A stretch of 45,783 bases of DNA from Prevotella sp. (GTDB taxonomy: Bacteria > Bacteroidota > Bacteroidia > Bacteroidales > Bacteroidaceae), in contig JAEEPT010000003.1 in NCBI GenBank assembly GCA_016284895.1, positions 1 through 45,783 on the forward strand. The letters run 5' to 3'. Below, piece after piece: positions 1-45,783 of the stretch (positions within the stretch are counted from its first letter, which is position 1; each line of letters opens with the position of its first letter). Both the position numbers and the translations under genes were made by a program. The notes below the pieces were generated by a model. That model was given only the letters and a program-made list of their open reading frames with translations, did no database searches and had not been told where the DNA came from.

Positions 1-2
1 CT

Positions 3-266
3 AATCAAGGCTTTTATAGGGCGCAGGTGATGTTGGCTTTCTGATATGAGTATGGTCTTGGGACGGAAGTGGACTTGGATAAAGCAAGAGCCATGTTCAA
101 GCAGGCAGGAAAATCAGAGAAAGGGCATGGGAAGCCCGAGGAGCATCTGGCTATGCTGGAAGTGAACGAAGAGAATTACGATGAGGCTCTGCGATGTTTT
201 AAGGAGGCACAAAGGAAGGGTAATCGTACTGTCAAATCGTATATCTGGTATTTGGAAAGGAAGTAA
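3..266 (+). pseudogene. Sel1/TPR-like repeat protein remnant with an in-frame stop
   Basis: Frame reads NQGFYRAQVMLAF*YEYGLGTEVDLDKARAMFKQAGKSEKGHGKPEEHLAMLEVNEENYDEALRCFKEAQRKGNRTVKSYIWYLERK*. YEYGLGTEVDLDKARAMFKQAG is Sel1-repeat-like; TGA at 42-44 interrupts it. Confidence 0.5.
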
Positions 267-292
267 AGTCAAAATGTCCTTTTCTGTCTTAC

Positions 293-460
293 TGTTGCAG
301 TGTTGCAGTTGTTGCAGTTCCAAAATAGGTTCTACCAAAGTCAAAAATTAGCTCTATATTTATATATATATTATATATATAATATATATATAAATATAGA
401 AGTATTTTTAGGGTATGGGGAATACCTCTCGAGAACTGCAACAACTGCAACACTGCAACA
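293..460. repeat. Concentric palindrome: 28-bp perfect outer arms around a 48-bp perfect AT palindrome
   Basis: Arms 293-320 (TGTTGCAGTGTTGCAGTTGTTGCAGTTC) and 433-460 are exact reverse complements; 353-400 equals its own reverse complement; both are centred at 376.5. Confidence 0.9.
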
Positions 461-588
461 ACGAGCCCTCTTTTGGCTGCCTCATACGGATATGCTTTCT
501 CTTCATCTGTTTTGTTGCCCCCTTCTTCAAAAATCACGCAAAACAAAAAAATTCAGTAAAGAATTCGTGAACCGCAATCCCCCCTTCG

Positions 589-596
589 TACCTTTG
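589..596 (+). promoter_or_regulatory. Bacteroidetes -7 element TACCTTTG
   Basis: Match to TAnnTTTG 25 nt upstream of an ATG at 621. Confidence 0.5.
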
Positions 597-620
597 CATT
601 GTCAGAAAAAGGGAGAGCAG

Positions 621-722
621 ATGACCCCCGCGCGCACCTCGCCAGCGTTGATGATAAACGCACCCGGAGTTTCAGTCATACACGCTACGAGTTTAAGTCA
701 AACTTTTCGAAAGCTTATTTAG
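621..722 (+). CDS. Putative 33-aa small protein (MTPARTSPALMINAPGVSVIHATSLSQTFRKLI)
   Basis: ATG follows an AGGGAGAG purine stretch and a TACCTTTG element; it is the 3' part of ORF 300..722, whose upstream part overlaps the palindrome. Confidence 0.35.
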   Translation: MTPARTSPALMINAPGVSVIHATSLSQTFRKLI

Positions 723-919
723 GATTTTGCCGTCTTTGCGGGGGTTGACGAACCGATCGCTCACCATAAGCGACTCTATTCATGGGAGTCGTTTCTATGC
801 AAATGCAATTTTGAAAATTATTGTTAACAGGAAGACGGAAACAACGATGATTGAACAAAAAAACATCAAATATATGGGATAAAAACGGAGAAGATTTTTC
901 GGATGTCACTACTTTTCCG

Positions 920-927
920 TATTTTTG
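920..927 (+). promoter_or_regulatory. -7 element TATTTTTG upstream of the TolC-MacAB operon
   Basis: Match to TAnnTTTG; ATG at 963. Confidence 0.6.
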
Positions 928-962
928 CAGCACTAAATCAGGAACAAAAACTATCAACGTAT

Positions 963-2288
963 ATGAAGAAGACTACGATTTTGCTGGCCGCCATACTGAT
1001 GATGGTCACTGGCGCTAAGGCCCAGAAAGAGTGGACGCTGGAGGACTGCGTGAACTACGCACTGGAGCATAACATCACACTGAAGAAGGCCCGCGTGACA
1101 AGCGAGTCGGCAAAGGAGGACGTGAAGGAATCGCGCGCTGCGCTGCTGCCCTCGGTGTCGGGCTCAACCAACCAGAGCGTGGGCTACCGCCCCTGGCAGG
1201 ACAACAGCACGACAACGGTGACAAACGGCGTGGTGGATACAAACGTGAAGAAATCGTACTATAACGGATCCTACGGCATCAACGCACAGTGGAACGTGTG
1301 GGACGGCAACAGGCTGCGCAACGTGCTGAAACAGAACAAGGTGAAGGCGGAGCAGGCTGAACTGGAAACACAGGTGTCGGCCAACTCGATAGAGGAGAAG
1401 ATAGCTCAGCTGTACATTCAGATTCTGTATCTCTCGGAGGCAGTGAAGGTGAACGAGCAGACGCTGGAGACGAGCAAGAAGAACGAGGAACGCGGACAGC
1501 AGATGATGGAGGTGGGCAAGATGTCGAAGGCCGACGTGGCTCAGCTCACGGCTCAACGCGCCTCCGACGAATACAATATAGTACAGGCGCGCGCAAACAT
1601 CATAAAATATAAAACACAGCTCAAGCAGCTGTTGGAGCTGGACGGCACGACCGAGTTCGACGTGGCCACGACTCCCGTGAGCGACGAGACGGCACTGGTG
1701 AGCTTCCCCGGCACGCAGGAGGTGTATGAACAGGCGCTGCTCTCGCGACCCGAGATAGCCAGCAAGGAACTGGGACTGAAGTCGGGCGAACTGGCCATCA
1801 AGATAGCGAAGGCTGGCTACTCCCCCACCCTGAACATGACGGGCGGCGTGGGCACCAGCACCAACTCGCAGTCGAGAATCAACTGGGGCAATCAGATGAA
1901 GACAAACTTCAACGCCTCAGCCGGAGTGACTCTGAACATCCCCATCTACGACAAGCGACAGGCAAAGACTGCCGTGCGCAAAGCCCGACTGCAGATGGAG
2001 ACGGCAAAGCTGAACCTGCAGGACCAGCAGAAGCAGCTCTACCAGACCATAGAGAACTACTGGCTGGATGCTGAGACCAACCAGCAGAAGCTGCGCTCGG
2101 CCATCGCCACGGAGAAGAGCGAGCAGGAGAGCTATAACCTGCTGCAGGAGCAGTTCAACCTGGGACTGAAGAACATCGTGGAACTGATGACGGGCAAAGA
2201 CAAACTGCTCAAGGCACAACAGAACAAGCTGGAGAGCAAATACCAGACACTGCTGGCGCAGCAGATGCTGCAGTTCTATAAGAGATAA
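963..2288 (+). CDS. TolC-family outer membrane efflux protein
   Basis: ORF 903..2288; start reassigned to 963 (MKKTTILLAAILMMVTGAKAQKEWTLEDCVNYAL, signal peptide) because a promoter lies at 920-927; typical OEP N-terminus and helical body. Confidence 0.9.
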   Translation: MKKTTILLAAILMMVTGAKAQKEWTLEDCVNYALEHNITLKKARVTSESAKEDVKESRAALLPSVSGSTNQSVGYRPWQDNSTTTVTNGVVDTNVKKSYYNGSYGINAQWNVWDGNRLRNVLKQNKVKAEQAELETQVSANSIEEKIAQLYIQILYLSEAVKVNEQTLETSKKNEERGQQMMEVGKMSKADVAQLTAQRASDEYNIVQARANIIKYKTQLKQLLELDGTTEFDVATTPVSDETALVSFPGTQEVYEQALLSRPEIASKELGLKSGELAIKIAKAGYSPTLNMTGGVGTSTNSQSRINWGNQMKTNFNASAGVTLNIPIYDKRQAKTAVRKARLQMETAKLNLQDQQKQLYQTIENYWLDAETNQQKLRSAIATEKSEQESYNLLQEQFNLGLKNIVELMTGKDKLLKAQQNKLESKYQTLLAQQMLQFYKR

Positions 2289-2331
2289 TAAGCCCTATAA
2301 GCCTCATAAGCCTCATAAAAAAAACAATAAT

Positions 2332-3492
2332 ATGACAGGAATCATGAAAGCAGGGATAACAGCCCTGACCGCACTGGCTCTGCTGAGCAGCTGCGAGAAG
2401 AAACAAGAAACGGAATTTTCGACCTCGAAGGTTGTGACAGGCAACATTCAGACCTCAATCACAGCTACTGGCACAATCGAACCGGTGACAAGTGTCACCG
2501 TGGGTACGCAGGTGAGCGGCATCGTGGCCCACCTGTACGTAGATTACAACTCGGTGGTGAAGAAGGGACAGGTGATTGCCGAACTGGACAAGACGAACCT
2601 GACCAGCGAACTGAACACGGCTCGCGCCAATCTGTCGAGCGCACAGAGCACGCTGAACTACCAGCAGGCCAACTTCAACCGCTACCAGACACTCTACGAC
2701 AAGGGACTGGTGAGTGCCGACGACTTCGAGAACGCCCGACTGACCTACCTGAAGGCGAAGGACCAGGTGACCACCGCCACCCAGAGCTTGCAGAAAGCAC
2801 AGACCAATCTGGGCTATGCCACTATCACAAGCCCCATAGACGGCGTGGTGCTGTCGAAAAGCGTGGAGGAGGGACAGACGGTGGCAGCATCGTTCAACAC
2901 ACCGGAGCTGTTCACCATCGCACAGGACCTCACGGACATGCGCGTGATAGCCGACATTGACGAGGCCGACATAGGCGGCGTGAAGGAGGGACAGCGCGTG
3001 GCTTTCACCGTGGATGCCTTCCCCGACGACTCGTTTGAGGGAAAGGTGACGCAGGTGCGCCAACAGCCCACTACGGAGAGTAATGTGGTGACCTACGAGG
3101 TGGTGATCTCGGCTCCGAACAACGACCTGAAACTGAAGCCGGGGCTGACGGCTAATGTGACCATCTATACTTTAGAGAAGAACGACGTGCTGGTGGCACC
3201 CTCGAAGGCGCTGCGCTTCATGCCCAACGAGGCCCTGCTGAGTGAGGGACAGAAGATAGAGGACGTGGAGGCTCCACAGAAGGTGTGGACACTCGACGGC
3301 AACACGTTTAAGGCGCACAAGGTGGAGACAGGCACCACCAACGGCATGCTCACCGAGATTGTGAGCGGCATCAGCGAAGGCACAGAGGTACTCACCGACT
3401 TCAGCATCAGCGGAGGCGAAGAGGAAAATGAACAGCAGGCCAGCAACCCCTTCATGCCGAAGCCAAGAGGTAACAACAACAAGAAGAAGTAA
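2332..3492 (+). CDS. Efflux RND/MacA-like periplasmic adaptor (HlyD family)
   Basis: Lipoprotein-like N-terminus (ALALLSSCEKK); GTQVSGIVAHLYVDYNSVVKKGQVIAELD; NLGYATITSPIDGVVLSKSVEEGQTV. Confidence 0.9.
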   Translation: MTGIMKAGITALTALALLSSCEKKQETEFSTSKVVTGNIQTSITATGTIEPVTSVTVGTQVSGIVAHLYVDYNSVVKKGQVIAELDKTNLTSELNTARANLSSAQSTLNYQQANFNRYQTLYDKGLVSADDFENARLTYLKAKDQVTTATQSLQKAQTNLGYATITSPIDGVVLSKSVEEGQTVAASFNTPELFTIAQDLTDMRVIADIDEADIGGVKEGQRVAFTVDAFPDDSFEGKVTQVRQQPTTESNVVTYEVVISAPNNDLKLKPGLTANVTIYTLEKNDVLVAPSKALRFMPNEALLSEGQKIEDVEAPQKVWTLDGNTFKAHKVETGTTNGMLTEIVSGISEGTEVLTDFSISGGEEENEQQASNPFMPKPRGNNNKKK

Positions 3493-3550
3493 ACCCACCA
3501 CCTGCCCCTCCCAAGGGGAGGGGAGTTTAGACAGACAGAGAGATAGAAAA

Positions 3551-4351
3551 ATGAATAATAGCAATAATAATCAAAGCCCTTCAAAGCAGGAGGGGAATGG
3601 GGTGGGTTCCAAAGTCGTCATTGAACTACAGAACGTGAAGCGCTACTTCCAGGTGGGCTCAGAGACGGTGAAGGCACTGCGCGGCGTTTCGTTCAAGATA
3701 TACGAGGGGGAGTTCGTCACCATACAAGGCACATCGGGATCGGGCAAATCGACCCTGCTCAACCAACTGGGCTGTCTGGACACCCCCACCAGCGGCGAAT
3801 ACTTCCTCGACGGCATCAGCGTGCGCACAATGTCGAAAACACAACGTGCTCACCTCAGGAACCAGAAGATAGGCTTCGTGTTCCAGAACTATAACCTGCT
3901 GGCAAAGACCACTGCCGTGGAGAACGTGGAGCTGCCACTGATGTATAACTCGAAATACAACGCGGCCCAACGGCGCGAGGCAGCTATCAAGGCACTGCAG
4001 GCCGTGGGGCTGGGCGACCGACTGGACCACAAGAGCAATCAGATGTCGGGCGGACAGATGCAGCGCGTGGCCATAGCCCGCGCACTGGTGAACGACCCTG
4101 CCGTGCTGCTGGCAGACGAGGCAACGGGTAACCTGGACACGCGAACGAGCTTTGAGATGCTGGTGCTCTTCCAGGAGCTGCACCGTCAGGGACATACCAT
4201 CATCTTCGTGACCCACAACCCCGAGATTGCCGAATACTCCAGCCGTAACATCAACCTGAGAGACGGAAAGATCAGGGAGGACACCATCAATACAAACATC
4301 AAGTCGGCTGCAGAGGCACTTGCAGCACTGCCCAAACCAGTGGATGACTAA
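3551..4351 (+). CDS. ABC transporter ATP-binding protein (MacB/LolD type)
   Basis: Walker A GTSGSGKSTLL, signature MSGGQMQRVAIARAL, Walker B VLLADEATGNLD; start reassigned from 3428 to 3551 (MNNSNNNQSP). Confidence 0.92.
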   Translation: MNNSNNNQSPSKQEGNGVGSKVVIELQNVKRYFQVGSETVKALRGVSFKIYEGEFVTIQGTSGSGKSTLLNQLGCLDTPTSGEYFLDGISVRTMSKTQRAHLRNQKIGFVFQNYNLLAKTTAVENVELPLMYNSKYNAAQRREAAIKALQAVGLGDRLDHKSNQMSGGQMQRVAIARALVNDPAVLLADEATGNLDTRTSFEMLVLFQELHRQGHTIIFVTHNPEIAEYSSRNINLRDGKIREDTINTNIKSAAEALAALPKPVDD

Positions 4352-4439
4352 CCCACCCCCTACCCCTCCCGAGGGGAATAACCCACCCCCTACCCCTCCC
4401 GAGGGGAGGGGAGATTAGAAAGATTAATGTGTGAAGTAA

Positions 4440-5657
4440 ATGAATATTCTCAATCTTTTCAAAGTGAGCCTTCGGGCTGTAGCTAACAATAAAATGAGGT
4501 CGTTCCTGTCGATGCTCGGCATCATCATCGGCGTGGGTGCAGTGATTGTGATGATGTCCATCGGACAGGGTTCGAAAGAAAGCATTCGCAAGGAGCTCTC
4601 AACGATGGGCACGAACCTGCTCACCATACGTCCGGGAGCCGACATGAGGGGCGGTGTGAGGCAAGATCCCTCAGCGATGCAGACACTGAAGATGGCCGAC
4701 TATGAGCGCATCATGCACGAGAAGAAGTTTGTGACAAAGGTGTCGCCCGAGGTGACGGCCAGCGGACAAGTGATCTACGGCAACAACAACACGACAACCT
4801 CGCTCTACGGCGAGAGCCCCGAGTATCTGGACATCAAGCTCTGGAACATTGAGGAGGGCGAGTGCTTCACCGAAGAGGACATCAAGAAGGCCGCCAAGAA
4901 AGTGGTGGTGGGCAGAACCATCGTCAAGGAACTGTTCGGAGAGAACGTTGACCCCATCGGAAAGACCATCCGCTTCAAATCCATCCCAATGACCATCGTG
5001 GGTGTACTGAAGTCGAAGGGCTACAACTCGTGGGGCATGGACCAGGACAACGTGATGATAGCCCCCTACACCACCGTAATGAAACGTATTGCTGCACAGA
5101 CGTGGTTCTCGAGCATCGTGTGCTCTGCCGTCACAGAGGAACTGAGCGATGCTGCCATAGAAGAACTGACACAGATTCTGCGCGACAACCACAAACTGAA
5201 AGGCGAGGCTGCCGACGACTTCACCATCCGCTCACAGGCAGAGATGATGCAGACAATGTCGAGCACGATGGACACAGTGACCATCATTCTGGTGGTAGCC
5301 GCTGCCTTCTCGCTGCTTGTGGCAGGCATAGGCATCATGAACATCATGCTGGTGAGTGTGACGGAACGCACGAAGGAGATTGGACTGCGTATGGCCGTAG
5401 GCGCTACGGGAGCCGTCATCTCACTGCAGTTTCTCATAGAGTCGGTGCTCATCAGTATCACGGGCGGCATACTGGGCATTCTGTTCGGCTGCGGACTGAG
5501 TGCGCTGGCCCCAATGGTGGGCATGCCGTCGAGCGTACCTGCCTGGAGCATCATCGTGTCGTTCCTCGTGTGCGTGATCATCGGCGTGCTCTTCGGCTAT
5601 ATACCAGCACTGAAAGCCGCACGAATGGATCCCATCGAGGCAATCAGACACGAGTAG
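4440..5657 (+). CDS. ABC transporter permease (MacB-like, FtsX domain)
   Basis: MRSFLSMLGIIIGVGAVIVMMSIGQGS; GIGIMNIMLVSVTERTKEIGLRMAVGA; PALKAARMDPIEAIRHE. Confidence 0.93.
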   Translation: MNILNLFKVSLRAVANNKMRSFLSMLGIIIGVGAVIVMMSIGQGSKESIRKELSTMGTNLLTIRPGADMRGGVRQDPSAMQTLKMADYERIMHEKKFVTKVSPEVTASGQVIYGNNNTTTSLYGESPEYLDIKLWNIEEGECFTEEDIKKAAKKVVVGRTIVKELFGENVDPIGKTIRFKSIPMTIVGVLKSKGYNSWGMDQDNVMIAPYTTVMKRIAAQTWFSSIVCSAVTEELSDAAIEELTQILRDNHKLKGEAADDFTIRSQAEMMQTMSSTMDTVTIILVVAAAFSLLVAGIGIMNIMLVSVTERTKEIGLRMAVGATGAVISLQFLIESVLISITGGILGILFGCGLSALAPMVGMPSSVPAWSIIVSFLVCVIIGVLFGYIPALKAARMDPIEAIRHE

Positions 5658-5705
5658 AGGTGAGAGGTGAGAGGTGAGAGGTGAGAGGTGAGAGGTGAGA
5701 GGTGA
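5657..5705. repeat. Heptanucleotide tandem repeat (GAGGTGA)x7
   Basis: Seven perfect units beginning at the last base of the permease stop codon. Confidence 0.97.
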
Positions 5706-5710
5706 GAGAT

Positions 5711-5753
5711 AAAAAAAGAATCACACGAGAAAGTTCGTGTGATTCTTTTTTTT
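5711..5753. terminator. Bidirectional intrinsic terminator
   Basis: AAAAAAGAATCACACGA-GAAAGT-TCGTGTGATTCTTTTTT stem flanked by A and T tracts between convergent genes. Confidence 0.9.
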
Positions 5754-5770
5754 ATAAGATGTGAATCGAA

Positions 5771-6925
5771 TTACTTCGTCAGGTCAGTGAACGTAGCAAC
5801 ACGGTTGAAGTCAATCTCATCGAACAACTCATCGGTAGCACCCATGCCCTTCACTACAAGACGATCGGCAGCTACGCCATAACGCTTAACGAGCACGTCC
5901 TTCACAGACTGAGCACGCTTCTCTGACAGCTTCTGGTTCAGCTCGGGTTTGCCCTCGGGTGAAGCATAACCCTTGATCTCCAGACGAGAATTGGGGTGAT
6001 TCTTCATGTACTTAGCAATCATAGCAACGCTGGCCATCTGAGCAGCATCGACATTGCTCTTACCAAGACCGAAGATAACGGTGGGCTGCAATACATTGTT
6101 GTTGACAACCTGCTTCACAACCTGCTGTACAGGCTTCACATTCTTGGCAGCCTCGAGGTCGGCTTTCAGCTGGTCGATGGTCTTGGCATCGTCGGAAATC
6201 TGACGGTCCTTGTTGGTGTTGGCATCGCGCAGCTCGTTGATGCGGGCATTGAGCTGATCAATCTCGTTCTGGTCGCGCAGCTGAGCAATAGCGAAGTTGT
6301 GAGTACCGTTAGAGTTGCCGAACTTATAGTTCAGACCAACCAGCAGCTGCAGAGCTGAGTTATTCACGTTGAAAGCAGTGCGATCGTAGCTGGTAAGGTT
6401 GTAGAGGATGGCGGGCTCAACAAAAAGCTGCCAAGCGCGAGAAGCACCCAGGTTGAAGTTCACATCGAGACCGGCCTTAGCAGTAAGGTCGTTCTTGTAA
6501 GCGCCCTCGCTCTGTCCGAATACGTGGTTCCAGCCCGGACCAGCCACTGCAACAACCTCGCAAACACGGGGCTTGCCATTGTATCCGCCAAACCAGCTGC
6601 TCAGATTGACAGTAGCCAACAGATTGGTGTTCAAGGCACGTACTACGGTCTTGTGGTCACGGAACTCGTTGAACTGCTTGTCACGGAAATAAACCTGTCC
6701 TTCAACAGCAAATCCAAATACAGGAGTGAAGTAGCGACCAATGCGCAGACCTGCAGTGGGATTGAGGTTCTTGAACACAGCAGACTGAGTAGTCTTAGAA
6801 CTAACACCTGCCTCGATACCGATATACCAGTTATCGGTAGTCTTCGACTCAACAAGAGTGTGTTGAGCTGAAACGAACTGAGCCGACATAGCAGCTACAG
6901 CCAAAGTAAGTAAAAACTTTTTCAT
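5771..6925 (-). CDS. OmpA-family outer membrane protein
   Basis: Signal peptide, beta-barrel-like N-terminal half, coiled linker, OmpA C-terminal motif (SRLEIKGYASPEGKPELNQKLSEKRAQSVKDVLV). Confidence 0.9.
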   Translation of the reverse strand: MKKFLLTLAVAAMSAQFVSAQHTLVESKTTDNWYIGIEAGVSSKTTQSAVFKNLNPTAGLRIGRYFTPVFGFAVEGQVYFRDKQFNEFRDHKTVVRALNTNLLATVNLSSWFGGYNGKPRVCEVVAVAGPGWNHVFGQSEGAYKNDLTAKAGLDVNFNLGASRAWQLFVEPAILYNLTSYDRTAFNVNNSALQLLVGLNYKFGNSNGTHNFAIAQLRDQNEIDQLNARINELRDANTNKDRQISDDAKTIDQLKADLEAAKNVKPVQQVVKQVVNNNVLQPTVIFGLGKSNVDAAQMASVAMIAKYMKNHPNSRLEIKGYASPEGKPELNQKLSEKRAQSVKDVLVKRYGVAADRLVVKGMGATDELFDEIDFNRVATFTDLTK

Positions 6926-7061
6926 AAAAAAATAATTAGAAAAACGATATGTTATCTCTACTTAAAAAAATGGACTGCAAAAGTAACAAATTATCATGAA
7001 TCTTTAAAAAAATACAAGAGTATTCAACACCCATTGTGCAAATTTATAAACATAAATCAAT

Positions 7062-7097
7062 AAAAAAAGGGATGCAGCGCTACTGCAACCCCTTTTT
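7062..7097. terminator. Intrinsic terminator downstream of rny
   Basis: AAAAAAGGGATGCAG-CGCTA-CTGCAACCCCTTTTT hairpin. Confidence 0.7.
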
Positions 7098-7110
7098 AAG
7101 GTGTGATGAC

Positions 7111-8658
7111 TTACTTAGCATAGGCAACGGAACGAGTCTCACGAATGACGGTGATTTTCACCTGACCAGGATAAGTCATTTCATTCTGAATCTTCGTTGC
7201 AATCTCGCCGCTAAGTGCTTCAGTCTCAGCATCGTCCATCTTGTCGGCACCGACAATGACACGCAGTTCACGACCTGCCTGAATAGCATAGGTCTTGGTG
7301 ACACCAGGATAGCTCATGGCAATGGCCTCGAGATCATTCAGGCGCTTAATATAAGCCTCGACAATCTCACGACGGGCACCAGGACGGGCACCACTGATGG
7401 CATCGCACACCTGAACGATGGGAGCCAAAAGGGTCTGCATCTCCATTTCATCGTGGTGGGCACCAATAGCATTGCAGATGTCGGGCTTCTCCTTATATTT
7501 CTCAGCTATCTTAGCGCCATAGAGTGCGTGTGGCAGTTCGCTCTCCTCATCGGGCACTTTGCCGATGTCGTGCAACAGGCCGGCACGCTTAGCTTTCTTA
7601 GGATTCAGACCCAGCTCAGAGGCCATCACAGCACAGAGATTAGCAGTCTCGCGGGCATGCTGCAAAAGGTTCTGACCATAGCTGGAGCGATACTTCATTT
7701 TACCAATGATGCGAACGAGTTCGGGATGCAAGCCGTGAATGCCCAGGTCAATCGTAGTGCGCTTACCAGTCTCGATAATCTCGTTGTCAAGCTGTTTCTT
7801 CACCTTTGATACGACCTCCTCAATGCGAGCCGGATGGATACGACCGTCGCTCACCAACTGGTGGAGCGCCAGACGGCACACCTCACGACGCACAGGATCG
7901 AAAGCGGAAATGACGATAGCCTCAGGCGTATCATCGACCACGATCTCAACACCGCAGGCGGCTTCAAGAGCACGGATATTACGGCCCTCACGACCAATGA
8001 TGCGGCCTTTCACCTCATCGTTGTCGATATGGAACACGCTAACACTGTTCTCGACAGCCGTCTCAGTAGCAACACGCTGAATGGTCTGAATGACAATCTT
8101 CTTAGCTTGGGCATTGGCATTGAGCTTAGCCTCGTCCATAATCTCGTTGATGTAGCTGGCAGCCTGAGTCTTAGCCTCATCCTTGAGTGACTCAACTAAA
8201 CGATTGCGAGCCTCCTCAGCACTCAGGCCAGACAGTTCTTCCAGTTTCTCACGCTCTTTCTGCTGCATCTTGCCCAATTCTTCCTGCTTCAGGACAAGTG
8301 CCTTCTTCTCGTTGTCAATGCGAGTCTGCTGGTTGTCGAGCTCGTTCTTTCTACGACCCAGCTCTTCCTGGCGCTGATTGAGCGAAATCTCGCGCTGCTT
8401 CAGGCGGTTCTCGCTCTGCTGGATGTGCTGGTTGCGCTGCTGCACTTCCTTCTCCAGCTCGCTCTTTTTGTTCAGAAACTTTTCCTTCACTTCGAGCAGT
8501 TTCTTTTCCTTGATGACTTCGGCTTCCTTCTCAGCGGCAGCCATTCGTTCCTTGTATTTTCCCGTCAGCACATACTGGTATATAAGATACCCTGCCACAC
8601 CTCCCAAGACGAGGGCAGCAATAAGAATGCCGATAAACAATAAGACATTAATCTCCAT
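7111..8658 (-). CDS. rny: Ribonuclease Y
   Basis: N-terminal TM and long coiled coil, KH domain ([15 protein letters not shown]), HD domain ([12 protein letters not shown]); 515 aa. Confidence 0.95.
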
Positions 8659-8756
8659 AAAAATAATATATATAATAGTTAAATAATATTCTCTTTCTTA
8701 CTCATACAAAAAAACTTTTCACCTCACAAACGAATGGAGGCCAACGCTTTGGTAGC

Positions 8757-9062
8757 TTACTTCAAAGCATCCTCAATTTCAGAAGTCAGCTGAGAGAGAA
8801 TATTATCATAGGGAGCAGTATCGTTTTTAGCCCTTTCACGTTCATAGCGAGATGCAATCTCGATAAGCGTCATCAGTGCAATGCTATGGTCGCTCTTACG
8901 CCCCTTATAGACCTGGGCATAGGCACCATAGCGCTCTGAAATGAGCTTGGCTGCACTACGGAAATACTCCTCGTCATCACGATTGTGAAGCACAACCATG
9001 ATATCCTCGTCATAGACATGCAGCCTAATATTTAATTTCTCCTTACTCTTCAACTCTGCCAT
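8757..9062 (-). CDS. zapA: Cell division protein ZapA-like
   Basis: LNIRLHVYDEDIMVVLHNRDDEEYFRSAAKLISERYGAYAQ...SHSIALMTLIEIASRYER matches the ZapA pattern and sits upstream of rny. Confidence 0.75.
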   Translation of the reverse strand: MAELKSKEKLNIRLHVYDEDIMVVLHNRDDEEYFRSAAKLISERYGAYAQVYKGRKSDHSIALMTLIEIASRYERERAKNDTAPYDNILSQLTSEIEDALK

Positions 9063-9074
9063 CGCTTATTCTCC

Positions 9075-9371
9075 TTACTTTTCATCACTGAGGATTGCAA
9101 TGCACTTATTTACGTCGCGAATCAGCTTTGCCAACCGGTCCTTGGCACCCTGTAGGTCTCCATCGGTAATTTCCAGCATCTTAGACATCTTCAGCGACTG
9201 ATAGTCACGATCCCGCTGTGCCAGTTGATCTTGAAGCTTCTTGACATTTTCTTCATTCGCTGCCACAACTGCTGCCAATGCTTCATTTTCCTTTTTCAGT
9301 TCTTGAAAACGGAGGAGCATCTGCCGTACGCGGGTCTGGAATGTTGCCAAGGCTTGCTGGCTTTCGGTCAT
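9075..9371 (-). CDS. Small coiled-coil protein, possibly ZapB-like
   Basis: Start MTESQQALATFQTRVRQMLLRFQELKKENEALAAVVAANEENVKKLQDQL; predicted coiled coil; adjacent to zapA; CAAAAGTA (-7 on minus) at 9394-9401. Confidence 0.7.
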   Translation of the reverse strand: MTESQQALATFQTRVRQMLLRFQELKKENEALAAVVAANEENVKKLQDQLAQRDRDYQSLKMSKMLEITDGDLQGAKDRLAKLIRDVNKCIAILSDEK

Positions 9372-9554
9372 GATTATTCTATTTTTTATGACACAAAAGT
9401 AAATATTTTTAGCTAATAACAGCAAACTGAAGAATGAAACCTTCTGAAGCTTAACGGGTTTTAACCCTTTCGCCTAAGTAATTATTAAATCTTAACTATC
9501 AGATTTCATTCAACAATTACCATTTCACGTTATCCCCTTCGCCCTATCTATCAA

Positions 9555-10184
9555 CTATTTATCTTCTTGAGGCTGTTTTTCTTTCTTGCTCATCATGACT
9601 ACGCGATAGACAAAATCAGTAGTCCACTTTTGAGAGAAGCCCAGTCGCTTGTTGTACTCACGAACGGACAGCACAGTCTTCATCACACTGGCATCAGAGA
9701 AGTCGTTTTTGTTAAAGATGTCATTAACAGTCTTCTCGGTCATCTGATAAAGAGCCTTTTTCAAGAAACTGGGAAGACGAAGCTTGAACTTCATCAAATT
9801 GCCTGTAAGCATCATGACTCCCTGGACGTAGGCTTGGAACTGAGCCAGATAAGGCTGGGCATCTTGCAGTTTCTTGCAACGTCGACGAATGCTCTGATCA
9901 ATTTCCTTGAAGAATTGGTCGTCCATATCGTACATATCCTTCAGCATGTTCTTACAACGAGCACGCTCAGCCACACCAAGTTTTCCACCCTGGGTAGGCA
10001 CACGCAATTTGGTTTTGAAAACTCGCAGCTCAGGCAAAGCAGCCAGATTTGTGATGTTTAGCTCTGAAGCCATCACCGCCTGAAAGTAAACACTGATGAG
10101 GGTCATGAAATCCTTCGTGCCACCAACCTTCATCTCCTCGTCTTCGTTTTTGTTGCGACCGAACAGTCTTGATAAAAATCCCAT
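9555..10184 (-). CDS. Conserved hypothetical protein, ~209 aa
   Basis: Start MGFLSRLFGRNKNEDEEMKVGG; -7 element (CAAAGGTA on plus) at 10203-10210. Confidence 0.7.
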   Translation of the reverse strand: MGFLSRLFGRNKNEDEEMKVGGTKDFMTLISVYFQAVMASELNITNLAALPELRVFKTKLRVPTQGGKLGVAERARCKNMLKDMYDMDDQFFKEIDQSIRRRCKKLQDAQPYLAQFQAYVQGVMMLTGNLMKFKLRLPSFLKKALYQMTEKTVNDIFNKNDFSDASVMKTVLSVREYNKRLGFSQKWTTDFVYRVVMMSKKEKQPQEDK

Positions 10185-10359
10185 GTCTATAAAAAATTTG
10201 TGCAAAGGTAGATAAAAGTTAGGATATTAGAATTGAGTGTTAGTAGTTTTTAAAACAAATACGGTAAAAAAAAGTTAAATAAGACATTTAACAGCATATT
10301 CATATCAGCAAACTGCTAACTTTTCCTTAACTTTGCAGTCTAATATAGATATTAGAGTC

Positions 10360-11238
10360 ATGAAAGGAATAGTATTAGCAGGTGGGAGCGGCACTCGCCT
10401 TTACCCCATAACGAAAGGTATCAGCAAGCAGCTGATACCCATTTTCGATAAGCCTATGATATTTTACCCCATCTCTGTGCTCATGTTGGCTGGTATTCGC
10501 GAGATTCTTATTATCTCTACGCCACATGACTTACCCGGATTCAAGCGCTTGCTTGGTGACGGCAGCGAGATTGGAGTAAAATTTGAATACGCAGAGCAGC
10601 CATCGCCCGATGGACTTGCGCAAGCTTTTATTATTGGTGAAAAATTCATCGGAAAAGACAACGTTTGTTTGGTCTTAGGTGATAATATTTTCTATGGTTC
10701 GGGATTCAGCGCACTGCTTCGCCAAAGCGTGCAGAATGCTGAAAAAGACGGATTGGCCACAGTATTCGGCTATTACGTGAACGACCCGGAGCGTTACGGA
10801 GTAGCTGAATTCGACAAGGAAGGCAATTGTCTGAGTATTGAAGAGAAGCCCGAGCATCCAAAGTCAAACTATGCTGTAGTGGGACTGTACTTCTACCCCA
10901 ACAGCGTGGTTGAAATTGCAAAGAACATAAAGCCCAGCGCTCGTGGAGAGCTGGAAATCACTACCGTCAATCAGGAATATCTTCAGCAGCACTTACTGAA
11001 AGTGCAGACCTTACAGCGCGGCTTTGCCTGGCTGGACACCGGCACTCACGACTCACTGGCCGAAGCCAGCACCTTCATTGAGGTCATTGAGAAACGTCAG
11101 GGACAGAAGGTGGCCTGCTTGGAAGAGATTGCCTTCAAGAAAGGATGGATTGACAGTGAGCGATTGAAAGAACTGGCAAAGCCCATGATCAAGAATGGCT
11201 ACGGTCAATATCTCATGCAGTTGGCAGAAAGCGAATAA
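10360..11238 (+). CDS. rfbA: Glucose-1-phosphate thymidylyltransferase
   Basis: [53 protein letters not shown]; -7 TAACTTTG at 10328-10335. Confidence 0.96.
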
Positions 11239-11305
11239 TCAAGACATATATTTTATAATAAGGTATAAACAAATAATCACTTCGAAATAGAAGACTTTAA
11301 AACTC

Positions 11306-13843
11306 ATGGAAGAAATTAAGAATGAAGAACTGACAGAAAGATTAGACAACGCAGCTATGTCAGAAGAGGAATCCTCGTTTGATATAAGAACCATTTTCAC
11401 GCTGATTGTCCTTAACTGGCAATGGTTCCTTTTGTCAATGTTTATTTTTGTTTGTGGAGCTCTCCTTTATCTCCGCTATGCCACACCTACCTATCAGGTA
11501 TCGGTGAAAATGCTCATTAAAGATGAGCAAAACAACCGAAGAGGTGGCAGCCAGTTGGCTAACATGCAGGACTTTGGTATAATGACCAATTCTGCAGGTA
11601 TTGACAATGAGATGGTGATTCTGAAATCAAAGCGACTGGCACTGGAAGCAGTAAAAGACCTGAAGCTCTACACAGAATATTATGTGAAAGGACGTTTGAA
11701 GGAGCAGCTTATATACAAGACTCAACCCGTCAACGTTGACTTAGACCCCATTAGTCTCGATTCGCTGAATTCCAGCAGAAAAGTCATTCGTTTCAAGTTA
11801 GAGAAAGAGGGGAAAAATTATCTTGTGACCAGCAAGGATGAGTTATGCCCCTTCGAAGCATCGTTTACAAGTTTTCCTGCCACTGTGAAAACGCCTCTTG
11901 GCAGCATCATATTCACGACAGGCACAGGATATGCACAAGGAATGCGAGACGGAGAATCGATGACCGTCGCCATCTACCCGCCTATGTCTAAGGCTGCTGC
12001 ATATACAGGTGCTCTAAAAGTAGAGCCTACCTCAAAGTTGACAACGATTGCCCAGATTACAATAACAGACATCAATGCTGAAAGGGCTATTGACTACCTG
12101 AAGCAGTTGGCACTCTGCTACAACCGTCAGGCTAATGCTGACAAGAACGAAATTGCTTACAAGACAGAGGAGTTCATCAATAGCCGTCTTGAGAAAATCA
12201 ACGCTGAGCTGGGAATCACTGAGGGCGAGTTGGAGAGCTATAAAAAGCGCAACAATATCACTCAGCTGCGCCTTGACGCTTCACAGTTGCTGACTCAGTC
12301 GAACAACTATACTTCTCAGTTGGCACAAGCCAACACCCAGATTCAGTTGTTAGACTACCTGAGAGAATACGTTGCTGAGCCCGAAAACCAATATCAGTTA
12401 ATTCCCTCGAACGTGGGACTCACTGACCCTGTTTCGTCATCGCTCATTGCTTCGTACAACAAGGAAGTGCAAGACCGCAACCGACTGCTCGAAGCTGCTT
12501 CTGAGAATTCACCACAAGTAATGACGCTGACCAACACGCTCGACCGGCTTCAGGTCAGTATCAATGAGGCTTTGGTTCAGGCTCGCAAAGCTGCCGACAT
12601 TCAGCGACAAGGTATTCAGCAGCAGTACGACCTGTATCAAAACAAGGTGGCCAACACTCCTGAGCAGGAGCGCATTCTGACACAGATTGGCCGTCAGCAG
12701 GAAGTCAAGTCTGGCCTCTACCTGATGCTGTTGCAGAAGCGTGAGGAGAACTCTATCTCATTAGCAGCCACAGCCGACAAGGGACGCTTGATTGACGATC
12801 CTTCATTCGGTGGAAAAGTAAGTCCCAAGAGCTCTATCATCTTGCTTGCATCTATCGTGCTCGGCTTCGCACTGCCTCTACTTATTACCTACCTGCTGCA
12901 GTTCCTGCGCTACAAGATTGAGGGACACGAGGATGTGATGCGTCTAACCAAGTTGCCCATTGTAGCCGATGTGGCTGTGGCAAGTGAGTCAGCCAAGTCG
13001 TCAGCAGGCATCGTGGTTCATGAGAACAAGAACAACCAGACTGATGAGATATTCCGCTCGATGCGTACGAATATTCAGTTCATGTTGACCGAACATCAGA
13101 AGGTGATTCTCTTCACGTCATCACAGTCTGGTGAAGGTAAGACGTTCAATGCTGCTAACCTGGCAGTCAGCTTTGCTCTGCTGGGCAAGAAGGTCATTCT
13201 GATGGGTCTTGACATACGTAAGCCTGCTCTCGGACGTCTGTTTAACATTACTGACCGCCAAAAGGGTATTACCACGCTGCTGGTGAAAGACCAAATCAGC
13301 AAGGAAGACCTTTATTCAGAGATTACGCCTTCAAATGTCAACGCCAACCTCGACTTGTTGCTGGCAGGACCTACTCCTCCCAACCCCACTGAGTTGTTGG
13401 CTCGCCACACCTTGAAAGATATAGTGGACATGCTCCGCAAGGAATACGACTATATCATCATGGATACGGCTCCTGTCGGTCTTGTGACCGACACGCTGCA
13501 GATTGGTCGTTGCGCTGATGTAACAGTCTTCATTTGCCGTGCCGACTACACGCCGAAGACCAGCTTCGGACTGATTAACACTCTCGATGCCGAGAAGAAG
13601 CTGCCTAACATGTGTATTGTGATTAATGGTATTGACATGTCGAAGAAGAAGTATGGCTACTACTACGGCTACGGCAAGTATGGCAAATACGGACGCTACG
13701 GATATGGCTATGGCTACGGACGCTACGGCTATGGTCGCTACGGAGGCTATGGCAGCTATGGAGGATACGGTAGCTACGGAGGCTACGGTAATTATTCAGA
13801 CAGTCACTACGGAAACAAAAATGATGATTCAATTAAGAAATAA
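11306..13843 (+). CDS. Polysaccharide biosynthesis tyrosine autokinase (Wzc/BY-kinase) with a Tyr-Gly-rich tail
   Basis: Wzz-like N-terminal domain, Walker A SSQSGEGKTFNAANLA, Walker A' ILMGLDIRKP, Walker B YDYIIMDTAPVGLVTD, C-terminal YG repeats. Confidence 0.95.
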   Translation: MEEIKNEELTERLDNAAMSEEESSFDIRTIFTLIVLNWQWFLLSMFIFVCGALLYLRYATPTYQVSVKMLIKDEQNNRRGGSQLANMQDFGIMTNSAGIDNEMVILKSKRLALEAVKDLKLYTEYYVKGRLKEQLIYKTQPVNVDLDPISLDSLNSSRKVIRFKLEKEGKNYLVTSKDELCPFEASFTSFPATVKTPLGSIIFTTGTGYAQGMRDGESMTVAIYPPMSKAAAYTGALKVEPTSKLTTIAQITITDINAERAIDYLKQLALCYNRQANADKNEIAYKTEEFINSRLEKINAELGITEGELESYKKRNNITQLRLDASQLLTQSNNYTSQLAQANTQIQLLDYLREYVAEPENQYQLIPSNVGLTDPVSSSLIASYNKEVQDRNRLLEAASENSPQVMTLTNTLDRLQVSINEALVQARKAADIQRQGIQQQYDLYQNKVANTPEQERILTQIGRQQEVKSGLYLMLLQKREENSISLAATADKGRLIDDPSFGGKVSPKSSIILLASIVLGFALPLLITYLLQFLRYKIEGHEDVMRLTKLPIVADVAVASESAKSSAGIVVHENKNNQTDEIFRSMRTNIQFMLTEHQKVILFTSSQSGEGKTFNAANLAVSFALLGKKVILMGLDIRKPALGRLFNITDRQKGITTLLVKDQISKEDLYSEITPSNVNANLDLLLAGPTPPNPTELLARHTLKDIVDMLRKEYDYIIMDTAPVGLVTDTLQIGRCADVTVFICRADYTPKTSFGLINTLDAEKKLPNMCIVINGIDMSKKKYGYYYGYGKYGKYGRYGYGYGYGRYGYGRYGGYGSYGGYGSYGGYGNYSDSHYGNKNDDSIKK

Positions 13844-14286
13844 TGATTATTGGAGTTGATTTTGACGGAACTATCGTTGAAGACAAATACCCTGAAATTG
13901 GCAAAGAGTTGCCATTTGCAATAGACACACTAAAGATGCTGATCAAATCTCATCACAGATTGATACTTTGGACTGTGCGTGAGGGCAAGTATCTTGAGGA
14001 TGCAGTGAACTGGTGTCGTGAGAGAGGCGTAGAGTTCTATGCTGTAAATCGTGATTATCCAGAAGAGACGACTGAGAACAATGATCATTTCAGTCGGAAG
14101 ATAAAAGCCGATGTATGGATAGATGACCGCAATCTGGGAGGCCTTCCTGACTGGGGAACCATCTATCGGATGATTACACGACACAAGTCTTGGCACGACT
14201 TGATCATTGAAGAGGTGCAGAGCGCCACGCTCACGCCCTACGAGGAGATGCATCCGAAGAAAAAACCTTGGTGGAAGTTCTTCTAA
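13843..14286 (+). CDS. HAD-like small hydrolase
   Basis: MIIGVDFDGTIVEDKYPEIG (DxDGT motif), WTVREGKYLEDAVNWCRERGVEF, late acidic motif VWIDDRN; ATG overlaps the BY-kinase stop (TAATG). Confidence 0.75.
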   Translation: MIIGVDFDGTIVEDKYPEIGKELPFAIDTLKMLIKSHHRLILWTVREGKYLEDAVNWCRERGVEFYAVNRDYPEETTENNDHFSRKIKADVWIDDRNLGGLPDWGTIYRMITRHKSWHDLIIEEVQSATLTPYEEMHPKKKPWWKFF

Positions 14287-14314
14287 CTGAAAGTCAGATT
14301 TCTATCATCAAAAA

Positions 14315-14353
14315 AATAAGGTGGAGCAAATCATTTGTTTGCTCCACCTTATT
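14315..14353. terminator. Bidirectional intrinsic terminator
   Basis: AATAAGGTGGAGCAAA-TCATTTG-TTTGCTCCACCTTATT, 16-bp perfect stem. Confidence 0.9.
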
Positions 14354-14379
14354 ATATATAAGAGAGGGTTAGAAGTCTT

Positions 14380-14448
14380 TTCTATTCCTTTATGACAAAG
14401 AGTTCTATTCCTTTATGACAAAGAGTTCTATTCCTTTATGACAAAGGG
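14380..14448. repeat. 23-bp tandem repeat x3 (TTCTATTCCTTTATGACAAAGAG)
   Basis: Three consecutive near-identical units directly downstream of the thrS stop. Confidence 0.95.
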
Positions 14449-14449
14449 G

Positions 14450-16393
14450 TTAGAAGTTCTTCGTCTGCTCCTTTACCTCAGCGTTCACTTTGTCAATGAA
14501 CTCTTGGATTGTCATCATAGCCTGTTCGCCACCACCCTGCTGACGCATGGAGACGAGTCCCTCGGCTTCCTCCTTCTCACCTACGATAACCATATAGGGG
14601 ATTCGTTTCAGCTCGTTGTCACGAATCTTACGTCCCAGTTTCTCGTTGCGCAGGTCGATAGAGCCGCGAACTCCTTGGAGGTCGAACTCTTTCAGCACTT
14701 TCTTGGCATAGTCGTTGTACTTCTCCGACAGCGGCAGGATGGCCACCTGATCGGGAGTGAGCCACAAGGGGAAGTGTCCGCTGGTATGCTCAATGAGCAC
14801 AGCTGTGAAACGCTCCATTGATCCGAAGGGAGCTCGGTGAATCATCACAGGCGTCTTCTTTGTATTGTCCTCGTCGGTGTACTCCAACTGGAAGCGCTTC
14901 GGCAGGTTATAGTCCACCTGTATGGTGCCCAACTGCCAGCGACGTCCGATGGCATCCTTGATCATGAAGTCGAGCTTCGGACCATAGAAGGCAGCCTCAC
15001 CATATTCTACCTTGGCGGGCAGTCCCTTCTCCTGACAAGCCTCAACAATAGCCTTCTCTGCCAGAGCCCAGTCTTCATCGGTACCCACATATTTATCGTG
15101 GTCGTTGGGGTCGCGGAGTGAGATTTGTGCTTCGAAGTTGAATCCAAAAGCAGACAGTACGATATTGATGATGTCCATGACGTTCAGGAACTCCTGCTTC
15201 ACCTGATCGGCACGGCAGAATATGTGTGCATCGTCTTGAGTAAATGAACGCACGCGGGTAAAGCCGTGCAACTCACCACTCTGCTCATAGCGATAAACGG
15301 TGCCGAACTCTGCGATACGCAGGGGCAGGTCGCGATACGAACGGGGCTTCCATGCAAAGATCTCACAGTGGTGAGGGCAGTTCATGGGCTTCAGCATGTA
15401 AACCTCTCCTTCCTCAGGAGTGGTGATGGGCTGGAACGAGTCCTTTCCGTAGTGATCCCAGTGACCAGAGGTGATATAGAGGTTCTTCGAACCGATGTGC
15501 GGGGTGATGACCTCCTGATAGCCGAAACGCTTCTGCACTTTGCGCAGGTGATCCTGCAAGCGCAGGCGCAGCTCGGTACCCTTCGGCAGCCAGATGGGCA
15601 ATCCCTTGCCTACCTTATCAGAGAACATGAAGAGCTCCATCTCCTTACCTATCTTGCGGTGGTCGCGTTTCTTTGCCTCTTCCAGCATCACGAGATACTC
15701 GTCGAGCATTTTCTTCTTCGGGAAAGTGATACCATACAGACGCTGCATTTGTTCGCGCGTTGCATCACCACGCCAGAAGGCTCCTGCTACAGAAGTCAGC
15801 TTTACTGCCTTGATCTCGCCCGTATCCACGAGGTGCGGACCGCGGCACAGGTCGGTAAAGTTGCCCTGAGTATAGGTGGTGATAGAACCGTCCTCCAAAT
15901 CCTGGTCAATGTGTTCGCACTTATAGGTCTGACCATCGGCAGCAAACTCTTTCAGTGCATCTGCCTTCGCCACCTCTTTGCGAACGACGGGCTCTTTCTT
16001 CGAAGCCAGTTCCTTCATTTTCTGTTCAATCTTGGGGAAGTCGCTCTCCTTGATGCTCTCACCGTTAGGCAGCAGCACATCATAGAAGAAGCCGCTCTCA
16101 ACAGCAGGACCGAATCCGAACTGTATGCCAGGATAGAGTTCCTTTAGCGCCTCTGCCAGCAGGTGAGCGCTGGTGTGCCAGAAGGTGTGCTTTCCTTCCT
16201 CGTCATCCCACTTGTAAAGTTCGATTTTTGCGTCCTCCGTGATAGGGCGGTTCAACTCCACGGTCTCACCGTTCACTCCGCAAGCCAGAACGCTGCGTGC
16301 CAGAGCCGGTGAGATGCTCTCGGCAATTTCAAGTCCCGTCACGCCCTGTTCATACGAGCGAACAGATCCGTCGGGAAAGGTAATTTTGATCAT
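14450..16393 (-). CDS. thrS: Threonyl-tRNA synthetase
   Basis: TGS domain start, [49 protein letters not shown]; 647 aa. Confidence 0.98.
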
Positions 16394-16593
16394 ATCTACA
16401 ATATATGTTTAAGTTTAAAACGAGTGCAAAATTACCATATTTGATTGACAAAATAACATTTTTTTAGCGAAAAGTTTGGCAGTTATCCATTTTTTACATA
16501 CTTTTGCCAACGATAAAACAATTAATAACTCAAAACTTTAAACTTTATTGCCTATCGACAGAAATTTACTTCATAACAAAACATTCTTATAAT

Positions 16594-17193
16594 ATGAAGA
16601 AATTTGAAGGAGTGACCGACGAGCAGTTGGCATTACTTTACGTAGGAGGAGACAATAAAGCGTTCGACGAGTTACTTTCCCGTACGCAAGAGAAACTGTT
16701 TACCTATATCATGTTCGTGGTGCGCGATCATGACCTTGCCGACGACATCTTTCAGGAGACATTCGTCAAAGCAATCAGCAAGCTTCAGCAGGGTCAGTAC
16801 ACTGACAGCGGCAAGTTCCAGTTCTGGATTACGCGCATAGCCCACAACGTGATTATGGACTACTACCGCGCCCAGCGCAACGAGCATATCATAGAGCCTA
16901 CTGCAGACAACGACCTGAGCAACATTAAGGGTGCATCGATTCTTGACTCCTATCGCGAGACTGAGCTTGTGAACGAACAGATTCTGTGCGATGTGAAAAA
17001 GATGATGAACGCCCTCCCCGCTCCTCAGCGCGAAGTGGTCTATATGCGTTTCTTCCAGCAACTGTCGTTCAAGGAGATTGCCGATGTGACAGGTGTAAGC
17101 ATCAATACCTCACTGGGTCGCATGCGCTATGCGCTCATCAATCTGCGCCGCATGGCAAAGGAGCACAAGATTGAACTGGCGCTGCAATTCTAA
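16594..17193 (+). CDS. RNA polymerase sigma factor, ECF/sigma-70 family
   Basis: FVVRDHDLADDIFQETFVKAI (region 2), REVVYMRFFQQLSFKEIADVTGVSINTSLGRMRYAL (region 4); -7 TACTTTTG at 16499-16506. Confidence 0.9.
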   Translation: MKKFEGVTDEQLALLYVGGDNKAFDELLSRTQEKLFTYIMFVVRDHDLADDIFQETFVKAISKLQQGQYTDSGKFQFWITRIAHNVIMDYYRAQRNEHIIEPTADNDLSNIKGASILDSYRETELVNEQILCDVKKMMNALPAPQREVVYMRFFQQLSFKEIADVTGVSINTSLGRMRYALINLRRMAKEHKIELALQF

Positions 17194-17240
17194 TTCGCCA
17201 CCAATCTTTTCCGTCGGCTGATTAGTCAGCTCACACCGAC

Positions 17241-17888
17241 TTAGAGCATTCGCAATTGACGGATGGTCTCTTCGGGTGTGGGGCTTTTGAAGACATAGCT
17301 GCCACTGACGAGCACATCGACTCCCGCCTGCACTATACGTGGGGCTGTTTCGCCCTGAACGCCGCCATCGACCTCAATCAGAGCCTTACTGCCGCTCTCA
17401 AGAATGAGCTGTCGCAACTGTTGGGCCTTTTTGAGCGTGTTTTCAATGAACTTTTGACCTCCAAACCCCGGGTTGACACTCATGAGCAGCACCATATCCA
17501 CATCGCAGATGATATCTTCAAGCATTGCTACGGGTGTTGAGGGATTGAGCGTCACGCCAGCTTTCATTCCGGCATCATGAATCTCCTGTATGGTACGGTG
17601 CAGATGGTCGCATGCCTCAAAGTGCACGTTCATCATCATCGCCCCCAGGCGGGCCGTCTGCTGAATGTAGCGCTCAGGCTTCACAATCATGTAGTGCACA
17701 TCCAGTGGCTTGCGGCACTTTTCGGCTACAGCCTCCAGCACAGGGAATCCGAAAGATATATTAGGTACAAACACCCCATCCATCACATCAAGATGCAGCC
17801 AGTCGGCCTCACTACGATTGATCATTTCAATCTCGGAGTCGAGATGCAGGAAGTCGGCAGCGAGCAACGAAGGAGAAACCTTTGCCAT
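17241..17888 (-). CDS. rpe: Ribulose-phosphate 3-epimerase
   Basis: VSPSLLAADFLHLDSEIEMIN, WLHLDVMDGVFVPNISFG, LMSVNPGFGGQKF, IEVDGGV. Confidence 0.97.
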   Translation of the reverse strand: MAKVSPSLLAADFLHLDSEIEMINRSEADWLHLDVMDGVFVPNISFGFPVLEAVAEKCRKPLDVHYMIVKPERYIQQTARLGAMMMNVHFEACDHLHRTIQEIHDAGMKAGVTLNPSTPVAMLEDIICDVDMVLLMSVNPGFGGQKFIENTLKKAQQLRQLILESGSKALIEVDGGVQGETAPRIVQAGVDVLVSGSYVFKSPTPEETIRQLRML

Positions 17889-17906
17889 AGTTGCTTTAAT
17901 TGGGAT

Positions 17907-18026
17907 TTAGTTGAGACAGTAAGACTGATTGTTCACTACACGATAGGTATAAGCGAGTTCCTTAATAAACTTAATTACTCTTTCGCTCGGTGTAGTTTCT
18001 TCTTGTGTAAAAATCTGCATAGGCAT
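17907..18026 (-). CDS. Putative 39-aa small protein (MPMQIFTQEETTPSERVIKFIKELAYTYRVVNNQSYCLN)
   Basis: Read manually on the minus strand (below the supplied track threshold); protein-like composition; ends ~19 nt upstream of rpe on the same strand. Confidence 0.55.
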   Translation of the reverse strand: MPMQIFTQEETTPSERVIKFIKELAYTYRVVNNQSYCLN

Positions 18027-18157
18027 TTTTTTTGATTAGAATTGTTCACTTTTCTGTACCTCTATGAAGAGGCTTCATTTTTAGAAACGCAGCAACCTTC
18101 AAAATATTATTACGACACACGATTATTTTTTTCATTTCCTCACTTCATCAAAAAACT

Positions 18158-18220
18158 CCGATGCATCTAACGAGCCGTCCGATGCGTTTAACGAGCCGTC
18201 CGATGCGTTTAACGATTCGC
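18158..18220. repeat. 21-bp tandem repeat x3 (CCGATGCGTTTAACGAGCCGT)
   Basis: Three consecutive 21-nt units, the third divergent at its end. Confidence 0.9.
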
Positions 18221-18299
18221 TGAATGTAACAAGCGTCACGTTTTCGGCCCGTTTTGTGTTAATCTTCTAAAAAAGCAGACCATTTTTCTACATTTTTAG

Positions 18300-18307
18300 T
18301 ATATTTG
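18300..18307 (+). promoter_or_regulatory. -7 element TATATTTG
   Basis: TAnnTTTG match 50 nt upstream of the XRE-cupin start. Confidence 0.5.
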
Positions 18308-18356
18308 CGACCAAATTTAAACAGATTTGTATTTTTGATATAATATTTATAACACA

Positions 18357-18938
18357 ATGTCCAATCACACCATTGTCGGATTCAAAATCAAAGGGATTAG
18401 AGAATCCAAAAAGCTCTCCATCGAAGAGATTGCCGAACGTAGTGGTCTGTCAGCAGACCAAATTGCATCCATTGAAAACGACCAGTACCTACCATCACTG
18501 GGTCCACTCATCAAGATTGCCAGAGCACTGGGCGTAAGATTGGGCACATTCCTTGACGATAACGACGAGCTGGGTCCCGTCATCTGCCGCGCACAGGACC
18601 GCGAGCGCAATAGCAGCATCAGTTTCTCCAACGGTGCCACAGAGGCTCGCAAGAACATGGTCTATCACTCATTGGCCCGCCAGAAGGCAGGTCGGAGCAT
18701 GGAACCGTTCATCATCGACATACAGCCCTCTGAGGAAAAGGACTTCAAGCTGTCGGCCCACGAAGGTGAGGAGTTCATCTACGTGATGGAAGGCGAGATC
18801 GAGATTGCCTACGGTCTGGAGAAATACGTGCTGAAGCAGGGCGACTCTATCTTCTACGACTCAATAGTTGAGCACCACGTGCATGGTTTGGCAGGAAAGT
18901 CTGCAAAGATTCTTGCCGTAGTGTATATCCCAGTTTAA
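18357..18938 (+). CDS. XRE-family transcriptional regulator with C-terminal cupin
   Basis: N-terminal HTH ([31 protein letters not shown]), cupin ([35 protein letters not shown]). Confidence 0.93.
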
Positions 18939-18948
18939 GCGAAAAGAT

Positions 18949-20640
18949 ATGGAGAAGAGAACCTATCCTGCACAAACTGGCAGTGCCGGCTACACGTTGT
19001 CTGAGCGAACGCTGGGCGACTGGCTGGAACATTGGGCAACGACAACGCCCGACAAGGAATACATCGTCTATTCCGACCGTGACTTGCGATTCACCTGGAG
19101 TGAGTTCAACCAACGTGTTGACAACCTTGCCAAGGGTCTGATTTCGATTGGCGTAGAGAAAGGCTCCAACGTGGGCATCTGGGCAACCAACGTACCCGAC
19201 TGGCTGACGTTCCTCTATGCCACGGCAAAGATTGGTGCCGTGCTCGTGACGGTGAACACCAACTACAAGCAGGCAGAGCTGGAGTACCTTTGCAAAGACT
19301 CCGACATGCACACGCTGTGCATCACCGATGGCACATGGGAGTGCGACTATGTCGATATGACCTACAAGATGCTGCCCGAGCTTCGCAACTGCGAACGAGG
19401 CCATCTGAACAGTGAGCGCTTCCCCTATATGAAGAATGTAGTATATATAGGTATGGAGAAGTATCGCGGCATGTATAACACTGCCGAGCTGCTGCTCTTA
19501 GGCAAGAACATTGCCGACGACAAGCTGAACGAGATGAAGAGCCAGGTGACCTGCCACGATGTGTGCAACATGCAGTACACCAGCGGCACCACCGGATTCC
19601 CCAAGGGCGTGATGCTGACCCACTACAACATTGCCAACGACGGCTACTTCACCGGTGAGAACATGGGCTTCACACAAGACGACAAGCTCTGCGTCTGCGT
19701 GCCGTTGTTCCACTGTTTCGGCGTGGTGCTGGCAACGATGAACTGCCTGACCCACGGCTGTACGGAGGTGATGGTCGAGAAGTTCGACCCCCTCGTGGTA
19801 CTGGCTTCTGTCCATAAGGAGCGCTGCACCGCCCTGTATGGTGTGCCGACGATGTTCATCGCTGAGCTCAACCACCCCATGTTCTCCATGTTCGACATGT
19901 CAAGCCTCCGCACGGGCATTATGGCAGGAAGCCTTTGTCCCGTAGAGCTGATGAAACAAGTATCGGAGAAGATGTTTATGACCATCACCTCAGTATATGG
20001 ACTGACCGAGTCGTCGCCCGGCATGACGCAGACCTGTCTGGCCGACACGTTCGAACAGCGCTGCACCACCGTAGGTCGCGACTATCCCTTCGTAGAAGTG
20101 AAGGTGCTCGACCCCGAGACCAACGAGGAGTGTCCAGTTGGCGTGCAGGGCGAGATGTGCTGCCGCGGCTTCAACGTGATGAAGGGTTACTACAAGAATC
20201 CGAAGGCTACGGCTGAGGTCATCGACGAGAACGGGTTCCTGCACTCTGGCGACTTAGGCATCAAGGACGAGAACGGCTTCTATCGCATCACTGGCCGCAT
20301 CAAGGACATGATCATCCGAGGCGGTGAGAACGTCTATCCACGCGAAATCGAGGAGTTCCTCTACCAGATGCCTGGCATACGCGACGTGCAGGTAGCTGCC
20401 GTGCCATCAAAGAAGTACGGCGAGGAGGTAGGAGCCTTCATCATTCTGGAAGAAGGTGCGAAAATGGAGCCCGAAGACGTGCGCGACTTCTGCAAAGGCA
20501 AGATAGCCCGCTATAAGACACCTAAATACGTGTTCTTCATCGACCAGTTCCCCCTCACGGGCTCAGGAAAGATTCAGAAGTTCAAGCTGAAAGAGATGAG
20601 CCTGGAGTTGTGCAAGAAACAAGGAATCGAGGTCATATAA
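18949..20640 (+). CDS. AMP-dependent acyl-CoA synthetase
   Basis: [78 protein letters not shown]. Confidence 0.93.
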
Positions 20641-20644
20641 AACA

Positions 20645-20674
20645 AAAAAGTCTCACCCGCAGGTGAGACTTTTT
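20645..20674. terminator. Bidirectional intrinsic terminator
   Basis: AAAAAGTCTCACC-CGCA-GGTGAGACTTTTT. Confidence 0.9.
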
Positions 20675-21684
20675 ATATCTTTGATACCATTCAGAAACGA
20701 TGGTGCATCCATTCGTTTCTTTCCTGCCAGTTGCAACTCGTCAATCTGGAGCCAACAGTCGCTGCATGCCACATACAGTTTCCTGTTCCTGACTTCCAAC
20801 TGCCCTGCCCTACCCTCAACGGCTTCCGTTGTCTTCGTGGTCTTGAATATTTTCAATAACGTCTCTTTTCCGTCGGCATCCTTCAGAGTGGTCCATGCTC
20901 CAGGATAGGGACTGAGTCCGCGCACGAAGTCATACACCTGCTTGGCAGTCTGGTTCCAGTTCACCTCACAAGTTTCCTTGAATATCTTGGGAGCTGGCTT
21001 CAGTGGAGAGTGGAGAGTGGAGAGTGGAGAGTTTGCTACCGCTGCAAGAGCATCGCTAAGGCCAGATGGAGCGATATAGTCTTTTTGTTCTATGCTCTCA
21101 GGATGCCCGTCAGCTTCTATGATCTTGTCGAGTGTCTTCAGGCAAATCTCAGCACCGAGGTGCATCAGTCCGTCATAGACGTACTCCACGTCGGCATCAT
21201 CGGGAATGTCGAAAGGCAACTGCATGATGATACGGCCCGTGTCAATGTCGTGGTCCAAGAAGAACGTAGTGACACCCGTCGTTGTCTCACCATTGATCAC
21301 GGCCCAGTTGATGGGAGCAGCGCCACGATACTGTGGCAACAAGGCAGCATGCACGTTGAACGTACCGTATTCAGGCATCGCCCACACCACCTCGGGCAGC
21401 ATGCGGAAAGCCACCACCACCTGAAGGTTAGCATTGTAGCTGCGCAACTGTTCCACGAACTCAGGGTCTTTCATCTTCTCCGGCTGCAACACGGGCAGTC
21501 CCTTCTCCAGTGCATACTGCTTCACAGCACTTGGCTGGAGCACACTTCCGTGCCGTCCCACGGGTTTGTCAGGTTGTGTCACCACCGCTACCACATGATA
21601 GCCATTGTCTATCAATGCCTTGAGGGTCTCCACCGCAAACTCGGGTGTACCCATGAAAACGATTCTTAAATCTTGTTTCTCCAT
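20653..21684 (-). CDS. fmt: Methionyl-tRNA formyltransferase
   Basis: LRIVFMGTPEFAVETLKALIDNGYHVVAVVTQPDKPVGR, NVHAALLPQYRGAAPINWAVINGETTTGVTTF. Confidence 0.96.
   Translation of the reverse strand: MEKQDLRIVFMGTPEFAVETLKALIDNGYHVVAVVTQPDKPVGRHGSVLQPSAVKQYALEKGLPVLQPEKMKDPEFVEQLRSYNANLQVVVAFRMLPEVVWAMPEYGTFNVHAALLPQYRGAAPINWAVINGETTTGVTTFFLDHDIDTGRIIMQLPFDIPDDADVEYVYDGLMHLGAEICLKTLDKIIEADGHPESIEQKDYIAPSGLSDALAAVANSPLSTLHSPLKPAPKIFKETCEVNWNQTAKQVYDFVRGLSPYPGAWTTLKDADGKETLLKIFKTTKTTEAVEGRAGQLEVRNRKLYVACSDCWLQIDELQLAGKKRMDAPSFLNGIKDIKSLTCG
21002..21029. repeat. Heptanucleotide tandem repeat (AGTGGAG)x4 inside fmt
   Basis: Four perfect units encoding SPLSTLHSPL on the minus strand. Confidence 0.95.
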
Positions 21685-21722
21685 CTTTTGTCCTTCTTTT
21701 TCTCTTATCTCCCCTCAAGAAA

Positions 21723-23531
21723 TTAATCCTCACTCATGTCAGCCACCATCTTACGATATTGCGTAAAGAGGCGCTGACGAGAGATATAGCCTTCGAAACG
21801 GTTGTCTGCATCTACCACCGGCAACCAGTCGCTATGTGTGCGGTCAAAGGTGCGCATCACCTGTGCCATCGTAGCCTGACTGCTCAGAATGGCAGCAGGC
21901 TCCTGCATCAGTTGCGATGCCTTGAAATGATGATACAGTTCGATACGGAACACCACATGACGAATCTTCGTGATGTCAATCTCGCCCAACAGCGTTCCTG
22001 CGGCATCGAGCACGGGCAGCACACTGCTTTTCGAAGTGCTGATCTTATGCACGATCTGTCCCAGTTCCAGGTCAGGAGCCACCGCCATATAGTTGTGCTC
22101 CACCACCGAGTCGAGTTGCATCAGCGTCAGCACGGCCTGGTCGGTGTGGTGTGTAATCAGTTTACCCTCCTTGGCCAGACGTGCGCTGTAGATGCTGTGA
22201 GGCTCGAAGATTGAAATGGTGAGATAGCTGCTCACCGAAACAATCATCAACGGCAGGAACAAGCTGTAGCCTCCTGTGAGCTCAGCTATCAGGAAGATAC
22301 CCGTGAGCGGAGCGTGCATAACGCCCGACATCACGCCTGCCATACCCATCAGGGCGAAGTTCTTCTCCGGCACATACACCCACGAAGTGTGGAGGTTCCA
22401 CATGCGCGAAAAGAAGAATCCTGCGAAACAGCCCACAAAGAGCGACGGAGCGAACGTTCCGCCACAGCCGCCACCACCATTCGTAGCCGATGTGGCAAAC
22501 ACCTTCGTGAGCAGCACCAGCGCTATGTAGGGTATGAGCATGTAGGCTTCGCCTGAGAAGCGCGAGTTGTTCAATATCTGCTCCCAGTCAGCATCGCTGG
22601 TACCATTCAGTAGCAGGTTAATACTGTTGTAGCCCTCACCGAACAGTGCCGGGAAGAGGTAGATGAGCAGACTCAGCACGCTGCCGCCCAGCAGCAGTCT
22701 GACGTAGGGTTTGTCCTGAAAACGGGCAAAGATGCTCTCGGCAAAGCTCATGGAACGTATGAAGTAGAGGCTCACCAGTCCGCAGAACACGCCCAGCAAT
22801 ATGCAGGCAGGCACACGTTCCACCGTCCAGTCGTTGTCCAGATGGAAAGTAAACAGCGCCGCATCGCCACTAAATATATAGGTGAAGCACGTAGCCGTCA
22901 CGCACGACACGAGGATGGGCAGCAGCGAGGTCATCGTCATGTCAATCATGAGCACCTCCAGCGTGAACACCAGTCCGGCTATCGGAGCCTTGAAGATGCC
23001 TGCTATGGCGCCTGCCGCACCGCATCCCACCAGTAGCATCAGCGTCTTACTGTCCATGCGGAACAGCTGCCCCAGGTTCGAGCCGATGGCCGAACCCGTG
23101 AGCACGATAGGAGCCTCAGCACCCACCGAACCGCCAAAGCCAATCGTGATGGCCGAAGCAATCACGCTCGACCACGTGTTGTGCGACTTCAGTCTCGACT
23201 TGTTCGATGAGATGGCATACAGAATGCGAGTGATGCCGTGCGATATGTTGTCCTTCACCACATAGCGCACGAAGAGCGATGTGAGATAGATGCCCACCAC
23301 CGGATAGACCAGGTAGAGCCAGTTGCTGGAGTCGGCATTGAACTGGCTGGTGAGCACGAACACAATCTGATTGATAATCCAGTGCAGCAGGAAAGCAGCC
23401 ACGGCAGCGAACAAGCCGACGAAGAAAGCCAGTATCAGCACGAACATCTTCTCGCTGATATTCTTTTTTCGCCACTCGTTCAGTCTCACGAACCACGAGC
23501 TGTGTTCTGTTTCAATCGTTGCTTCCGTCAT
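21723..23531 (-). CDS. ClC-family chloride channel/antiporter with CBS domains
   Basis: GSVGAEAPIVLTGSAIGSNLG, APIAGLVFTLEVLM, GGGCGGTFAPSLFVG, CBS pair at the C-terminus; start set at MTEATIETEH. Confidence 0.93.
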   Translation of the reverse strand: MTEATIETEHSSWFVRLNEWRKKNISEKMFVLILAFFVGLFAAVAAFLLHWIINQIVFVLTSQFNADSSNWLYLVYPVVGIYLTSLFVRYVVKDNISHGITRILYAISSNKSRLKSHNTWSSVIASAITIGFGGSVGAEAPIVLTGSAIGSNLGQLFRMDSKTLMLLVGCGAAGAIAGIFKAPIAGLVFTLEVLMIDMTMTSLLPILVSCVTATCFTYIFSGDAALFTFHLDNDWTVERVPACILLGVFCGLVSLYFIRSMSFAESIFARFQDKPYVRLLLGGSVLSLLIYLFPALFGEGYNSINLLLNGTSDADWEQILNNSRFSGEAYMLIPYIALVLLTKVFATSATNGGGGCGGTFAPSLFVGCFAGFFFSRMWNLHTSWVYVPEKNFALMGMAGVMSGVMHAPLTGIFLIAELTGGYSLFLPLMIVSVSSYLTISIFEPHSIYSARLAKEGKLITHHTDQAVLTLMQLDSVVEHNYMAVAPDLELGQIVHKISTSKSSVLPVLDAAGTLLGEIDITKIRHVVFRIELYHHFKASQLMQEPAAILSSQATMAQVMRTFDRTHSDWLPVVDADNRFEGYISRQRLFTQYRKMVADMSED

Positions 23532-23540
23532 GAATGGTCG

Positions 23541-23548
23541 CAAAGGTA
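23541..23548 (-). promoter_or_regulatory. -7 element TACCTTTG for the ClC gene
   Basis: CAAAGGTA on plus, immediately upstream of ATG 23531. Confidence 0.5.
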
Positions 23549-23554
23549 CACAAT

Positions 23555-23588
23555 AAAATTGAAAATTGAAAATTGAAAATTGAAAATT
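23555..23588. repeat. Heptanucleotide tandem repeat (AAAATTG)x4 plus a 6-bp partial unit
   Basis: Four perfect units adjacent to the putative ClC promoter. Confidence 0.95.
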
Positions 23589-23677
23589 TATTCAGCCTAC
23601 ATGAAACTTCAATCTTAAATCAAGGTGTAAGATGGATGCAGACTATTCTCTTACAGCTTTTTTCAAAACATCTGTTT

Positions 23678-23742
23678 CATCTGTTTCCATCTGCACCCAC
23701 CAGATAATCAAGTGATTACGAGGGGAGCAGATGGAAGCAGAT
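23678..23742. repeat. Imperfect inverted repeat (CATCTGTTTCCATCTGC / GCAGATGGAAGCAGAT)
   Basis: Arms 23678-23694 and 23727-23742, one mismatch. Confidence 0.8.
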
Positions 23743-23799
23743 ATTGTTTAGTTCAGGCTTTCGACTTTGGCACCAAACTCTGCCTTCAATTCAAATAGA

Positions 23800-24213
23800 C
23801 TACTTGATTCCTTTACCCTCCAATATCTCCAGCATTTCTGCTGGTGTCACGACAATCGGCTTCTTGGGGAAATGTTTTGTATTGCCTGTCACGAGATAAG
23901 CACCATCCTTCGACAAAGCCACCTCATAGAAAACAACATCCTTGGGATCAGGAAAGGACTCATCACTTAACACGCGAACACCATGTATGCCATTGGTGAG
24001 TACTCTATCCAAAGCATCCTTAATCAATTCATCTGGAATGTTGAATTTATTGCGATGCAAGACATCAGAATATTCATCAATAATATCCTCACTATAGATA
24101 GGGATAATGTGACCTTTGAGGACCGCTTCCCAAACCTTTAGCGTCGGTGCTTTAAGATTTTTCGTGATATAAGCAGAAACCAGAACATTTGTGTCAATTA
24201 CTGCATAAATCAT
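23800..24213 (-). CDS. PIN-domain toxin of a toxin-antitoxin pair
   Basis: MIYAVIDTNVLVSAYITKN, EYSDVLHR, DPKDVVFYEVALSKDGAYLVTGNTKHFP. Confidence 0.9.
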   Translation of the reverse strand: MIYAVIDTNVLVSAYITKNLKAPTLKVWEAVLKGHIIPIYSEDIIDEYSDVLHRNKFNIPDELIKDALDRVLTNGIHGVRVLSDESFPDPKDVVFYEVALSKDGAYLVTGNTKHFPKKPIVVTPAEMLEILEGKGIK

Positions 24214-24536
24214 TTTGCTGTTTGATCCTTTGATGCTCTTTCCTCACGAGCCAATCTTATTTCTTCATTAATTTCCTCTAACGTCAGTTCGGGACACTCC
24301 TCAGCTGCCATCTTTGCTTTGTACTGATGAAACCTGCTTAGAGTGTCATCTTCAAATTCGAACTTGGAAATCCCAATTCTGAAGGGAATACTTTGTGTTC
24401 GCACTACAGCGTTGGCAAACACATTCATCGCAGTGTTAGCACTCATGCCTATACGTGCGCAGAATGCATCGAAGTTCTGTTTCAGCTGCGAGTCCATCCT
24501 TACGGTCATCGATACTTGTGCCATAGTCTTTGTCAT
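24210..24536 (-). CDS. RelB/DinJ-family antitoxin
   Basis: QVSMTVRMDSQLKQNFDAFCARIGMSANTAMNVFANAVVRTQSIPF; overlaps the toxin start by 4 nt; -7 at 24555-24562 (CAAATATA on plus). Confidence 0.9.
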   Translation of the reverse strand: MTKTMAQVSMTVRMDSQLKQNFDAFCARIGMSANTAMNVFANAVVRTQSIPFRIGISKFEFEDDTLSRFHQYKAKMAAEECPELTLEEINEEIRLAREERASKDQTAK

Positions 24537-24688
24537 TTAAATCATTTCACGCTGCAAATATAAACAATTTATTTCATTCTGCCATCAGATTGACGTAAAA
24601 TATCATCTTTATGATATAAAAGCTTCTTTGACTCCGAGTTTCTATTCTTGAAAGGCGAATCTGTTTAATGCCCATCGCCCTTGTCAGA

Positions 24689-27637
24689 TTAAATAAACAA
24701 TTCTCCCATCGCTACCGAAAGAGAAACTTTGCACCTGTCACATATATCTGTAATAGTTGCTCCATTAGCTGACAATCCATAGAAGTTGTCTTCACTTATC
24801 AGAATATATTCCCACTCCCTGTCCATACGCTCTTCAGGTTTCAACTCATTGATTTTACGTGTCCACTCTACTGCTGCAGTTTGTTTCTGACGTACATTTT
24901 TGTCAAACAGCTTGTCATTCCCCTTTGTCTCAATCAAAAATATCTTCTTATCGGTACCAACGATAAAGTCTGGGTGATAGGTTGCCATCAAGCCATCGCT
25001 TCTCATATAGTAGATGACTGCAAAGGAGTGCATGTTCTCACTTATTTTCAAGAAGCGTTCCACTTCGCCGTCTCTGTCAAGAAATTCGATGAATGCCTTT
25101 TCAAAGCCACCACGACTTGTCGGATAGCCTAACCTTTCATAGATACACTTACTAACCTCCACAGAGAATGATTCACGCATCTTGATCTCCATAACAGATG
25201 AGAACTTGGTATGCACCACCTGTGCATCCGTTGTCATGATACTATTTTGTATATTGAAGATAGCTCGTGCCATTTCCTCAATGATGTGTTTGGTAACAAC
25301 AGCATCCTTTGACAAAAGGATTTTCCAGTCGTTGCCATTAAATGGATTAAACGGCTGTCCGAACAGTCTGGTTCGGATATATCGGTCAACAACGGCCATG
25401 GTCTTTGCTTCGTTAATCTGCAGATTTGGAACCGGTATCTCCTTATGCGCCGACACGCGGTCGAAGCGTAATGTGATAGTACGTAGCAATTTCTGCAAAT
25501 ACTCATTGTAGCTGGTGGCTGTAAACAGATTTGCCGTCACCTTATATCGCCCGAACTGTGTCTTCGAAATAGCCTCCTGAGAGATAAAGGTTTCTCCTTC
25601 CTGCGCCAGGAACTTACGCAGTTTTTCCAATGTAAATGCCTTAAAGGGTTGCAGGTCACGAATATCAATTTCCACATCCTCCAATTCCTCTTCTGCTTCC
25701 CTCACGATGATAGGCCATTCAAAGTCGAACTGTTCATAGTTCTCTCTCAATCCCACCTTGATCATGTCACCTACTGCCCCCGACGCGCCTGTCTCGCCTG
25801 TTTCCTCTGCAGCCAAGCCTTCGGCAAATAATTCTTCATAGAATTGCAGGAAAGCCGGATGCTCAATGATGCTCAGCATGTCGATATATGTCGTGGGATG
25901 GGTATGAAGCTGAAGCACACGTTTTCTGTCAAGTTCCTTGATGCTCTGGTATTCTGGCTCTCGCCACATCAACCGCAATCCTCGGCCAATGATTTGCTCC
26001 AACAGGATAGGCGCTTCCGACGAGCGTAGCGGTACGATGACACAAATATTGTTTACATCGAAGCCTTCTCTCAGCATCAATACAGAGATGATGACCCTAG
26101 GCTTCTGATATTTGTCTATGTCGAAGAGCTTCTTCTTTGTTTCTTTCCATTCCTCTTCGCTCACTTCACCCTTGGCATTACTGTCTATGGTGACAACATC
26201 TTCTTGAGCCAATCCGTCTTCCAACAAAAGCTGATTGACGAAAGGCGCTACCGACGTATCTTCACAGATGACCAGCATCTTCGGGTTCTTCTTCTCATCA
26301 ACGGCGGTGAATTCCGTTTCCAGTCTTTTCAGTTTGGCAAGTCCTGCACGCAGCATCAGTCGCTGACCGTCGCTCAGATTGCAAACCTTGTTTCGCTCAT
26401 CGCGCACAGCCTTATAATCTAAGTCCTTCAGCTCTGTCAACTCTTGCCTTCTGTCCAAAAGAAGTGTCTTCACCAGTCCCTTGCGCATAGCCGTTGCCAA
26501 GTCGAAGTCAACGATGATATGGGGGAAGTAGCATTTCTGCACTTTCTTGCCTGAGCCACACTGATCATAGGGTGTGGCTGAGAAGTCCACTTGAAAGAAT
26601 CGTTCGCCCTTTTTCTCGGCTATGGCATTCAGTCCTTTCTGCCATTCTACTTCCTCTATCTCACCGTTTCGCTTCAGTTCATGGATGTGGTGAGCCTCAT
26701 CGTTGATGACCATGATGTCATCCAACTCTGCCAGATACTCCAGTTCCGAGCCACGCAGATAGCGGCGGTCAAGCATTCCCAAGTCATTGCCAGCCGCCTT
26801 GCCGGGACGGATGGGCAACAGCTTTTCAATTATTTCTGGTACACTCAACTGACCACTCCCCTCCGCAATCGGAGATGGGTCGGAGGTAAGGCTTTGGTTC
26901 TCAAACAGATGCCAGTTGGTCAGCGCAATCAGTCCGTCACCCGTTGTCTTTCGTCCGATGCCCTCTTCCTTTGTCACCACATTGTTCTGTATGAACGAAA
27001 AGACTTCCTGCCGATAATGCACAGGGATGAACACCTCTTGATTCAGATAGAAATCGTTCGTCTCTATGTTGCGCTCTGTCTTGCCACGTTCCATTCGTCC
27101 ACAGAAAGCATCCAACAGTCGGTCATAAACTATCAGACCAGGAGCTACGATCAAGAAGTTTTTTGTGAATCGGTTGGCAGAGTGACCACTCCCCTCTCCA
27201 ATCGGAGAGGGGTTGGGGGTGAGGCTGTGTCTGGCATTCAGCATCTGCCATATCAGCAGGGCATGCATCACCCACGTCTTGCCCGTGCCAGTAGCCATCT
27301 TCACAGCATACTTAGGCATCTGGTATTTCTTCTGTCCTAAGGTGCCTAAGTCCACGATGGGCATCAGGTCGGGTGTCAGTTGTTCGTAATATTCCATCAC
27401 ATTCTTTACGCCCATCACCTCATGCAGATAGATGATGTTCATGATGGCCTGTCGCTGACCAGCATGGAAGTTTCGATTTCTCAACGAACAGTATTCCTCT
27501 GAGAACCAGAACTTCAGCAGTTCCTGTGTGGTGGGTGTCACTTGCTCCATCAGTTCTCCACTCTCCCATGCAGCGTTTACCGTCTCACTGAGTCGCTTCG
27601 CCAACTCTAAAGAGACATTCATACTGTTATTTTTCAT
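24689..27637 (-). CDS. Type III restriction endonuclease (Res) subunit, SF2 helicase plus nuclease
   Basis: [18 protein letters not shown] (motif I), INDEAHH (motif II), [44 protein letters not shown]-terminal FLIETKG; overlaps mod by 4 nt. Confidence 0.92.
26850..26893 (-). repeat. In-frame palindromic peptide-coding repeat copy 1 ([14 protein letters not shown])
   Basis: 38/44 identical to the copy at 27183-27226; interrupts Res. Confidence 0.85.
27183..27226 (-). repeat. In-frame palindromic peptide-coding repeat copy 2 ([14 protein letters not shown])
   Basis: CCCCTCTCC-AATC-GGAGAGGGG palindrome inside Res, between helicase motifs I and Ia. Confidence 0.88.
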
Positions 27638-29691
27638 ACGCTCTCTACTACCTGACTTTCAAATCCAAATACATCCACAGCCTTAATGCACACCTGACGA
27701 TGCGCCTTCTTTGGTACACGCAAACGAGTCTTATAGACACAGTGCAACGGGTCGTTGTCGTTCTCAGTGTTCTCCCGATAGTCCTGCCAAGTAGAGCGGA
27801 AAGTTACTCCATCGTAGTCGGGGTCTATGCTCCAGTATTCTATCAGCGAGAGCGGGTCGCGCTCCAATACCTGTTGCAGTTTCTCCTTGTCTTTATCATC
27901 CAGCGGGATATTGTCTGGCGACAGCAGCACGTAGTTCTCCAACTCCACGTCTATCTCGTCCTGATCGCCATTCTGCTTCACCACCAAGGGCTTTGCCACC
28001 AGGTATTGCAGCGACGAGAAACGAACCGACTTATCGTCTATCAGTTTCTTGAAACCTTTCTTAGCCAGCTTATCCAACAGGTCGGGTGGAATCACCAGCA
28101 CCTCCACGTTCGAGTTCTCGTACTTCTGAATAGCTTGCGAAATATCGAAGGCGAAGTTCCAACCCAGCACAACCACTTTTTCCCAATCGCCACCAAGCAG
28201 CGATGCTTTAGCTTCTACAGCCTTGCGGATAGTGGCAGCAGTTGTCAGCCGATTAGGCGAATCTACCATTACTAGTGTTCGCGTACCTTTTATATATCCG
28301 AAGTTCCTGTCGTTTGTCTGCTCAGGTGTAAAGGGCAGAGCACCATACAATCCCAGTACCACTTGGCTCAAATCACCTACATGCTTATACCGTTTGTTGT
28401 TCCTAAACGCCTCCTTCTGATAGTCGCCTATGCTCTGATACAGGAATGGTTTCACTTCCTGGTCTATAAATCGCTTGCGCATCACCAGCGAAGCAGGCTT
28501 TCCAATATCACAGGTAATCCAGCGTCTGCCTAATCGTTCAGCCACAGCTGCCGTAGTTCCGCTTCCTCCAAAAAAGTCGCAGACGAGGTCGCCATCGTTG
28601 GAAGAAGCTTTGATGATGCGCTCGAGAAGGGCTTCAGGCTTTTGAGTAGTGTATCCAACATCTTCTTTGGCTTGTGAATTAACTGGATAAATATCGTTCC
28701 AGAGATCAGAAACAATATCCCCTTCCATTTCGTCAAGATATTGTACTTTCCTTGGAGTTCCTTTTGAGTTAAACATTATTCGTCCATCTCTAAAAGCTTT
28801 ATCAATATTTTCCTGTGACCAAATCCAATGCATACCACTAGGAGGAGCGATGATTTTTCCTTGGAAATTTCTTGGTTCTCCCTGTCCCTTCTGAACAAGA
28901 GAAACATCGGTATACATCCTTCCATTTTTATCTGGCTTATAATGACTTTTTATGTATTCTTCGCTATATGGAACATAAATGTTTTTGAAATTAGTATTAA
29001 CTGTTTTGGAATAACAAAAGATTGTGTCGTGAACATTTCCAAAAGAATTACTTTGAGCTTTTGTTGTTCTTATCTTCTGCCATATAACTTCATTTCTAAA
29101 ATTATCTTTCCCAAATATTTCATCAAGTATAGTTTTGACATAAGCTCCAATATGCCAGTCAATATGGACATAAATGCAACTCTCATTTGACATTAATTCT
29201 CTCATCAACGCAAGTCTTGGGTAAATCATCTTCAAATAAGAAATCGTACCTTCTTCCCACGTATCAGCATAAGCAAATTGTTCAATGACCGTTGGCTTCT
29301 GCTGAATATCCGTACCTGGCAAAGAAATCTTCGTCCGATAGTCTGCTTTGGAATCAAACGGCGGGTCAATATAGATAAGGTCAACTTTTCCGCGAAGCGA
29401 GGGAAGCCCAGTTTGAGCATCACCTGCAAGTAGGGCTTGCATCGCCAACAGATTATCACCATAGATGAGGCGATTCATCCACTCCCCATTACCTCCAGCC
29501 ATATTGAAAGCATTGGGTATCTGTGGAGCACTGCCCTTGAACAGTCCGTTTACATCCTTACTCGGCAATACAAGTTCATTGGTCTGCAACCCTATCTGCG
29601 TACCACTGCTCAGCCGCTCCAGTATCTGTGCAGCCTCGCGCCTGCCCTCACTCACGATACGGGGCAGTTCTTCGATTAATGATTTAGCCAT
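27634..29691 (-). CDS. Type III DNA adenine methyltransferase (Mod) subunit
   Basis: [46 protein letters not shown]; start could be 29691 ([11 protein letters not shown]) or 29733 (MARRISIKS). Confidence 0.92.
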
Positions 29692-29745
29692 TATAGCATT
29701 AGTTTTAGATTTTATACTAATGCGTCGCGCCATCAAACAAAACAA

Positions 29746-29810
29746 TTCCTGCAAGTACAGACACAAAACGTGGACGAATCCCCGTTCAGTGCTCCAGGTA
29801 CTTGCAGGAA
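29746..29810 (-). ncRNA. Candidate structured leader RNA: 65-nt hairpin with UUCG tetraloop
   Basis: RNA UUCCUGCAAGUAC...AACGGGGAUUCGUCCACGUU...GUACUUGCAGGAA: 13-bp perfect P1, inner CAC/GUG, AACG/CGUU and GGA-UUCG-UCC helices. Confidence 0.6.
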
Positions 29811-29834
29811 ACCTATACTATCAAAACAGGAAAA

Positions 29835-29855
29835 CGCCCACTATACAAGTGAGCG
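29835..29855 (-). promoter_or_regulatory. Terminator-like hairpin in the mod leader
   Basis: RNA CGCUCAC-UUGUAUA-GUGGGCG (7 bp with one G-U pair) followed by UUUUCCUGUUUU. Confidence 0.5.
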
Positions 29856-29861
29856 CCACCA

Positions 29862-29948
29862 CTATTCTGATAATATGTTCTTTCTACCTGCAAGTTTCGG
29901 AACACTTTGAATAATAGCCAACGCTAATGATTTTTCCACAAAAGTCAT
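29862..29948 (-). CDS. Putative 28-aa leader peptide/small protein (MTFVEKSLALAIIQSVPKLAGRKNILSE)
   Basis: Read manually; G-rich SD-like GGGGG upstream of the ATG; ~33 nt downstream of the TSS expected from the -7 element at 29988-29995. Confidence 0.5.
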   Translation of the reverse strand: MTFVEKSLALAIIQSVPKLAGRKNILSE

Positions 29949-29987
29949 ACCAGCACCCCCACTGAGGCCTATGCCGATACTTGATTG

Positions 29988-29995
29988 CAAAAGTA
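29988..29995 (-). promoter_or_regulatory. -7 element TACTTTTG for the mod leader transcript
   Basis: CAAAAGTA on plus; about 290 nt upstream of the mod start. Confidence 0.55.
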
Positions 29996-30170
29996 CAAAA
30001 AGAAATAGAAAACGAAAATAAAACTTCGAACTTTTTATTTCTCATGGAACGAATAAATATAAATCGCTGGGATATCTGGGCTAATTTCGTCAAAATATGT
30101 TTATGCATTTAACAGTTACTCGCGTGAAAAAATGCGCGAAAGACAGGAAACGTTCAGTGGATTGGATAGT

Positions 30171-30264
30171 TTAGGCTATTTCACGATGGGATTTAGGTTA
30201 GATGGTCACGCGATTTAGGCTATATCATCAAACGATATAGCCTAAATCGTGACGTGAAATAGCC
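30171..30264. repeat. TTTAGGC-type inverted-repeat element, copy A
   Basis: CGATTTAGGCTATATC (30211-30226)/GATATAGCCTAAATCG (30234-30249) 16-bp perfect stem, plus GGCTATTTCACG/CGTGAAATAGCC arms at 30174-30185/30253-30264. Confidence 0.9.
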
Positions 30265-30319
30265 AAGAACATTTTATGATTTAGGGTAAAACATGGCACT
30301 AATCCCTAACTGCCATTTT

Positions 30320-30892
30320 TTACTTCCTGATAATCTCCACCTGTCCGTCGGGGCGAAGTCTGATGATGCTGGAGGGTTGATGGGGCTTGTGCTCCTGTCG
30401 GCGAGTGAAACACACGTAATCTACAGCCTCAACGATGCGCGGGTCAATGTCGCAGTAGTTCTGTGCAGCAGGCTCGCCGCTGATGTTGGCCGAGGTAGAG
30501 ACGATGGCTTTCTGAAAACGATAGCACAGTTCCTTCGAGAAAGACTCGTTGGTGATGCGAATGCCGATGCTGCCATCGTCGGCTATGAGGTTGGGAGCCA
30601 GGTTGATGGCTCCATCGAGAATGAGTGTAGTGGGACGTTCGCTGGCGCAATCAATGAGCTGCCATGCCACGTCGGGCACGTTGCGCACATAGCGCTGCAT
30701 GCGGGCATCGCTGTCAACGAGGCAGATGAGTGCCTTCGAGTCATCGCGCTGCTTGATTTCATAGACCCGCTTCACAGCTTCTGCATTTGTGGCATCACAG
30801 CCGATGCCCCACACTGTGTCGGTGGGATAGAGTATGATGCCGCCCTTGCGCATCGTCTCTACCGCATTCTTGATATCCTGTTCCTGTGTCAT
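30320..30892 (-). CDS. Sua5/YciO/YrdC-family L-threonylcarbamoyladenylate synthase
   Basis: MRKGGIILYPTDTVWGIGCDATNAEAVKRVYEIKQRDDSKALICLV; STSANISGEPA. Confidence 0.93.
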   Translation of the reverse strand: MTQEQDIKNAVETMRKGGIILYPTDTVWGIGCDATNAEAVKRVYEIKQRDDSKALICLVDSDARMQRYVRNVPDVAWQLIDCASERPTTLILDGAINLAPNLIADDGSIGIRITNESFSKELCYRFQKAIVSTSANISGEPAAQNYCDIDPRIVEAVDYVCFTRRQEHKPHQPSSIIRLRPDGQVEIIRK

Positions 30893-30949
30893 TGATTGAA
30901 TGAAAAAAAATTTCTTCGTATTTTGTGTGAATGATGGTTCGTTCTTACG

Positions 30950-32956
30950 TTACTTCCTGAACTTCACCGAGCGCACATTGCGGCCAGTCTTCCACGTGAC
31001 CACATAGATGCCATTGGGCAGTCCGCTCATGGAGCAACCCTCGCTGGCAGTAAACGTTGCCACGCGCGTGCCGTTGAGTGCCGTCACGCTGACGGGGAAC
31101 GAGAGGGCTTCGGGTGAGGCCGAACCGAAGTGGAGCCACTGTCGCTGTGAGTCGTAGGCCAGTGCGTACTCATCAGGCTCAGGCGCCTCGATACCCAGCA
31201 CTGTGTCGGGAAGTGGTTGGTTGGCTACGATGCGCCACAGCCGGTTGGTGCTCGACCCGTTGCGCGAGTCGCTGGTATAGCTCAGGATGGCGGTATTGTC
31301 GTCGCTACGACCGCCTTCCAGATTGGCTACATGCTGCGAATAAACGTTCTCTAAGTTGTAATAGCCATCGGTACCCTGCGGCAGGAGGTTCCACAGCTGT
31401 CGGCTGTCAGACTCATCGGGAGTCGCTACGTTCAGGTGGGTTCCCACATTCACCTCAGGGCCTACGCTGCCCATAGTGGGATCGTTGAGGGCCAGCTCAT
31501 TGGAGCGGTTCACTATCTGGAAATAATCGCCCACGGGCTTGATTATCCAGTCCTCACTCTCACGGGTCTTGTTGTCTGTAAACTGTACCACAGCCGTGCC
31601 ACTGACTTCCATGGCCTTCGAGGTCTTCACGTTCACGATGTGATAGTAGTAGTCGCCCGGCACGAAGGGCGGTGTGGGCTCCAGCGGTTTCTTATTGTAG
31701 AAAGCCTGTTCCAGAAAAGCGCAGTGCTCAGTGATGAAGTCTTTGAGGTCGGTCACATACTGTTCGTAGGAGGAGTAGAGCACCGTCTCATGATACATGC
31801 GGGTGTTGATGCCCCAGCGCTGATAGTTCAACTGCTGCGACTGACTGAGCAAGTTCTGCATGCTGTCAACTTTCTGATGCATGTAGCTGACCAGCCCAGC
31901 ATCGAGCAATTCCTTGAAGCGATGATAGACGCGCTTCTGGAACCATGGGTCATCCCACATGCGGCGAACCCACTCACGCGAACCCGAGTAGGCGATATCT
32001 ACCATAAGTGAATTGACCGAACTGCTCAGTCCCTGCTCACGACTCACGCGGTAGTCGTTGTTGTATGCAATGTCGTAGTCCCAAAGTGGTCCCCAGTAGA
32101 ATCGGGAGTTGTTCTGATCCTTGTAGAAGTAAGTACTGTAGAAGCCGTCAATATTGGCACTCACCTCAGTGCAAAGATACCAGTCGATGAGCGAGAGGGT
32201 GTCAACGTAGGCCCGATAGCCCTTGAGCGAGTCGGTGAAAGAGGTGCCTAAAAGTGCACGTTCAAAGGCATCGACTTGGTTCTTGATAAAGATGGTTTGG
32301 CGCTCCACAATCTCCTCTTCTTCAGGGTAATGTATTCGGACGGGAGCACTGTAGTTTGAAGTGATGAAATAGTTTCCGTCACGAAAGCCATCCACCTCAA
32401 GCAGGTAGCCGCCCGTGATGTTATCGTCGGTTCCCAGAGGATAGTTCTGCTCAGTGATGTCCACTCGGTGAGCACGCACATCAATCTGGTCGCTAATCTG
32501 ATAAGTCCCGATGTAACTGTTGTTCAACACCATATCAACAAACTTGTAAGCAGGATTGAACTTGAGCGATGTGAACTCGCCCATGGCAAAGGTCACGGCA
32601 TTGCGCATCATGGTCTTGTCGCCGGCATTGGCCAACAAGGTCCACTTCTTGGCTTTCGCATAGCCTTTACCTAAAAACTTTTCCTTATTGAGAAACTTGA
32701 TCTTGTAGGGCTTCTTCGCCATGTTCCAAGTGGAATTGCCACGTCCGCGAATGCTCACCGAGTCGTAGCTGGTGACCAGTCCGGCCTCATCCACATAATG
32801 CAATCTACAGTATTTATAGACATCCTTACTGGTAATACCATAGCCGTCGAACGTCTCGATGTAGATGGTTGGCAGATCGGTCTTCTGCACATACTGTGCT
32901 TCAGCGACAGATGCCATCATCAATCCTACAAGCAGCAAAAAAACAAGCTTCTTCAT
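30950..32956 (-). CDS. CotH kinase family protein with a C-terminal sorting-like domain
   Basis: VSIRGRGNSTWNMAKKPYKIKF, WTLLANAGDKTMMRNAVTFAMG, YFYKDQNNSRFYWGPLWDYDIAYNND; C-terminus resembles a T9SS type A sorting domain. Confidence 0.88.
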   Translation of the reverse strand: MKKLVFLLLVGLMMASVAEAQYVQKTDLPTIYIETFDGYGITSKDVYKYCRLHYVDEAGLVTSYDSVSIRGRGNSTWNMAKKPYKIKFLNKEKFLGKGYAKAKKWTLLANAGDKTMMRNAVTFAMGEFTSLKFNPAYKFVDMVLNNSYIGTYQISDQIDVRAHRVDITEQNYPLGTDDNITGGYLLEVDGFRDGNYFITSNYSAPVRIHYPEEEEIVERQTIFIKNQVDAFERALLGTSFTDSLKGYRAYVDTLSLIDWYLCTEVSANIDGFYSTYFYKDQNNSRFYWGPLWDYDIAYNNDYRVSREQGLSSSVNSLMVDIAYSGSREWVRRMWDDPWFQKRVYHRFKELLDAGLVSYMHQKVDSMQNLLSQSQQLNYQRWGINTRMYHETVLYSSYEQYVTDLKDFITEHCAFLEQAFYNKKPLEPTPPFVPGDYYYHIVNVKTSKAMEVSGTAVVQFTDNKTRESEDWIIKPVGDYFQIVNRSNELALNDPTMGSVGPEVNVGTHLNVATPDESDSRQLWNLLPQGTDGYYNLENVYSQHVANLEGGRSDDNTAILSYTSDSRNGSSTNRLWRIVANQPLPDTVLGIEAPEPDEYALAYDSQRQWLHFGSASPEALSFPVSVTALNGTRVATFTASEGCSMSGLPNGIYVVTWKTGRNVRSVKFRK

Positions 32957-33158
32957 GACAAAATAGTATTTATGGGGGCAAAATTACGAAAAAAAGTTTT
33001 GTTTTGTTGTCATTCCACTCACATTTTTATAACTTTTCGCATAGTTTTTAACTATAAATCAACACTTTACAAAATTCAGAACGGGAAAGTTACAAAAGTG
33101 CCTTCACGCTTTCACTGACCAATAATAACCTTATATGAAAGAATGTTATTGCTGGCAG

Positions 33159-34652
33159 CTACATATTTCTGTATTCGCCTATGCTCTGCTGATAGTCGAG
33201 GAGGCGGTTGTGATAGTTGGCTTGGGCATCGGCGTGCTTGTCGAGGGCCTGACTGTAGAGGAGCTGAGCCTGAAGAAGATCGCCCACCGTGCAGGTGCCA
33301 GCCTTGTAGAAGTTACGGTGGAGGCGCAGATTCTCTTGAGCCTGTTCTATCCCCTGAAGAGCCAACTGCATCTGCTGCCACGCCTCCTGCACACCGTTCC
33401 ATGCGTTCTGCATGCGGATGTGGAGAAGCTGGGAGGTGTCGTCGAGCTGTTCCTCAGCCTTGCGCTGTTCTATCTTGCGGTGCTTGATGGCATGCGCCCC
33501 ACCCCACCAGTCGCTCAGCGGCACGCTGACGGTAGCGAAGAGCATGCCGAAGCTGTGGTTCTGCTTGCCTCGGGATGCATCGAAGAGCGACTTGTCGAGC
33601 ATGTTGTGGAAGTGATAGCCAGCCCCCACAGCCAAGGAGGGAAGGTTCTTGCCCACCTCCATCTTGCGCTGAAGGCGCATGGCCTCTACCTGTTTTTCGA
33701 GCAACTTGTATTCGGGCAGCGAACTGAGCGAGCCCTCAGCAGGCGCAGGCATGAGCACAGGGTCGGAAGGAGGTGACGCAAGGGTGAAGAGCGTATCGCG
33801 CAGACCGCAATGATGAGCCAGCGTGAGCTTCACGACAGAGATGGCGTTCAGGAGCGTCAGTTTATTACTCTGTACATCATTTTGCCGCAACTGCACCTGC
33901 AACAGGTCGTTGCGCAGGGCAACACCAGCCTTCACAGCCACACTCGCATCCTTGCTGAACTCAGCCAGCATCTGTTCGACGGTGTTGACGGTGCGTAGCT
34001 TCGCGTAGAGTGTGACGAGCTGCCAGTAATAGTAGGTGGTGGTGCGGTCAACCTCGTTCTCAGAGAGTTGCAGTTTCAGTCGGCTCACGTCCTCGCCCAC
34101 CCGAGCCAGACGGTTGCCATTGATGATCTGTCCGCCTGCAAAGACGGGCTGCACAGCCGTGACACCAGCCATAGCGCCATTCTTCATCAGCGTGAAGCTC
34201 AGCGGATTGCCAATGGCACTGAGTGAGGTCATCACCTCGGCGGGCAGCACAGCCTGAGCCACGTTCTGCACACCAGTGACGAACTTTTCCGGAATCATCT
34301 TCAGGATGGAAGCATTCTCAGTGGAAAGGAGGTCCTTGGGATCGACCTCCATCTTCGCCATACCGTTATTGGTAGTGAACCACAATCCTGTGGCACTGAT
34401 GTTGGGGAAATACTTGGTGAAGGCCTCACGCCTCTGCTGGCGAGCAGCATCGATGTCGTGACGGGCAGCACGCAACTTGTTGTTGTGAGTGCGGGCAGAG
34501 TCGTTCAGCTGCTGCAACGTGTATGTTTGCGCCCAAGCGGGACTAAATGACAAATGACAAATGACAAACGATAAAATCATCAGCATCATCCGTCTTTTTC
34601 TCATGCTAAGCATTTTCATAATCATGTTCTTACCCATTTTATCATTTTTCAC
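33159..34652 (-). CDS. TolC-family outer membrane efflux protein
   Basis: Signal region MRKRRMMLMILSFVICHLSFSPAWAQTYTLQQLNDSARTHN; OEP repeats; true start may be 34604. Confidence 0.9.
   Translation of the reverse strand: MKNDKMGKNMIMKMLSMRKRRMMLMILSFVICHLSFSPAWAQTYTLQQLNDSARTHNNKLRAARHDIDAARQQRREAFTKYFPNISATGLWFTTNNGMAKMEVDPKDLLSTENASILKMIPEKFVTGVQNVAQAVLPAEVMTSLSAIGNPLSFTLMKNGAMAGVTAVQPVFAGGQIINGNRLARVGEDVSRLKLQLSENEVDRTTTYYYWQLVTLYAKLRTVNTVEQMLAEFSKDASVAVKAGVALRNDLLQVQLRQNDVQSNKLTLLNAISVVKLTLAHHCGLRDTLFTLASPPSDPVLMPAPAEGSLSSLPEYKLLEKQVEAMRLQRKMEVGKNLPSLAVGAGYHFHNMLDKSLFDASRGKQNHSFGMLFATVSVPLSDWWGGAHAIKHRKIEQRKAEEQLDDTSQLLHIRMQNAWNGVQEAWQQMQLALQGIEQAQENLRLHRNFYKAGTCTVGDLLQAQLLYSQALDKHADAQANYHNRLLDYQQSIGEYRNM
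34545..34565. repeat. Heptanucleotide tandem repeat (AAATGAC)x3 in the TolC signal peptide
   Basis: Three perfect units plus a degenerate fourth (AAACGAT) encoding SFVICHLSF. Confidence 0.9.
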
Positions 34653-34655
34653 TTA

Positions 34656-37600
34656 TCATTTCTTATTCAGGCTCGAAGAGCCGCCATTGACTTTCCAATA
34701 CACCACAGGCAGCATGGTGACCACCATGATGAGTGAACCTATGCCGCCGGCAAAGATGGTGACACCTACTGGCATCCAGAAACTGGACTGCGCGATAATC
34801 ATGGGCACCACACCCACAGCGGTCGTGGCAGTGGTGAGGAAGATGGGCACCATGCGGCGACGACCGGCCTCGTAAGCCGCGTTTCGGATGATTTCATCTT
34901 TCCTCTCTCCACTCTCTTCTACTCTCTCTGCTCTAACAACATCATTCGCATGTTCGAAGATAAGAATCTCGTTGCGCATGATCATGCCCATGAGCGTAAT
35001 GACACCCATGATAGAGGTGAGTCCGAGTGTGCGTCCCATAAGTCCCAGTCCGATGAGCGCACCAGGAATTAGCAGAGCGAGGGCTACGATGCATACGGTG
35101 GTGATGCCAAACTTCTTGAAGTTGAACAGCAGGAAGAAGAAGATGATGACGATGGCAATGGCCACGCCACTGAAGATTTGCGGCATGGAACGTGAGTTGT
35201 ACTCTATCTCGCCACCCACCTCGGCACGCACGCCCTCAGGCAGCTGAATGTCGTGCTTCATGATGTCGGCAATGCGGTTCTCCACAGGCGCTGCATAGAC
35301 CCCCTGTGCAAACTGTGCGGTAACGGTGATGCACCGCTCGCCTCCACGATGCATGATGCGGCACTCGCTCCAGCGGGGTGCGACGGTGGCTATCTGGCGC
35401 AGCGGCACAGCGGTGCCGGAGCGTTGGGAGGTCGCAGCTGACAGCATGGTGACGGGCGACGAAATGCCCAGATTGGCAATGGAGGAGAAGGTCATGTCGG
35501 CTGTGTCTTTCACAACGATAGGCACTTCGTAGTCGCCCAGTCCCAGACGATTGTCGCTGAGCTGCTGGCTCTCCCACACCTGTCCTACGCGCAGTGTGCT
35601 GACGGCACCGCCAAGGGCCAGGGCAGCCGACGAGCGCGTGATGCCCAGACGGGCCGAAGCCACTGGGTCGAGCTGCACGCTGACGAGGGGCGATGGCTGC
35701 AGGAAATCGGTGTGCACCCACTCCAGCTCAGGCATCTCGCGCATGCGCTCCATGAGCCGTTCGGCCACCACATGCAGCGAGTCGAGGTTGTCGCCATAGA
35801 ACCGATACTCCAACTCAGGCACTTCCAGATAGTCGAGCCGTTTGAACCGGACGTATGCCTCAGGAAACGCCTCGCTCCACTGTGGCTGATACTTGGCCAG
35901 AAGCTGGAGCGTTGCCTGGTCAGAACTGGTGTTGACAATGAACTGCGCAAAGTTCTTGCCTGCCATCTGCGGCGCATAGCACGTCATGAACCGAGGCGAA
36001 GAGCAACCAATGAAACTGGTGACACACTCCACCTGGTCATCGGCCTGAAGCACACGTCGCAGCGAGTCGGCTATCAGACGGGTGTTGCTGAGGCCCTTGC
36101 CTTCAGGCAGGAATATCTCGATGGCAAACTGGCTGCGGTCGGCGAATGGGAACTGACGTATCTTGAGCGTGGGCAAGATGAGACACGACAACAGCACCAC
36201 ACCGATGCCTCCCACGATGGTGGCCCAAGGATGACGGAAGGTGGCATTCAGCACACGGTCGTAGGTGGTCTGCACCCAGCGCGTGATGACATTCTTGCCA
36301 GTAGGCATCTTATCGGGCTTGATGATCAGCACCTCCAGCAGCGGAATGACCGTCACAGCCAGGAAGAGCGACACCATGAGATTGATGGTGATGGTGACGG
36401 GGAAGTCTTGAAGCGCATCGCGGAAAGCGCCCGTCATGGTGAACAGCAGCGGATAGAAGATGACGCTGATGCAAAGGGTGGCGAGCATCATGGGCATGAA
36501 ATACTGACGAGACGACTCGATGGCAGCGCGGTAGGGCTCGTAGCCCTTGCCCAGATACTCCAGATAGCCGTCGATGACCACAATGGAGTTATCGACCACC
36601 ATGCCGAGCACTACAATGAGAGCAGCCAGCGTAACAATATTGAGCTCAATGCCCATCAGATACATGAAGCCCACGGAGATGAACGTGCTGAGCGGAATGG
36701 TGATAGCAGCCACTATAGCAGAACGGATGGGGAACAGCACCATCATGACAAGAATGATGATGAGCATGGAGAGAGCCAGGTCGCGCAGAAAGTCGGACAC
36801 GCTCTTGCTCACCACCTTCGGCTGATCGGCTATGCGGGTGATGGTCACATCGTCGGGCAACTGGCTGGTACGAAACTCCTGGAGCACGGCATCGACTTCC
36901 TTGCCATACTGCACGATGTTGTTGCCAGGTGTCATTTCCAATGACAGCAGCACACAGGGATGACCATCCTGCTCGATGTAGCTGTCGGAGCTGTCGTACT
37001 CGCGCACCACACGGGCCACATCCTTCACTCGCACCACCTTGCCACTGGCAGCATCGCTGAAGATAATCTGATGGGCTATCTGTTCCTCGCTGTTGTTGGT
37101 GGCTTCTACATGGATAGGCACCTGCTGGTCTTCGTCGCTGATACTGCCGCTCATAGTGGTGAGCCCCTGCATCTGCAGCTGGCTGAGGAGCGAGGTCTGC
37201 CCAATGCCGTAGGCCTGCATGCGCTCTCGGTCAATGTAGAGTGCTATCTGCTCCTTGCGATTACCATAGACACGGACATTGGCTACCGAGGGAATGCGAC
37301 GCAGACGGTCACTCAAACGGTCGGTATAATACTGTAGCTCGCGATAGCTGCGCTCAGGACTCTCGATGGCGATAAGCAGTGCCGAGGTGTTGCCAAAGTC
37401 GTCGTTGGCCACCAATGCCAGCACGCCGCCCGGCAGCGACTGCTTGAACAGCGTCAGACCGTGCTTGATCTTGCTCCACACCTCATCCTTATTGTCAACA
37501 TCGTCGTTCAGCCGGAGCATCACCAAGCAAAGCCCATTCTGCGAAGTGGTGGTGGTCCTGGCACGATCAACTTCGGAAAAGGTGAACAGATAGCGCTCCA

Positions 37601-37811
37601 ACGGGCGAGCCACCTGCTGCTCTACCTCCTCACTCGTAGCGCCGGGATAGACAGCCACCACCACCCCCTGACGGATGGTGAAAGCGGGAAACTCGTCCTT
37701 CGGCATGACATACATTCCGAAGATGCCCAGCAAGAACAGCAACGCTACGAGTAGCAGCGTGATGGGATAATGATCGAGGGGCCACTTCAGCCAGTTCATT
37801 GATTTCTCCAT
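34656..37811 (-). CDS. RND efflux permease (AcrB/HAE family)
   Basis: 1051 aa; LLVALLFLLGIFGMYVMPKDEFP, GMVVDNSIVVIDGYLEYLGKGYEPYRAAIESSRQYFMPMMLAT, VITLMGMIMRNEILIFEHAND. Confidence 0.95.
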   Translation of the reverse strand: MEKSMNWLKWPLDHYPITLLLVALLFLLGIFGMYVMPKDEFPAFTIRQGVVVAVYPGATSEEVEQQVARPLERYLFTFSEVDRARTTTTSQNGLCLVMLRLNDDVDNKDEVWSKIKHGLTLFKQSLPGGVLALVANDDFGNTSALLIAIESPERSYRELQYYTDRLSDRLRRIPSVANVRVYGNRKEQIALYIDRERMQAYGIGQTSLLSQLQMQGLTTMSGSISDEDQQVPIHVEATNNSEEQIAHQIIFSDAASGKVVRVKDVARVVREYDSSDSYIEQDGHPCVLLSLEMTPGNNIVQYGKEVDAVLQEFRTSQLPDDVTITRIADQPKVVSKSVSDFLRDLALSMLIIILVMMVLFPIRSAIVAAITIPLSTFISVGFMYLMGIELNIVTLAALIVVLGMVVDNSIVVIDGYLEYLGKGYEPYRAAIESSRQYFMPMMLATLCISVIFYPLLFTMTGAFRDALQDFPVTITINLMVSLFLAVTVIPLLEVLIIKPDKMPTGKNVITRWVQTTYDRVLNATFRHPWATIVGGIGVVLLSCLILPTLKIRQFPFADRSQFAIEIFLPEGKGLSNTRLIADSLRRVLQADDQVECVTSFIGCSSPRFMTCYAPQMAGKNFAQFIVNTSSDQATLQLLAKYQPQWSEAFPEAYVRFKRLDYLEVPELEYRFYGDNLDSLHVVAERLMERMREMPELEWVHTDFLQPSPLVSVQLDPVASARLGITRSSAALALGGAVSTLRVGQVWESQQLSDNRLGLGDYEVPIVVKDTADMTFSSIANLGISSPVTMLSAATSQRSGTAVPLRQIATVAPRWSECRIMHRGGERCITVTAQFAQGVYAAPVENRIADIMKHDIQLPEGVRAEVGGEIEYNSRSMPQIFSGVAIAIVIIFFFLLFNFKKFGITTVCIVALALLIPGALIGLGLMGRTLGLTSIMGVITLMGMIMRNEILIFEHANDVVRAERVEESGERKDEIIRNAAYEAGRRRMVPIFLTTATTAVGVVPMIIAQSSFWMPVGVTIFAGGIGSLIMVVTMLPVVYWKVNGGSSSLNKK

Positions 37812-37814
37812 AGC

Positions 37815-38846
37815 TTAGTAAACGACTTTGGTACCTTCACTCAATTTCTGATAGCCCTCGGTGACAATGCGGCATCCCGACTGGGGGCCACTCACCAGCA
37901 GGACACGGTTGCCAACAGTACTACCGATGGTCACTGCGGTACGATGGGCAGTGCTGTCATCGGTTACTGTCCACACGAAAAGCGAACCGTCGGCCCTGCG
38001 CTGCACTGCTGTGACAGGCACGGTGAAATGGGCGTCAGTTGCCGACGATGCTGACGAGAAGCTGACACTGGCCACCATGCCAGGCAACAGCTTGCGGTCG
38101 GCATTAGGCACATGGATGCGCACATCATAGGTATGGGTGAGCGCATCGGCTACCACCCCTTTCTCTATCAAGCCGCCGCTCACCTGCTTCTGCACGGCAT
38201 CGACACGCACCGTGGTGGGTGTGTTGGCAGAGATGGAAGCCAACTCAACCTCGGGCATCGACACCTTGACCTTCACCGAACTGATGTCGAGAATCGTGAC
38301 AACAGCTTGGGTGGGACGAGCCGTTTCGCCCACCCCCATGGCCTTACGCCCAATGATGCCGCTGACAGGAGCCTTCAGCCGGCAGTCGTCCAGGTTCTTC
38401 TGAGCCACTGCCAACTGCGAACGAGCCTGCGCCACCTTGCTCTCTATCTCAACCCACTGGGCCTCGGTGAGCGAACCACTCTCATGCAGCTGTGAATAGC
38501 GCTCCAGGGCATCGTTGGCCTGTTTCATAGCTGCCTCAGAGCCCGACAGGAGATTGCGGGCTTGGGTGTCATCCATCTCAGCCAACAGCTGACCAGCGCT
38601 CACGGCCTGGCCCTCGCTCACCAGCATACGGCGTATCACACCCATGCTGGTGAAGCTGACTGCCGTAGCCTCGCGCTCCTCAACGATGCCCACATAAGAT
38701 GAAGAACCAGCCTGCCCACCGGAAGTGAGCACCTCAGTCTTCACCCGAATAGGCGACTTTACCTGCCCAGACTTTCTCTCACCACACGAACTGCACAACA
38801 ATATCATCACGAGGATCAGACCCGTCATCAACTTCATTTTGTCCAT
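37815..38846 (-). CDS. RND efflux periplasmic adaptor (HlyD family)
   Basis: Lipoprotein-like start (LLCSSCGERKSGQ); LSGSEAAMKQANDALERY; DDCRLKAPVSGIIGRKAMGVGE. Confidence 0.93.
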   Translation of the reverse strand: MDKMKLMTGLILVMILLCSSCGERKSGQVKSPIRVKTEVLTSGGQAGSSSYVGIVEEREATAVSFTSMGVIRRMLVSEGQAVSAGQLLAEMDDTQARNLLSGSEAAMKQANDALERYSQLHESGSLTEAQWVEIESKVAQARSQLAVAQKNLDDCRLKAPVSGIIGRKAMGVGETARPTQAVVTILDISSVKVKVSMPEVELASISANTPTTVRVDAVQKQVSGGLIEKGVVADALTHTYDVRIHVPNADRKLLPGMVASVSFSSASSATDAHFTVPVTAVQRRADGSLFVWTVTDDSTAHRTAVTIGSTVGNRVLLVSGPQSGCRIVTEGYQKLSEGTKVVY

Positions 38847-38927
38847 ATTTTCAAGCTAAACTAATCAAAACGACTGCAAAGATGGCATTTTTTTTTCAAA
38901 AACAATACTATTTCACAAAAAAACTGC

Positions 38928-38935
38928 TATCTTTG
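38928..38935 (+). promoter_or_regulatory. -7 element TATCTTTG upstream of paaK
   Basis: TAnnTTTG match. Confidence 0.5.
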
Positions 38936-39009
38936 CACACAAGCTAATGTACAAACGGGGGGCAGCAATCCCTGTTCCCTCCGGATAATAACCACAACTA
39001 CTAAGCTTT

Positions 39010-40314
39010 ATGATTTGGAATCCCAGCATTGAATGCATGGACCGCGAACAACTTCGCGAGATTCAGAGTCGCCGTCTGGTCAAGATGGCGGAGTACGTGT
39101 ACCACAACACCCCTTTCTATCGAAAGAAGTTTCAGGAGATGGGCCTCGAGCCAGGCGACATCAAGAGTATCGATGACATCGTGAAACTTCCGTTCACCAA
39201 CAAACTTGACTTGCGCGACAACTATCCCTTCGGACTGGCAGCAGTACCGATGAGCCAGATAGTGCGCATACACGCTTCGAGCGGAACGACAGGAAAGCCA
39301 GTCGTGGTGCTTTATACGCGCAAAGACCTCGCCATGTGGGCAGAGGCCATCTCACGAGCCTTTACTGCCTACGGCGCTACGAAGGACGACATCTTCCAGG
39401 TGGCCTACGGCTACGGACTGTTTACCGGTGGACTCGGCGCTCACGACGGTGCCACCAACATCGGGGCAAGCGTCATTCCCATCTCTTCAGGCAACACGCA
39501 GAAGCAGATTACACTCATGCACGACTTCGGCTCAACCATCCTCTGCTGCACGCCCAGCTACGGACTGTTCCTCGGCGAAGCCCTGAACGAATGTGAATGG
39601 AAACGCGACGAGTTCAAGCTGCGCGTTGGTGCCTTCGGTGCCGAGCCTTGGACGGAGGAGATGCGCGTGAAACTGGAGCAGAGCCTCGGCATCAAGGCCT
39701 ACGACATCTATGGTCTCTCTGAGATTGCCGGTCCTGGCGTTGGCTATGAGTGCGAATGTCAGCACGGTACCCACCTTAACGAGGACTATTTCTATCCCGA
39801 GATACTTGACCCCAACACGGGCGAGCCGCTGCCTGAGGGCACTTTGGGCGAGCTGACCTTCACCCACCTCACGAAGGAGGGCATGCCCCTGTTGCGCTAT
39901 CGCACACACGACCTCACCGCCCTGCACTATGATAAATGTTCGTGCGGACGCACACTTGTGCGCATGGACCGCATCCTGGGCCGCTGCGACGACATGCTCA
40001 TCATTCGCGGCGTGAACGTGTTCCCATCGCAGATAGAGGCCGTCATCCTCTCGCTACCCGAGTTCGAGCCCCACTTCATGCTCACCGTTGACCGCGTGAA
40101 CAACACCGACACATCGGAGCTGCGCGTGGAGGTGAAAGAGGAATACTTTACCGACGAGATGGCTCAGATGATAGGTCTGCAGAAGAAACTGGAAGCCGAG
40201 TTGCGCAGCGTCATCGGACTGGGCTTCAAGGTGAAGCTGGCTGAACCGAAGAGCATTGAGCGCTCAGAGGGCAAGGCAAAACGCGTGATTGACAAGAGAA
40301 CCTTTAAAAAATAA
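39010..40314 (+). CDS. paaK: Phenylacetate-CoA ligase
   Basis: FYRKKFQEMGLEPGDIKSIDDIVKLPFTNKLDLRDNYPFGLAAV, HASSGTTGKPVVVLYTRKDL, YGLSEIAGPGVGYEC, GRCDDMLIIRGVNVFPSQIE. Confidence 0.95.
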   Translation: MIWNPSIECMDREQLREIQSRRLVKMAEYVYHNTPFYRKKFQEMGLEPGDIKSIDDIVKLPFTNKLDLRDNYPFGLAAVPMSQIVRIHASSGTTGKPVVVLYTRKDLAMWAEAISRAFTAYGATKDDIFQVAYGYGLFTGGLGAHDGATNIGASVIPISSGNTQKQITLMHDFGSTILCCTPSYGLFLGEALNECEWKRDEFKLRVGAFGAEPWTEEMRVKLEQSLGIKAYDIYGLSEIAGPGVGYECECQHGTHLNEDYFYPEILDPNTGEPLPEGTLGELTFTHLTKEGMPLLRYRTHDLTALHYDKCSCGRTLVRMDRILGRCDDMLIIRGVNVFPSQIEAVILSLPEFEPHFMLTVDRVNNTDTSELRVEVKEEYFTDEMAQMIGLQKKLEAELRSVIGLGFKVKLAEPKSIERSEGKAKRVIDKRTFKK

Positions 40315-40318
40315 TATT

Positions 40319-40744
40319 ATGTTAGCTAAACAACTTTCCATTTTCCTTGAGAACAAGTCAGGTCGTCTGAACGAAGTGACCGACATTTTAGGTCGTGCAA
40401 ACATCAACCTCTCGGCCATGTGTATTGCGGAGAACAGCGACTTTGGCATCCTGCGCTGCATCGTGAGTGAGCCAGACCGCGCCTATCAAGTGCTGAAGGA
40501 GAACCACTTCGCCGTGAAGATTACCGACGTGATTGGCTTCGTGTGTCCCAACGTCAGCGGTTCACTGGCAGTGGTGCTGAAGCAACTGAGCGAGAAGGGC
40601 GTGTTCATTGAGTACATGTACTCGTTTGCCAACGGCGATGTGGCTCACGTGGTTATCCGTCCCACCAACCTTGAGCAATGCGAGCGCATTCTCTCCGACA
40701 TGAAGGTGGAGCTCATGGCAGCCAACGACCTTTATAAGCTTTAG
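40319..40744 (+). CDS. ACT-domain protein
   Basis: MLAKQLSIFLENKSGRLNEVTDILGRANINLSAMCIAENSDFGILRCIV; tandem ACT pattern. Confidence 0.9.
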   Translation: MLAKQLSIFLENKSGRLNEVTDILGRANINLSAMCIAENSDFGILRCIVSEPDRAYQVLKENHFAVKITDVIGFVCPNVSGSLAVVLKQLSEKGVFIEYMYSFANGDVAHVVIRPTNLEQCERILSDMKVELMAANDLYKL

Positions 40745-40792
40745 TCAGTTTTCTCTCTAACCAAGTGTTTTAGAGAGCAGTCAAAAAAAAAG

Positions 40793-40841
40793 AAAATCCC
40801 CACCTTCAAGTCGTGTTTCAGACTGTGAAGGTGGGGATTTT
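40793..40841. terminator. Bidirectional intrinsic terminator
   Basis: AAAATCCCCACCTTCA ... TGAAGGTGGGGATTTT, 16-bp perfect stem. Confidence 0.9.
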
Positions 40842-40843
40842 CC

Positions 40844-43273
40844 TTATTTCGTTTCCATCTTCAGCTTCACTTCTTTCAGCCCTGGTGCAGTAGCAGTGAG
40901 TGTCACGGGGCCTGCTTCGCGAGTAGAGCGCAGGATTACGGAGCACACGCCATTGTAGAATGAGCGCTTGTTGCCTACCGTCATTTCGTTCGAAGTGATG
41001 TCACCATTGATTACGCCCACTATCTCAGCCGGCCCTTCCACAGCGAAGTTCACCTCCTGATTGGCATTCAACACACGACGACCCTTGCTGTCAACTGCCG
41101 TGATGGTCACGTGCTGCAAATCCATTCCGTCGGCACTCCATTGAGGCACATTCTGATTCTTTTTCGTTGCCATCGGCTTGTCGGCCTCAGCAGTGAGCTT
41201 CTTGGCTTCGCCTGTGGTCTCCACCTTGTGACGTGCCACTATTTTTCCGTCCTTGCGGGCTACGGCCTCCAGCGTGCCGGGCTTATAGTCTATCTCGCCC
41301 CAGCGAATCTGATTGCGCAGCTTGGCATTCTTCACGTCGTTCTGCTTCTTGCCCAGGCTCTTGCCGTTGAGCAGCAGTTCCACCTCGTCGGCATTCGTGT
41401 AGATATAGACGTTAGCCTTCGAGCCTGCCTGTCGGTTCCACAGCTCCGACATGCGGTCGTTGCCCATCTTCACGCCGTTCCACATCTCAGCATTCTCGCT
41501 TTCCAGGAAGGCAATGTGCACCACTGGCTCATCGGGCATGAAGAACGACTTCATGTAGTATGCCTTGGGCTTCGGTGTCAGGTCGATGTTGAACACGCCC
41601 TGCGACCATCCCTTGGCAGGCCATCCCATGCTCTCACCCAAATAGTCGAGCACTCCCCAGTAAGCCAGTCCGATGACCTTGTCGAGGTCCATCTCGAAGA
41701 AGTTCTGACCCATAGCCTGTGTCGATGCCTCACTCTGATAGAACTTCATCCACGGGAAGCGACGGCCATCGCCGGGGAAGTACATATAGCGATAGTTATA
41801 TGCCTGAACGTCGGTGATCATGGCCAGATTGCAAGGCAGCGAGTCAGTCTCCCAGTTACGGTAGCGCGGATGCATGGCCACTGTCACCTGTCTTGTGCTG
41901 TCATAACGGCTCACGAGCGGGCGCATCAACTTATACATCGTCACACCGAAGTCGTTGAACGGCTGGTTCGGGTCCTGCTGCAGCTCATTGCCTAAGCTCC
42001 ACATCACCACTGAGGGAGAGTTGCGGTCGCGCTTGATCCACTCGGGAATATCGCTCTGCCACAACTGAGTGAAGTCCACGCGGCCTCCCGTGTGCTGCTT
42101 AGTCCACTTGTCGTAGAGTTCATCTACTACCAGAAGACCGTATTTGTCACACAGCTCAATAAACTCACGGCTATAGGGATTGTGCGAAGTGCGCACATGA
42201 TTGATGCCGAACTGCTTCATGAGCTGCAGGCGCTTCTCGATGGCACGCGGATAGGCTGCAGCACCCAGTGCGCCCAGTGTGTGGTGGTTGGCCATACCCT
42301 TCAGCAGCACCTTCTTGCCATTGAGCAACAGACCTTTGTTGGCCACGATTTCCACCGTGCGAATGCCGAACGTGGTGCACACCTGATCGGCCACGCTGCC
42401 GTCTTCGCGCAACAGCTGAGCCACAGCACGATAGAGGTTCGGGGTCTCAGTGTCCCACAGCTGCGGATTCTCCACCTTCACCTCATCGCACAGCGCCACT
42501 TCCACGGTGCGTGCCATACGGTGACGGTTCACCGTCTTGCCACCCTCAAAGATGAGTTTTCCATCGGGTGCATAGATCATCACCTTGGTGTGCGCAGGCT
42601 TACGTGTACGGTTGGTAAACTCGCCCGACACGTTCACATATTTATTATCGCGCGTAGTGACATAGAGTGCGTGACGCCCGAAGAAGAGCTCCTTGCCCGT
42701 AGCCACCAGCCTGACGTTACGGAACAGTCCGCCACCCGTGTACCAACGGGAGTTGCCCGGTTCGCGTGTGTCAGCCATCACAGCAATCACGTTTTCCTGG
42801 CCCAGCCGCAGCTTATCGGTCACATCGATTTCAAAGCCTACATATCCATAGTTGGTGCCACCTATGTGCTCCCCGTTCAGATAGACATCGCCTGTATAGA
42901 TGATGCCATCGAACTGCAAAAGCAGTCGGCGTCCCTTCAGCGAGTCGGCAGGAGTGAAGTGCAGTCGGTACCAGCCTTTTCCCATCTCCTTGAATCCTCG
43001 GCTACTCAGTCGGCTCTTGATGTTAGCCGCAGCATCGCTGTTGTCGGCTTTCTCATCGGCGGCAGGAGCCACCCACGGCTGTTCTATCTGGAAGTCGTGC
43101 GGCACGTTGACTGTTCGCCAGTCGGCATCAGCAAAGTCCTTTTGCTCGGCATTTTTCACGTCACCGGCATAGAACCGCCAGCCAAAGTTCAGATTCTCCA
43201 CCACACGCAACTGTGCGTTGATGCCAACGCTACTCGTCAGCATCATCAAGAATACAAGAAGATGTTTTTTCAT
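40844..43273 (-). CDS. Glycoside hydrolase family 2 (beta-galactosidase-like)
   Basis: Signal peptide MKKHLLVFLMMLTSSVGINAQ; VNVPHDFQIEQPW; GINHVRTSHNPYSREFIELCDKYGLLVVDELYDKW; VVMWSLGNE. Confidence 0.94.
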   Translation of the reverse strand: MKKHLLVFLMMLTSSVGINAQLRVVENLNFGWRFYAGDVKNAEQKDFADADWRTVNVPHDFQIEQPWVAPAADEKADNSDAAANIKSRLSSRGFKEMGKGWYRLHFTPADSLKGRRLLLQFDGIIYTGDVYLNGEHIGGTNYGYVGFEIDVTDKLRLGQENVIAVMADTREPGNSRWYTGGGLFRNVRLVATGKELFFGRHALYVTTRDNKYVNVSGEFTNRTRKPAHTKVMIYAPDGKLIFEGGKTVNRHRMARTVEVALCDEVKVENPQLWDTETPNLYRAVAQLLREDGSVADQVCTTFGIRTVEIVANKGLLLNGKKVLLKGMANHHTLGALGAAAYPRAIEKRLQLMKQFGINHVRTSHNPYSREFIELCDKYGLLVVDELYDKWTKQHTGGRVDFTQLWQSDIPEWIKRDRNSPSVVMWSLGNELQQDPNQPFNDFGVTMYKLMRPLVSRYDSTRQVTVAMHPRYRNWETDSLPCNLAMITDVQAYNYRYMYFPGDGRRFPWMKFYQSEASTQAMGQNFFEMDLDKVIGLAYWGVLDYLGESMGWPAKGWSQGVFNIDLTPKPKAYYMKSFFMPDEPVVHIAFLESENAEMWNGVKMGNDRMSELWNRQAGSKANVYIYTNADEVELLLNGKSLGKKQNDVKNAKLRNQIRWGEIDYKPGTLEAVARKDGKIVARHKVETTGEAKKLTAEADKPMATKKNQNVPQWSADGMDLQHVTITAVDSKGRRVLNANQEVNFAVEGPAEIVGVINGDITSNEMTVGNKRSFYNGVCSVILRSTREAGPVTLTATAPGLKEVKLKMETK

Positions 43274-43325
43274 TGTCTTAGTTGTTTTATTTTTTAGTTT
43301 GTGCCTACAAAGGTACAATTAAGCG

Positions 43326-44918
43326 TCACCCCTCCTCTATCATCCAATCGCCCACGGTGCGAGTCTCAAGATTGAAGCTGATGCCGGCTTTCACCACCCG
43401 TCGGCCTTCGGTCTGGAAGGCCAAGGCATAGTTCTTGGAATTAATCTGACTGAGAGCCTCCTGCGCCGTACCGTTGATTTTCAGTTCCAGCACGTAGGTG
43501 GTGTCGGGCATTAGGACTACCATATCTACTCGTCCTCCAGCCACTTTCACCTGTGTTCTGACATAGACGTTCAGCATGGAGAAAATGAGATAGAGCGTGT
43601 ACTCGTAGAAGCCCTCTTTGCTTGCCGCCTCCTCCAACTTCTTCTTGAACCCTTCCACGTAGGGTATGCCAGCCAGATAGGACTGCATCTCCCGAAGCGC
43701 CGAGTCGAGGTCGCGTTGCCGCAGTGCAAGCCAGAACTTGGCAGCGAATCCCAACTGTATATTGCTATTATCCAAGCCCGTCACTGTAGGTGAAAGTCCT
43801 TGCGTCAGACCGATGCGCACCTCGCGATTGGGAATGGAGAGACGGTAGGAGTCTGTGTAGCGGTCGTAGCCCTTAATGGTGAGGTAGCCACTCTGGTAAA
43901 GTAGTGGCAAGGCACTGGTCATAGCCTCAGTAGGCACATCGAACGAGGTGGCCAGTTCCATTCTGTCATCGAGCATGGTTATATCGGTGCGGAAATGCTG
44001 CATCTGCCGGATGAGATAGGTCGGCGTGCCAGTGGCAAACCAACTGGGACTCAGTTTCTTATCATCCAGCGCGTTGAGCAGGCTGAAGGGATTATAGATA
44101 TCGGGCGAATCCCCAGAGAAGTGGTAGCCGTCGTACATCGACTTAATCTTGAGGAACATCTCCTCGGGCGAGCACTCGTACTCCACGGCCATGCAGGCAA
44201 TATCCTCGCTGAGCTGCGTCTTCACCTCCTCCTCGGTAATGCCGCAGATGGCGGCAAAGGCTGGGTGCATCGTCACGTTCTTCAGGTTATTGATGGTCGA
44301 GAAGATGCTCAGTTGTGAGAACTTGGTGATGCCCGTAATGAAGCAGAAACGTATGTAGGGATCGGCGGCTTTCAAGGGTACGTAGAATTCCTGCATCACG
44401 CGGCGGAACTCTGGCAGGTTCTGCTCTTCGTGGAGCACCTCGAGCAGCGGTGCGTCGTACTCGTCGATGATGACCGCCACCTGGCGGCCCGTCTGTTCGA
44501 AAGCACGGCGGATGATGCCCGTCAGCATCTTTCCGGGTGTGTTTTCCTCCATCACGCGCCCATACTTCTCGGCATATTCACTCAGTATCCACATCAGTGT
44601 CTCTTTCAAGGCTTGCGCGTCGGGCTGCGCCTTGGCAAAACTGATGTCCAGATGCAGCACGGGATACTGTAGCCATTCCTGTTCGAGCGACATGATTTTC
44701 AGTCCTTCGAACAGGTCGCGTCGCCCTTCGAAGTAGCTGTGCAGTGTCGATGACAGCAGCGACTTACCGAAACGGCGCGGACGGCTCAGGAACACATAGT
44801 TGCTCTGTCGGGCCAGTCGCCACACCAGATCGGTCTTGTCAATATAGACATAGCCACCTTTGACAATCTTCTCAAAGGTCTGTATCCCAATGGGGTATCT
44901 GCGCTCGTTCATCATCAT
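43326..44918 (-). CDS. AAA-ATPase with C-terminal PD-(D/E)XK nuclease-like domain
   Basis: RRYPIGIQTFEKIVKGGYVYIDKTDLVWRLARQSNYVFLSRPRRFGKSLLSSTL; VIIDEYDAPLL; C-terminal GGRVDMVVLMPDTTYVLELKING; -7 (CAAAAATA on plus) at 44937-44944 favours MMMNERR near 44918. Confidence 0.9.
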   Translation of the reverse strand: MMMNERRYPIGIQTFEKIVKGGYVYIDKTDLVWRLARQSNYVFLSRPRRFGKSLLSSTLHSYFEGRRDLFEGLKIMSLEQEWLQYPVLHLDISFAKAQPDAQALKETLMWILSEYAEKYGRVMEENTPGKMLTGIIRRAFEQTGRQVAVIIDEYDAPLLEVLHEEQNLPEFRRVMQEFYVPLKAADPYIRFCFITGITKFSQLSIFSTINNLKNVTMHPAFAAICGITEEEVKTQLSEDIACMAVEYECSPEEMFLKIKSMYDGYHFSGDSPDIYNPFSLLNALDDKKLSPSWFATGTPTYLIRQMQHFRTDITMLDDRMELATSFDVPTEAMTSALPLLYQSGYLTIKGYDRYTDSYRLSIPNREVRIGLTQGLSPTVTGLDNSNIQLGFAAKFWLALRQRDLDSALREMQSYLAGIPYVEGFKKKLEEAASKEGFYEYTLYLIFSMLNVYVRTQVKVAGGRVDMVVLMPDTTYVLELKINGTAQEALSQINSKNYALAFQTEGRRVVKAGISFNLETRTVGDWMIEEG

Positions 44919-45168
44919 GGCTCTCATATTTTTCGGCAAAAATAACTATTTTTGATGAAAACAGCAAGGAAATGGCTCATATTTTCGCAAGCACGGCAAG
45001 AAATGGAAGAGGAATTTAGCCAATTATGTGCCACCAAAACTCGCAAAAAATTCAGCAAGCTGTAAATTGCTCTGAAATTCGCGAGTTTTGAGCATTTTAC
45101 AACCAACTGATAATCAATGGATTGCAAAACACACTTTCTGAAAAGCCTTTTGCAGCAAGGGTTTTCAG

Positions 45169-45266
45169 CGATTTAGGCTGTTTCACAGTGTCTCGGCGAA
45201 TGAATCATCACACCATTTAGGCAAGATCATGAAGCGATATAGCCTAAATCATCGTGTGATATTTCC
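45169..45266. repeat. TTTAGGC-type inverted-repeat element, copy B
   Basis: CGATTTAGGCTGTTTCAC ... CATTTAGGCAAGATCATGAAGCGATATAGCCTAAATCATCG, same motif order and spacing as copy A at 30171-30264. Confidence 0.75.
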
Positions 45267-45546
45267 TGAATCGCATCGTGATTTCGCCTAAAACCTGGCC
45301 ATATATTGCCGAAAATGGGCTCTCATCTGTGTGCAAAAATGAGAAAAACAGACGAAATAGATGCCGAAAAAAGCGCAAAATTAGCCTTTTTGAACATCTC
45401 AAAAGAGAAAAGGAACAGTACGGTTTGCCTCACGGACAGCAAAAATGGCCTCATTTTTCGCTAGAATGAGATTTCCATTTGTCTTGAAAATCGAAAAAAT
45501 CTGACATTCCCACAATTTTTAATTACTCAACTTTCCCACCTTTTTT

Positions 45547-45745
45547 AAAAACCACGAATTTCACGAATATGACGAATAACCATACGGCTGATAATAAATT
45601 TCACAAATGGTCGTAACGACCAACGTATTTAACGAATTTTGGCAGCACAGCCAATTTGTACAATTCGCTACATCTTCAGATGTAATCGAGAAATGCTGTT
45701 TTATGATAGAATATTCGTGTCATTCGAGCAATTCGTGGTTAAAAA
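45547..45745. mobile_element. MITE-like element with imperfect terminal inverted repeats
   Basis: Left AAAAACCACGAATTTCACGAATATGACGAAT; right ATTCGTGTCATTCGAGCAATTCGTGGTTAAAAA; about 200 bp, no ORF. Confidence 0.55.
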
Positions 45746-45783
45746 GAAAAGGGGGAAAATTTTAATTAATTACAAATTTGGTT

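Follow-up and report, generated by a model that had tools for sequence, protein, structure and literature searches.

The window, a 45,783-nucleotide stretch of a Prevotella sp. contig, contains on its minus strand the restriction-modification genes mod and res, which overlap (Table 1). The start codon at 29691 and the assignment of mod, both given in an earlier note on this DNA, were confirmed (Pfam N6_N4_Mtase). The mod homologues (L009-L028) have near-identical N- and C-terminal stretches with highly divergent middles, the sequence pattern to be expected from target-recognition domain exchange. Following res on the same strand (23800-24536) are genes for a PIN_3-domain protein (23800-24213) and a RelB-type antitoxin (24210-24536). 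A genus-wide search with positions 29600-30000 gave about 20 loci, 73-86% identical, which were oriented and aligned, and conservation among homologues delineates a minus-strand leader of ~300 nt running from a Bacteroidota -7 box (29995-29988) to the mod start codon. The leader promoter is closely preceded by a palindromic repeat of ~130 bp (30168-30300) with an internal period of 22 nt (GATTTAGGCTATATCAT units), of which dozens of partial copies occur genome-wide (78 matches, E <= 0.01).

Table 1. Features of the mod-res locus and its 5' leader
Feature	Position	Strand	Basis
-7 promoter box TACTTTTG (Bacteroidota consensus TAnnTTTG)	29988-29995	(-)	Sequence
P1 5' domain GTATCGGC..CCTCAGTGGGGG..GCTGGTAT, AGYG tetraloop hairpin within stem	29944-29980	(-)	Homologue alignment; closing pairs co-vary
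Conserved RNA core, 170 nt (models R1/R2)	29760-29929	(-)	E = 8e-39 (R1), 9.5e-31 (R2); covariation
P2 hairpin AGCGTTGGCT, most conserved sequence of the family	29916-29925	(-)	Columns conserved >=90%
Strand a AGTGTTCC-GAA-ACTTGCAGG, 5' side of core helix P3	29887-29906	(-)	Covariation helices 2 and 3
P4 arm, variable 6-bp base helix and hairpin CGCTCACT/AGTGGGCG	29814-29876	(-)	Covariation helices 5-8
Strand b CCTGCAAGT-ACCT-GGAGCACT, partner of a (core fold) or c (reported hairpin)	29788-29808	(-)	Alignment, covariation, predicted folds
P5 hairpin with GGA-UUCG-UCC, and strand f (CCACG, 29773-29769)	29765-29787	(-)	Alignment-based
Reported hairpin, alternative state b:c	29746-29810	(-)	Shuffle z-score and alternative-fold energies
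Strand c GTACTTGCAGGAA, near-copy of a, captures b	29746-29758	(-)	Shuffle test, folds, homologues
T-rich tract TTGTTTTGTTTG and GGCGCGACGC	29722-29745	(-)	Conserved in close homologues
Start-codon-proximal hairpin GCATTAGT..ACTAATGC	29696-29723	(-)	Close leaders
mod, DNA methyltransferase (N6_N4_Mtase; best PADLOC hits type II/III)	27634-29691	(-)	Pfam, PADLOC
res, ResIII/helicase restriction subunit, overlaps mod	24689-27637	(-)	Pfam

The 65-nt highly structured hairpin that the earlier note described upstream of mod is real and far more stable than shuffled sequence. The arms of its perfect 13-bp stem (TTCCTGCAAGTAC/GTACTTGCAGGAA) are located at 29746-29758 and 29798-29810, and the nested helices including GGA-UUCG-UCC constitute the predicted minimum-energy fold. 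In the comparison with dinucleotide-shuffled controls that had been proposed as a check, the minus-strand RNA has a minimum folding energy of -33.9 kcal/mol against -15.8 +/- 2.8 kcal/mol (z = -6.45, 0/200), with a z of likewise -6.45 for the plus strand. The UUCG cap is present in the predicted fold, but its closing pair is A-U and it therefore differs from the extra-stable C(UUCG)G loop. Conservation in homologues extends to the outer stem, with 12-14 pairs in 46/46 unique close homologues, but not to all of the nested helices, as GCAC/GTGT is absent from some sub-groups and UUCG is exchanged for GNRA loops (GC-GAGA-GC, GC-GAAA-GC). The second 8-bp inverted repeat, GCATTAGT/ACTAATGC, is found at 29696-29703/29716-29723 and corresponds to the conserved start-proximal hairpin of the same leader, which is kept in 41/43 unique close leaders, with variants including GCAATAATA/TATTATTGC and a 3' arm ending 1-7 nt before the ATG. 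Compensatory changes, the tetraloop exchange, and an excess of G-U over A-C cells (see below) lend strong support to the proposal that this is an RNA structure and not a simple operator, but the boundaries were drawn too narrowly; the hairpin is not a complete element and forms the 3' end of a larger RNA, being one alternative fold of the ~300-nt 5' leader. An operator or DNA palindrome was rejected because strand asymmetry and tetraloop exchange favor RNA, and a dispersed repeat of the REP kind because only one copy of the hairpin itself occurs in the genome. A separate stable RNA of 65-100 nt is neither needed nor indicated by the evidence.

Covariation is seen in the helices of the core. 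Helices 2 and 3, which form P3, have double-sided changes at all 18 pairs with 94-95% of cells paired, and strands a and b change together in homologues as AGTGTTCC/GGAACACT, AACGTTCA/TTGAACGTT, and GATGTTCC/GGAACATC. In an alignment of 98 diverse members the P4 base helix is 97.6% paired, and over the whole structure 89.7% of cells are paired compared with 62.2% for shuffled partners and 37-39% for slid partners; the alignment was fitted to the structure, which works in favor of pairing, but the comparison with slid partners reveals how large the signal is. Double-sided changes occur at 46/51 pairs in this set (40/41 in an earlier 47-member set) with a covariation score of 0.697 compared with 0.207 +/- 0.005 for shuffled and <0.1 for slid partners. 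On the minus strand G-U cells number 378 against 103 A-C cells, indicating that the strand that folds is the one present in the downstream gene's transcript. The promoter motif TAnnTTTG is present <=170 nt upstream of the core in 52/67 members compared with 11.7% of random stretches, and the median distance from the core to the first downstream ORF with an ATG start is 61 nt (interquartile 49-75). Among the features that characterize riboswitches, the family has this covarying structured core, the 5'-leader position evident from the sequence (same strand, near the start codon, promoter upstream), and a computed alternative fold of the expression platform.

As judged from covariance-model matches, the core is shared by a large structured RNA family across Bacteroidota, mostly preceding restriction-modification or secreted-protein genes. 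The core covariance model R1 identified it in 61/399 genomes of the same bacterial family (15/30 genera) and the broader model R2 in 117/344 sampled Bacteroidales genomes (80/194 genera) and 22/297 genomes of a phylum sample, the latter mostly from families outside Bacteroidales and reaching other classes of the phylum; E-values of the models are rough and the per-genome match numbers in these large searches are lower bounds. GTDB genomes scanned independently for an exact pattern yielded at least 80 stretches, all 80 of those listed matching R2, and where the group is named in the title it is Bacteroidales. A phage-borne element was rejected, with 0 and 1 exact-pattern matches in viral contigs; the lone match (L246:12314-12334) is class II-like (classes are described below). 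Homologous cores stand before genes of >100 protein families. The Prevotella genome itself has nine core copies at E <= 6e-4 (R2). Copies in this genome other than the one before mod (L159-L163) are placed at C322:3611-3790, C61:4785-4955, C194:816-992, C64:1239-1414, and C220:3871-4043; where the gene could be identified, they stand before genes for a PLD/SNF2-type restriction-helicase (C322, C61) or secreted products (an LRR/BspA-like protein for C64, and C220).

The Rfam search suggested for the hairpin RNA matched no family in Rfam 15; cmscan with all families, run at permissive E-values on the window stretch and 29 loci from relatives, returned only chance matches below the gathering scores. 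The core resembles riboswitches and orphan riboswitch candidates in having several helices within a 5' leader, an alternative strand after the core, and many copies before unrelated genes. It differs in lacking an Rfam match and in a gene set of restriction-modification systems of all types, which is unusual, and it is riboswitch-like by predicted fold. The Flavo-1 RNA motif, computationally inferred and widespread in Flavobacteriaceae, is also a structured Bacteroidota element without known function, but its matches occur in either orientation and bear no relation to transcripts (PMC9723704), whereas the present members sit before start codons and have no cmscan match to Flavo-1. Some Bacteroidetes-wide candidate RNAs from a human-microbiome survey (PMC8040213) might overlap the present family, although the main text of that survey names no candidate with this gene association. 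No restriction-linked leader RNA is described in the literature searched, preprints, most subscription papers, and supplementary lists being outside its reach. The family and its gene association thus appear to be new, their kind being a riboswitch-like leader. The median 5' UTR length in Bacteroides thetaiotaomicron is 32 nt, and known riboswitches account for few of these UTRs (PMC7366714); an RNA family that is absent from Rfam and has several copies in many Bacteroidota genomes would close a real gap in what is mapped of regulation in a dominant gut phylum.

Strand b is complementary both to the upstream strand a and to the downstream strand c, which contains ACTTGCAGG at 29756-29748, matching part of a; because c is a near-copy of a, b is able to pair with either, and the reported hairpin is the b:c state. 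The calculated energies for the window leader are -112.7 kcal/mol for a:b and -113.6 kcal/mol for b:c, only 0.9 apart, and the two states, again close in energy, are 3.3 +/- 3.4 kcal/mol apart in 50 close homologues. Folding of the growing transcript of the window leader gives an a:b probability of about 0.99 until c is present, after which a:b falls to ~0.2 and b:c rises to ~0.8. As modeled, this length dependence is the thermodynamic profile of a kinetic switch. When downstream leaders are swapped between members, strand b pairs less well than with its native one (KS p = 8e-5). Downstream of c, GGCGCGACGC is partly complementary to P2, as seen by eye and in predicted folds, P2 itself hardly varying. 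In the window leader, the start-proximal hairpin is part of the predicted fold whichever state is adopted, so that any coupling of it to the choice between a and c would be conjectural.

Folding 86 members with their own downstream leaders separates two classes, the labels resting on predicted folds: class I, in which b is captured by downstream sequence (26/86), and class II, in which it is not (60/86). With gene products labeled as secreted or non-secreted by a simple hydrophobicity rule, 24 of the 26 class I members precede genes without a signal peptide-like N terminus, whereas 45 of the 60 class II members precede secreted or lipoprotein-like genes (Fisher p = 5.6e-9, kinship ignored). 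Fourteen class I downstream proteins are DNA methyltransferases or restriction proteins of types I, II, IIG, and III (Pfam/PADLOC), among which the NgoFVII-type PLD matches of L159 and L161 are weaker, and about six more resemble restriction-modification proteins by N-terminal sequence. The remaining class I genes encode two acyltransferases, a TupA-like protein, a HAD hydrolase, and two unknown proteins. These non-restriction genes count against the reading as a switch of restriction-modification genes. The link of one sub-class to modification genes of all four types suggests a shared RNA-level control of restriction. The same leader, complete with c and the start hairpin, is found before a type III mod gene in Prevotella and an EcoRI-type methyltransferase gene in Muribaculaceae, indicating a portable module. 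Genes for acyltransferase-type membrane proteins follow the leader in oral Prevotella and in some Bacteroides (L038, L058, L072, L121, L123, L129, L131, L132, L138, L139).

It is fairly likely that the mod-res mRNA begins with this region as its 5' leader, that the leader contains a member of the structured RNA family found across Bacteroidota, and that it acts as a two-state switch that would set restriction-modification expression. The modeled folds are best read as those of a riboswitch-like leader that acts in cis and has a switching strand specific to its lineage. Helix a:b would form first during transcription, and strand c, once made, would compete for b to give the two states; the core could respond to a ligand, a protein, or a physiological signal that biases the choice between a and c, the outcome of which would set expression of the operon. 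This outcome would probably be read out as translation initiation at the start codon, which the hairpin flanks, and less probably as termination at the T-rich tract after b:c. Speculatively, the family might constitute a phylum-wide class of sensor RNAs reading, for example, phage attack or a nucleotide or cofactor pool, with the duplicate-strand sub-class toggling restriction- and surface-modification genes.

A transcription attenuator, with b:c as an intrinsic terminator adjoining the U-rich TTGTTTTGTTTG and a:b as the antiterminator, is possible but doubtful. Strands a, b, and c have the classic three-strand arrangement and the competition known from terminator/antiterminator attenuators, strand order and energies are compatible, and the T-rich tract after c is conserved in the mod/EcoRI-methyltransferase clade, TTGTTTTGTTTG following the b:c stem in close homologues. 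However, the T-run is interrupted and sits 2-4 nt past the stem, it is not a clean terminator, and the tract is not uniform across the family, being farther off or short in other class I members and varying outside the close clade. The wider family differs from such attenuators in having neither a clean U-tract nor a leader peptide. A terminator scan, which covers short loops only, left b:c unflagged; the P4 hairpin CGCTCACT/AGTGGGCG was flagged as terminator-like.

An independent small RNA gene, trans-acting or structural, that merely lies upstream of mod would account for a compact structured core with its own promoter box and for homologous cores before so many protein families. It is improbable given the narrow spacing to the start codon, the correlation of leader type with gene type, the tie of the core to the gene through strand c and the start hairpin, and the lack of a conserved terminator between core and gene. 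A DNA element, either a folded single strand or a recombination site such as an attC-like cassette site or an invertible promoter repeat, would be in keeping with inverted repeats beside diverse cargo genes that include restriction and surface genes, but is very unlikely, as invertible promoters and integron sites would have no strand preference and the G-U excess reveals one, the asymmetric internal loop GAA/ACCT between a and b is conserved, and the multibranched covarying core has a promoter box upstream and no cassette arrays. One pair of core copies lies 2.4 kb apart (G1234 C163). Attenuation through a leader peptide encoded by a 28-codon ATG ORF from about 29953, readable in the window as MTFVEKSLALAIIQSVPKLAGRKNILSE, was rejected as next to impossible, since the aligned homologues carry GTG for ATG and an in-frame TAA at codon 6 and conserve no short ORF.

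In the riboswitch-like leader favored here a second internal competition may exist, as strand f is complementary also to the P4 3' strand. Eight cells of this pairing have double-sided changes compared with 1.8 expected (0/500 shuffles), for example CGTAGG/CCTGCG and CATGGG/TCCATG; some other measures are less decisive, and the competition is suggestive only. In class II members (e.g. L172, L202, L209, L176) a GGGACT-like strand complementary to the P5 3' strand (AGTCCC) is placed shortly before the start codon, with p = 0.003 (KS) for own compared with swapped leaders, and may form the expression platform of the secreted-protein class.
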